This document shows, in pieces, positions 1-38,768 of a stretch of 38,768 bases of DNA. This DNA comes from a virus. The position numbers were made by a program, and so were the translations under genes. The first letter of the stretch is position 1; each line of letters starts with the position of its first letter. The notes beneath the pieces are model-generated. The model saw only the letters and a program-made list of their open reading frames with translations, was not told where the DNA came from and made no database searches. The stretch spans positions 1-38,768 of IMG/VR virus record IMGVR_UViG_3300042924_002131; one strand, written 5' to 3'.

Positions 1-216
1 TAGTGGTGCCATAACCTCTGAAAGGTCACGTGCCACAACATCAATGAAGTTAGCAACTACGTTGGCATCTACGCCATCTGGAAAGAAGTCAGGGTAAACT
101 TGTGAGATTTGACCCTTACGGACAGCAAGGACGTCAAGGTTGCGAGCATCTCTCTCGCTATTACGGTAGCGCAAAGATTCTACACGCGCTGCTACCTGTT
201 CCATTGATAATGCCAT
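1..216 (-). CDS. Portal protein, N-terminal part (gene cut by window edge)
   Basis: Portal proteins form the dodecameric ring at the capsid vertex through which DNA is packaged and ejected. The ATG at 216 opens a frame that runs off the left edge. It encodes 72 residues with a charged start (MALSMEQVAARVESLRYRNS), then a segment with VRKGQISQVYPDFFPDG and VVANFIDVVARDLSEVMAPL. From memory this matches the N-terminus of portal proteins of actinobacterial phages. The matching C-terminal part is at the other end of the window (37830-38768, same strand), so the sequence probably closes into a circle with the middle of the gene missing here. The gene follows two small basic genes downstream of the terminase, a normal place for a portal. 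Confidence 0.75.
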   Translation of the reverse strand, partial: MALSMEQVAARVESLRYRNSERDARNLDVLAVRKGQISQVYPDFFPDGVDANVVANFIDVVARDLSEVMAPL

Positions 217-240
217 TGTTGTCCTAACGTAGATTAAAAA

Positions 241-612
241 TTATTTGTTGTACTGGTTTGTTGCGCCGCCGCTACCCATTGGACGATATAGGCTACCTAC
301 CATAGTTCCACCTTTTCCTGTAATTCCAGGATTGGTGCGAATCTTTACTGTTGGACCTTTGGGTTGATTCTCTGAACGCTTTGTAACAGCACCAGAAGAA
401 ATACTTTGCACTCTTGAAGACTCTGAAGCATTTCTTTGAGCACGTTCAGCACCTGACATCGGTAAAACCGCTTTAACGTTTGAGTTAGGGCTTGTTGGTT
501 TTGCCGCTGCCTTGTTGGCTGCTTTTGCATCTGCTTTGGCTTGAGCAGCCTTTGCTTTTGCTTTTTCTTTTGCCTTAAACTGTGCTAGTGCTTCGTCTGC
601 TGACTTTGCCAT
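241..612 (-). CDS. Small basic Ala/Lys-rich protein between terminase and portal
   Basis: I do not recognise a family. The 123-residue product starts MAKSADEALAQFKAKEKAKA. Residues 1-40 are an Ala/Lys-rich, probably helical, strongly basic segment; the remainder is Ser/Thr/Gly-rich and low in hydrophobic residues. It sits 25 bases before the portal start and just after another Ala/Lys-rich gene (643-984), and the two share an AKSADxA motif. Size, charge and position suggest a small DNA-binding or minor virion protein co-expressed with packaging genes. That is inference; a small terminase subunit is an alternative. Confidence 0.6.
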   Translation of the reverse strand: MAKSADEALAQFKAKEKAKAKAAQAKADAKAANKAAAKPTSPNSNVKAVLPMSGAERAQRNASESSRVQSISSGAVTKRSENQPKGPTVKIRTNPGITGKGGTMVGSLYRPMGSGGATNQYNK

Positions 613-642
613 TTTGCGTTCCTATCGTAGAATTAAAAGTTA

Positions 643-984
643 TTACTTAATCTTCTTTGCGAGTGCAGCCTTCTTTGCTGCTGCAGCCTTATTTGCTGCT
701 ACAAACTCACTGGTAATCTTTCCTGCTAGTGCTGCTGCGCCAGACTTACCCAACTCTGGGTAGTCCTGTGCAATAACTCGCGCAAAACCAGACATTCTTT
801 TTGGTAATTCTCCCATTGGTCGCTTGGGTGTTGTCTTCTTTGCCATTGCTCCTGCGCGTGCAGCATCTGCTGATTTGGCTACTACTGCTTGCTTCATTGG
901 TTGATTTCTTGTATTTCCACCAGTTGACTTAGCAGTTCCTGTAATCTTTACTTGTGCTCTTCCGACTTTACGTTCCATTGCCAT
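643..984 (-). CDS. Small basic protein downstream of terminase
   Basis: This 113-residue protein is rich in Ala and Lys (ending AAAAKKAALAKKIK) with a pI clearly above 9 by inspection. The ATG at 984 is chosen over the longer frame start at 1035 because it has a purine-rich AAGGAAA site upstream and lies 11 bases after the terminase stop-codon side. A segment PKRMSGFARVIAQDYPELGKSGAAALAGKITSEF may form a short helical domain. No enzymatic motif is visible. It precedes 241-612, which has similar composition, so the two may be diverged copies. Role unknown; a nucleic-acid-binding virion or packaging accessory protein is a guess. Confidence 0.6.
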   Translation of the reverse strand: MAMERKVGRAQVKITGTAKSTGGNTRNQPMKQAVVAKSADAARAGAMAKKTTPKRPMGELPKRMSGFARVIAQDYPELGKSGAAALAGKITSEFVAANKAAAAKKAALAKKIK

Positions 985-994
985 TTTGATTTCC

Positions 995-2860
995 TTATCC
1001 GTATTGTTGTGACCATTGGTCTGCAAATGCGTCATCTAGGTTGATAGCGAATCTGCGTTCCGTCTGAGCGCGAGTCGCCCAACGGTTGCTTTGATATTGC
1101 GATGCTTGACTTGACCTCTGCATTAACTCTCTAATACGGATGACCGCAAACCATAGAGCCATTACAACGTCAGTGGGGTTTCTAGTATCTGGCTTCCAAG
1201 TAATGAGTTCCTGTACAAGGGTCTTTAAACCCTCAGAGCCTTCATTGCTTGGTAGTTCGATGATGTTGTTATCTTGGAATCTGCCATCTCGTGTGTTACC
1301 AAATAAGGTAGCCATAGATGCCACACCAAAAGAAGTGTCCCACTTATTCTTGCCAGTAAAATGTGAATTCAGTTGCGTACCGTAACCTGCCAAGAAGTTT
1401 CGTAAATTGTCGTCCAGCGCATACGCTTTCTGATGAGCATTGATTTCGATACGCAATTCCTGAGGGCGGTATTTCTCCACCCAATCTTCGATTAAATTTT
1501 GAATCTTCTGTGGATTAGGGTCTGTCATATTGACAGCATCTAGCACATAGATTTTTCCGTCAGCCTTGTTGTAGGTACAGACCACCGCTCCTGTTGCACC
1601 TGCCATAGCAGGGTCAAGACCAATGATAGTGTAGCCCTCAACGTGACGAGGATGACCTGGGTTACCCGCCTTTAGCGGTCCTCTTTTTCGCATTCCGTTG
1701 ACTGAGCCAGCCACACAGGTTGGAGAGAATATTGAGTCTTCCTGGACGTCTTCTTGCTGGTAGACCATAGCCCAGACAGAAGGCGCCACCTCAGAGCGGC
1801 GCGTAAAGAGAGCGGGTCCATCCCATTTCGGATAAAGTCCGTCGGCATCAGGTTCGTCCACATCTCCTTCGGGTCTATCAGTTTTAGCCCAAAGGGTTTT
1901 CCAATTTGCAGGTTTCTCGTCAAATTCTAAAACGGCTGGCATAGCCATATAGGTGAAGGGTGATTTGCCACCAGTCCACTGTGAGCCATCCCGTAGCATC
2001 TTGTAGAGGTCAATCGGTGAGACTCTGGTACCTACGATGATAAGTTTACCGTAGCGTCCAAGACGGGTGATAACTTCCTTCTGAAGCCATTCCATCTGCT
2101 TTTCCCACTCGTGGGCATTAGAACCCATCACAGCGTCATCGACAATAATCAGGTCGGCACGAGCACCGTAAATCTGGGAACCAAGTCCTAGTGCTTGAAC
2201 AGTTGGGTCTTTTTCGCCACTATCGCGTCCTGTACCCAAATAAATCATATCTGCAGACCACGTAGTGGCGTCTGCCTTATATCCGCCATTTGGACCAAAA
2301 GCGGTCTGCAGTTTGATATAGGCGGGGTGGTTAAGTCTTGTCTTAATCGCACCAAGGAACTTGCGTGCCATACCCTGAGTCTTTGAAACAATGATGACTC
2401 GTGAGTTGGGGTTGGTCACAATCTTGTAGACCACGTAGTTGGTCGTGATGACCGTAGACTTTGCGTGCTCAGGTGGCACGTTTACGAGCACTCTGTTGGT
2501 AGCCCCTGGCTCGTAGGTCATAGCAGGGTGTATCCAGCGCGGCTCGCGCCCCTCGATTAGGTCAATCCAGTTGAGGTGGTGAGGGAACATCTTAGTATCT
2601 AAGAACTGCTCACAAAAGTCTGGGAAGGAGATTTCCTTCAGGTCGCCTAGGTCTGCGATTACCCCTTTACCGACCAGTCGGGCTTTGTCGGCTCGTTCCT
2701 TGAACTCAGGTTCGTTCATTGTCCACTGGCGGAAGGTGACGTCGTTGCGTCCCACAGATGCCATAGCGGCGGTAATGGTCGAGCCTTGCTCTAGTTGGAG
2801 TAGAACTTTCTCCTGCGCCTCGCGCTTGGGGATGTTCTGAATTCCTGGCTTGCGTCCCAT
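995..2860 (-). CDS. Terminase large subunit (DNA-packaging ATPase/nuclease)
   Basis: The terminase motor pumps phage DNA into the prohead and cuts it. The 621-residue protein has a Walker A-like loop VNVPPEHAKST at about residues 126-136, Walker B LIIVDD at 237-242, a coupling-motif region LIIVGTR near 273-279, and an RNase H-fold nuclease domain with acidic residues in IIGLDPA (D416), LRIEIN (E472) and NPTDVVMAL (D564). The N-terminal 60 residues resemble a helix-turn-helix (EAQEKVLLQLEQGSTITAAM then VTFRQWTMNEPEF), as in small terminase subunits; no separate small subunit gene was identified. It is the first gene leftward from the divergent region, so it probably opens the late transcript that continues into the portal. 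Confidence 0.93.
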   Translation of the reverse strand: MGRKPGIQNIPKREAQEKVLLQLEQGSTITAAMASVGRNDVTFRQWTMNEPEFKERADKARLVGKGVIADLGDLKEISFPDFCEQFLDTKMFPHHLNWIDLIEGREPRWIHPAMTYEPGATNRVLVNVPPEHAKSTVITTNYVVYKIVTNPNSRVIIVSKTQGMARKFLGAIKTRLNHPAYIKLQTAFGPNGGYKADATTWSADMIYLGTGRDSGEKDPTVQALGLGSQIYGARADLIIVDDAVMGSNAHEWEKQMEWLQKEVITRLGRYGKLIIVGTRVSPIDLYKMLRDGSQWTGGKSPFTYMAMPAVLEFDEKPANWKTLWAKTDRPEGDVDEPDADGLYPKWDGPALFTRRSEVAPSVWAMVYQQEDVQEDSIFSPTCVAGSVNGMRKRGPLKAGNPGHPRHVEGYTIIGLDPAMAGATGAVVCTYNKADGKIYVLDAVNMTDPNPQKIQNLIEDWVEKYRPQELRIEINAHQKAYALDDNLRNFLAGYGTQLNSHFTGKNKWDTSFGVASMATLFGNTRDGRFQDNNIIELPSNEGSEGLKTLVQELITWKPDTRNPTDVVMALWFAVIRIRELMQRSSQASQYQSNRWATRAQTERRFAINLDDAFADQWSQQYG

Positions 2861-3343
2861 AGGTGCCCCCTAAAGTTGCCCTCTGTAGAGGTTATAAAAC
2901 GATGTATAAACGGTACCCGTTAGACGGCATAACTGTGGTAACTGTTAATTAATTATTATATATATTAAGGATTAACCGTAGAGCAAACGGAGGTTAATCC
3001 GTTAAAGATTATTATTAATCTTTACATATAAGATAACCCGTTCAAAGTACCAAAACCGAACACTTAATATCAATATATTTTTAAATATCTTTATAAGGGG
3101 GGCTAATATATATAAAAGCCCTGGTCAGGGCGCATTTAGCGAATATAACAGAAAATTAGAATGGGAGTATATATACAAGTAAGTAAGCCAGTTAAACAAC
3201 CCTAGGGTCAAAAGGTAGCAATAGAGTTAGGTTAGGCGAACCCTAACCCTTAACGGAAGGGTGAGTGTCTTGTTCTTATATATAATCCCGCAGAGTTGCG
3301 GGTTTAAATGCCAGAGTTTGGCAAAGAACTAAGGTTGTGAATT

Positions 3344-3403
3344 GAATTCTTAATAGGCGACTATCCCCCGTCCATATCCGCGGGGTCTAGTCTTTAAGAA
3401 TTC
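3344..3403. repeat. Compound inverted repeat
   Basis: The outer arms GAATTCTTAA (3344-3353) and TTAAGAATTC (3394-3403) are perfect 10-base complements. Inside lie GACTA/TAGTC and CCCCG/CGGGG arms closing on a short loop near 3373. The result is a long stem with internal bulges, able to form on either strand. There is no U-run after it in either direction, so it is not a simple terminator. Possible roles are an origin or cruciform, a protein-binding site, or one domain of a structured RNA. Confidence 0.6.
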
Positions 3404-3588
3404 GGGCTATGAATTAGGGGAAGTGGTTTAACTTTCAACTACTTACACCCTCTTGAATTGTCGACAAATCGACAGAGACAACAGGGGAACAGGTTCCGCG
3501 GGTGTGATGTAACTCACAGGACATTGACCACTAATGACCAGATTTGGGGTTGACTTACGCTCAAAAGTCTGGGAGATTTAAGTCATAA

Positions 3589-3602
3589 GGGGAACACGCC
3601 CC
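3589..3602 (+). promoter_or_regulatory. Leader hairpin just upstream of the first early gene
   Basis: GGGG-AACACG-CCCC forms a 4-bp GC stem, followed at once by GAAGACAGGAGA, the ribosome-binding site of the gene at 3621. The same hairpin type recurs at 3838-3851 (GGGC-AACACC-GCCC) and 4597-4608 (GGG-AACAAT-CCC), each a few bases before the same extended Shine-Dalgarno sequence. The shared loop AACA suggests a conserved leader element rather than chance. Confidence 0.5.
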
Positions 3603-3620
3603 GAAGACAGGAGAAACAAG

Positions 3621-3779
3621 ATGAAGAAGTTCACAGTATCGTTTAAGGTAGAAGTACAAGAGGGCGAAACAGTAAATTTTGAGTACTTCCTAAAAGACCT
3701 CTTGGAGACCTCAACTCTCCCCGCCTTATCGGCTAACCTCGTGCCTCTTAGTATGCAGGTGAAGAACTCTAGGAACTAA
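3621..3779 (+). CDS. Hypothetical 52-residue protein, first early gene
   Basis: The short ORF MKKFTVSFKVEVQEGETVNF... ends in SMQVKNSRN. A strong ribosome-binding site (GACAGGAGA) lies 7-8 bases before the ATG. The alternating hydrophobic/polar start suggests beta-strands; no known family is recognised. It is the first gene rightward from the structured divergent region and is followed directly by a tRNA-like minihelix (3788-3833), so it may be expressed separately from the genes after it. Function unknown. Confidence 0.65.
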   Translation: MKKFTVSFKVEVQEGETVNFEYFLKDLLETSTLPALSANLVPLSMQVKNSRN

Positions 3780-3787
3780 GCAAGGCA

Positions 3788-3833
3788 GCCCCCCGCCCGT
3801 ATCGACGGCGTAGGTTCACGACCTACGGGGGGC
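3788..3833 (+). ncRNA. tRNA-like minihelix element 1 (acceptor stem plus T-arm)
   Basis: A 7-bp perfect stem GCCCCCC (3788-3794) / GGGGGGC (3827-3833) is entered directly by a T-arm-like hairpin: GTAGG (3810-3814), loop TTCACGA, CCTAC (3822-3826), with no bases between T-arm and acceptor strand, exactly as in tRNA. The remaining 15 bases contain a small CCGT-ATCG-ACGG hairpin in place of the D and anticodon arms. AC follows the stem. An alternative CGCC/GGCG pairing (3794-3797 with 3807-3810) would disrupt the acceptor. At 46 nt it is not a functional tRNA. It lies in the leader of the gene at 3875. Confidence 0.55.
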
Positions 3834-3874
3834 ACAAGGGCAACACCGCCCGATTAAGACAGGAGACGCAACTA

Positions 3875-4042
3875 ATGACACCAACAGGACTAGCACTAAA
3901 GGTCACCAACAAGGACGGGCGCGAATCTTTCCCGTGTTACGAGGCTTTTGGGTGGGACAAGGTGAACCAGATAATCGCCAACACCCTAGAAATTGAGCAC
4001 GTTCTAAAGGTTGAAATCGTAGACATTAACGTCCTACGATAG
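3875..4042 (+). CDS. Hypothetical 55-residue protein
   Basis: The ORF starts MTPTGLALKVTNKDGRESFP and ends in EHVLKVEIVDINVLR. It has a clear GACAGGAGA site 8 bases before the ATG and a tRNA-like element plus a GC hairpin in its leader. The predicted strand-helix-strand pattern (LKVTNKDG, WDKVNQIIANTLEI, VLKVEIVDI) looks like a small compact fold. No family recognised. It is bounded on both sides by tRNA-like elements, so its mRNA could be a separate processed unit. Confidence 0.65.
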   Translation: MTPTGLALKVTNKDGRESFPCYEAFGWDKVNQIIANTLEIEHVLKVEIVDINVLR

Positions 4043-4049
4043 GACAACA

Positions 4050-4090
4050 GCCCCCGCCTAGCGGGTACGGGTTCACAATCCGACGGGGGC
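4050..4090 (+). ncRNA. tRNA-like minihelix element 2 (acceptor stem plus T-arm)
   Basis: A 7-bp perfect stem GCCCCCG (4050-4056) / CGGGGGC (4084-4090) directly abuts a 17-nt T-arm-like hairpin (4067-4083) with four pairs (C-G, G-C, G-C, G-U), one A-A mismatch at the base and the 7-nt loop TTCACAA. Only about 10 bases replace the D/anticodon arms. An alternative perfect CCCGC/GCGGG hairpin (4053-4057 with 4061-4065) competes with the acceptor stem. AC follows the stem, as in elements 1 and 3. A 7-bp hairpin (4095-4101/4106-4112) then precedes the ribosome-binding site of 4143. Confidence 0.55.
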
Positions 4091-4142
4091 ACTAGGTAGG
4101 CGAATGCTTACCTTGCAAGACCCAAGACAGGAGAATAAAAGA

Positions 4143-4310
4143 ATGGCGAAATATTTCGAAATCGGTTTGGATAAGTTCGGGTTTTACATTGAGACCCGCT
4201 TAGTAGACCTATACATAGACAATAGAGGGCTAGCCCTAGGCGTCGCCGTAATCGTAGCCCTACGAGTTCGTAAGGTTCTAAAGACTCGCAAGGGGGCTAA
4301 GAATGCTTAA
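4143..4310 (+). CDS. Small single-span membrane protein
   Basis: The 55-residue protein starts MAKYFEIGLDKFGFYIETRL, followed by a hydrophobic span LALGVAVIVAL at about residues 30-40 and a strongly basic tail (RVRKVLKTRKGAKNA). The layout predicts one membrane helix with a cytoplasmic basic C-terminus. The start at 4143 is chosen because GACAGGAGA lies 8 bases upstream; a longer frame from 4104 would run through the leader hairpin and is rejected. It overlaps the next gene by 8 bases. Role unknown; early phage membrane peptides often act on the host envelope or in exclusion (inference). Confidence 0.65.
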   Translation: MAKYFEIGLDKFGFYIETRLVDLYIDNRGLALGVAVIVALRVRKVLKTRKGAKNA

Positions 4311-4527
4311 GTTCTACATTCTAAAGCGCGACGAGTGGGAAGACAAAGACTCCCACGCTATCGTTCAATTCGAGACAGTTGCAGACCTTGAGGCTTATCT
4401 CTCTTATAATCGCGCTTATATTAAGGAGATGAAGACACTCGACGAGGACACGACTTACTCATTCGGGCATTCAACTCTTGAGACAGTAGCCGACGACGTA
4501 CCGAACAGATTCGCTAACATAGTTTAA
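4303..4527 (+). CDS. Hypothetical acidic 74-residue protein
   Basis: The ORF starts MLKFYILKRDEWEDKDSHAI and is rich in Asp and Glu. Its ATG overlaps the end of the preceding gene, with AGGGGG upstream serving as ribosome-binding site, so translation is probably coupled. The pattern strand, helix (VADLEAYLSYNRAYIKEMKTL), then a flexible end suggests a small globular protein. No family recognised. It is followed by the third tRNA-like element. Confidence 0.65.
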   Translation: MLKFYILKRDEWEDKDSHAIVQFETVADLEAYLSYNRAYIKEMKTLDEDTTYSFGHSTLETVADDVPNRFANIV

Positions 4528-4546
4528 AAATGTGAGGCAACTCACC

Positions 4547-4594
4547 GCCCCGCACACTTTACAGAGTGCGAATAGTTCGAGACTATAGCGGGGC
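4547..4594 (+). ncRNA. tRNA-like minihelix element 3 (acceptor stem plus T-arm)
   Basis: A 7-bp perfect stem GCCCCGC (4547-4553) / GCGGGGC (4588-4594) abuts a T-arm-like hairpin (4571-4587) with four A-U/G-C pairs, one A-A mismatch and the loop TTCGAGA, close to the tRNA T-loop consensus. In between, CACT/AGTG (4555-4558/4565-4568) forms a small hairpin. An alternative perfect CGCAC/GTGCG pairing (4551-4555 with 4666-type arm at 4566-4570) would break the acceptor stem. AC follows the stem. It precedes a GGG-AACAAT-CCC hairpin and the GACAGGAGA site of the gene at 4632. Confidence 0.6.
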
Positions 4595-4631
4595 ACGGGA
4601 ACAATCCCACAAACGACAGGAGAACACAGAA

Positions 4632-4955
4632 ATGCCAGCACTAAACCAGAAAGACGCGGAGCACTACATAGCAAAACGCAGACAATTCACAGCATCAGCT
4701 TTGCGCGGTGATTACTGTAAAGGGTGGGTACCTGATGCGGGACGTCTAAACGCTGAAGAGTACGCAAAACTAGACCAAGCAGCCCGTTACGATTCAGAGT
4801 GGGTCTATGTAGTTTGGTCATATGACACCCCAATCGCTTGGCACGACTCAGAGGGCTGGTATGTAGTCGCGCAGAAGTTCAGCCAGACAACAAGCAAGCA
4901 CCAAAACCTAACCCGCCGCGCTATTGCCGAGAGTTTAGAGGGGGCGACAGTATGA
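4632..4955 (+). CDS. Hypothetical 107-residue protein
   Basis: The start at 4632 (MPALNQKDAEHYIAKRRQFT) has GACAGGAGA 8-9 bases upstream, so the longer open frame reaching into the tRNA-like element is rejected. The protein is rich in Trp and Tyr (YDSEWVYVVWSYDTPIAWHDSEGWYVV), with two beta-strand-like repeats of a W-Y-V-V pattern, then a polar helical end. From memory it resembles small phage proteins of unknown function from actinobacterial phages, but I cannot name a family. Its stop overlaps the next start (ATGA). Confidence 0.7.
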   Translation: MPALNQKDAEHYIAKRRQFTASALRGDYCKGWVPDAGRLNAEEYAKLDQAARYDSEWVYVVWSYDTPIAWHDSEGWYVVAQKFSQTTSKHQNLTRRAIAESLEGATV

Positions 4956-5080
4956 ATAAAGTTTTAGAGAATGGGCAAAATGTTTGCTTAGAATGTGGCG
5001 ATGGGCTAGATGGTGCGCTCATTGATTATGAAGCAGAGAGGGGCGAGGGTGCTCCCGATTGTGACTGGTGCGGGGAATGA
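4952..5080 (+). CDS. Small zinc-ribbon-like protein (42 residues)
   Basis: The 42-residue ORF starts MNKVLENGQN and contains two CxxC pairs: CLEC near residues 12-15 and CDWC near 37-40, spaced as in a minimal zinc ribbon. The ATG overlaps the previous stop (ATGA), implying translational coupling. It is one of at least six tiny Cys-rich proteins in this operon. Likely a zinc-stabilised nucleic-acid or host-protein-binding factor (inference). Specific role unknown. Confidence 0.65.
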   Translation: MNKVLENGQNVCLECGDGLDGALIDYEAERGEGAPDCDWCGE

Positions 5081-5169
5081 CCGCCTTAATTTTAGCCCTT
5101 GCACCTCTTGCCTTGCTATGTATTGCGGGCATACTATTAGACAACGACCTAACGACAGGAGAATTCTAA
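5077..5169 (+). CDS. 30-residue membrane peptide
   Basis: The ATG at 5077 overlaps the preceding stop (ATGA) and opens a 30-residue peptide. A single hydrophobic span, LILALAPLALLCIAGILL, is followed by the acidic tail DNDLTTGEF. The frame ends just before the next gene, and its last codons contain that gene's ribosome-binding site. The coupled start and the membrane-helix composition argue that it is translated, although it is very short. Possible roles are envelope interaction or exclusion; unknown. Confidence 0.5.
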   Translation: MTALILALAPLALLCIAGILLDNDLTTGEF

Positions 5170-5170
5170 A

Positions 5171-5506
5171 ATGCAAACCAAAATGGAAGACCTTCACCGC
5201 CTTGTTGCGGTGCTTGAAGAATGCGTAAGACCTTTATTAGAGGGCGAAGAAATAGAGTCGCCTTATGAATCAATGAGACGCCCGCACCTAGTTTTACAAG
5301 AAGGAAGCAAAACCTACGGGCGAGCCTTTCGGGTTCACTTTACGGGCGGAAGTAAGTACGGCTCAGGACATTGGGAGCCTCGCGGGTTTAGTGATTACCT
5401 AGGCGGAACTAAGGCAGAAGCAGAGCGAACTCTGCGAAGTCTGATTGCTGGCATTCGTACAGGCTCAATGATTGCAGAGAAACTAGAAGAAGAGGGCAAC
5501 GAATGA
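5171..5506 (+). CDS. Hypothetical 111-residue protein
   Basis: It starts MQTKMEDLHRLVAVLEECVR with GACAGGAGA upstream. An N-terminal amphipathic helix is followed by a beta-rich segment (PHLVLQEGSKTYGRAFRVHFTGG) and a C-terminal helical part with KAEAERTLRSLIAGIRTGSMIAEKLEEE. No catalytic motif or named family is visible. It overlaps the next gene by 4 bases (ATGA), so it belongs to the same operon and is probably translated together with it. Confidence 0.7.
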   Translation: MQTKMEDLHRLVAVLEECVRPLLEGEEIESPYESMRRPHLVLQEGSKTYGRAFRVHFTGGSKYGSGHWEPRGFSDYLGGTKAEAERTLRSLIAGIRTGSMIAEKLEEEGNE

Positions 5507-5664
5507 ACCTTCAAGAGGTAGACACGATTCAAGACCTAAGAGAATGGGTCGAAGAGAATATGCCAGGGGCACGGCTCACGGTGGACAGTGCGGGAGACGT
5601 GGTTATCCACACAGGACTGCACTCTACTATGGGCGGATATTTACACGAAAGTGAGGCAGAGTGA
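5503..5664 (+). CDS. Hypothetical acidic 53-residue protein
   Basis: The short ORF starts MNLQEVDTIQDLREWVEENM and then reads LTVDSAGDVVIHTGL: a helix followed by a beta hairpin. It is acidic. Start overlaps the preceding stop (ATGA) and its own stop overlaps the next start (TGATG), typical of a coupled string of phage genes. Function unknown. Confidence 0.6.
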   Translation: MNLQEVDTIQDLREWVEENMPGARLTVDSAGDVVIHTGLHSTMGGYLHESEAE

Positions 5665-5738
5665 TGCCAATCTGCGGAGATTGCTTACGCCCTGTCAATG
5701 AGTGCCACCACGGGCAAGAGATAAGGCGGAAATGTTAG
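5664..5738 (+). CDS. 24-residue Cys/His peptide
   Basis: MPICGDCLRPVNECHHGQEI plus a short basic tail. It holds CxxC, then C-H-H, enough for one zinc site. It starts inside the previous stop and stops inside the next start (ATGTTAG), so both junctions show coupling. Very short, hence moderate confidence. From memory, similar CxxC...CxH peptides occur as small zinc fingers in actinobacterial phages. Confidence 0.45.
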   Translation: MPICGDCLRPVNECHHGQEIRRKC

Positions 5739-6145
5739 CCCTCGCGCTAGCCCTAACCCTTACTCTTCCCGTCGCGGTGGACGGCGACACGATACAAAGC
5801 GGTGAGTCTTTCGTCCGACTTGTACAAATTAATACACCAGAAAAGGGTGAGTGCTACTACAAAGAGGCGACGGAATACACGCACAATTTTCTAAAACTAA
5901 ATGGTAAATCGAAACTCATACCTGATGCGAGATTAGATAGTTTCGACGAGTACGGCAGGGCACTAGGTTACTTGACAAAGGGAAACCGAAACCTTAATCT
6001 TGAACTCGTAAAGTATGGATACGCAAAGCCTTATTTCTACAAGGGAATGAGGGGAAAGTATGCAAACTTAATTGAGAAATATGCTAGACAAGCAAAGGCA
6101 AATCGCCTAGGCTTATGGAAATGCAACGACAGGAGAATGAAATGA
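5732..6145 (+). CDS. Secreted thermonuclease-like protein (SNase family)
   Basis: Staphylococcal-nuclease-like enzymes hydrolyse DNA and RNA using calcium. From the ATG at 5732 the protein has 137 residues, beginning with a hydrophobic run (LALALALTLTLPVAV) that looks like a short signal peptide or membrane anchor. Family motifs: VDGDTI (16-21), RLVQINTPE (29-37) and DEYGRALGYL (72-81). These keep the catalytic residues R29, E37 and R76; the usual Ca-binding Asp before TPE is Asn34. The ending RLGLWKC also fits the family. The GTG upstream at 5702 would bury the signal peptide, so 5732 is preferred. Possible jobs: degrading competing DNA at the envelope or salvaging nucleotides (inference). 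Confidence 0.85.
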   Translation: MLALALALTLTLPVAVDGDTIQSGESFVRLVQINTPEKGECYYKEATEYTHNFLKLNGKSKLIPDARLDSFDEYGRALGYLTKGNRNLNLELVKYGYAKPYFYKGMRGKYANLIEKYARQAKANRLGLWKCNDRRMK

Positions 6146-6279
6146 GAACTTATACAGTATGGGTAGGCGGTAGTGAAATGAACAGTAATTTATTAACCAA
6201 AGGACAAGCCGTATCCATAGCGAACGATTGGTTTAATCGTGGCTACAATGATGTACAAGTACAGGAGATAAATAAATGA
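6142..6279 (+). CDS. Hypothetical 45-residue protein
   Basis: MRTYTVWVGGSEMNSNLLTK, then a helix (GQAVSIANDWFNRGY) and a strand (DVQVQEI). It has GACAGGAGA upstream and overlaps the nuclease stop (ATGA) and the next start (ATGA). The strand-helix-strand pattern resembles a small family seen in actinobacterial phages, but I cannot name it. Function unknown. Confidence 0.6.
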   Translation: MRTYTVWVGGSEMNSNLLTKGQAVSIANDWFNRGYNDVQVQEINK

Positions 6280-6380
6280 GTACAGAACAACAAATCCAAA
6301 CAGCAATAGATAGCCTCAACGAGGCGATGAAGTTAATGAAAGAGTTGGGATTGATTACAGAGGGCGAAGAAGATGAGTGA
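6276..6380 (+). CDS. 34-residue helical acidic peptide
   Basis: MSTEQQIQTAIDSLNEAMKL, then MKELGLITEGEEDE: a single amphipathic helix with an acidic tail. Start overlaps the previous stop and the stop overlaps the next start, supporting translation. GGAGAT lies upstream. Function unknown; the helix could mediate dimerisation or binding to a host protein. Confidence 0.5.
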   Translation: MSTEQQIQTAIDSLNEAMKLMKELGLITEGEEDE

Positions 6381-6513
6381 GCCACAACTAAATGACCCAG
6401 TATTTTACGACGACTCAGAATGGATTATGTGTAGCCAATGTGACAACGAGTTCGACTTCAACACTTACAATTCAAAGACGTGTGAGTCTTGCGAGAATGG
6501 AGAGACAGAGTGA
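6373..6513 (+). CDS. Small zinc-ribbon protein (46 residues)
   Basis: The ORF starts MSEPQLNDPVFYDDSEWIMC. Two CxxC pairs, CSQC (20-23) and CESC (37-40), are separated by 13 residues, typical of a compact zinc ribbon. The body is acidic. Both ends overlap neighbouring genes by a few bases. Probably a metal-stabilised adaptor; target unknown. Confidence 0.65.
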   Translation: MSEPQLNDPVFYDDSEWIMCSQCDNEFDFNTYNSKTCESCENGETE

Positions 6514-6737
6514 ATAAAGAATTTCAAATTACATATGAAGTTAAGGGAATTCAAGTTGTCAAGGTAACGCTACCAGAGGGCATCGACGTGCCCGCAAACT
6601 GGAATTCTTTGAGCATTCAAGAGCAAGACGAATGGCTCTATGAACACGAGATTAAAACCGAAAAATATTACGAAGATATTCACTACTCTTTGCCCGCTTC
6701 TATCCTAGAAATACGCCACCTAAAGGCGGTAATTTAA
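6510..6737 (+). CDS. Hypothetical 75-residue protein (GTG start)
   Basis: The GTG at 6510 overlaps the preceding stop (GTGA), with GGAGA upstream, giving VNKEFQITYEVKGIQVVKVT. The frame could extend to a TTG at 6489, but the coupled GTG is the better start. The beta-rich first half is followed by PEGIDVPANWNSLSIQEQDE and a helical region. No family recognised. Its stop overlaps the WhiB start (TAATG), so it is probably co-translated with WhiB. Confidence 0.65.
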   Translation: MNKEFQITYEVKGIQVVKVTLPEGIDVPANWNSLSIQEQDEWLYEHEIKTEKYYEDIHYSLPASILEIRHLKAVI

Positions 6738-7090
6738 TGACGTTACCTGACCGAAGTTGGCACGCTAAAGGCAACTGCAACAACCACCCAGACCCAGACC
6801 TATGGCACTATGAGAACCCAAGGTTGTTAGACGAACAACAACTAGAAGTCTTGCGAAGTGTGCAGGCAATAGAGTTATGCCACACCTGTCCAGTCAGGCT
6901 TGATTGCTTGAAGCAAGGGCTAGATGCAGAAAACTTAGAGTACACAGGCGGGCACGGTTCTATCTGGGGCGGGTTGCTCACAGTTGAGCGGTATTTACTC
7001 ACAACTAAACACCCAAAACAGGTTCGAGTTAAGGCAGAGTCACGACATAGAGGGAATGTTCGACGAAAGATTGCTAGAATAGATAAATGA
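6737..7090 (+). CDS. whiB: WhiB-family Fe-S transcription factor
   Basis: WhiB (Wbl) proteins bind a [4Fe-4S] cluster and act with the primary sigma factor to alter transcription in Actinobacteria. This 117-residue protein has the full set: C14, then C48-x2-C51-x5-C57 (ELCHTCPVRLDCL), and the G[VI]WGG-type turn as GSIWGG (74-79), followed by a basic tail (HRGNVRRKIARIDK) suited to DNA contact. WhiB genes are known in mycobacteriophages and freshwater actinophages, where they can repress host whiB genes. It lies mid-operon, coupled to genes on both sides. It is the strongest evidence for an actinobacterial host. Confidence 0.95.
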   Translation: MTLPDRSWHAKGNCNNHPDPDLWHYENPRLLDEQQLEVLRSVQAIELCHTCPVRLDCLKQGLDAENLEYTGGHGSIWGGLLTVERYLLTTKHPKQVRVKAESRHRGNVRRKIARIDK

Positions 7091-7506
7091 AAAAACGATT
7101 TATAATTCTATCAACTCTTGTTGCTATCGCGGTTATCACACCAGCAACCCACAACGTGGGTGTGCACGTGGACATTGAACCCAAAAAGCCAGAGGTTATA
7201 CAGACCAAGGCAACAATGGAAGAGAAGAAAGCCAACAAGATAATGGCAATGAAGTTTGCCAAGGCAGGTTGGAACTGGGATAGAACTCAGCGCAAATGTG
7301 TTTACTCGTTGTTTATGAAGGAGAGTAAGTTCGACCACTTAGCCAAGAACCAACAGGGCAGTAGTGCATTTGGGATTGGGCAGGTATTGAAGGAGACAAG
7401 CAAAGACCCAGCGATACAGATACTCAACGCTTATAAATATATCAAGCACCGCTACGACACACCGTGCAAGGCGTGGTCACACAGCCAGCGCAGAAACTGG
7501 TACTGA
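7087..7506 (+). CDS. Secreted lysozyme/transglycosylase-like protein
   Basis: The 139-residue protein starts MKKRFIILSTLVAIAVITPA, a clear signal peptide with a basic start and hydrophobic core. A spacer with charged helix (residues 43-57) follows, then a lytic-transglycosylase-like core: CVYSLFMKESKFD, with E79 in the expected catalytic position, and AFGIGQV (94-100). Two Cys residues (71, 127) could form a disulfide. The family cleaves peptidoglycan glycan strands. In this early operon, apart from the lysis cassette, a role in early envelope remodelling or exclusion is more likely than final lysis (inference). Overlaps whiB by 4 bases. Confidence 0.8.
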   Translation: MKKRFIILSTLVAIAVITPATHNVGVHVDIEPKKPEVIQTKATMEEKKANKIMAMKFAKAGWNWDRTQRKCVYSLFMKESKFDHLAKNQQGSSAFGIGQVLKETSKDPAIQILNAYKYIKHRYDTPCKAWSHSQRRNWY

Positions 7507-7688
7507 TGCTTGACTTAACTGGCAAGCCTATTGTAACCTGTATCTGTGGGTGCAAGATGTTTGTGGTCACAGTAATGTGGGACGAAGAGACAAGAGAAGT
7601 AGGTTGGTACGATTTAAAGCAGGAATGCAAGGAGTGTGGGGCAATTAGCACCGCACCGACACCAATAGACTGGAGAGATGATGCCTAA
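7506..7688 (+). CDS. Small zinc-binding protein (60 residues)
   Basis: The ATG at 7506 shares a base with the preceding stop (TGATG) and gives MLDLTGKPIVTCICGCKMFV. Cys pairs CICGC (12-16) and CKEC (40-43) flank a beta-strand segment with WDEETREVGWYDLKQE: a typical zinc ribbon. The longer frame from 7464 lies inside the upstream gene and is rejected. From memory, similar short proteins occur in many actinobacterial phages. Function unknown. Confidence 0.7.
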   Translation: MLDLTGKPIVTCICGCKMFVVTVMWDEETREVGWYDLKQECKECGAISTAPTPIDWRDDA

Positions 7689-7854
7689 CTATGAGTACAG
7701 ATGTCGTAAGTGCCACTCGCTTACAATTATAAATCGCAAGATGGAAGAGCGAGATGATGAAGTTACTTGCCCTTGTGGGCAGGTGTCTAGTAGAATTTAC
7801 AATACACCAGCGGTTCAGTTCAAGGGAACTGGATTCTATTCAACAGGAGGATAG
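7681..7854 (+). CDS. FmdB-type zinc-ribbon protein
   Basis: The 57-residue protein starts MPNYEYRCRKCHSLTIINRK. The MPxYEYRCxxC start, the second CPCG knuckle (30-33) and the ending PAVQFKGTGFYSTGG are hallmarks of the FmdB/CxxC_CxxC_SSSS small regulatory zinc-ribbon family. The biochemical role of the family is not settled. It is missed if only long ORFs are counted. Start overlaps the previous stop region (ATGATGCCTAA). Confidence 0.85.
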   Translation: MPNYEYRCRKCHSLTIINRKMEERDDEVTCPCGQVSSRIYNTPAVQFKGTGFYSTGG

Positions 7855-7855
7855 T

Positions 7856-8011
7856 ATGTGCACAGTATGTAAGAACGGTGGTTGCAGTAATTGTGAGCCA
7901 CGCAATGAAACACTTCAGTTTGCTAGCGGTAAAGAGATAGAAGAATTCTATGACTCATACGGCGAATCACTCTGGGTAGACCCAGCAGAATCAACACCTG
8001 AATCTTCCTGA
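7856..8011 (+). CDS. Small Cys-rich protein, last plus-strand gene
   Basis: MCTVCKNGGCSNCEPRNETL, then an acidic tail to ESTPESS. CTVC and CSNC form a tight four-Cys cluster in the first 13 residues, followed by about 38 disordered acidic residues. AGGAGG lies 6-7 bases before the ATG, a near-perfect ribosome-binding site. Its last 64 bases overlap the end of the sigma-like gene on the other strand (7948-8634), so transcripts from both operons meet here. Confidence 0.65.
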   Translation: MCTVCKNGGCSNCEPRNETLQFASGKEIEEFYDSYGESLWVDPAESTPESS

Positions 8012-8634
8012 GGTACGTCGTCGTTATCGCGGAATGGTTTGAACCCACCAATCTTGTTAATGAGTTTACGAATGGCACGCTTGTGACGCATACGAACTGC
8101 ATCTTCTGTACCCATATCTAATTCTTTTGCAATGTCACCGAACTCCATTGACTCTGCATAGCGTAGGAATAATACTTTCCTGTCATCCTTTGGCAGTTTC
8201 CAGAATGCGTAGTCAACTTCAATCATCATAGCCATAAGGTTGCCACCCTCGTTAGGTGCAGATGGACGACCAGTTCTACCAAGGTTTAGTTTGTGGGTTA
8301 CGCCCCACTCTCCACGCAATACAGGAGGCAGCAATGCCTCAACCATATCTGCTTCGTAAAAGAATAAATCGGTAGTCTCATAGCCACCAGACTTTGCTTT
8401 CCAATGGTTGCAATAATCTAAGGCTTGGTTGCGTAGGCTACGATAGATAAGGTTCTTTGCATCCTTGTCGCCTATCTCTTCCCAAGCATCTAGTTTATTT
8501 GGGTGCTCAACAAACCACTGATATAAAGATTGTTTGATGTCTTCAATATCAACAGTCGGAGACTTACGAGAATACTCAGAGGCAACAGCATCAACAACAT
8601 ACTGCCAGCGTTCTATCCTTGCCCACTCAATCAT
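7948..8634 (-). CDS. Sigma-factor-like protein
   Basis: Sigma factors recruit RNA polymerase to promoters. The 228-residue protein has a helical N-terminal half (IEWARIERWQYVVDAVASEY and on) that could match region 2, and a clear region-4 helix-turn-helix at about 147-196: LPKDDRKVLFLRYAESMEFGDIAKELDMG, then DAVRMRHKRAIRKL. A Gly/Pro-rich linker separates them, and the last 25 residues are an acidic, disordered tail. Region-2 hallmarks are weak, so it may be an anti-host regulator rather than a complete sigma factor. It is the last gene of the minus-strand replication operon and may direct late transcription (inference). Confidence 0.75.
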   Translation of the reverse strand: MIEWARIERWQYVVDAVASEYSRKSPTVDIEDIKQSLYQWFVEHPNKLDAWEEIGDKDAKNLIYRSLRNQALDYCNHWKAKSGGYETTDLFFYEADMVEALLPPVLRGEWGVTHKLNLGRTGRPSAPNEGGNLMAMMIEVDYAFWKLPKDDRKVLFLRYAESMEFGDIAKELDMGTEDAVRMRHKRAIRKLINKIGGFKPFRDNDDVPQEDSGVDSAGSTQSDSPYES

Positions 8635-9017
8635 TGAATCTTTGTCCCGTCCACTATCTTGAGGAAGGTGACAGGCTTCATCATCTTGTTCTTGTTAGCA
8701 AACTCAGTTGTAACTGGCAACCACTTATCTTCCCACACAAGATTGTTCATCAGGTCAAGACGGAAAGACCACACGCCCTCAGGTGTATAGTTAATGTAAT
8801 AAGGTGTTAGCCCAAGTTCAGCAGACTTAGTGATAAGAAAGTCATACTTCTTTTTCTCAAGCAACAACGTATCGTAGTGTGTGTTGCGTGACTTAAGTTC
8901 AATGAACATCTTATACATATCTGTGATGCAATCGAAACCATCAAAGAGTTCTGGGGAGTGTATTAAATCTGGGAAATGTTCTTCTTTGAGCCAGTTAAAT
9001 AACTCCTGCTCTTTCAT
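8631..9017 (-). CDS. PD-(D/E)XK nuclease-like protein
   Basis: The ATG at 9017 overlaps the preceding stop (ATGA), giving 128 residues from MKEQELFNWLKEEHFPDLIH. The core D29-C-I-T-D then FIELKSR (E40-x-K42) is the signature of the restriction-endonuclease-like fold. The strand YDFLITKSAELGLTPYYINY follows as in small Holliday-junction or VRR-NUC-like enzymes. Likely a DNA nuclease for recombination or replication intermediates. The exact family is uncertain. It sits between a nucleotide-metabolism-like gene and the sigma-like gene. Confidence 0.6.
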   Translation of the reverse strand: MKEQELFNWLKEEHFPDLIHSPELFDGFDCITDMYKMFIELKSRNTHYDTLLLEKKKYDFLITKSAELGLTPYYINYTPEGVWSFRLDLMNNLVWEDKWLPVTTEFANKNKMMKPVTFLKIVDGTKIQ

Positions 9018-9397
9018 TCGTCCCACTTACCTCTTAACACTAGCAACCCAATGATTGCATAGTTAGCCATATCCTTGAAGGAATCCTCAAGAGACTCGTG
9101 CTCAGGGCTTGCGCCACTGTCAATCAAGTTATTGATTCGTGCTAACTTATCGTGCATACGCACACGCAACCCATTGATTGCACCGCCTGGTGCTTGTGAG
9201 ATATTCTTCGGACCGTAATCTTTATGCTTAGATAGAAGCAGTTCAGATAATTCTTTAGTTATGTTGCCAAGGTTTACTTCGAGGTGGAGTTCGCGTGCAA
9301 CAACGGAATGGCTAACGAAACCATCAATGAAGTTCCCTGAGTCTCCGTCTTTACTACGTTTAAACCCAAGTTTGTTAGATACTGAATAATCTGCCAT
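9014..9397 (-). CDS. Nucleotide-modification-associated (DUF1599-like) protein
   Basis: The 127-residue protein has a central LLLSKHKDYGPKNIS segment, then RVRMHDKLARINNLIDSG and LEDSFKDMANYAIIGLLVLRG. The KHxDYG...R..DKxxR...D...D..NY pattern is typical of small phage proteins in the DUF1599 / nucleotide-modification-associated group, distantly related to MazG-like all-alpha NTP pyrophosphatases. It could act on deoxynucleotides in a pathway for modified bases or pool control. No base-modification enzymes were found nearby, so substrate is unknown. Overlaps the next gene by 4 bases. Confidence 0.65.
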   Translation of the reverse strand: MADYSVSNKLGFKRSKDGDSGNFIDGFVSHSVVARELHLEVNLGNITKELSELLLSKHKDYGPKNISQAPGGAINGLRVRMHDKLARINNLIDSGASPEHESLEDSFKDMANYAIIGLLVLRGKWDE

Positions 9398-9403
9398 ATC
9401 TCT

Positions 9404-9775
9404 TCACGCTCCGCTTTCGTTGTCATCTGGTTCCTCCGCTAGTAAATTTTGTAAGTCTCGGTCAAAGTCCTGAAGTGCAGACTTCACAATCATATCCTCA
9501 ACTAACTCATCTACTAGGTCGTAGCCATTCTCACTAGCAAATAGTGTAACATAAGTAGACTGAGTTATCAGTTTAATCTGGTCAGGGTCGTGTGCATTGT
9601 CGAACAAGAACCGAAGCATTGACCCTAGCATAAGTTTAAATCCAGAGGGCAACAGGTAGTACGGGTCGAAGGTTTCGTCCTCTTCCAAGTAATGGTCTAT
9701 CAAAGCAAACGAATCGGGAAAGGTTATGTTGCAGTCGTGGCAATGATTATGGGGAGGCTCTTCCTCAATGTTCAT
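9404..9775 (-). CDS. C2H2 zinc-finger-like protein
   Basis: The 123-residue acidic protein begins with a zinc-finger motif near residues 12-29: CHDCNITFPDSFALIDHYLEE (C-x2-C-x12-H). The second His could be H10, H13 or a nearby residue. The rest is helical and acidic with many Asp and Leu residues, suggesting an all-alpha partner-binding domain. The start overlaps the primase stop (ATGAACATTGA), so it is co-translated with the primase and may be a replication accessory. Function unknown. Confidence 0.65.
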   Translation of the reverse strand: MNIEEEPPHNHCHDCNITFPDSFALIDHYLEEDETFDPYYLLPSGFKLMLGSMLRFLFDNAHDPDQIKLITQSTYVTLFASENGYDLVDELVEDMIVKSALQDFDRDLQNLLAEEPDDNESGA

Positions 9776-10391
9776 TTACACCCATCTTTTGATTGAAGTA
9801 GTCAACCCCTTCTTGCACGAACATCGAATTAACATCGTGTCCGTCTGGGAGTTGAATGATAGTAACTGGCAGTTCTCTGGCAAGCGAACGGGCGAACTCT
9901 GTTCCTGGTTGGTCGCCGTCAGCAAAGACAAACACTCGTTCAAAGTCTGCGAGCAATCGTGTGTAGTGCTTCTTCCAACTGTTCGCACCTGGTACTCCAA
10001 CACAAGGAATCCCAACGCAAGCAGAAAGAGTAAGGGTGTCCAACTCGCCTTCACAAACTCCAATAAAGTCACTGGCTCTCTCCACATCTAGTACATTGTA
10101 CATCTTAGTTTCAGCCCCAGTCATACCCATATACTTTGGTTCAACCGCAGGGTTTAAACTTCTAAATCTTAAATCAACTACGCCAGTCTTAGTAATGTAA
10201 GGGATAGATAACCTACCCTTGAATGCTTCGTGCCCTGTCTCAGGCTCCGCGACTACGCCTAATGACGCCAGACGTGCTACTTCCAGAGGAATACCCCTGC
10301 TTCTTAGGTAATCTTCCGCCTGATAAATGTTTTCCGCGTACCCTGCTGCTGCTTTCCCCAGTAATTCCTTCTGCAAAATGCTTTGCTTCAC
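9765..10391 (-). CDS. Primase, TOPRIM part (GTG start, overlaps zinc-finger ORF)
   Basis: Primases lay RNA primers for DNA synthesis. This 208-residue ORF carries the TOPRIM catalytic signatures: CEGELD with E114 near 113-118, and FADGDQPG with D158/D160 near 156-163. The region YLRSRGIPLEVARLASLGVV is a usual primase linker between zinc and TOPRIM domains. It opens at a GTG (10391) with GAGGGG about 10 bases upstream, inside the C-terminal 152 bases of the zinc-finger ORF (10240-10629), in the +1 frame. Both parts together make the size expected of a small DnaG-type primase. Either a +1 frameshift, an independent start, or a single-base sequence error explains the split. Confidence 0.85.
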   Translation of the reverse strand: MKQSILQKELLGKAAAGYAENIYQAEDYLRSRGIPLEVARLASLGVVAEPETGHEAFKGRLSIPYITKTGVVDLRFRSLNPAVEPKYMGMTGAETKMYNVLDVERASDFIGVCEGELDTLTLSACVGIPCVGVPGANSWKKHYTRLLADFERVFVFADGDQPGTEFARSLARELPVTIIQLPDGHDVNSMFVQEGVDYFNQKMGVNEH

Positions 10392-10629
10392 TGAAACTCA
10401 TCCCCTCTTGTCTGACAATAATTTGAATGCTGTTTCCTTGGACACCACAGGCGAAACAAATGAAGATGTTCTTATCAAGGTTTGCACTTCCTGATTGGTG
10501 CGTGTCTGAATGAAACGGACACTTGAGATTAACTTGCCCGTGTGTTTGTCTAAGATTCGCACCGTAGTGTCTGAGTATGTCCGCGATTGGCGGAAGGTCG
10601 CTGTCAATTCTTATCACCGTATCCTGCAT
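10240..10629 (-). CDS. Primase, CHC2-type zinc-finger part
   Basis: The 129-residue ORF is the DNA-binding N-terminus of a DnaG-like primase: PIADILRHYGANL is the family's start helix, and C37-P-F-H40 with C58-F-A-C61 makes the CHC2 zinc site, followed by GNSIQIIVRQEGMSFSEA. After about residue 85 the frame leaves primase-like sequence and reads a Ser/Arg-rich tail (GKHLSGGRLPKKQGYSSGSS), while the +1 frame continues as the TOPRIM half (9765-10391). It overlaps the resolvase gene by 26 bases. The tail may be a real short form or the unused side of a shift. Confidence 0.8.
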   Translation of the reverse strand: MQDTVIRIDSDLPPIADILRHYGANLRQTHGQVNLKCPFHSDTHQSGSANLDKNIFICFACGVQGNSIQIIVRQEGMSFSEAKHFAEGITGESSSRVRGKHLSGGRLPKKQGYSSGSSTSGVIRRSRGA

Positions 10630-10951
10630 CTCTTAATAGTTTCACCGCATCCTCCAGTCTAAGTAAGCATACCCAATCGGACACACTCTTTTCTCCCTGA
10701 CCATTCAAGCGTAGCACTACTATGCCTAGGTCTTTATCATTTGCTCTATCTTTTAATTGTTGGATAGCAGCACTAGGATTAAATCCTGTTCTTGCCTTTA
10801 CTTCCCAATCAATACCCACAGTCCCAGTAACGTCAGTCCCACTGCGACCAGCGCCAGTACTCTCAGCAAAAGGGAAGCCATTGTCAACCAGATAATTAGC
10901 CAGTACTTTTTGACTACGATATCCCCTATGTTTGCGTGATTGCGAAGCCAC
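10604..10951 (-). CDS. Holliday-junction-resolvase-like nuclease
   Basis: The 115-residue basic protein starts MASQSRKHRGYRSQKVLANY. It carries a PD-(D/E)XK motif: STGAGRSGTDVTG (D40) then WEVKAR (E50-x-K52), followed by a helix with AAIQQLKDRANDKDLGIVVL as in Hjc/VRR-type enzymes. These cut branched DNA made during replication and recombination and help resolve it before packaging. It lies between the ATPase and the primase genes, the usual setting in actinobacterial phages. Confidence 0.75.
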   Translation of the reverse strand: MASQSRKHRGYRSQKVLANYLVDNGFPFAESTGAGRSGTDVTGTVGIDWEVKARTGFNPSAAIQQLKDRANDKDLGIVVLRLNGQGEKSVSDWVCLLRLEDAVKLLRDAGYGDKN

Positions 10952-11149
10952 TTACGAAGCACTCTTGTCTCCGCGTAGAATACGCACAGCCCAACCTAAG
11001 CCAGCGTTAACACCCTCAGTCCATTCATCTGTGACTGGTACCTTTGCTGATTCAATCTTCTCAATTAACTTAGCAGTCTCTTGCTTAAGTTCAAGCAGGA
11101 CATAAGCACGCATTTCTTGAGTCGTGTCGTCTTCTTCTTCTCGTATCAT
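10952..11149 (-). CDS. Hypothetical helical 65-residue protein
   Basis: MIREEEDDTTQEMRAYVLLE begins an acidic, mostly helical protein with a coiled-coil-like heptad run (LLELKQETAKLIEKIESAK), ending near WAVRILRGDKSAS. The segment EWTEGVNAGLGWAVRILRG resembles short motifs seen in other small phage helical proteins. It sits between the ATPase and the resolvase. Function unknown. Confidence 0.6.
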   Translation of the reverse strand: MIREEEDDTTQEMRAYVLLELKQETAKLIEKIESAKVPVTDEWTEGVNAGLGWAVRILRGDKSAS

Positions 11150-11156
11150 TATTCTC

Positions 11157-11939
11157 CTATGAGTTCTCTGGTATGTCGTCCATAAACATATACTCAGGAT
11201 TAAATGCTAGCCACGCTAGCAAATCCCCGTTTGCATCTGCTCTTCCGTATCTATTCTTTACAGGTGCAATAGCCATAGAAGTACCAACAACTCCAAGAGT
11301 ACAGATAAGAGCAGGAAGTTGCGCGACCTTACCCTGAAGAGCCGACCTAGGCTGGCAAGGATTACCAGGTACAGCCTCAGAAGTATGATGCAAAATAATA
11401 ATAGCAGCGTTAGTATCACGAGCAAGGAATTTCAACTCCTTCATAATCGCACGCATAGATGCGAACTCTTCACCACCATCGGTGGCAATGTCCATTAAGT
11501 TATCAACAAAGATTGCAGTAGGTGGACAACCCCACAACTCTTCAAAGGCTTGAACTTCCTCGTCTATATCTTGCAGAGTAGGAGATGATTCAAATGACCA
11601 GACAATGTGTGCACCTCGTGAGAGGGTTGCCTTTGTCCAGCCGTAGTCATTGTTCATTAATGTTTCAACATCAGTCTGATTCTTACCGCTAATCATTGAT
11701 GCAAGGCGCATAGCCATAGTATGAGCGTTAGTATCTGCTGAGATATATAAGCAAGGCACCTTCATCTTGAGGGCTAAAGCCAGTGCCAGAGTGGACTTTC
11801 CCACACCTGGAGTACCTGCCAACATAGAGACTTCTGCTCTGCGTAAAATTATTTTGTTGTTATCAAATGCACGGAACACAGAGGGCAATGGTTCTCCACC
11901 AATGTCTGCTCTTCCTACTGAACGGACAAGAGTTCTCAT
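11157..11939 (-). CDS. RecA/DnaB-type replicative ATPase (helicase-like)
   Basis: The 260-residue protein has Walker A GTPGVGKST (42-50), Walker B AIFVDN with D146, and a sensor-type strand IIILHH (180-185) after a conserved D/N segment. This is the RecA-like core shared by DnaB-type helicases and RepA-like hexamers. No N-terminal DnaB domain is present, so it is the short form often annotated as DnaB-like helicase in actinobacterial phages. It probably unwinds DNA together with the primase encoded downstream. Start overlaps the upstream 33-residue gene (ATGA). Confidence 0.85.
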   Translation of the reverse strand: MRTLVRSVGRADIGGEPLPSVFRAFDNNKIILRRAEVSMLAGTPGVGKSTLALALALKMKVPCLYISADTNAHTMAMRLASMISGKNQTDVETLMNNDYGWTKATLSRGAHIVWSFESSPTLQDIDEEVQAFEELWGCPPTAIFVDNLMDIATDGGEEFASMRAIMKELKFLARDTNAAIIILHHTSEAVPGNPCQPRSALQGKVAQLPALICTLGVVGTSMAIAPVKNRYGRADANGDLLAWLAFNPEYMFMDDIPENS

Positions 11940-12037
11940 CCTTTAGTCTTCTCAATGTCTTCTAAAGCAGCGTTGTATCCTTCTTTGTAACCATCAACGT
12001 ATGCTTCTTGTAATAAATACTTAATTGTTTTTTCCAT
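11936..12037 (-). CDS. 33-residue helical peptide
   Basis: MEKTIKYLLQEAYVDGYKEG, then YNAALEDIEKTKG: one amphipathic helix with regular Tyr spacing. GGGAGA precedes the ATG at a good distance, and the stop overlaps the ATPase start (ATGA). Similar short DGYxxGYxxAxED peptides are common in phage replication regions. Its function is not known; it may be a coupled leader for the ATPase or a subunit that binds it. Confidence 0.55.
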   Translation of the reverse strand: MEKTIKYLLQEAYVDGYKEGYNAALEDIEKTKG

Positions 12038-12056
12038 TTGTATCTCCCGTCTTAAG

Positions 12057-12103
12057 TTGGAAGAGGGGTAAATATCTTCCCCTAATAAATACCCCTCTAC
12101 CAA
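12057..12103 (-). promoter_or_regulatory. Leader hairpin upstream of the ATPase genes
   Basis: On the minus strand, TTGG-T-AGAGGGGTA (12103-12090) pairs with TACCCCTCT-T-CCAA (12070-12057): 13 bp around one T-T mismatch, with a 19-base loop containing AGGGG that could pair alternatively with the CCCCT arm. Immediately downstream lies AAGACGGGAGA, the ribosome-binding site of 11936-12037. The design matches the other structured leaders of this genome. No U-run follows, so it is more likely an attenuation, stability or translational control element than a terminator. Confidence 0.5.
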
Positions 12104-12122
12104 TTCTAGTTTATATCAATGT

Positions 12123-12506
12123 CTAACCATTGACTGGTGAGCATTGCCCTTGGTCTTGTGGTTGCTGACAAACCCACATCCGATATGGCTTGCCGTTCTT
12201 CTTCGAGATTCCCGATAGGAACTTTCGCTCCCCGTGTAGACACGTTGGCGTGGTACCTGATGCTTCCGCTGTCGGGGCGGTTACGAAGGTAGGAGTTGCT
12301 TGCTGCGCGGGAGTTGAAGTAGGCGTTCCCAAAGGGGCTGCCACACCTGCACCATTTAGCATTCTTCCTGTTGCTGCAATCTGTGTTGAGTAATCAGAGA
12401 TTCCCTCTAGCAATACGCTGAGTTCATCTGCAGTATTAGCGCGGACATTTACCATATCCCCACCATTGGTCTTGTATGAGACCTGTAACTTCCAATCTTC
12501 TGCCAT
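12123..12506 (-). CDS. Zinc-ribbon-ending protein of replication operon
   Basis: The 127-residue protein starts MAEDWKLQVSYKTNGGDMVN, a beta-rich domain of about 55 residues with a helix (TADELSVLLEGISDYSTQIA). Then comes a Pro/Thr/Ala-rich linker (58-85) and a C-terminal segment with C88-L-H-G, WVC and QC, a probable zinc ribbon. From memory this layout is conserved next to the Cas4-like nuclease in actinobacterial phages. It may bind single-stranded DNA or act as recombination accessory (inference). TAATG overlap with the upstream small gene. Confidence 0.65.
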   Translation of the reverse strand: MAEDWKLQVSYKTNGGDMVNVRANTADELSVLLEGISDYSTQIAATGRMLNGAGVAAPLGTPTSTPAQQATPTFVTAPTAEASGTTPTCLHGERKFLSGISKKNGKPYRMWVCQQPQDQGQCSPVNG

Positions 12507-12628
12507 TACTTGTCCTCCTTCTTTAGGCTAGGAAAACCTAGTGCTTCCCTTGCTTCATCTTGTGTAATGATTTTCATCTCTAGCGCAACCAACACATCTT
12601 GTGCTGTTAGCGTACTTACTTTGTGCAT
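12506..12628 (-). CDS. 40-residue hypothetical protein
   Basis: MHKVSTLTAQDVLVALEMKI, then ITQDEAREALGFPSLKKEDK: two short helices with a degenerate repeat-like pattern (I/VTxDEAREALGF) as in phage proteins that carry single DEAREALG motifs from portal-like tails. It is squeezed between the Cas4-like gene and 12123-12506, with overlaps at both ends. Start GACAAATAAATG shares a site with the upstream stop. Function unknown. Confidence 0.55.
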   Translation of the reverse strand: MHKVSTLTAQDVLVALEMKIITQDEAREALGFPSLKKEDK

Positions 12629-13237
12629 TTATTTGTCCTTCGTGAATTGGCAATGTTCTGTGAGTCCACAGAAATTGCACGATTGTAGGTTCGGTAGAAA
12701 TATACCAGCCTTGCGTGCTTTGTCAAAGCCATCAACAAAGTATTCAAGTGTGTCCTGTGTATACCTACTTAGGTCAATCATCTCTCCTGTCCCCGACTCA
12801 CGAGACATCCAGTAGTTTCCTAGATTGACTTCAACACCCAGCATCATCTCGACTCCTATTTTGTAGAAGCCCAACTGAAGGTCAGACTGAGGACGTGCAC
12901 GAGAGGTCTTTAAGTCAACGATAACTAACTTACCGTCAACCTCAAAGATTCTATCGATGAACATCTTCACTGGTACTCCAGCGATGACTGGGTTTAACTC
13001 TAACTCGATAGCCTTGGCACCTTGAGGTGTTGTCCAGAGTTTCCAGTTAGGGTTGTTCTTGCGCCATAGGATGTAGTTGTCAGTCCATATGGAACCTTGT
13101 TCGTACCACCAAGCAGCATCTTCCTTGTTAGGGTTGAGTTTAGTTGCTCGTCCTGCTACTCGTGCAGTGGTGAAGTCAAGACCTTCGGTCTCCTTACGCC
13201 ACGCTTGTTCCCATAGTGGGTTAGTTGTCATAGTCAT
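12629..13237 (-). CDS. Cas4/AddB-like PD-(D/E)XK exonuclease, main part
   Basis: RecB-type nucleases of the Cas4 group degrade DNA ends and carry a [4Fe-4S] cluster. This 202-residue ORF has D95 (FIDRIFEV), the D108-L-K110 motif (VIVDLKTS), the QxxxY-type helix (DLQLGFYKIG), and three cluster Cys, C187-x2-C190-x5-C196 near the end. The fourth cluster Cys and the upstream catalytic His are not here but in the preceding ORF 13221-13406. The ATG at 13237 overlaps that ORF by 17 bases in the +1 frame. Either two subunits assemble, or a frameshift or sequence error splits one gene. Confidence 0.8.
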   Translation of the reverse strand: MTMTTNPLWEQAWRKETEGLDFTTARVAGRATKLNPNKEDAAWWYEQGSIWTDNYILWRKNNPNWKLWTTPQGAKAIELELNPVIAGVPVKMFIDRIFEVDGKLVIVDLKTSRARPQSDLQLGFYKIGVEMMLGVEVNLGNYWMSRESGTGEMIDLSRYTQDTLEYFVDGFDKARKAGIFLPNLQSCNFCGLTEHCQFTKDK

Positions 13238-13406
13238 ACAACTCTGCTGCTAAGTGAAATGCTCGTCCGCCTGCTGACCAGATAGATGGTTCCTCTGGTA
13301 CCTGAAGTAATCTACCTAGGTAGTATTGATATCCACAAGTCAGGTAAGTGGTAAATGCTGAGTAGGATATATGTGCTGGCAGTTCGTAACTGTCCAATTT
13401 AATCAT
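13221..13406 (-). CDS. Cas4/AddB-like nuclease, N-terminal part
   Basis: The 61-residue ORF starts MIKLDSYELPAHISYSAFTT and contains YLTCGYQYYLGRL (C24, the first Fe-S cysteine position) and GGRAFHLAAELYD (H51 of the RecB GxxxH motif). It ends at ELYDYDN then TAA. These are the beginning of a Cas4-type nuclease whose remainder is 12629-13237. The two total 263 residues, normal for the family. The ribosome-binding site AAGACAGGAGAAG lies 6 bases before the ATG, after the structured leader 13430-13485. It is the first gene of the replication operon. Confidence 0.75.
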   Translation of the reverse strand: MIKLDSYELPAHISYSAFTTYLTCGYQYYLGRLLQVPEEPSIWSAGGRAFHLAAELYDYDN

Positions 13407-13429
13407 CGACTTCTCCTGTCTTAAAGTTG

Positions 13430-13485
13430 TTACATAGTCCTCCCTTAGAGGACAGGAGGGTACTCGATAAGGGAGAACTATGTAA
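13430..13485 (-). promoter_or_regulatory. 18-bp leader hairpin with anti-Shine-Dalgarno loop
   Basis: Arms 13430-13447 and 13468-13485 are complementary over 18 positions with one difference, which is a U-G pair on the minus strand but a C-A mismatch on the plus strand, so the RNA hairpin belongs to the minus transcript. Its loop carries CTCCTGTC (13458-13451, minus), the exact complement of the GACAGGAG ribosome-binding site at 13420-13413 serving the gene at 13406. An alternative CCTCC/GGAGG stem inside also exists. The arrangement suggests translational control of the first replication gene. Confidence 0.6.
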
Positions 13486-13486
13486 A

Positions 13487-13570
13487 TCTATTTAGTTATT
13501 ATTATATAATTATATATATAATATCGGCGCTTCGCGCCTTATATTAATTAATTTAATAATTAATAATCTG
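13487..13570. promoter_or_regulatory. AT-rich segment with GGCGC hairpin between late terminator and replication operon
   Basis: Almost pure A/T except for GGCGC-TTC-GCGCC in the middle (about 13525-13537), flanked by TAATAT and ATATTA that extend the stem. It lies upstream of the replication operon and downstream of the late terminator, so it should hold the promoter for the minus-strand genes from 13406. The many TATAAT-like hexamers prevent me choosing one. A replication origin is also possible because AT-rich cruciform segments next to replication genes often serve that role; neither is proven. Confidence 0.45.
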
Positions 13571-13632
13571 AGTATACACACAGGCAACCTGACTGTAAGT
13601 TAGCGACACGCCGATGACCCTACAGAAATAAC

Positions 13633-13676
13633 AAAAAGACCCCCAAGCCATAGGTAATCCTATGACCTGAGGGTCT
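13633..13676 (-). terminator. Strong Rho-independent terminator of the late operon
   Basis: On the minus strand, AGACCCTCAGGTCATAGG (13676-13659), loop ATTA, CCTATGGCTTGGGGGTCT (13654-13637) can pair over all 18 positions, three being G-U, followed by TTTTTGTTATTT. On the plus strand the same three positions are C-A mismatches, so the structure is selected for minus-strand RNA. It lies 39 bases after the last late gene (13716-13901) and separates the late module from the replication operon. Confidence 0.85.
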
Positions 13677-13715
13677 AAGTGTCTTAAAACCGCCTTGGAA
13701 GGCGTATGAGGGGTA

Positions 13716-13901
13716 CTACTTTGAACCGCGACCAAACTCTGTAGCAGATGGGTCTAGCCACTTGAGTAGTGGACCAGCGAAACCAGTCAATGCTGCCATT
13801 GCTAGGGTCTTAAGGTCCGTCTCACCAACAAGGTAAAGCGCAACCGCAGCAGATGCTGCAGCGCGGAACCAAGATAGTGATAGTTGCTTGAATTGTTCCA
13901 T
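13716..13901 (-). CDS. Holin-like small membrane protein
   Basis: The 61-residue protein starts MEQFKQLSLSWFRAAASAAV. Two hydrophobic stretches (FRAAASAAVALYLV at 12-25 and LKTLAMAALTGFAGPLLKWL at 30-49) and a short charged tail (SATEFGRGSK) match the small holin-like proteins with ALYLVGETDLKTLA known from memory in aquatic phages. Holins pierce the membrane so the endolysin can reach the wall. The good AGGAGG site before the start, its place after the endolysin and before the terminator support this. Holin function is inferred. Confidence 0.65.
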   Translation of the reverse strand: MEQFKQLSLSWFRAAASAAVALYLVGETDLKTLAMAALTGFAGPLLKWLDPSATEFGRGSK

Positions 13902-13918
13902 TGTATCCTCCTAGGGGA

Positions 13919-14422
13919 TTAGGCTTTTGCACCGTGCACTTTGCAACAGGTACAAACTTCGGTCTTGTATGCCTTCTTCGCAGGCACTGGTACTACCTTT
14001 GACACAACCTGGTTAATAATCTTTGGCTGATTAAGCCACCAGAACCAAGGGCTTGTGTCGGCAGAGTGCTCTTCTTTGATAGAAATATGCAGATGCTTAT
14101 TGTGCTGGTTGCTACCTGTGTACTTACGGTTGCCTTCTTTAGCACGAGCCTTTGACCAAATCTTTCCCTTAAAAATTAGGTACTCAACTCGCTTGTCTTC
14201 CTTCAACTTCTCGAAGATGTCAAGGCAATCAATGCCGTGCTTAGGGTCGTGAGTCAAATCAACTGCTAACCCTGTGTTGTGGTCAGAGTTGGGATTCTGA
14301 TGTATATGCGCTTGGGAAGGAAGGAGTCCATCGCTGGCTTTCATACGCAAGGGCGCTATCGCCGTGGCTTGACGCAGGACAGCAGTGGCGGCAGGCGTGG
14401 CTTTCGTAACAAGTTTCTTCAT
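13919..14422 (-). CDS. M15-type peptidase endolysin
   Basis: From the ATG at 14422 (GGAGAATAATG) the protein has 167 residues. The metallopeptidase signature SDHNTGLAVDL (H48 and D55) and the second zinc motif HNKHLHIS (H110-L-H112) identify an M15/VanY-like D-Ala-D-Ala carboxypeptidase-type fold, which cuts peptidoglycan cross-bridges. A linker and a short C-terminal piece with VCTCCKVHG follow, perhaps a small Cys-based metal or wall-binding tail. The longer frame to 14509 reads into the upstream gene and is rejected. No N-terminal signal peptide, so it needs a holin. Confidence 0.85.
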   Translation of the reverse strand: MKKLVTKATPAATAVLRQATAIAPLRMKASDGLLPSQAHIHQNPNSDHNTGLAVDLTHDPKHGIDCLDIFEKLKEDKRVEYLIFKGKIWSKARAKEGNRKYTGSNQHNKHLHISIKEEHSADTSPWFWWLNQPKIINQVVSKVVPVPAKKAYKTEVCTCCKVHGAKA

Positions 14423-14697
14423 TATTCTCCATCTTTCTTTTCCTTTGGCTTTGACTTTAATCCGTTTCCTGCAAGTACGCCAGCAAGAGAACCAGTAAGA
14501 AACACGCACAAGGTACTAACAAGGTCAATAAATGCAGCATCGTTGGGTGCCTGTTCTCCTAATGGTTGTGTGATAAATAGCAACGCATAGAGCAATCCAA
14601 ATACGGAACCAGCAAATACAATGGCTAGTATGATTCCGATAGTTACAATCAGTCTTGCGTGTAAATCTTCGGGTGTGAATTTATTTCTTTGGCTCAT
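14422..14697 (-). CDS. Two-span membrane protein of lysis cassette
   Basis: The 91-residue protein starts MSQRNKFTPEDLHARLIVTI. Hydrophobic spans at about 15-43 (LIVTIGIILAIVFAGSVFGLLYALLFI) and 55-78 (AAFIDLVSTLCVFLTGSLAGVLAG) are joined by a short loop with GEQAPND; the tail is basic (KSKPKEKKDGE). From memory, proteins starting PEDLHARLIVTIG occur in cyanophages and pelagiphages, where their role is unknown. Position before the endolysin suggests a holin, antiholin or membrane anchor. Overlaps its neighbours on both sides (TAATG). Confidence 0.7.
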   Translation of the reverse strand: MSQRNKFTPEDLHARLIVTIGIILAIVFAGSVFGLLYALLFITQPLGEQAPNDAAFIDLVSTLCVFLTGSLAGVLAGNGLKSKPKEKKDGE

Positions 14698-14872
14698 CTA
14701 ATACTCCAGGCAAAATGTCTTTGGTACAAGTACCAGTGGGGATACATTGAGGTGGGTTACACTCTGGCTTACTCCAGTTTTCATACTCTTGACAGGGATA
14801 ACGAACCCAGCCCTGATACCCGCAACCGCTAAGAGTTATTGCGAGTAAGAAGAATGCGATAAATCTCTTCAA
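14681..14872 (-). CDS. Small lipoprotein (o-spanin-like)
   Basis: The 63-residue protein starts MKRFIAFFLLAITLSGCGYQ: basic start, hydrophobic core and lipobox LSGC with Cys17 as lipidation site. The mature part is short with Cys and Pro (ECNPPQCIPTGTC). This resembles the Rz1-type outer-membrane spanin and, from memory, lipoproteins of T4-like cyanophages. It overlaps 14829-15032 by 44 bases in another frame, as Rz/Rz1 pairs do. In a monoderm actinobacterial host an outer-membrane spanin has no target, so a cell-membrane lipoprotein (for example for exclusion) is an alternative. Confidence 0.7.
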   Translation of the reverse strand: MKRFIAFFLLAITLSGCGYQGWVRYPCQEYENWSKPECNPPQCIPTGTCTKDILPGVLDEPKK

Positions 14873-15032
14873 CTTGTCGCTCCAATCTTGACACTGAATC
14901 CTTCATACTCGAACCACCATTGGGCTTAAGTTCATATAGGAAATGTTTTACTAGCCATCTAACAGATGCAGCAAATGCTGACACGATTGTTAAGATAGAT
15001 ATGATTAAAGCAGCCCAGTCTGTGGGTGTCAT
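14829..15032 (-). CDS. Single-span membrane protein with coiled-coil tail (Rz-like or holin)
   Basis: The 67-residue protein has one transmembrane helix (WAALIISILTIVSAFAASVRWLV, about 6-28), then a short linker and a C-terminal coiled-coil segment (MKDSVSRLERQVEEIYRILL). That order is the layout of inner-membrane spanins (Rz), and the gene overlaps a lipoprotein gene in the usual Rz1 position. It could equally be a simple holin. It is the first gene of the lysis group and lies 15 bases after the tail protein. Confidence 0.65.
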   Translation of the reverse strand: MTPTDWAALIISILTIVSAFAASVRWLVKHFLYELKPNGGSSMKDSVSRLERQVEEIYRILLTRNNS

Positions 15033-15047
15033 TTGCGCTCCTAGGAG

Positions 15048-17282
15048 TTATACAGTGCGGATAGTTATTTGTAAGATTCCACCAAAGCCATCAAAGCGCT
15101 TATCTGGTGGGGTCAAGCGGGTGAACGTAACTTGTTCGATAACAGCCTGGCGAGATTCGCCAGTTGTTAGGTCTTGCCAGGTGACAACATCTCCGTTGCC
15201 TTCGATGTCTTCAAGTAAACGAATCTTGTCAAAGGCTCTGCCTTCGTATCCAAGTAGTACGTTGTATCGGTCAGTCTCAATGTCATAGCAATAGACAGGG
15301 AACTGCACCACACGTTGACGTGGAGTAGCAATCGTTGACTTTGCTTGGTAACCCTTGAACTGTGGACCCTTGCTTGGGTCTGTTCCATCTCTGTACATAA
15401 TAAACTTATAAGCCAAGTATTCTTGTGCTGCAGATGGAGATGAAGTTGTTACCTCTGGTGCACCTACTGATGCATCATAAGAGATAACGTCATACTCAAC
15501 GCCATTCTCATCAACAGTATCTAGTGTCATAGAACCGTAGGTAAAGTTACCTCGACCTAGTAGTCGCTTAAAGTTCTTCTTCTCAAGTGTGTTGTATCGA
15601 ATGTTGCCAGTCTTTAAGTAACCAGTAGGAGTTAGTTCGGTTAAATCCTCAGTGTAAATACTTCCAGTTGTCGCAACAATTGCCGCAGCAGATGTCACTG
15701 CTGTAGATGTTACATTGGTTGCAGCCTTTGTGTATGTAAATGTAGTGGTAGTTGGCACTGTTGCTACTGTGTACTCACCATTAAATGTAGCATCTACACC
15801 CTCGACCCAAATGGAATCGCTTACCGCTAGGTTGTGTGCTGCACTTGTAGTTAGTGTCGCCACGTTGCTAGTCAATGCCTTGTTAACAATGGTACCTGCA
15901 GAGGTAGCAGATGTAGTAAATGCTAGTTGTTCAGTGCCATTGACGAATGCACAGCCAGTAGTAATATGGTTTGTTACACCTGGGTAGTAAATATCATTTG
16001 CGTATGCAAAGCGCAGTGGCTCTATCTGTGTTCCTAGGTCAATACGGATAACCCCAGGCTCGCCATTAACAGAGGTCGCACACCACACAAAGCGGTCACG
16101 TGCTGCAAAGTCATAGCAAGGCTGAGTTGTTTCAACAATCAGTGGACCATAGTTGATTGAACCATCTACATCTGAGACAGTTGCTGCTCGGATACCCTTG
16201 TTAGTTCCAATCATCATAAAGCCTAGGTAGTAATAAATCTTGTGACAGATTTCTCCTACTGGTAGTTCTGCTGCAACAACTGCTGATGTAAGAGTTGGCA
16301 TAACTCCAGCAGTAGAAAGAGTAAACTTAACGATTGTTGATTGAATGCCGTTGTATCCAGCGACATAGATTGCAGAACCTGATGCTGCTATAGATGTGAA
16401 TACGTGGCTAGAAGATGGATGTGTATAGACAGCAGTTGGCATAGCCACTGCAGATGATGAGAACTCATACACCTTGTTGTCAGCGCACATAACAATACGC
16501 TCTTTGACGTACTCCATTGTTGCGTTAGCAACTGTACCAATCTCATCAAACATTGTTGTAACATCTGCGGTAGAGGCAGAGGTACCAGTCAAAGGCTTTT
16601 TGTAAACAGTCTTCTTGGTTGCTGTGTTAGTAATCCAGAATGCTGTTGTACCATCATCACAGATTGCATATACAGCACTATCGGTCCCAGCGTTGTAATC
16701 AATAAAGTGAATAGGTGCTGAACCTGGAACAATCTTGTCTACGTCATACTCATCCCATAGCAATACACCTTCGGTGTTATTGAACTTAATAGAACGAACA
16801 GACTGGAATGGCTTACCATTAGAACGCACTCGACCAGTAGTAATATGGTTAGGTTCTACATTGTTAAGTAGAGTTACTTCACCTTGCTTGAATACATCCA
16901 CACCCTTACTGTCTGCAAAGCGATAGTGTCCAAACTCGTCTGCAGTTTGAGGGTCAAAGTAAACAATGCCTGTACCACCGTGGAAAGAAGACTGTGAACG
17001 AATCCACCAGCCAGTTAGAGATTGCTCTCCTGGTTCTGTCTGGTTGTCAAACTGTTCTTTACGAAATGGTGCTGTCTGTCTAACATATGGTCGTGCATCA
17101 CTGATTGCGTAGATGAATGGGAGTCCACCAATTGCTACATCATAATTGATGTCAGTGTTCTGCCAGATTGCACCGTCGGAAACGATACCAATATCAGTTG
17201 CGATGGCTCGCGCAAGAGACGGATTGTCAGGTGTTGGTCCTAATCTATCGCCACGACCTTCGGTAATATCACGACCAGCCAC
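15048..17282 (-). CDS. Large tail protein, nozzle-like (beta-propeller type)
   Basis: The 744-residue protein is mostly beta-strand with repeated WxTN/DDGT-like hairpins (for example DSAVYAICDDGTTAFWITNT and IAASGSAIYVAGYNGIQ), as in propeller-containing tail nozzle proteins such as T7 gp12-like ones. About residues 455-540 hold a Thr/Ala/Val-rich inserted domain (TIVNKALTSNVATLTTSAAH region). The N-terminus is conserved-looking (QSSFHGGTGIVYFDPQ). No tape-measure or tail tube gene is seen nearby, so a short tail with this as its lower part is likely (inference). It is followed by the lysis genes. Confidence 0.7.
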   Translation of the reverse strand: MAGRDITEGRGDRLGPTPDNPSLARAIATDIGIVSDGAIWQNTDINYDVAIGGLPFIYAISDARPYVRQTAPFRKEQFDNQTEPGEQSLTGWWIRSQSSFHGGTGIVYFDPQTADEFGHYRFADSKGVDVFKQGEVTLLNNVEPNHITTGRVRSNGKPFQSVRSIKFNNTEGVLLWDEYDVDKIVPGSAPIHFIDYNAGTDSAVYAICDDGTTAFWITNTATKKTVYKKPLTGTSASTADVTTMFDEIGTVANATMEYVKERIVMCADNKVYEFSSSAVAMPTAVYTHPSSSHVFTSIAASGSAIYVAGYNGIQSTIVKFTLSTAGVMPTLTSAVVAAELPVGEICHKIYYYLGFMMIGTNKGIRAATVSDVDGSINYGPLIVETTQPCYDFAARDRFVWCATSVNGEPGVIRIDLGTQIEPLRFAYANDIYYPGVTNHITTGCAFVNGTEQLAFTTSATSAGTIVNKALTSNVATLTTSAAHNLAVSDSIWVEGVDATFNGEYTVATVPTTTTFTYTKAATNVTSTAVTSAAAIVATTGSIYTEDLTELTPTGYLKTGNIRYNTLEKKNFKRLLGRGNFTYGSMTLDTVDENGVEYDVISYDASVGAPEVTTSSPSAAQEYLAYKFIMYRDGTDPSKGPQFKGYQAKSTIATPRQRVVQFPVYCYDIETDRYNVLLGYEGRAFDKIRLLEDIEGNGDVVTWQDLTTGESRQAVIEQVTFTRLTPPDKRFDGFGGILQITIRTV

Positions 17283-17291
17283 TTAGACTCC

Positions 17292-18014
17292 TTAAGGTTT
17301 GTCTTGCTCTATTTGCTTCTTTAATGTTTGCCAACTCCAGTAGAGACCGTAGTAATCTACGTCTAACGAGAATCGTTTCATATGTCGTACTAGCGCACCT
17401 GTGTGTGCGTAAAGAGGAACACCTGCTTCTTTAAGTTTGCGGAAGAAAACAATGTCTTCTCCTACATACTCATCTCCAATACCTTCTTGCTCTGCAAACA
17501 TAGACTGGTCTGGGAACTTAGCACGTAGTGCTGGTATCACAGACTTATGCATTAGAACAAAACCAAACCCTGCTGAGTCAACTTTTATTACTTGATTCTC
17601 AGGCAGTGGATGTACGTGTTGGATTACGTGCTCACTAATATTGTGGAACAAAGCAGGGAATGGTTGGGCTAGTGTGCCTTCGTTCTGCTTAGAAATGAAG
17701 TAAGTGCCAGTAACTACTGGCTTACCAATCTTGTCAGCAGCATCCCAAATCTTTGTCACTACGTGAATGTCAATGACGATATCTGAATCTACCCAGAGTA
17801 GCCAGTCGGTCTTGATTTGGTCTGCCCAATAGTCAAATAGAACTTGACGTTGGCGACCAATCTGATTACCTTGTACTCGCATACTGTGGGTAATAGGGAT
17901 GCCATTATTAGGAGCCTGTAAGGCTACGCTAACAATACCTTCCGTAAACTTACCGTCAGTATTACCGTTGTCACACCAGCCAATTGCTAGTGTTCCTTTA
18001 TTTACTTTGCTCAT
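17292..18014 (-). CDS. GT-A-type glycosyltransferase
   Basis: The 240-residue protein starts MSKVNKGTLAIGWCDNGNTD. It has a DxD-type metal/sugar-nucleotide motif WLLWVDSDIVID (D76-S-D78), then a later acidic triad GEDIVFF (185-191) and a His pair (H204, H211) as in family-2-like enzymes with GT-A fold. No membrane segment. Likely transfers a sugar from a nucleotide donor to a phage protein, phage DNA or a host glycan. Lying between tail genes, it may glycosylate tail fibres or adhesins (inference). A 6-bp inverted repeat (18038-18060) precedes its start. Confidence 0.8.
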   Translation of the reverse strand: MSKVNKGTLAIGWCDNGNTDGKFTEGIVSVALQAPNNGIPITHSMRVQGNQIGRQRQVLFDYWADQIKTDWLLWVDSDIVIDIHVVTKIWDAADKIGKPVVTGTYFISKQNEGTLAQPFPALFHNISEHVIQHVHPLPENQVIKVDSAGFGFVLMHKSVIPALRAKFPDQSMFAEQEGIGDEYVGEDIVFFRKLKEAGVPLYAHTGALVRHMKRFSLDVDYYGLYWSWQTLKKQIEQDKP

Positions 18015-18103
18015 ATTGTCCCCTAATGATTGTTAGTTGAGCAGTTTATATCCTTGCTCAGGGAATATTGATACTTTTGTTAATTATTATTTTTTAAGAT
18101 TAG
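18015..18103 (-). promoter_or_regulatory. AT-rich intergenic gap with inverted repeat
   Basis: This 89-base gap is one of the few in the late module. On the minus strand it is very AT-rich at its start (TTAAAAAATAATAATT), then has TGAGCA/TGCTCA arms (18060-18055/18043-18038) and the site GGGGACAAT before the glycosyltransferase ATG. It could be an internal promoter or an RNA-stability site. I see no sure -35/-10 boxes. Confidence 0.35.
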
Positions 18104-18316
18104 TTAATAATTAGGATTTTTTTCCCAATGCACACCATTCCATTTTAACGCACCAATTCTTACAAGGTAAACTTCTGTATCTATTAGATAACAGGCTGAA
18201 GCCCCCAGTTCTGTTTTAGCATTTTCTAAAGCCTCTGTATCATTTTCAGAAACAACTACTGTATTGATTAAAATGTTCTCATTATCAACCAGTCCATAAT
18301 GTAGCAACTTATCCAT
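18104..18316 (-). CDS. Small tail-region protein (70 residues)
   Basis: MDKLLHYGLVDNENILINTV, then a helix and a strand-rich end with WNGVHWEKNPNY. Small proteins with a G-V/L-I-x-N-x-I-x-N start and a WNG end often follow Gly-rich tail-fibre genes in aquatic phages and may assist fibre folding or cap the fibre. Related-looking small genes at 20459-20644 and 20646-20822 follow another Gly-rich gene. Function inferred from context only. Confidence 0.6.
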   Translation of the reverse strand: MDKLLHYGLVDNENILINTVVVSENDTEALENAKTELGASACYLIDTEVYLVRIGALKWNGVHWEKNPNY

Positions 18317-18327
18317 TACTTACTCCT

Positions 18328-19149
18328 TTATTTAACATAAATTAATACTTGACCGCTTAGTCCATTGCCGCCCGAGAAAGGCGAACCTACTCCAGTACCT
18401 TGGACGACTCCTGCGCCACCACCACCACCGCCACCGCCAAAACTACTGTCTGCGTTAGAACCACTTGAACCCCCTGAAAAACTTAGAGGAACTACACGAG
18501 CATTTTGTCCTGCACCGCCACCACCTGCGCCACTTCCACCACTTGCGCCACCTGTGCCACCATTTGCAGCATTTGTGCTTCCACCACTCATTGCACCGCT
18601 ACCACCACCTCCACCACCTGCGCCAGTTGTAGCATTTACTGTTCCTAAACCAGACAAAGACATTGAAGAAGTAGCCGCAGCGCTACCGCTTGAACCTGGG
18701 CTACCGCCATCAGTAGTTCTACTACCGCCACCCGCACCTCCTGCACCACCTAATGTTGCTGCAAAGTTTGCTGCGTTTCCGCTTTGTGTGTTAGTTCCTA
18801 CTGTTGCAATTGCTGTGCCTGATGATGTAATGATACTTGTACCACCAACACCACCAACTGTTATACTAAAAGTTGCACCTGAACTTGTTGAAAAATCAAA
18901 AAACCTTCCAATAGAAGACCCTCTTCCACCCGCGCCACCTGCTCCTGAACTTCCAACGCCAGCGGTAGGAGAGTTTGCGCTTGCGTTCCCACCACTTCCA
19001 CCTGAATCACTACCGCTAAATACAAAAGCAGCGATTTGTGTTTTACCAGAGGGAACGGTGTAAGTTCCAGATGATGTGAATGTTTGGCTAAGTTCATAAT
19101 TTGCAGGCGCGGAAAATGACCCAATTAAACCAAGTTGAATCCCAGCCAT
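18328..19149 (-). CDS. Gly-rich tail adhesin 1
   Basis: The 273-residue protein has an N-terminal beta region (SGTYTVPSGKTQIAAFVFSG, the ordinary start of Gly-rich tail domains), then long Gly/Ser/Ala-rich runs (GGAGGRGSS, GAGGGGGGSGAMSG, FGGGGGGGGAG) and a VLIYVK end. Such proteins are thought to fold as polyglycine-II bundles like the receptor-binding tips of phage S16-type fibres. It probably contacts the host surface. Plus-strand frames over it read poly-Pro and are shadows. A second one lies at 20824-21597. Confidence 0.75.
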   Translation of the reverse strand: MAGIQLGLIGSFSAPANYELSQTFTSSGTYTVPSGKTQIAAFVFSGSDSGGSGGNASANSPTAGVGSSGAGGAGGRGSSIGRFFDFSTSSGATFSITVGGVGGTSIITSSGTAIATVGTNTQSGNAANFAATLGGAGGAGGGSRTTDGGSPGSSGSAAATSSMSLSGLGTVNATTGAGGGGGGSGAMSGGSTNAANGGTGGASGGSGAGGGGAGQNARVVPLSFSGGSSGSNADSSFGGGGGGGGAGVVQGTGVGSPFSGGNGLSGQVLIYVK

Positions 19150-19739
19150 TAAGTCAATCCATTTCCACTAATAATCCAAGATGTACTTGTAATCTTTAAG
19201 GCAGTAGCCATACCAAATGGTGCAAGTGTGCGTGAACCTGTGGTTCCTGGACCTGCAAGAATAAGTGTATCAGAGGTAATTGCAATAGTTACGGTTGCTC
19301 CAGTGGCTGCTACAAAAGAGATTGCAGTACCTACTGGGAATGCAACTGAGGCATTGGCTGGAATAGTAATAGTACGAGTTGCGGTTGTATAGATATGCTC
19401 ACCAGCATCTGCAGCAACGATTGTGTAAGAACCAGTTGTAGCAGCAGTGCTTTGTGGGATACCCATATACCCTGCACCGCGTGCAGCAGTTGTGGTTGTA
19501 GCATCTGTAATTGCAGAGGCAGAAGCCTTAGTGTCTATCTGAGTCTGCAAAGCAGAGGTGACTCCATCAAGGTAGCCAATCTCAGTATCAGTTACATTTG
19601 CAACTCTTGCCTGAATAACTGCAGTATCTACATCAAGAGTGACAGTACCCGATGTACCGCCTCCACTTAATCCTGTGCCTGCTGTTACTCCTTGAATGTC
19701 AGCAGATGCGTTGTCTGCATTTACGCGGGCTTTAGTCAT
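19149..19739 (-). CDS. Tail fibre-like protein (196 residues)
   Basis: Starts MTKARVNADNASADIQGVTA, followed by GLSGGGTSGTVTLDVDTA and DTEIGYLDGVTSALQTQIDT, motifs very common in phage tail-fibre repeats. The second half is beta-rich and Thr/Ala-rich (TRTITIPANASVAFPVGTAI). It resembles the C-terminal collar and tip segments of marine phage fibres. It overlaps the next gene (ATGA-type) and the adhesin start. Likely part of the fibre bundle. Confidence 0.75.
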   Translation of the reverse strand: MTKARVNADNASADIQGVTAGTGLSGGGTSGTVTLDVDTAVIQARVANVTDTEIGYLDGVTSALQTQIDTKASASAITDATTTTAARGAGYMGIPQSTAATTGSYTIVAADAGEHIYTTATRTITIPANASVAFPVGTAISFVAATGATVTIAITSDTLILAGPGTTGSRTLAPFGMATALKITSTSWIISGNGLT

Positions 19740-20437
19740 TTATATTCCTTAGGTTGTCTAAACATTGACTTATAACGGTCAAAGAATTTGGCTTGCAAAC
19801 GATTGGTAACTTGTTGCTGTTCAATAAACTCTGCTTGACTGCCTAGACTCATTTGCCATTCATTACGTTTGATTGGAATGACTTGAGCAATAGGAGTACC
19901 TGCAGGAATTAATCCTTCAAAGTTTACATCGTTAAGTACAAATGGAAAGTTTACTGGAGCAATATAAGTATCGGTATCTACAATTCCTGGAAGAATTGTA
20001 AACGGTAAATCTCTATGCATAGGTTGAACAAACAAAGTTGAGTAACCTTTAGGAGTTTTAATTGCCCAAGGGTTAGTCCATTTTGGATAAGCCATATGCC
20101 CGTTACGCTGAGGGTGTTCAGGCATTTGTTCTATTGGATGAAACTGGATAAGACCATAGTTTGACCATTCAAACCAAGGTTGCTTAGTTCCATCTTCTGT
20201 TTCTTTTTGAGAAACAAATACATCGGCAGCAGATACAATAATGTACCCACCAGCAATTGCATCAAATACTGGCATACATCGTTTAGCAGTTGCAGATGTT
20301 ATGCCTTGACCAGTAGGTTTCTTTTTTCCATTGATATAAGATTCTAATTTCTTATACCAGTCTGGAATAAAAGAACTTGCTGGTTTAGGTGAGTACTCTT
20401 TTGGAATACCTATTGTATCTGTAAACTTTATTTCCAT
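19736..20437 (-). CDS. Uncharacterised 233-residue protein of tail region
   Basis: It starts MEIKFTDTIGIPKEYSPKPA, then FIPDWYKKLESYINGKKKP. A beta-rich double-domain follows (GGYIIVSAADVFV; PFTILPGIVDTDTYIAPVNF; LIPAGTPIAQVIPIKR). The FIPDWYKKL start and IPAGTPIAQVIP end recall, from memory, proteins encoded near tail fibres in marine phages, but I cannot assign a function. The 'P-A-G-T-P-I-A-Q' end resembles cupin or dUTPase-like beta-folds only superficially. Located between fibre genes, it is probably a fibre accessory or enzyme. Confidence 0.65.
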   Translation of the reverse strand: MEIKFTDTIGIPKEYSPKPASSFIPDWYKKLESYINGKKKPTGQGITSATAKRCMPVFDAIAGGYIIVSAADVFVSQKETEDGTKQPWFEWSNYGLIQFHPIEQMPEHPQRNGHMAYPKWTNPWAIKTPKGYSTLFVQPMHRDLPFTILPGIVDTDTYIAPVNFPFVLNDVNFEGLIPAGTPIAQVIPIKRNEWQMSLGSQAEFIEQQQVTNRLQAKFFDRYKSMFRQPKEYK

Positions 20438-20458
20438 TTTGTCCCTTATTTATTAGTT

Positions 20459-20644
20459 TTAATCTACAGAAGGTTGTTCAAATACTCCATTTGAATAACC
20501 AAGACCAATGTGTGCTGTGTCAATACCTTCTTCAGTGTACTCGACACATTCAGCATTAGTAATTACGCTTTGCACTGCTTCAAGTGAATCAGCAAATACA
20601 ATGTTTTGTACTATATTATTTCTAATAACTGCAAACTTTGGCAT
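20459..20644 (-). CDS. Small fibre-associated protein (61 residues)
   Basis: MPKFAVIRNNIVQNIVFADS, a helix (LEAVQSVITNAECVEY) and a short tail ending GVFEQPSVD. The FAVIxxNxVxNIVxADS start is a frequent motif in phage genes next to tail fibres and resembles tail-fibre assembly chaperones. No enzyme motif. It follows 20646-20822 and both belong to a set of small genes between two larger tail genes. Confidence 0.65.
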   Translation of the reverse strand: MPKFAVIRNNIVQNIVFADSLEAVQSVITNAECVEYTEEGIDTAHIGLGYSNGVFEQPSVD

Positions 20645-20645
20645 T

Positions 20646-20822
20646 TTATTTTTCCTTTATTTCATATGGGTATTTTTGCCACCTGTAAACTGGGCTATTT
20701 TCTACTGTTATTTCAATTACAGTTGCATTAGGATGGTCTGCTTGCGCTTCTTCTTTTGTCTCAGCAAACCAACAATCTTCAACAATGTCATTGATTATAA
20801 TTGCGTATAATTTTTCTTTCAT
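20646..20822 (-). CDS. Small fibre-associated protein (58 residues)
   Basis: The real start is the ATG at 20822 (MKEKLYAIIINDIVEDCWFA), just two bases after the Gly-rich adhesin stop. The longer open frame reaching 21086 runs through that gene and is rejected. Its pattern (strand IIINDIVEDCWFAETKEEA, helix, strand TVIEITVENSPVYRW, YPYEIKEK end) parallels 20459-20644, suggesting duplicated small fibre-associated proteins or chaperones. Confidence 0.6.
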   Translation of the reverse strand: MKEKLYAIIINDIVEDCWFAETKEEAQADHPNATVIEITVENSPVYRWQKYPYEIKEK

Positions 20823-20823
20823 T

Positions 20824-21597
20824 TTAATAGTAGATGTAAACTGTTCCTGCATTGCCACCTGCTCCACCAGTTCTTCCACCTGTACCATTGCCTGGGTTAC
20901 CAGCACCGCCACCGCCACCACCAGTTCCTGCTGTGCCTGCAGTTCCGTTGTTTCCAGTGTTTGCAAATCCTCTTCCAGCACCACCAGCGCCTCCGCCAGG
21001 AGAACCACCAGCAGCACCTGCATTGCTAAATCTTCCGCCACCACCGCCACCACCTGGTGAACCTGGGTGTCCGCTTCCACTACCACCTATTCCTTGTTGG
21101 TTTCCTCCAGTGTTTGCTGCAGATGCACCAGCAGAACCGCCTGCTGTTGGAGCGGCATTTCCTCCACCACCTGCTCCGCCTCCTGAACCACCCGCTCCGC
21201 CAGTAGAACCGTTAGCGCTGTTGCTAATCTGCCCACCACCACCAAAACCACCATTAGCAAGAAAATCTTGCCCTACTTGGCTTGCTCCACCTTGAGAACC
21301 AGAGTTTCCATTGGTATCTCCACCTGCACCACCTGCGCCAATTACTACCGCAATGGTTGAGGTTGTAGATGAAAAGTATCCTGCTGAAACAAATCCGCCA
21401 CCACCGCCACCTGCAGAATATTCATTTCCACTATTTATTTGAGCGCAACCACCACCGCCACCACCTGCTGTAATTGTTGAAACATAACCAACAATTCCAG
21501 TGCTTAAGTTAGCAGTAACGTTTCCAGTTGTATTAACAGTGTGTTTTAATGATGCTGTGCCACCTGCCGCTGCGACAGGAAAAATTGAAAAACCCAT
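20824..21597 (-). CDS. Gly-rich tail adhesin 2
   Basis: A 257-residue paralogue of the 18328-19149 protein: a beta start, then Gly runs (AGGGGGGCAQ, AGGGGGGFVS, GGGGGGGRFSN, TGGGGGGAGN) and a VYIYY end. The Gly-rich blocks are interleaved with Asn/Ser turns and short AQ or NS elements, consistent with polyglycine-II sandwich folding at the tip of a tail fibre. It follows the large tail fibre and the 100-residue collar-like protein. Two such adhesins in one genome imply either a two-part receptor-binding tip or different hosts. Confidence 0.75.
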   Translation of the reverse strand: MGFSIFPVAAAGGTASLKHTVNTTGNVTANLSTGIVGYVSTITAGGGGGGCAQINSGNEYSAGGGGGGFVSAGYFSSTTSTIAVVIGAGGAGGDTNGNSGSQGGASQVGQDFLANGGFGGGGQISNSANGSTGGAGGSGGGAGGGGNAAPTAGGSAGASAANTGGNQQGIGGSGSGHPGSPGGGGGGGRFSNAGAAGGSPGGGAGGAGRGFANTGNNGTAGTAGTGGGGGGAGNPGNGTGGRTGGAGGNAGTVYIYY

Positions 21598-21899
21598 TAC
21601 GAAATCTCCACTCCGCTAATGTGAAAGTCAACAGATGTTGACGATGCACTACCAGCAATTACTTGAGTTGCATCTAGTACCTGCTTTAAGTCAAAAAATG
21701 CAGATGAGTTAGCAGCAATAGATACGCTACCAAGCAAGTCAATAGCATTAAGAGTCATTGATGCAGTTACTGCAGACCCTGTTGGGTTGCATATTACAAT
21801 GTTAGTTACCACTGCAGTTGTTGCAGAGGGTACTGTGTATAGGGTTGTGCTTGATGTCGCTGCTGCTGTTCGAGCAAGGACTTTAGATACTACAGCCAT
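21597..21899 (-). CDS. Small beta-sandwich tail protein (100 residues)
   Basis: Starts MAVVSKVLARTAAATSSTTL. It is nearly all beta: YTVPSATTAVVTNIVICNPT, then SVSIAANSSAFFDLKQVLDA and SVDFHISGVEIS. Similar small proteins occur next to tail fibres in many phages and act as collar or fibre cap pieces. No charged active site is visible. It is coupled to the upstream fibre gene and the downstream Gly-rich adhesin. Confidence 0.65.
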   Translation of the reverse strand: MAVVSKVLARTAAATSSTTLYTVPSATTAVVTNIVICNPTGSAVTASMTLNAIDLLGSVSIAANSSAFFDLKQVLDATQVIAGSASSTSVDFHISGVEIS

Positions 21900-21918
21900 T
21901 AGTTACTGTGCCTTTCGT

Positions 21919-23955
21919 TTAGAGGTAGACACCCATAAGGGTGCTTATTTCAATAGATGTTAAATCTGGTTCTGGTACTTCTGCCCACTCAAGTCCAAGT
22001 GCTGCACTTGAGTTAGCAGAAAGAAAATATCCATTAGTTCCTGCTGTTAGTTTACCAGGAGTATCGGCTGCACTGGCTACAATTAAATCTCCCTTAGCAT
22101 CTAGGATGCTGTTAGGGATTGCTGTTGCAACTTCAAATGAGGTGAATGTAATAATCTCTAGCACATCACCCGATACCAGCGCTGGGCTTAATGCTGAGAT
22201 AGATGTGCCGTTGCTTGCTGTGTAGTCTTCTCCACGAACTAGCAGCACACCATTAAGGTATACCTGCTCCTTGCCTGGTAAGTATGACAGTGTTACGCCA
22301 TTATCGTCAGGACCTGACTCTGATGTTTCTCCGCCTGCTGCTGTGTAGCGGAAGCGGAAGATAGCAGCAGTTGAGGAAATTGAACCCCACTCTGTACCAG
22401 TCCAAGCAAACATTGCATTGCTTACTGAGTTCCAGTAGATAGCACCAACGATAAGCGCATTGCCATCATTGTCCACTGTAGGCGGAGTTGACTTAGCACC
22501 TAGGTATCTGTCATCAAAGTTATCGTAAGTTGTTGCAGCACTTGTTGCTGATGTCAACGCAGATGCTGCAGATGTAGATGCACTCGATGCATCAGTTGCT
22601 GCAGAGGCGGCACTTGTACTTGCAGACGCTGCAGAAGTAGCAGCAGCAGATGCAGAGTTAGATGCCGTTGTAGCAAAACCTGAGATAGTAGCAACAGAGT
22701 TGGCTGCAGTGGTCGCACTAGCAGATGCTGAGTTGGCAGATGTTAATGCGCTGGCTGCACTAGTAGAAGCAGAGGCTGCGCTAGTCGCTGCAGCGGCTGC
22801 ATCTCCAACAATACTTGCTGCACTTGCTGCAGCAGAGTTGGCACTTGTTAATGCAGAACTTGCAGACGTAGCAGCACTTGCAGCACTTGTGGCTGCTGCG
22901 CTTGCTGAGTTAGATGCAGTAGTTGCATAACCTGCAATTGTCGCTACAGAGTTAGCGGCAGTAGTAGCACTTGCTGCAGCAGATGTGGCTGATGTAGCCG
23001 CTGCTGTTGCTGATGCATTAGCACTCGTTGCGCTAGTTGCTGCTGATGTAGCAGAAGTTGCTGCATTGCTAGCAGATGTAGTTGCTGAGGCTGCTGAGTT
23101 AGCCGATGTAGTCGCAGATGAGGCTGATGCAATTGCTGACGCTTCTGCACTTCCTGCTGATGTTAATGCAGATGCAGCACTAGTTGCAGCAGATGCTGCA
23201 CTGGTAGATGCTGCAGTCGCAGAACCTAGAATGCTATCTACGTAATTCTTTGGTGTAGCAGATGAAACCGACATACCTGCTGATGACAAACCAGTAAGTG
23301 TTACGCCAGTCATATCAATAGTCTTGTTGGTCAATGTCTGTGCTGCGTTAGCAATTACTACTGTACCAGTTGTATTAGGTAGGGTAATTGTATTATCTTG
23401 AGTTGGGTCTACTACTGTAAGTGTGGTTTCGTAAGCGTCTGCAGTTGCACCCTCAAAGACAATGCTTGCATCTACACCAGCACCAGAGATGCTTGGGTTA
23501 GTGATAGTAGGTGCTGTTAAAGTCTTGTTAGTAAGAGTCTGAGTCTTAAGTGTACCTACAACGTCGCCTTCACCTGCTGCGATACCGTGCATCGTGTGAG
23601 CACCAGTACCGTCGTTGTATCCACCAGTTGCTTCAATGTGAAGGTTGGCTTCGCGGAAGTCACGACCAATTGCCATATGGCGAACAGCAGCACCAGCAGA
23701 GTGAGCCTGTCCAGTACCAGCATTTTCAACGCCACGGGTGATTGTTAATACGTTAGTACTAACAACCGTGACGTCTACAATTTCTTCAAGCGCTGTATCT
23801 GGGTCAATGACAACAGTAAATGTTGTGCCTGCGGGGACGGTTGCTCCACCAAGTAATGCTGAGCCAGAGACTACAGTGCAAGTTGTTGCTGCATCTGTAA
23901 GGTTGGCTGCTAGCGTAGTTTGCTGGGAGCGTGAGGAATATTTTCTTGTTGTCAT
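21919..23955 (-). CDS. Large tail fibre with Ala/Ser/Thr repeat shaft
   Basis: The 678-residue protein has a globular beta N-terminus (about 1-110, with GVENAGTGQAHSAGAAVRHM), a NKTLTAPTITNPSISG-type fibre segment, an Ala/Ser/Thr-rich shaft (about 240-475), then a second beta domain with YDNFDDRYLGAKSTPPTVDN and IYWNSVSNAMFAWTGTEWGS that is common in fibres. The end (EPDLTSIEISTLMGVYL) may be the tip. Likely trimeric and receptor-facing. It follows the adaptor gene 23964-24881. The repeat shaft is described separately. Confidence 0.85.
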   Translation of the reverse strand: MTTRKYSSRSQQTTLAANLTDAATTCTVVSGSALLGGATVPAGTTFTVVIDPDTALEEIVDVTVVSTNVLTITRGVENAGTGQAHSAGAAVRHMAIGRDFREANLHIEATGGYNDGTGAHTMHGIAAGEGDVVGTLKTQTLTNKTLTAPTITNPSISGAGVDASIVFEGATADAYETTLTVVDPTQDNTITLPNTTGTVVIANAAQTLTNKTIDMTGVTLTGLSSAGMSVSSATPKNYVDSILGSATAASTSAASAATSAASALTSAGSAEASAIASASSATTSANSAASATTSASNAATSATSAATSATSANASATAAATSATSAAASATTAANSVATIAGYATTASNSASAAATSAASAATSASSALTSANSAAASAASIVGDAAAAATSAASASTSAASALTSANSASASATTAANSVATISGFATTASNSASAAATSAASASTSAASAATDASSASTSAASALTSATSAATTYDNFDDRYLGAKSTPPTVDNDGNALIVGAIYWNSVSNAMFAWTGTEWGSISSTAAIFRFRYTAAGGETSESGPDDNGVTLSYLPGKEQVYLNGVLLVRGEDYTASNGTSISALSPALVSGDVLEIITFTSFEVATAIPNSILDAKGDLIVASAADTPGKLTAGTNGYFLSANSSAALGLEWAEVPEPDLTSIEISTLMGVYL
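22535..23235 (-). repeat. Ala/Ser/Thr-coding repeat region of tail fibre, with 84-codon unit
   Basis: The shaft of the fibre gene is written in short degenerate SAASA/TSAAS units. In addition, a longer unit repeats: ANSVATIAGYATTASNSASA and ANSVATISGFATTASNSASA start exactly 84 residues (252 bases) apart, with the sequence between also matching broadly. This points to internal duplication. The DNA repeats (gcagatgtagc-like) could allow slippage that changes shaft length. Confidence 0.75.
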
Positions 23956-23963
23956 TTATTTAC

Positions 23964-24881
23964 CTATCGGCTGTAGTGAACGCGGATTGGATACTGGGCT
24001 TGCTGTCTTGCTGTTTCTTCATTAAGGCGTTGTGTATAGAGTGCATAGAGTTGCTTCGTTGCACTCTGTGATGCACCAAATGGACGCTTGCTATCTGTCT
24101 CATCAGCCTGAGGACTTACCTGTGCAGCACGTGCTGGGTCTAGGTAAGTCAACAAACGATAAGAAGCACCTAGAATTACAACATCGCGTGTTGAATCAGG
24201 TAATCCTGTTTGTGTTGCATAGTCTTCTGAGTTAGTTGTAAATGGAACTGGGTCGGTTGCATATACAACCTTGACTGTACGACCTGGTTGAACAAAGTCG
24301 CCAATTGTTACTGTCTGTGCTCCAGCACCGAATGCTGTAGTAGAAGCCAATGAATCCCAAGACCAACGACGGATTGGGAACCATTCTTCTGATGGTCCAA
24401 TGTCTTGCCACATAATTGTCATAATATTGTGGATACCAAGATTGTTAAATGGGTATGTAGTCTGGGCTGCATTAAAGGTAAATGATGTTGTCTTGACAGC
24501 AAAGATAGTAGAGCCAAAGGCTGCGATAGTATCGTTGATTGCTTTCTTGATAACATAGCGTGGGAATGTAGGCGTGATAGTAACCTTAGCCCCAGCGGTG
24601 TGTGCTGCTGTTGTTGTACCTAAGTAGCCACGACCCCAAGGTGGAACTGTTGCTGTATTAGATACACGGTCAAAAGAATCTAGCCAGATTAACTCTTCGT
24701 TGATTTCAATAGTACCTTTACCGATATTGTCGGTAGATGCTAACTGAAGAATAATTGGGTCAGCAATAGTTGATGGGGTAGCAGCAACATTTTCTGTTAT
24801 GTAAGTTGCTCTATCCTGCTGGTATGTGTAACCTGCAAGATTGATAAGCACTTCATCAATCATACTTTCAAGTGTTGGCAT
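23964..24881 (-). CDS. Head-tail or tail adaptor protein (305 residues)
   Basis: It starts MPTLESMIDEVLINLAGYTY, a helical opening typical of adaptors (gp11-like tail tube A). Then a beta domain at about 30-100 (IEINEELIWLDSFDRVSNTA; WGRGYLGTTTAAHTAGAKV), a helix-rich region (RYVIKKAINDTIAAFGSTIF) and WFPIRRWSWDSL. The beta domain is similar in pattern to the start of the tail fibre. The C-terminus is charged (RQQAQYPIRVHYSR). Position between capsid genes and tail fibre fits a ring between portal and tail. Likely rather than proven. Confidence 0.65.
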   Translation of the reverse strand: MPTLESMIDEVLINLAGYTYQQDRATYITENVAATPSTIADPIILQLASTDNIGKGTIEINEELIWLDSFDRVSNTATVPPWGRGYLGTTTAAHTAGAKVTITPTFPRYVIKKAINDTIAAFGSTIFAVKTTSFTFNAAQTTYPFNNLGIHNIMTIMWQDIGPSEEWFPIRRWSWDSLASTTAFGAGAQTVTIGDFVQPGRTVKVVYATDPVPFTTNSEDYATQTGLPDSTRDVVILGASYRLLTYLDPARAAQVSPQADETDSKRPFGASQSATKQLYALYTQRLNEETARQQAQYPIRVHYSR

Positions 24882-25147
24882 TAGATAGTCCTTAATGCTG
24901 CAAGAGCAGATAGTCCAGTAGTAGACGCTAGTTCATTGCAGATAGCGTTAAGGTTTTTAAAGTTATTAGGTTGACGGTTTGCATCAGCCTTGTAGTTAAG
25001 GGCTGCAATTAAACCCTTACCAGTTGTACCAGCCCAGGCATTAGCAGCACCTTGTGACTCTTTGAATACTGTCATCAGTGGGTAGTCTCCACCATTAGCC
25101 AAACGATTAAGTTCAGCACAGAACGATAAACCAGGAATGCTTGCCAT
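24881..25147 (-). CDS. Small structural-region protein (88 residues)
   Basis: MASIPGLSFCAELNRLANGG begins an all-helical protein with EWQGAANAWAGTTG-like spacing (FKESQGAANAWAGTTGKGLI) and NNFKNLNAICNELASTTG. From memory, short proteins with 'NxLAGT..GL.TVGALNxKA' near the adaptor are common in aquatic phages, with unknown function. Overlaps neighbours by TAATG on both sides. Probably a minor virion or scaffold-adjacent protein. Confidence 0.6.
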   Translation of the reverse strand: MASIPGLSFCAELNRLANGGDYPLMTVFKESQGAANAWAGTTGKGLIAALNYKADANRQPNNFKNLNAICNELASTTGLSALAALRTI

Positions 25148-25305
25148 TATTTAGCCTTTCGTTTAACTGCTGCGTTATCTACCAAGTTGGGATAAGGTCG
25201 TCCTGCTGCTTTTGCTCTTGCCTTTGCTTTAGCCTTTTGTGCTGCAGTCAAAGGTGTTGACTTCTTCTTAGGGTTCTTCTTGTCCCAGAATGCTTTCTTT
25301 TTCAC
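25147..25305 (-). CDS. Small very basic protein (52 residues, GTG start)
   Basis: The GTG at 25305 overlaps the preceding stop (GTGA). The product starts VKKKAFWDKKNPKKKSTPLT, then AQKAKAKARAKAAGRPYPNL. With about a third of residues Lys or Arg it should bind nucleic acid strongly. It is the last in a row of tiny basic genes between capsid and adaptor genes. Likely DNA-condensing or a virion component; role unproven. Confidence 0.6.
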   Translation of the reverse strand: MKKKAFWDKKNPKKKSTPLTAAQKAKAKARAKAAGRPYPNLVDNAAVKRKAK

Positions 25306-25556
25306 CACTTCACCTTGTCTGCCCAGTAGGCTGCTGACATCTTTCCTTTAGCAATATTCTTTGCGTGTCTAGCCTTAAATGATGCTTGACGCTTTGTAGG
25401 CTGCCTATCTCCAGTAACGCCCTGTTGACCAAAGCGAATAGTCTTAACCTGGTTACCTTCTTTAGCCACAACAACGTGTGACTTCTTAGGGTGATTCGGT
25501 GTGCGCTTTGGTTTGTTAAAACCTGACACTCCTGCTCGCTTTAGTCTTGGGTCCAT
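25302..25556 (-). CDS. Small basic virion-type protein (84 residues)
   Basis: MDPRLKRAGVSGFNKPKRTP opens a protein with the long conserved run KSHVVVAKEGNQVKTIRFGQ and KARHAKNIAKGKMSAAYWAD. From memory this sequence family is widespread in aquatic phages and some large viruses, annotated as a small protein of unknown function. The 'SFKARHAKNIAKGKMSAAYWADKVKW' type end is its hallmark. Strongly basic; a nucleic-acid-contacting capsid component is a reasonable guess. Confidence 0.75.
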   Translation of the reverse strand: MDPRLKRAGVSGFNKPKRTPNHPKKSHVVVAKEGNQVKTIRFGQQGVTGDRQPTKRQASFKARHAKNIAKGKMSAAYWADKVKW

Positions 25557-25723
25557 TATTTTTTCTTCGCCTTCTTAACAGTCTTTTTCGCTTTCGACTT
25601 GCCTGCTTCAGAGAGAGCAATAGCCACAGCCTGCTTACGAGATTTAACAACTTTGCCACCTTTACCAGAGTGAAGTGTTCCCCGCTTGAACTCGCCCATT
25701 ACTTTCTGAACTTTGTTCTTCAT
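25556..25723 (-). CDS. DUF6496-like small basic protein
   Basis: From the ATG at 25723, 55 residues: MKNKVQKVMGEFKRGTLHSG, then KSRKQAVAIALSEAGKSKAK and a Lys-rich end. The MGEFKRGTLHSGxxxxVxSRKQAxAIALSEAG pattern is that of the DUF6496 family, found in phages and bacteria, with unknown function and a basic C-terminus. Both ends overlap neighbouring genes (TAATG; the ATG lies at the next gene's stop). Confidence 0.75.
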   Translation of the reverse strand: MKNKVQKVMGEFKRGTLHSGKGGKVVKSRKQAVAIALSEAGKSKAKKTVKKAKKK

Positions 25724-26043
25724 TATCGGTTTCGGTCAATCTTGAAACCAGGAACCTTTGATGGGTCCCAGTTAGCCTTTTCCATTGCCTCACGGAATGC
25801 TTTGTCTCCTGGAGTTTCGTTGCGAAGCATTTGTGCACGCTCTGTTGCTCGCAGTCGAGCAGCATCTGCTGTCTTATCTCTAACAGGAGTCTTAGGATTT
25901 GTCGCTGCCTTCTTCTTGCCAGCATCGTACTGAGCCTTTAACTTTTCAAGTTGTGCCTTCAGACGCTTCTGGTCTGCAGGAGTTTCAGCGGTATCAATTA
26001 ACCAAGAACGCTTGTTCTGGTATTCATCATATGTCATTGGCAT
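25723..26043 (-). CDS. Small charged helical protein (106 residues)
   Basis: It starts MPMTYDEYQNKRSWLIDTAE. A predicted coiled coil (PADQKRLKAQLEKLKAQYDA) is followed by a basic Pro/Lys linker and RLRATERAQMLRNETPGDKA. No known catalytic motif. It is part of the basic mini-gene row. Could be a scaffold-like or DNA-binding minor capsid protein. Confidence 0.6.
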   Translation of the reverse strand: MPMTYDEYQNKRSWLIDTAETPADQKRLKAQLEKLKAQYDAGKKKAATNPKTPVRDKTADAARLRATERAQMLRNETPGDKAFREAMEKANWDPSKVPGFKIDRNR

Positions 26044-26045
26044 AA

Positions 26046-26171
26046 TTACTTCATCTTCTTCTTAGCAACTTTTTTAGCAACTCGTTTAGCAACCATCTTC
26101 TTGGCAGCCTTCTTGGCTTCCATCTTTCCCTTTGCTGTGTATGGGAACTTCTTATCTCCGACCATTGGCAT
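26046..26171 (-). CDS. 41-residue Lys-rich peptide
   Basis: MPMVGDKKFPYTAKGKMEAK, then a run of Lys/Ala/Val (KKAAKKMVAKRVAKKVAKK). From memory, short proteins beginning MPMVGxKKFPYTxKG are common in aquatic phages near the capsid. Extremely basic, consistent with binding packaged DNA. The gene has no separate promoter and overlaps 26171-26485 at its start. Confidence 0.6.
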   Translation of the reverse strand: MPMVGDKKFPYTAKGKMEAKKAAKKMVAKRVAKKVAKKKMK

Positions 26172-26485
26172 TATATTGCTCCTACTTCCTTGAGTACTTC
26201 TACCGATTTTTTGTTTATATCTCTTGCCTTTGGCATAGTGTCAGCATTGTAAGGTTTGTTGAGAACCTCGCTTGCTTGATATGCCTCTTGTATGTGACGA
26301 TGAGTTGTACCTGCTGGTTGTATACCTTGGGCACGAGCCTCTTTGTATGCATCCAATTCGCCAGTCCATTTCTTGTCAGCGATTGGTCTTGAAGCATCTC
26401 CTGGAGATAACTCAAGAGTTCCTATTTTGCAACCAAAACAACCTTCAACATATTCAGGATGTTTCTGCTTTTGATGTAAGTTCAT
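26171..26485 (-). CDS. Small phage protein with CFGCK motif (104 residues)
   Basis: It starts MNLHQKQKHPEYVEGCFGCK. HxxxxxHxxYVxGCFGCK is a Cys/His metal-binding-like motif recurring in aquatic actinobacterial phages. The rest (YKEARAQGIQPAGTTHRHIQ, ANKSVEVLKEVGAI) is helical. Function unknown; the zinc-like motif and neighbours suggest a minor capsid protein. Confidence 0.65.
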   Translation of the reverse strand: MNLHQKQKHPEYVEGCFGCKIGTLELSPGDASRPIADKKWTGELDAYKEARAQGIQPAGTTHRHIQEAYQASEVLNKPYNADTMPKARDINKKSVEVLKEVGAI

Positions 26486-26491
26486 TTGTCC

Positions 26492-26764
26492 CTATACCTG
26501 AGTAAAGTTTGCCTCTGTGACTCCAACTCCACCAGCAATTAATGCTGCCTTTGTTGCATCACTTACTTCATAGTTTCTTCCACCTTGATACAACTCTTGA
26601 AAGGTTGGTAAATCTGAATCAAGGATGTATCTTTGCTGGGAGTAAACTCCGTTTTGTTTTACAATGGAAACACCTACATCTAACTTGTAGAAGTAGAATA
26701 GGCGTGACCCAGTACCAGATGGACCTTCCTCTACGGTTGGTGTCTTGAATAGCCAAGTAGCCAT
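26492..26764 (-). CDS. Small head-region protein (90 residues)
   Basis: MATWLFKTPTVEEGPSGTGS begins a beta-rich protein: RLFYFYKLDVGVSIVKQNGV, then YQGGRNYEVSDATKAALIAG and VTEANFTQV. Phages with N4-like capsids often carry a small beta protein immediately after the capsid gene, possibly a decoration or head-completion protein. It is preceded by a hairpin (26790-26815) after the capsid stop. Inference from position. Confidence 0.6.
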   Translation of the reverse strand: MATWLFKTPTVEEGPSGTGSRLFYFYKLDVGVSIVKQNGVYSQQRYILDSDLPTFQELYQGGRNYEVSDATKAALIAGGVGVTEANFTQV

Positions 26765-26789
26765 TAGTCCTCCTTAGTGAACTTACTCC

Positions 26790-26815
26790 GTGACAGGGAG
26801 TTTCCCCCCTGTCAC
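26790..26815 (-). promoter_or_regulatory. Hairpin after the major capsid gene
   Basis: GTGACAGGG (26790-26798) and CCCTGTCAC (26807-26815) are perfect 9-base complements with an 8-base loop. It lies 16 bases after the capsid stop codon on the minus strand. There is no U-run downstream (GGAGTAAGTTC), so it is not a full terminator. It may protect the capsid mRNA 3' end or act as partial attenuator, giving much capsid and less downstream protein. Confidence 0.55.
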
Positions 26816-26830
26816 AGCGTCAATTAACTA

Positions 26831-28030
26831 CTAGAGAGCAGCGATTGATGAGCCTGTTTCAATGCGATACAGTGCTTCTTCACGGTAACGTGCAAAGCCG
26901 AGTACGCCGTACCAACCCATTGGGCGGAAACGCATCAACTTATCAGTTACGTTACCAATAACAACGTGTGGCTCTTCAGCAACAGCCTGAGCCATTGCTT
27001 GCTTTCCAGCCACAATTGTGTTGTAAACGCGAGTTACTGGTGTAACAGTTAGAACTGTTGATACTGTAACTGCAGCAGAGTTAGCAACGTCAACAGTAAA
27101 TGTTGTTGTTGAACCATCTGTTGTGATAGCAGTAATCTTTGCAGATGTACCGACACCTGTTCCAGAAATCTTGTCGCCAACTTCAGCGCGAGTTGCGATA
27201 ACAGAAGATGAAGCAACGCCGAATGTGAATGCGGCTGAAACTCCTGCTGATGTTACTGCTGTTGTTGCTAGTGTTGACTGGTCTGCACCCGACTTGCTTG
27301 AGAACAAACGTGGTGACTCTACGAAGTATGCACCTTCGTACGCACCGATTTCACCAGCCCAAATGTTTTCATTTGCCTGGTAGTTGTGTGGGTCACGCCA
27401 TCCTGCTGCGCCTGTCTCGGCACGTAGGTCGTGTGATACTTCTGGGTGGATACCAACCCAGTATAGTGAACCCTTGCGGTATGCAGCCTTGTTTGAACGC
27501 AACTTAGCAACAGCCTTGCGGATGTCTGCTGAGTCTAGTGTTGCAGCAGCAGTGATTGTTGCTGTTGAGGTTGCTGTTGAACCGCCGTAGATTACGTTGC
27601 TTCCGCCACGTAGTGTTGTCATTGCAACCTGGTCGATTGAATCTGCAAGGTTGAATGCGATGATGTTAGCAATTGCTGGGTCTACATCTGCTAGAGAGAA
27701 TAGTTCCAACGCACGTGTTACAAGAACAGAGTTACCGTACTCGTTAAGAGTAATTGTAACTGTGTTAGGTGTTGACAATGCTACTGCATCTGGGTCAACT
27801 GTCTCTGTTAGTGTGCTTGTTGCTGCTGTTAGGTCCTGGTACTTCTGGAGTACAACTGTTGAACCTGGGATTGATTGCTGTGCTGGAGTCTTGTCTGCGA
27901 CTGAACGAATTAGTGGTTCGGCGCGGAGAGCGAACTCAAGAAGACGGTCATACGCCTTCTGTACAAGACCTGCACCGCCGACTGTACCACCAAGAGTGGT
28001 AGAGCCTGTGGATGTGTATGCATTTGACAT
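26831..28030 (-). CDS. Major capsid protein (N4/HK97-like)
   Basis: The 399-residue protein has the look of the N4-gp56-type capsid family: start MSNAYTSTGSTTLGGTVGGA, YDRLLEFALRAEPLIRSVAD, PGSTVVLQKYQDLTAATSTL, NEYGNSVLVTRALELFSLAD, LYWVGIHPEVSHDLRAETGA and the last MRFRPMGWYGVLGFARYREE. These are the N-arm, E-loop-like and A-domain features of the HK97 fold. About residues 245-335 form a Thr/Ser/Val-rich beta insertion that may be a surface Ig-like domain. It directly follows the scaffold gene. Confidence 0.9.
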   Translation of the reverse strand: MSNAYTSTGSTTLGGTVGGAGLVQKAYDRLLEFALRAEPLIRSVADKTPAQQSIPGSTVVLQKYQDLTAATSTLTETVDPDAVALSTPNTVTITLNEYGNSVLVTRALELFSLADVDPAIANIIAFNLADSIDQVAMTTLRGGSNVIYGGSTATSTATITAAATLDSADIRKAVAKLRSNKAAYRKGSLYWVGIHPEVSHDLRAETGAAGWRDPHNYQANENIWAGEIGAYEGAYFVESPRLFSSKSGADQSTLATTAVTSAGVSAAFTFGVASSSVIATRAEVGDKISGTGVGTSAKITAITTDGSTTTFTVDVANSAAVTVSTVLTVTPVTRVYNTIVAGKQAMAQAVAEEPHVVIGNVTDKLMRFRPMGWYGVLGFARYREEALYRIETGSSIAAL

Positions 28031-28063
28031 ATGCGGTCACCTCCAAGTGACTATGAACGGATA

Positions 28064-28543
28064 TTATTGTTGTGAGCGTAGAATTGCCAGAATGTCTTCT
28101 TCAGACGTTGCCTGTTGCATTCTGTATTCAATGTCGTTTGCTCGGTCAGGGGTCATAGCATTTTGGGTAACCAAGTCCTGGTTGCGTAATGCAGCGCGGT
28201 CTTCTTGGGATATTCCTGATGCTTCTTCGTTAACCGTTAGTCCGAACAAGTCTGCATTATCATCGAGCCAGTTAGAAACTGATTCTTCGTTAATGTCATC
28301 CAAGTCCTTCATTACTAAACGGGCTGCTTTAAGATTGACGCCCTTCTTTTCTAGTACTGACTTGACAGTTGACTCACGCTGCGCCTTGGAAAATCCCTCA
28401 AGTTGCTCAGTAAGTTCCTTGATACGCTTCTCATCTGCACGCTTGGCTTTTCGTAACTTTTTAAGTAAGTCACTTCCATCCATCGGTGCTTCTTCGATTG
28501 TATCTAGGTCATCGTCTTCGTCGTCCCAGTAGTTGTTGCTCAT
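28064..28543 (-). CDS. Scaffold-like protein
   Basis: The 159-residue acidic protein begins MSNNYWDDEDDDLDTIEEAP. It has a predicted coiled coil (DLLKKLRKAKRADEKRIKELTEQLEGF), a middle helical domain (ARLVMKDLDDINEESVSNWL) and a helix-rich end (EDILAILRSQQ). Size, acidity, coiled coil and location immediately upstream of the major capsid gene are typical of phage scaffolds that shape the prohead. The N-terminal Asp/Glu run could be cleaved by the HslV-like protease (inference). Confidence 0.8.
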   Translation of the reverse strand: MSNNYWDDEDDDLDTIEEAPMDGSDLLKKLRKAKRADEKRIKELTEQLEGFSKAQRESTVKSVLEKKGVNLKAARLVMKDLDDINEESVSNWLDDNADLFGLTVNEEASGISQEDRAALRNQDLVTQNAMTPDRANDIEYRMQQATSEEDILAILRSQQ

Positions 28544-28578
28544 AGCAACGCCACCCTTCTATTCGTAGTTAGTTCGCA

Positions 28579-28612
28579 AGCCTCAGATACCATTCGGGGA
28601 AATGGTCTGGCT
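28579..28612 (-). promoter_or_regulatory. Bulged leader hairpin in the gap before the scaffold gene
   Basis: The gap 28544-28667 contains, on the minus strand, AGCC-AGA-CCATT (28612-28600 region) pairing with AATGG, TCT and GGCT with small bulges (down to 28579). The remainder of the gap is GC-rich without a gene or U-run. It may control expression of scaffold and capsid relative to the upstream giant-protein genes. Low confidence, because short imperfect hairpins arise by chance. Confidence 0.35.
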
Positions 28613-28667
28613 CTTACTCCCAGTCTGTTACGCTGGCGGGGCTGGTCGGTCCGCTCAGGATTCTGTT

Positions 28668-30116
28668 TTAGATTACGCGATTAGCACGAGATTGTGAAGC
28701 AAGCGCTCTAGGACTTGTCCCAGCCTTGCCCATAAATCGTGCTTCTTCTTGCATTGTTAAATCTTCTAGTGCCTTAAGTTCCTTGGCAGACTTGCCAATT
28801 ACAGCATCTGTTAAACCAGAAACACCTAGTGACTTAACTCCAGAAATTTCTGCAAGTTTTTGCTCTGTACCTCGTGCACGAGCAATCTGACCAAACTGTG
28901 GAAGGGTGCTTTCAAATGTTCCACCACTTCTAGCAATTTGTTGTGCTCGCTCATTGGTAATTCCACTAAGCAATGTAGGACTTACGCCAAGTCCTTGCTG
29001 CTCTGCAGCACTAAGTACTTCATAACCAGTAAGTTCTTGCTGTAGTTGCTTAGCACCCTTATCGCCAAGAGCCAAAGCCTTAGCAAGTTGCACTCTGTCA
29101 AGAGTTGGAAAGAATCTTCCAATAGTTTTTTTCATAGAATCTGGTGCTAAATCAATGCGGTCAAAGATGTTAACAATTCTGTTACCAAATTCTGTGGCAT
29201 TTACACCTTTGCTAAGGACATCTCCAAGAAAATCTTCATTAGCCAATTCACCTAAATTAGATGCCTTAAGCATATCTCCCATCGTAGATTCTGTTTTAAA
29301 GTATTCAGCAATGGTTGGCACAGTAACTGCCTTACCTGCTTGCTTCATATCCTGAAGCGCATAGATTCCTCTAAATCGTTTTGTAAAGTCAGCCATTGCT
29401 GGGTTATTACGAGATTCAAGAAGAGCCATATTAAATGCTTCTTCTGATGTGGCTCCAGCCTTGTAGAACTTAGATACAACCTTGTAGAGTTCGTTAGCCC
29501 AAGGCTTAGCCATCTCTGCTGCGCCGAAGAAAGTTGCAAGCGTTTGCTTGAATACATCTGATGCTAGAGTGGGACCAGTATCTGTTGGAGTTGGAGTTGG
29601 GGTAACAAGTCCAGTTCCTAAGTCGCCGCCAGCGCCAAGAAGAGTTCCCCCAGCGCCAGGTGTGGCGTTTTGAGGGATGATTCCATAGTTTGGAATGTCA
29701 TACAGTTGCCAACTACCTGTATCGGTTCCACCAATCCAAGTATAATATTTTCCTGCAGGTGCGTTTGGCTTTACACCTCTATTAAGAAGAGGGTTTTCTG
29801 CCATAGCATTTTGACGGGCTAAATTTTCTGTTGCTTGCTTTCGTGCTAAAAACTCTGTGTTAGTTTCGCTCTCTGCTTTTTTAATAACAGATGGATTCAA
29901 TGCACCAAGTTCTACTGCAGTGCCTTTTAAACTTTCAACACTCGCTTGATTCTTAGCAATCTGTGCTTGAAGTCTTTCAATCATCAACTCATCTGGAGTC
30001 TTAGCAATAGCAGCCGCTGCTGCTGGTACAGATGCTGCCGCAGCACGCATTCCTGCAGCCTTTGTCTGCTCATCAACAACAGTAAATGGCGTCAATACGT
30101 AATCTGGGTCTCTCAT
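28668..30116 (-). CDS. Virion-associated protein (482 residues), possible internal protein
   Basis: Starts MRDPDYVLTPFTVVDEQTKA. An Ala-rich N-terminal helix (AAAASVPAAAAAIAKTPDEL) and a coiled coil (ERLQAQIAKNQASVESLK) are followed by a Pro/Thr/Gly linker (LVTPTPTPTDTGPTLASDVF), then a mostly helical C-terminal half (TLATFFGAAEMAKPWANELY...). The N- and C-terminal halves thus look like separate domains. Lying just after the giant protein and 30116-31210, it may be an internal ejection protein or a scaffold-like core component. Confidence 0.65.
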   Translation of the reverse strand: MRDPDYVLTPFTVVDEQTKAAGMRAAAASVPAAAAAIAKTPDELMIERLQAQIAKNQASVESLKGTAVELGALNPSVIKKAESETNTEFLARKQATENLARQNAMAENPLLNRGVKPNAPAGKYYTWIGGTDTGSWQLYDIPNYGIIPQNATPGAGGTLLGAGGDLGTGLVTPTPTPTDTGPTLASDVFKQTLATFFGAAEMAKPWANELYKVVSKFYKAGATSEEAFNMALLESRNNPAMADFTKRFRGIYALQDMKQAGKAVTVPTIAEYFKTESTMGDMLKASNLGELANEDFLGDVLSKGVNATEFGNRIVNIFDRIDLAPDSMKKTIGRFFPTLDRVQLAKALALGDKGAKQLQQELTGYEVLSAAEQQGLGVSPTLLSGITNERAQQIARSGGTFESTLPQFGQIARARGTEQKLAEISGVKSLGVSGLTDAVIGKSAKELKALEDLTMQEEARFMGKAGTSPRALASQSRANRVI

Positions 30117-31210
30117 TATACTCCGAATCCCATCGCTCGTGCTATTCCTACTGCAGAATCGCGTGCTAGTTCTTTAGACCAACTTGCCTTTTCTGAGTTA
30201 GAGTGATTTTTTAAATAGTCAACCCAGTCAGATAGTGAACCCATTGGTACGTTTCCTGCTGTTCCATCTGGACGAACAAACTTATCCAAGTCTGGATTGT
30301 CTAGGTCAACAGTGTTAGGGTCAATCTCCCAATACTTAACCATCTGAGTAATGTAAGGTTCTACAATATCCTTGACTGTTAAGCCTGGAGTATCTTGTAA
30401 TCTCTTTGCAAATAGTGGGTAACGTACCGCAGCCTTGGCTCCAAGGTCTTTCTTAAGCGCATCGATGGTCTGCTTGCCTGAAGCAAGTGCTACGCCAAGG
30501 GCGTTGATTTCTTTCTGACTTAAATCAGAGATTCCATTGTCCTTAAGGATACTCTTGATTGAAGCAATCTGTGTAATTGCGCTAGATGGCAACTTGGTTG
30601 TATCGCCTAGGTTAACCTTTGCCCACAAGAAAGACTCTGTAAAATCTTTAGCATTAAACAGTGATGGAGTAACAATAGTCTCAGTACCGCCAGAGGCAGC
30701 CTTACGAGTAGTTGTCTTACCAGAAGCCTTAGCCTCAGTGTTTAACTTGTTAAAGAATTCTGTCTTATCTGCAGAACTTAAACCACTGACATCAAAGCCA
30801 ATCGTTTCTGCAATTTTATTAAGCAGAGCATCTGCTGTAATTTGGTCGTACTCTGTGTATGTTACGCTTTCACCATTAACAGCAGGAGAGTTCTTTGTTA
30901 GAACAGCAAGAACATCCCAAGGGCTTTGCTTCTTGCCTTCTTTAAAGGCTGCAATAGCACCATCTACAATGTCATTCCATAGAGCCTGGCGGGCGCTATC
31001 GGTTGGTTGCTTGTTAGCAATAGTAAGCAAATACTGGGTAAGTGAAACCTGTGCACTTGATGGTAGTTTAGCAAAAGACTTCTTAACTACAGAAGCGTCA
31101 GCCTTAACCAAGTTACCCTTTGCATCTGGCATCCAGATATAGGTAATCTTAGGACCTTTTGTCTCCTTTTTAGGAATGACAATCTTTGGTGGTTCTGGTG
31201 CTGTTGTCAC
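30116..31210 (-). CDS. Virion-associated protein (364 residues)
   Basis: It begins (GTG) MTTAPEPPKIVIPKKETKGP, a Pro/Lys-rich basic leader, then a largely helical body with QVSLTQYLLTIANKQPTDSA, IKSILKDNGISDLSQKEINA and LKKDLGAKAAVRYPLFAKRL. The leader MTTAPE also starts the 36542-37030 protein, perhaps a shared targeting or processing tag. The start overlaps the giant-protein stop (GTGA) and the stop overlaps 28668-30116 (TAATG). Probably a virion protein; function unknown. Confidence 0.65.
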   Translation of the reverse strand: MTTAPEPPKIVIPKKETKGPKITYIWMPDAKGNLVKADASVVKKSFAKLPSSAQVSLTQYLLTIANKQPTDSARQALWNDIVDGAIAAFKEGKKQSPWDVLAVLTKNSPAVNGESVTYTEYDQITADALLNKIAETIGFDVSGLSSADKTEFFNKLNTEAKASGKTTTRKAASGGTETIVTPSLFNAKDFTESFLWAKVNLGDTTKLPSSAITQIASIKSILKDNGISDLSQKEINALGVALASGKQTIDALKKDLGAKAAVRYPLFAKRLQDTPGLTVKDIVEPYITQMVKYWEIDPNTVDLDNPDLDKFVRPDGTAGNVPMGSLSDWVDYLKNHSNSEKASWSKELARDSAVGIARAMGFGV

Positions 31211-34200
31211 TTCTTAGGCTCCTTTATATTTAAACTATCATTGCTGTAATAGCGTGTAATGATTCTTTGTAAGGTTGGGTCCCACAGAGGAAGACTTTCC
31301 TCAAGATATAGTTGCCATTGCTCTTCAAGTTGACCCTTATATCCTGTTGGTGCATCTAACCGAGCCTTGCCAAATGATTCTCTGTATTCAATAAATTTCT
31401 TAGCGTGAGTCCAGAACTGCGTGTTTCCAAACTTCTTCATAAAGTCAACATCGTTTACAAGTGTCTTAAGACCAACAGATTGTAGGTAAGCGCTATCCTT
31501 AGCGGCTCCGCCACCTGCATACTCAACAAACCATTCAGGACTTGATGCACCAAGAGTCTCAGCATATGCTCTAAGTTGGTCTTTAAATTCTGGAACACTA
31601 AGATAACTTGCTACTTTTAATTGGTCTTTTGCTGCTTGGTTCAATGAGTCTTTAAAGTCTGTGTAAGCCTTCCAAAGACGTGACTTAGTAAGTTCATCCT
31701 CGACCATTTGTGGCGTCTTAAGTTGTGAGTTAAGAACAGTTCCACCAGGAAGAGTTGCATTAGGGTCATTAAGAAACTTACCAACCTGAACATTGTAATC
31801 TCTTGGTAGGTCAGCAGTCATCAACCCAACAAGTGATGGGTCAAGACGTTCTAGTTTTGTAGCAAGACCAGAGAAATCTTCGTAGATACGGCTATAAGCC
31901 TTTTGGCTTGCTGGGAAATATGCGACCTTATCTCGTGCACCGCCAGTAAATAGACGGTCTATTGGGAAGTCTGCACCACCTGCAAGACGCATTTGTTTCT
32001 GGAACTCATCTTCTGCAAGAGTAGATGCTTGCATTTCAGTAAATGGCTTACCAGTCTTAGGGTCAGTCTTAGCCTTATACTTGTCATACAACATATAGTA
32101 GTAATCAGAGAACAATGCATCAGGACGAGACTCAACATATTGAGGTGTACCAAGTAGAGAGAACATCTGTGTACGGAATTTACGTAGGTAGATGCTTTCT
32201 GTACCCTTGCGGATACTCTCTTCTGTAGGCTTTGGACCTATCTTCATTTCATAAAGAATTTGCTGACGCTGTGCTTCAGAAAGTAGTGAGTTGACCCACA
32301 TCTCATCTGTTGTACTCTTATTCAAGGCAGTTGCTAAGTTACGTGCCCAAGCAGGTGTAAATGTACGCCCTAATTGAGTCTTTAAATCAGGTTCAATTCC
32401 GTATGGGAACAACTCTTCGTATGAGTATCCAGGAATTCTTCCGACTGTTTTGTCGATAGTTTTCTTAATCTCATCCTCAGTACTTACCTTCCAAGATAAA
32501 GCACGTCCAATAGCAAGTGGTACTAAATAAGATGGACCAGGTAAGTTTGCAATGTAATTAGTTGAACGAGCACTAATAGTTACACCCTTGCCATCGTTGA
32601 GTCCCATTTCTTTTGTGCCAGGAATAAGCAGATATTCTGCTTCCATAGGATTCTCAACTGGATTACCGTACTTGTCTACGCCAAATGAGTTATATAAACC
32701 ATAGTAACTGTTAAGGAATCCACCCATACGTCCAGGTTGCTTGACAGCAAACCCACCGTAGCGATAGATACCAGAAGCGGCAGCGTTAGGAAATGTTGCT
32801 AGTGTTCTTGCAAGATATAAACCGCGCTGTTGGCGTGGGATTGTATAGAAAGTTTTGCTGATGTTCTCAACCATCTCGGCAGCAACTGCCTGACGCAAAG
32901 ATAAAATAGTTGCAAGTGTTACTTCTTGTCCCTGAGCAACAAGCATATCTGCTTTTGCAACTAAACGCTTAGAAAAGTCAACCGTTCCGTAAACTTCACG
33001 AATTAAATTTTCTGGCTTAAGTAAAAATTTCCAAGCATTTGCCATTGCCATATCAATGGCTTCATTAGCGCCTGTAAGGAGATTAGTGGGTTTTCCATAT
33101 GGAATATCTAGTGGTTGAATGCCAACCATCTGGTCTAACTTATCACCCAGTAATTTTTCTAAATCAGTCTTCCTGACAGGACCTGCAGCAGCAAGTAGTT
33201 GTGCATCCTTAGTAGGTAGATAGCGATTGACATATGAGAATCCCTCATCAACCATATCTGTCAACTGGTCAATTGGACGACCCATTGAACGAGCATAAGA
33301 TGAACCTTGGGTGGAAGCCGCCCAAGCAAGAAGTGCTTCTCGTGACTTACCAGCAAGAATCTGGTCAACCAGCATATCTCCACGCATAAAAGTATTGACT
33401 ACATAAGCCAACTCATCAAAGTATAAAGGGTCTGCAACATTAGTAATAGTCTGTGGACCATTTCTAAAGATTGTATTAAATTTTGCTACAGTTGCCTTGT
33501 TGCCAAGAATTTCAATTGTTCTTGTACTGTTGCTTGAGATTTCACTGAAGTAACCATCGCCAAGATAATTTCGATTACGCATAGATGGCATTTCAAATAC
33601 TTGACCATTAGCCAAAACAATTGACTCAGTTTCTGGCAGTAATGGCTTCGATTCGTAACGACCTTCTGCTACAGAAAATATCTCTCCACGCTCTTTAACT
33701 TTAGGTCCAAGTTCATCAAGAGCATCACCAATTGCTGCATATCTTGCTGCAATTAATGCATCTAAATCATTGATTTCTGGAGCAAGAGTATTAATAGTTT
33801 GAGATGCCTTAGCAATTAAAAGTTCTGCATTACGAATCTCAGAGGCATAACGCTCTCCTGCACGTGCATCTGCTGGTAGGTCCTTAAGCGTCTGGATTCT
33901 ACGGCGTAAACCATACAGGGATGGGACATTAACAGGCTGACCATATTCAACAGTGTACCTATTAAGTTTAGCCTCAAGGAAATCAACCATCTTCTCTGCA
34001 GCACGTAGGTCTTCTCTAACTGCATCTGCCCATTCACGCTTAGTTGCTGGAGATACGCCAGGAACATCTGCAAATAGTTGCTCATACTTAGCGTATGTAA
34101 TATCTCGATTCATAATAGCCGTATCGTACTGCTCTGATAAATCTTTAATTTCTTTTTGAATCTCTTTTTTTGCGCTAGGCAAAATAGTTTTAGACTTTTC

Positions 34201-36339
34201 AATATTACGAATTACAAACCTTGCGCTGTTTTTAATAATCTCTCTACCTGCAGCACCAAACATAGCAGTAGCAAACTTGCTACCTTCAGCCATAGTCGCT
34301 GCTAATAGAGGCTCAAAGATTGAGTTCTTTGGGATGTAACTGAAACGATACAATGCTGAGATAGAGAAAGCCTTGTTTCCAAGTTCAAATATGCCACGCA
34401 TAGAATCGCGTGCAACTCCACCAGTAGTCTGAATAGCGCCAGTTACTACATTACTTCTGCGGCGTGCTGCGCGAGCAAGCATTCTGTCAAGTTCGCCAAA
34501 TGGTAAAACTGGCATTGAGTTAGCAAGTTGAGCCTGAGTCTTAGGGGCAACCTGAATTCTTACGCCTGTTGGGTCCATCGCTGTACCCATACGGCTTAGA
34601 TTTCCGTGTACAGTGTAAACATTTTGCAACAAATTATCAACAAAACTATCAATTAATTCTGTGTTGGTAAATCCACGAGTAAAAGCAATTGCGCGAGTTA
34701 ACTCTACATTGAGATTGTTAATCATTGCTGCTCGTTCGCCGTCATTCTTTGCTGATACGAACTTATCAATTATCTCAGTGCGATATTGAGAAACAGTCAT
34801 TGAAGCACCTTCGTGGTTTTTAATTATCTTGTCGCCACGAGTAAACAAAGGAATATCATCAAAGGTAGCAATCAGTTCATCGATACCGTTTTGAGGACGA
34901 ATACCTGAGTTAGTAATAAAACCCTTAGGCATCATTGTTCCAAATGTACGGATAAGAACTGTAGTTGGTCCAGCAATGTACTTAGGGCTTAGTACTGTCT
35001 GTGTAAACCCACCAACATTAGAGAAGTCGCGCTCAATAGTAGCAGTTCTAATCTTTCCAGCACGAGAACGTACAGCAGCAAATCCTTCACGTCCAAGGAC
35101 TGGCTCTGCTGGCTTATAGTTCTTACCAAAAAATGTTGGCTCAGTTGATACGATACCAGTGCTTGGGTCTTCAACTTCCTTTAAGAAAGCATCATAAATC
35201 TCTTGGTGCTTAGGGTTCTTCTTGATAGCATCATCAAATGCACCAAAAACACGAGCAGAAGTTTCAGGCGTTACTCTTGGAAGTTGCCCAGTTGAGATGT
35301 AGTTACCTTGAATAACTAGGTTACCATCACCCAATACCCATAGGTCATCGCGCATACCTGCAGAAGCAAGACGTTCAATTGCAGGAGCATAAGCCTTATC
35401 TGCAAGAATTAAGTCACGAACAAACTCTGGGTCCTTGGTATCTCTAACAAGAGCAGGAAGTCGAGAGTTATTACTGTGCTTTTTAACAATTCTTGTAATA
35501 TCAATAATGTTTTCTGATGCAGCAAGGTCTTCAATGTCTTGTCCAAAGACAGTTAAGTTGCCCTCTGTTCCACCAGACTTACGGAATGTAATATGCTGGT
35601 TAATTAAATCCTCAGCCTCAGGCATAGCATTAACATCTCCTACACGGAAACGTGTATTAAGACCAGCCTTCATAGCACTAGCGCGTACGCCTGCAGCAAC
35701 ACCTACACCTGCAACATTGATTGCAACATTCTTAATTAAAAAGTCGTTTGTTCCTGTAATCCACTTACCAAGAGTATTTTCCTGAAAGTTTTTCTGAATC
35801 TGTGCATCGTCCCATAAGTCAACATCTGCAACATCAATGCCACCGCTTTTAAGAATAAGACTTTGAAAATCACCTAAAGGTGTAAGTTCGCTCTTAAGAA
35901 GAGATACACCAAGAGAAACCTTTTCGCTTCGCTTGTACGCGTCAATTACATCTGAGAACTGAAAACCTTTACCGTACTCATCATCTTTATATAAACGGCT
36001 AGTTGGGTCAGTAAGTAAGAATGCTGTTGAGATAGGACGCGCAATGATAGGACTGAATACATACTGCTCAGCCTTCTGTGCAGCGTAAAGAACTGGGTCA
36101 ACAGCCTTTGTAACGCTTGTGTCAACAGTAGAAAGTCCAGCCTTTTGCAAAGCCTTCTGTGTTCCTGCTTCAGCAGCAATACCTGCTGCGGCTGCAGCAG
36201 TTGGGTCACCTTTAAATGTTTGTGCAGCACCTAGTTGAGCACCAGATGATGCAACATTGCCAACAAGTGCACCAGGAATCGATGCGATGCCTTTAGCAGC
36301 ACCCTTAAGAGAGTTGATGAAGTCTTCCCATAACGGCAT
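31207..36339 (-). CDS. Giant virion protein (1710 residues), probable internal/ejection protein
   Basis: At 1710 residues it is by far the largest gene. The N-terminus has amphipathic/hydrophobic segments (MPLWEDFINSLKGAAKGIAS; FLIKNVAINVAGVGVAAGVR) that could cross membranes. A long coiled-coil-rich region lies at about 700-880 (SAKKEIQKEIKDLSEQYDTA; RAAEKMVDFLEAKLNRYTVE). The C-terminal part is mixed helical with aromatic residues. Location between portal/protease and scaffold, not after the tail tube, argues against a normal tape measure and fits internal core or ejection proteins of short-tailed phages. No lytic transglycosylase or polymerase motif was recognised. Confidence 0.75.
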   Translation of the reverse strand: MPLWEDFINSLKGAAKGIASIPGALVGNVASSGAQLGAAQTFKGDPTAAAAAGIAAEAGTQKALQKAGLSTVDTSVTKAVDPVLYAAQKAEQYVFSPIIARPISTAFLLTDPTSRLYKDDEYGKGFQFSDVIDAYKRSEKVSLGVSLLKSELTPLGDFQSLILKSGGIDVADVDLWDDAQIQKNFQENTLGKWITGTNDFLIKNVAINVAGVGVAAGVRASAMKAGLNTRFRVGDVNAMPEAEDLINQHITFRKSGGTEGNLTVFGQDIEDLAASENIIDITRIVKKHSNNSRLPALVRDTKDPEFVRDLILADKAYAPAIERLASAGMRDDLWVLGDGNLVIQGNYISTGQLPRVTPETSARVFGAFDDAIKKNPKHQEIYDAFLKEVEDPSTGIVSTEPTFFGKNYKPAEPVLGREGFAAVRSRAGKIRTATIERDFSNVGGFTQTVLSPKYIAGPTTVLIRTFGTMMPKGFITNSGIRPQNGIDELIATFDDIPLFTRGDKIIKNHEGASMTVSQYRTEIIDKFVSAKNDGERAAMINNLNVELTRAIAFTRGFTNTELIDSFVDNLLQNVYTVHGNLSRMGTAMDPTGVRIQVAPKTQAQLANSMPVLPFGELDRMLARAARRRSNVVTGAIQTTGGVARDSMRGIFELGNKAFSISALYRFSYIPKNSIFEPLLAATMAEGSKFATAMFGAAGREIIKNSARFVIRNIEKSKTILPSAKKEIQKEIKDLSEQYDTAIMNRDITYAKYEQLFADVPGVSPATKREWADAVREDLRAAEKMVDFLEAKLNRYTVEYGQPVNVPSLYGLRRRIQTLKDLPADARAGERYASEIRNAELLIAKASQTINTLAPEINDLDALIAARYAAIGDALDELGPKVKERGEIFSVAEGRYESKPLLPETESIVLANGQVFEMPSMRNRNYLGDGYFSEISSNSTRTIEILGNKATVAKFNTIFRNGPQTITNVADPLYFDELAYVVNTFMRGDMLVDQILAGKSREALLAWAASTQGSSYARSMGRPIDQLTDMVDEGFSYVNRYLPTKDAQLLAAAGPVRKTDLEKLLGDKLDQMVGIQPLDIPYGKPTNLLTGANEAIDMAMANAWKFLLKPENLIREVYGTVDFSKRLVAKADMLVAQGQEVTLATILSLRQAVAAEMVENISKTFYTIPRQQRGLYLARTLATFPNAAASGIYRYGGFAVKQPGRMGGFLNSYYGLYNSFGVDKYGNPVENPMEAEYLLIPGTKEMGLNDGKGVTISARSTNYIANLPGPSYLVPLAIGRALSWKVSTEDEIKKTIDKTVGRIPGYSYEELFPYGIEPDLKTQLGRTFTPAWARNLATALNKSTTDEMWVNSLLSEAQRQQILYEMKIGPKPTEESIRKGTESIYLRKFRTQMFSLLGTPQYVESRPDALFSDYYYMLYDKYKAKTDPKTGKPFTEMQASTLAEDEFQKQMRLAGGADFPIDRLFTGGARDKVAYFPASQKAYSRIYEDFSGLATKLERLDPSLVGLMTADLPRDYNVQVGKFLNDPNATLPGGTVLNSQLKTPQMVEDELTKSRLWKAYTDFKDSLNQAAKDQLKVASYLSVPEFKDQLRAYAETLGASSPEWFVEYAGGGAAKDSAYLQSVGLKTLVNDVDFMKKFGNTQFWTHAKKFIEYRESFGKARLDAPTGYKGQLEEQWQLYLEESLPLWDPTLQRIITRYYSNDSLNIKEPKK

Positions 36340-36542
36340 TACTTCACCTCCGCTGCTGTAAATGTATCAGGGCTACCACCTTGTACTTCGTTACCAGTGA
36401 TAGTAAGAATAAAGATATCTCTATCTTCTGGTGATTCCCAAGGAACCATTGCCAAAGGAATTGCTATTTCATAATTTTCATAACCTAGAGAGTTAGCAAA
36501 CTTATCTAGATGGTCAAAGAAGTTATTTTCTACCCATCTCAT
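36339..36542 (-). CDS. Small protein between portal and giant protein (67 residues)
   Basis: From the ATG at 36542 (inside the preceding stop, TGATG) it reads MRWVENNFFDHLDKFANSLG, then IAIPLAMVPWESPEDRDIFI. Mixed alpha/beta with acidic character. The one-codon-longer form starts at a TTG (36545) and is less likely. Its stop overlaps the giant-protein ATG. Function unknown. Confidence 0.6.
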   Translation of the reverse strand: MRWVENNFFDHLDKFANSLGYENYEIAIPLAMVPWESPEDRDIFILTITGNEVQGGSPDTFTAAEVK

Positions 36543-37030
36543 CAAAGTATCTGTTTTTTCAGATAGTTAATAAACTGCTTGTAAGAATCAGGTGCTCCCT
36601 GTAAGCGGGTAGCATTCATTAAATCTGGAAGATAGCGCTTGATTAGTGCTACGTTTTCATCTTGATTAATTGCAGATGTTAAACGTGGGTTTAATGCTTC
36701 TGAACCACGACCACGACCAGTGTCTACACCATCAGAGATTGGTCGCATTTCTGTCGGTTCAGCATCAAGAGGTGTAATACCAGCCAACATTGATTCCATT
36801 GGGTTTGTAGGTGCTTTTACTTCAGGAACTGGATTACCAGCCAAAGATGCACCACCCTGTTGTGCCATAGTTTCTACTCCTGTTGAGCCTAAACTCTTCA
36901 TATCTGGAATGTACTTAGCCGCTTGGGTGTTGTTTCCGCTTTGACCATTTCCGCCAAGAGGATTAATACTAGTAGGATTATTTTGAGAGCCACCGTTATC
37001 ACCGCCACGATTTTCTGGTGCAGTTGTCAT
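36542..37030 (-). CDS. Disordered linker-type protein (162 residues)
   Basis: Begins MTTAPENRGGDNGGSQNNPT and stays Asn/Gly/Pro/Ser-rich for most of its length, with few hydrophobic residues until a helical end (NVALIKRYLPDLMNATRLQG, FINYLKKQIL). The disordered N-terminal 110 residues and the helical C-terminus resemble scaffold or minor head proteins. MTTAPE is shared with the start of 30116-31210. It overlaps both neighbours. Confidence 0.6.
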   Translation of the reverse strand: MTTAPENRGGDNGGSQNNPTSINPLGGNGQSGNNTQAAKYIPDMKSLGSTGVETMAQQGGASLAGNPVPEVKAPTNPMESMLAGITPLDAEPTEMRPISDGVDTGRGRGSEALNPRLTSAINQDENVALIKRYLPDLMNATRLQGAPDSYKQFINYLKKQIL

Positions 37031-37281
37031 TCGTCATCCTCTTCTTCTAAGAAAGTATCTTCAAGTTCACTGTTGTACTCTTCGGCTAAGCGCATCATTC
37101 CTACTGCGTTCCAAGGAGTCATTGCTTCGCTAACTTCTGTGTGAAGAAAGCGGTTGCCTTCGTAATCTGCCCATTCGGATATTAAAACCCAGCCTGATGC
37201 AATGTAGTTCTTACCTGTGCTGTCTGTATCTACAAGAAGTCGCAGAGCGTCTTCAACTGTTTCGCGGAATTCAGCACTCAT
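37027..37281 (-). CDS. Small acidic protein (84 residues)
   Basis: It starts MSAEFRETVEDALRLLVDTD, followed by ASGWVLISEWADYEGNRFLH, TEVSEAMTPWNAVGMMRLAE and ends in EDTFLEEEDDE. A helix-strand-helix pattern. The 'GWVLISEWADYEGNRFL' segment recalls phage proteins next to the portal and protease, but no function is assigned. It sits just after the HslV-like protease, overlapping it by 4 bases (ATGA), so co-expression is likely. Confidence 0.65.
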   Translation of the reverse strand: MSAEFRETVEDALRLLVDTDSTGKNYIASGWVLISEWADYEGNRFLHTEVSEAMTPWNAVGMMRLAEEYNSELEDTFLEEEDDE

Positions 37282-37814
37282 TTCTTTAACTGAGTTTCTG
37301 TAATGAATGGTTCCGCTGTCTTACTGTCATTAAGTGCAGCAATAGATGCTGCTTGTTCAGGTGTAGCACCTGCATAGAGTGCACCTAGGGCTAAATCGCC
37401 ACCAGTGCCTAAGCCGTAGTAGCCTGAATCGCTACGAGATACTGCAAAGTCGCTGTCAATCTCAAACAAACTACCATTGAGTCCAACAATTATGTTAATC
37501 TCAAAGTCTTTATCTGGTGATTTAGAGTCAAGTAAACCAGCATCTGTAAGAAGTTGCTTAAGTGATGGTGCTACTTTGTTGACCATAAACTGAAATATGT
37601 TAGTTCTGTCTTTTGCTAGAAAGGCTGGTGGTTTCCAAGTGTGTAATACAACCTGTAACGCACGAACATCTCCTGCAACTCCCACAAGATAGTTACCATT
37701 AGTAATAACTTTAACCATATCTGGGTGAGAGTAAATCTTTGAGTCACCTACAACGCGAGAATCGCCAAGAACTACACATCGATTTGCGTATTCAACACCA
37801 ATAATTGTTGTCAT
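37278..37814 (-). CDS. HslV/proteasome-like Ntn-hydrolase, probable head protease
   Basis: The 178-residue protein begins MTTIIGVEYANRCVVLGDSR. HslV starts MTTIV with Thr as N-terminal nucleophile after Met removal, and the same pattern is here: TTI, GDSR (like GDGQ), HPDMVKVI (the Lys33 region), YLVGVAGDVRAL (like AGFAGG), and YYGLGTGGDLALGALYAG near residue 138. Thr2, Asp18 and a Lys near residue 35 are in the right order for catalysis. It lies between portal and the scaffold block, the usual place for a prohead maturation protease. The proteasome-like activity is inferred from motifs. Confidence 0.85.
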   Translation of the reverse strand: MTTIIGVEYANRCVVLGDSRVVGDSKIYSHPDMVKVITNGNYLVGVAGDVRALQVVLHTWKPPAFLAKDRTNIFQFMVNKVAPSLKQLLTDAGLLDSKSPDKDFEINIIVGLNGSLFEIDSDFAVSRSDSGYYGLGTGGDLALGALYAGATPEQAASIAALNDSKTAEPFITETQLKK

Positions 37815-37829
37815 TGTCCCCTACCTTAA

Positions 37830-38768
37830 TTATCTACGTGCTACGGTTCTTACGCTTCCGCTGCCTTCTCCTGCGCCTGAAAGGCTAGAGAGAATACTCA
37901 TAATGTCTGGTGGTGCTTGCTCTGGTGGTGCAATTTCTGGTCCACCTTCTGGAGCAATAGCGCCTCCTGCTGGAACGCCTTCGGGAGCAGGGGACATTTG
38001 CTCAACCATTTCTGGTGCCCCAGCAGGAGGAACTTGCTGCTGCGGAGCGAATGTGGCTTCAATTGCGTCTTCTAGTGCTTGACCCTTTTGACGAGCCTTG
38101 ATAACCGCAGCAATCTTACGTACTACTTCTGAAGCATCCTGACCTTGTGTTGCCATCTGTGGAATGGCTTGTGTGTAGGCAGTAAGCGAACCAAGTAATG
38201 CAGCACGCATATCTTCAATTTCAATCTTCTCAAGTTCTTGTGTTACGTTTACAGTAAATGGAAGTTCTCTCATAGCCATATCTCGGCTGATGAGTTTTCC
38301 TCCAAGTGCTTGAAGCATAAAGATAAGACCTTGCGCTGGGTTAAGACCAGCAAGCATACCGTAGCGAACATCAGCAGAATAGTCATTCTTGATGTCTTTG
38401 GCTGGCTTGTACGTGATTTCATATGGAGAACCTGAATCTACTCCGCGAATTGTTTTTTCTTCTGGATACATACGCTCATCAACCTCAAAGCAAAGGCTGA
38501 TAATGTCGCGCAGTGCCGCTGCAAAGATTGCTTGAGCAGACTTAACCTGGGTATCAAATGCACCCATAAGCGCCTGTACGCCTTGTCCAGTGACGATAGA
38601 GGCATCAATGTTACCTGTACGAGATTCAGGATAACGTGTACCAACACGAAGTTCTTGGTTAAGCAATGTCTGTTCAGTAAATGCACCTTGGGGAAGTGTG
38701 AGTTCTACGCGGCGTACACCTGCTGGGTTTGCAGTACGGATAACTGCGTCTCCACCAAGTTGTAGTTC
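37830..38768 (-). CDS. Portal protein, C-terminal part (gene cut by window edge)
   Basis: The frame is open from the right edge, giving 312 residues starting ELQLGGDAVIRTANPAGVRR, then LTLPQGAFTEQTLLNQELRV and YPESRTGNIDASIVTGQGVQ, which are portal stem and crown features. GMLAGLNPAQGLIFMLQALG and ISRDMAMRELPFTVNVTQEL follow, and a Pro/Gly/Glu/Ala-rich end (QQQVPPAGAPEMVEQMSPAP). The TTG at 38666 is not the real start because the frame continues upstream. Together with residues 1-72 at 1-216 it gives most of the portal except a middle part. Confidence 0.88.
   Translation of the reverse strand, partial: ELQLGGDAVIRTANPAGVRRVELTLPQGAFTEQTLLNQELRVGTRYPESRTGNIDASIVTGQGVQALMGAFDTQVKSAQAIFAAALRDIISLCFEVDERMYPEEKTIRGVDSGSPYEITYKPAKDIKNDYSADVRYGMLAGLNPAQGLIFMLQALGGKLISRDMAMRELPFTVNVTQELEKIEIEDMRAALLGSLTAYTQAIPQMATQGQDASEVVRKIAAVIKARQKGQALEDAIEATFAPQQQVPPAGAPEMVEQMSPAPEGVPAGGAIAPEGGPEIAPPEQAPPDIMSILSSLSGAGEGSGSVRTVARR

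Follow-up and report, generated by a model that had tools for sequence, protein, structure and literature searches.

What purpose do the three small tRNA-like structures serve that stand between neighboring genes next to a phage terminase gene, and which machinery might read them? The window, i.e., the whole stretch of DNA analyzed here, comprises the 38,768 bp of an IMG/VR virus record. Its nearest named relatives are the Planktophila phages E7 and F5 (OX376640/1; terminase identity 97%), whose host, strain LanE-43 of 'Ca. Planktophila', belongs to the freshwater order Nanopelagicales (PMC10202952), and genes for a WhiB-type factor and a sigma factor are shared between the window and these phages. 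The three elements are located between small rightward genes directly upstream of the divergently oriented terminase gene, and the gene layout suggests that this array belongs to an early operon. A CRP/GlxR-type dyad, TGTGATGTAACTCACA, at window positions 3503-3518 precedes a probable early promoter (TTGACT near 3551), and its conservation extends to the relatives L001 and L002.

A preceding sequence-only reading had placed the elements at 3788-3833, 4050-4090 and 4547-4594 on the + strand. These positions are all exact, and a search of both strands for a perfect 7-bp stem joined to a T-arm-like hairpin with a TTC loop returned these three sites as the only matches in the window. As had been described, each element is followed by AC, a second hairpin and the ribosome-binding motif GACAGGAGA (Table 1), and the stem sequences differ within the window (P1 being GCCCCCC, GCCCCCG and GCCCCGC) while the shape stays the same. 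Two details had to be revised: the 10-17 bases in place of the D and anticodon arms are not an unstructured spacer but form a covarying hairpin (P2), and the 5-bp T-stem assigned to elements 2 and 3 actually consists of four pairs plus an A-A mismatch. Element 2 does show the proposed alternative pairing at the expense of the acceptor stem (CCCGC-CTA-GCGGG), which the orthologs of this element in L001 and L002 have lost, so that the pairing does not represent a conserved switch. Compared with dinucleotide shuffles, elements 1, 2 and 3 together with their downstream hairpins gave z-scores of -4.6, -2.6 and -5.2, respectively, with 0 out of 200 shuffles folding as well in each of the three cases. 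ARAGORN detected no tRNA in the window and there was no match to the Rfam tRNA family (RF00005); Rfam searches at gathering as well as relaxed thresholds (E up to 5) yielded no relevant family match.

Table 1. Window coordinates of the three elements, their flanking hairpins and the ribosome-binding sites that follow them.
Feature	Position	Strand	Remarks
P4-type hairpin GGGG-AACACG-CCCC in the leader of the array's first gene (ATG 3621)	3589-3602	+	Direct from sequence
Element 1, P1 5′ strand GCCCCCC, acceptor-like	3788-3794	+	Pairs with 3827-3833
Element 1, P2 hairpin, D-arm position	3795-3809	+	Family covariation of P2; MFE fold
Element 1, P3 T-arm-like hairpin GTAGG-TTCACGA-CCTAC	3810-3826	+	
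Element 1, P1 3′ strand GGGGGGC, then A73 C74	3827-3835	+	
P4 hairpin GGGC-AACACC-GCCC, 3′ of element 1	3838-3851	+	
Translation start region: ribosome-binding site GACAGGAG plus ATG 3875 (55-aa gene downstream of element 1)	3858-3877	+	
Element 2	4050-4092	+	P1 4050-4056/4084-4090, P2 region 4057-4066
Element 2, P3 (loop TTCACAA); A73 C74	4067-4083; 4091-4092	+	
P4 hairpin AGGTAGGC-GAAT-GCTTACCT, 3′ of element 2	4094-4113	+	
Translation start region: ribosome-binding site GACAGGAG plus ATG 4143 (small membrane-type gene downstream of element 2)	4126-4145	+	
P0 hairpin GTGAG-GCAA-CTCAC (GNRA loop), directly 5′ of element 3	4532-4545	+	
Element 3	4547-4596	+	P1 4547-4553/4588-4594, P2 4555-4568 (loop TTACAG)
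Element 3, P3 (loop TTCGAGA); A73 C74	4572-4586; 4595-4596	+	
P4 hairpin GGGA-ACAA-TCCC, 3′ of element 3	4597-4608	+	
Translation start region: ribosome-binding site GACAGGAG plus ATG 4632 (downstream of element 3)	4615-4634	+	

Relatives were sampled as 80 loci found via terminase homology and 60 further contigs found via two T-arm patterns. A covariance model built from 16 copies of one class (R1) recovered element 1, which was not among its seeds, with an E-value of 2.4e-6, and gave 74 matches in the terminase-homology loci and 88 in the T-arm-pattern contigs. With a broader model (R2) applied to the whole window record, elements 1, 2 and 3 were found at E-values of 2.7e-7, 6.6e-5 and 4.4e-9, respectively, and nothing beyond these three; on whole records, R2 identified 62 copies in 29 out of 36. 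Altogether, about 100 distinct copies are present in relatives, namely IMG/VR records, the two Planktophila phages and one prophage. Phage E7 (OX376640.1) carries three of them on the - strand, at 1385-1434, 1751-1794 and 2161-2208. Each record contains one to four copies, always on one strand and spanning 0.3-1.6 kb (median 0.8 kb). Three matches (L111, L119 and L135) were discarded as false positives, being 32 nt long, lacking P2 and apparently representing coding sequence. Pattern matches in bacterial genome contigs were mostly due to chance, with one real copy in Frigoribacterium, and a screen of 396 genomes across the host phylum plus 300 genomes of Microbacteriaceae under stricter filters yielded no match except this known one. 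A single match in approximately 700 actinobacterial genomes, in an already known carrier, implies that the family is essentially restricted to phages. Searches with the covariance model against the phages Adephagia, TM4, phiC31, FlowerPower, Kumquat, Appa, Megan, Dardanus, Hendrix and Margaery gave no match, which is a weak negative, and BLAST searches with single elements against named phages returned chance matches only, the one in Pharb being intergenic but without the fold. Some close relatives lack the element. One of them, L026, has no model matches but carries P0-like hairpins before two genes (- strand, 5100-5000 and 4450-4360), with other or decayed structures 3′ of them, which suggests that the element was lost or replaced here.

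Alignment of 98 distinct copies revealed a three-way junction as the fold of the family. It consists of the acceptor-like P1 (7 bp, with the ends GCC/GGC), the small hairpin P2 (about 4 bp, the loop often being TGACAG, TGACG or a small loop with G as its last base) and the T-arm-like P3 (about 4 bp with a 7-nt loop). In most copies P3 is separated from P1 by an unpaired A. A lack of compensatory covariation in related phages had been named beforehand as a refuting outcome; the result was the opposite, with P1, P2 and P3 all covarying strongly. Among the 98 rows, 96.1% of the cells show standard pairing vs. 69.7% after shuffling, 372 cells are compensatory with both sides changed vs. 113 after shuffling, and 13 of the 15 pairs contain double changes, with the alignment being fitted to the model and related rows not counting as independent events. 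Sliding the register by one to three columns lowers the pairing to 34-54% and destroys the signal. The RNA shapes are clearly real and conserved. G-U pairs (47 cells) outnumber A-C mismatches (16 cells), which indicates that the mRNA-sense strand is the one that folds. The last base of the P2 loop is G in 89 of 98 copies, and both partners of a possible D-loop/T-loop contact hardly vary. In one element (L095:7495-7578) the P2 arm is enlarged to about 40 nt with P1 and the P3 loop being kept, so that P2 appears to tolerate insertions. In class-3 elements, e.g., L077:1379-1427, the P2 loop of many copies reads TTGACA, which is the sequence of a -35 hexamer; a conserved -10 hexamer is missing.

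The context of the elements is intergenic and independent of particular genes. In 111 out of 130 cases the distance from the end of an upstream open reading frame (30 codons or more) to the element is 6-39 nt, and the next start codon mostly lies 31-60 nt beyond the element; the products encoded downstream form 44 sequence clusters and share no common gene function. A hairpin (P0) ends at most 3 nt from G1 in 63 of 118 contexts (shuffled: 6.4), often with the sequence TGTGAx-GNAA-xTCACA, and another one (P4) starts at most 6 nt after C74 in 64 of 114 contexts (shuffled: 12.5). Since P0 of many elements belongs to the same motif family as the TGTGATGTAACTCACA dyad, it might double as an operator. 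An internal promoter acting at the DNA level could combine such a CRP/GlxR-type operator (TGTGA-N6-TCACA, matched by P0 of many copies) with the TTGACA of the class-3 P2 loops as -35 region and AC as start. This explanation appears very improbable, as no -10 hexamer with more than 4/6 matches occurs in 84 copies, TTGACA is absent from the other classes and the P0 centers are mostly GNAA on the sense strand. Moreover, the P1 sequences differ between copies within one genome, which argues against a DNA-binding inverted repeat, since no one protein could read all of them.

The GC-rich flanking hairpins, with their frequencies far above those of the shuffled controls, would also suit the idea that P0, P1-P3 and P4 form a stack of mRNA stabilizers or weak terminators/attenuators without any enzyme-specific recognition, and terminators without U-tails have been described in the actinophage phiC31. 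We regard this as improbable: no T-run follows the elements on the + strand, so that the pattern of an intrinsic terminator is not present, and a three-way junction, invariant loop bases and the AC would be superfluous for a terminator; the missing model match in phiC31 points in the same direction, again as a weak negative. A second possibility raised by two adjacent hairpins, here P3/P1 and P4 lying few bases apart in an early region, is a folded RNA acting in cis on the RNA polymerase. The put antiterminator RNA of phage HK022 is of this kind, comprising two adjacent hairpins in early phage RNA. Put differs from the elements, which occur in several copies per operon, each tied to an individual gene start instead of one near the promoter, and which carry tRNA-like features that antitermination leaves unaccounted for, making this reading very unlikely too. 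Before the first gene of the array, the P4-type hairpin and the ribosome-binding site are present without a minihelix, as would be expected if the minihelix were needed only where the 5′ end does not stem from initiation.

To avoid circularity in judging the likeness to tRNA, a plain descriptor was used in which the bases flanking P1 were free and the distance from the loop to the end of P1 could vary within 10-14. For the 42 distinct descriptor matches standing before a ribosome-binding site and start codon, the 3′ strand from the loop to the end of the helix measured 12 nt in 40 cases and 11 nt in two, position 73 was A in 40 and G in two, and position 74 was C in all 42, whereas descriptor matches without a gene start gave scattered values. 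In a separate count, R73 and C74 were present in 121 out of 121 elements; C75 is not conserved. In tRNA, the T-loop lies 12 bp away from the cleavage site, a distance that bacterial RNase P is believed to gauge, and the GGU loop of this enzyme forms base pairs with R73-C74-C75 (PMC11143913). In the P3 loop, which had been called T-loop-like, the length of 7 nt holds for 97 of 98 aligned copies, U54 and U55 occur in 72 and 76 of 97 loops with G at position 55 in the remainder (K55 in 97/97), C56 and R57 are invariant (97/97 each) and the closing pair G53-C61 is found in 87/98. The loop hence retains two of the bases that form the core of the tRNA elbow. A58, however, is present in only 35/97, so that a strict T-loop is not what is conserved, and G59, for which tRNA offers no reason, occurs in 93/97.

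For comparison, 57 tRNA genes from four actinobacterial genomes encode C74 in 57/57 and CCA in 48/57, and all five phage tRNAs examined have C74. Genes for tRNA-Trp, tRNA-Arg and tRNA-Ser are located directly 5′ of the terminase gene in different relatives (L031:5802-5873; L048 and L049 near the terminase start), all ending with G73-C74 and lacking the full CCA. The combination of C74 with a free C75 makes the elements resemble the CCA-less subset of tRNA genes, and C74 alone is possibly the conserved RNase P determinant in the sampled actinobacteria. Still, several observations speak against a reading by RNase P. Without a conserved C75 only part of the RCCA contact can be formed, A58 is important for RNase P binding and yet rare in these loops in which G59 is conserved, and some close relatives do without the element altogether. 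Position -1 is A or C and never U or G in 102 unique elements (this count being the sole basis, as the -1 filter of the descriptor excluded Watson-Crick pairs with N73), while U is the commonest -1 base of the 57 tRNA genes (27/57). A different endonuclease might be considered instead, i.e., RNase III, or RNase Z cutting after A73, alone or together with RNase P. Operon punctuation would follow the same logic as in the early region of phage T7, and A73-C74 is the site of tRNA 3′ processing. A stack of 12 bp is short for RNase III, though, which requires neither the loop bases nor R73-C74, and this option appears highly unlikely.

A further line of evidence comes from orthologous sites. The small gene after element 2 has homologs in other phages (E-value 2e-7 in pairwise BLASTP), and the elements before these homologs have covarying stems, are always followed by RC and carry the loops TTCACAA, TTCATAA, CTCACAC, CTCGCAA, TGCGAGT and the canonical TTCAATT. 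The latter occurs in L040 and L213 on a GCAGG/CCTGC stem, with the acceptor GCTCAC/GTGAGC and then GC, and L038 and L041 of the same lineage have TGCGAGT loops on GCTGG/CCAGC and GCAAG/CTTGC stems. A further class (L017, L125, L130, L136 and L139) shares the same anatomy and contains a canonical tRNA T-arm (GTGG-TTCRATT-CCAC). Equivalent sites thus hold canonical loops in some phages and non-canonical ones in others. In L040, which lacks the element of the model, the palindrome GGTCGGCYAGCCGACC is repeated between several early genes (about 3400-4750, - strand) and is perhaps another intergenic punctuation device. Together, the 12-nt register, R73-C74, the invariant C56 and R57 and the canonical T-arm at an orthologous site lend the tRNA-mimic reading independent support, and the earlier interpretation as a whole is partly supported.

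The main rival is a phage or host RNA-binding protein that reads the P3 loop with its KCRNG core on the junction and controls translation or stability of the downstream message, the likeness to tRNA arising incidentally from one helical turn capped by a 7-nt loop. Such a protein would account for C56, R57 and G59 being near-invariant beyond the needs of a T-loop while A58 is free, and for the position of the element directly before ribosome-binding sites. It leaves unexplained, however, why R73-C74 outside the helices is invariant, why the 12-nt register is so strict and why a canonical tRNA T-loop can take the place of the usual loop at an orthologous site; moreover, the 44 downstream clusters have no function in common. 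We therefore consider it unlikely, even though the stabilizer/terminator, the RNase III/RNase Z, the put-like and the internal promoter explanations are all less likely still.

That the elements are processing sites of the host RNase P separating early mRNAs is a proposal to which we assign an even chance. It builds on what was observed directly: the structure is conserved and has the geometry of tRNA, its intergenic placement does not depend on the genes, the family is essentially confined to phages, and canonical T-loops take part in natural exchanges. RNase P is known to cut acceptor/T-arm hairpins, the C4 and M3 RNAs of phages and certain polycistronic mRNAs (PMC11143913). The elements would sit between small genes on what is probably a single polycistronic early transcript, and host RNase P would recognize the 12-bp stack by the loop at one end and R73-C74 at the other. 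A cut 5′ of G1 would split off the upstream message, in many cases with the P0 hairpin closing it at the stop codon. The downstream message would carry the P1 and P4 hairpins close to its 5′ end, with the extended ribosome-binding site behind them, and the separation might affect mRNA stability or relative expression. In its broader form, this proposal sees a phage-specific multi-copy family of half-tRNA mimics, exchanged among phages and replaceable by real tRNA T-loops, which hand the early polycistron over to RNase P; this could hold or fail with about equal probability.

Structured sites that punctuate polycistronic RNA are known from other systems. The early region of phage T7 contains RNase III sites, and mitochondrial transcripts are punctuated by tRNAs. 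Both resemble the elements, provided that these are cut, in being structured intergenic sites of a polycistron, and differ from them in fold and presumably in enzyme. Repeats placed at gene starts are likewise known: the SAS/ESAS sequences of Cluster K mycobacteriophages accompany a gene-start motif before a subset of unrelated non-structural genes (PMC3203893), and like these the elements are repeated upstream of a conserved motif at gene starts. The copies in Adephagia, however, are inverted repeats of the TTGACATGCATACAG type, i.e., DNA-type, and the element model has no match in Adephagia and TM4. Homology to ESAS was rejected, as a 17-bp inverted repeat with the 13-bp SAS GGGATAGGAGCCC was not found and the motif of the window is GACAGGAGA. 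With canonical tRNA (RF00005) the elements share the length of acceptor plus T-stem, G53-C61, C56, R57, R73-C74 and, in some family members, TTCRATT loops, whereas the anticodon arm is missing and A58 is free.

RNase P substrates, too, are among the closest known systems. The minihelix substrates of this enzyme have the 12-bp acceptor/T-type stack, the 7-nt loop and a purine at position 73 followed by C74 in common with the elements, and natural substrates (P1/P7 C4 antisense RNA, phi80 M3 RNA, T4 gene 32 and polycistronic E. coli mRNAs; PMC11143913) share the phage or mRNA context. In contrast to these, the elements form a covarying multi-copy family of putative cleavage sites in phage operons, with a P2 hairpin and without C75. 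A non-exhaustive search of the open literature turned up no account of a family like this one, which is a phage RNA family absent from Rfam, with tRNA-like elements in mRNA being already known as a kind. If the proposal is true, it would describe a bacterial virus in which tRNA mimics punctuate operons irrespective of the genes involved, and provide a testable handle on early gene expression in phages of 'Ca. Nanopelagicales', which are among the most abundant freshwater bacteria. About 100 natural minimal substrates varying in loop, register and 3′ end would then constitute a catalog for the true requirements of RNase P. Non-tRNA substrates of RNase P have so far been known singly, and a repeated, covarying intergenic family would mean that phages use the tRNA-processing enzyme as a general mRNA splitter.
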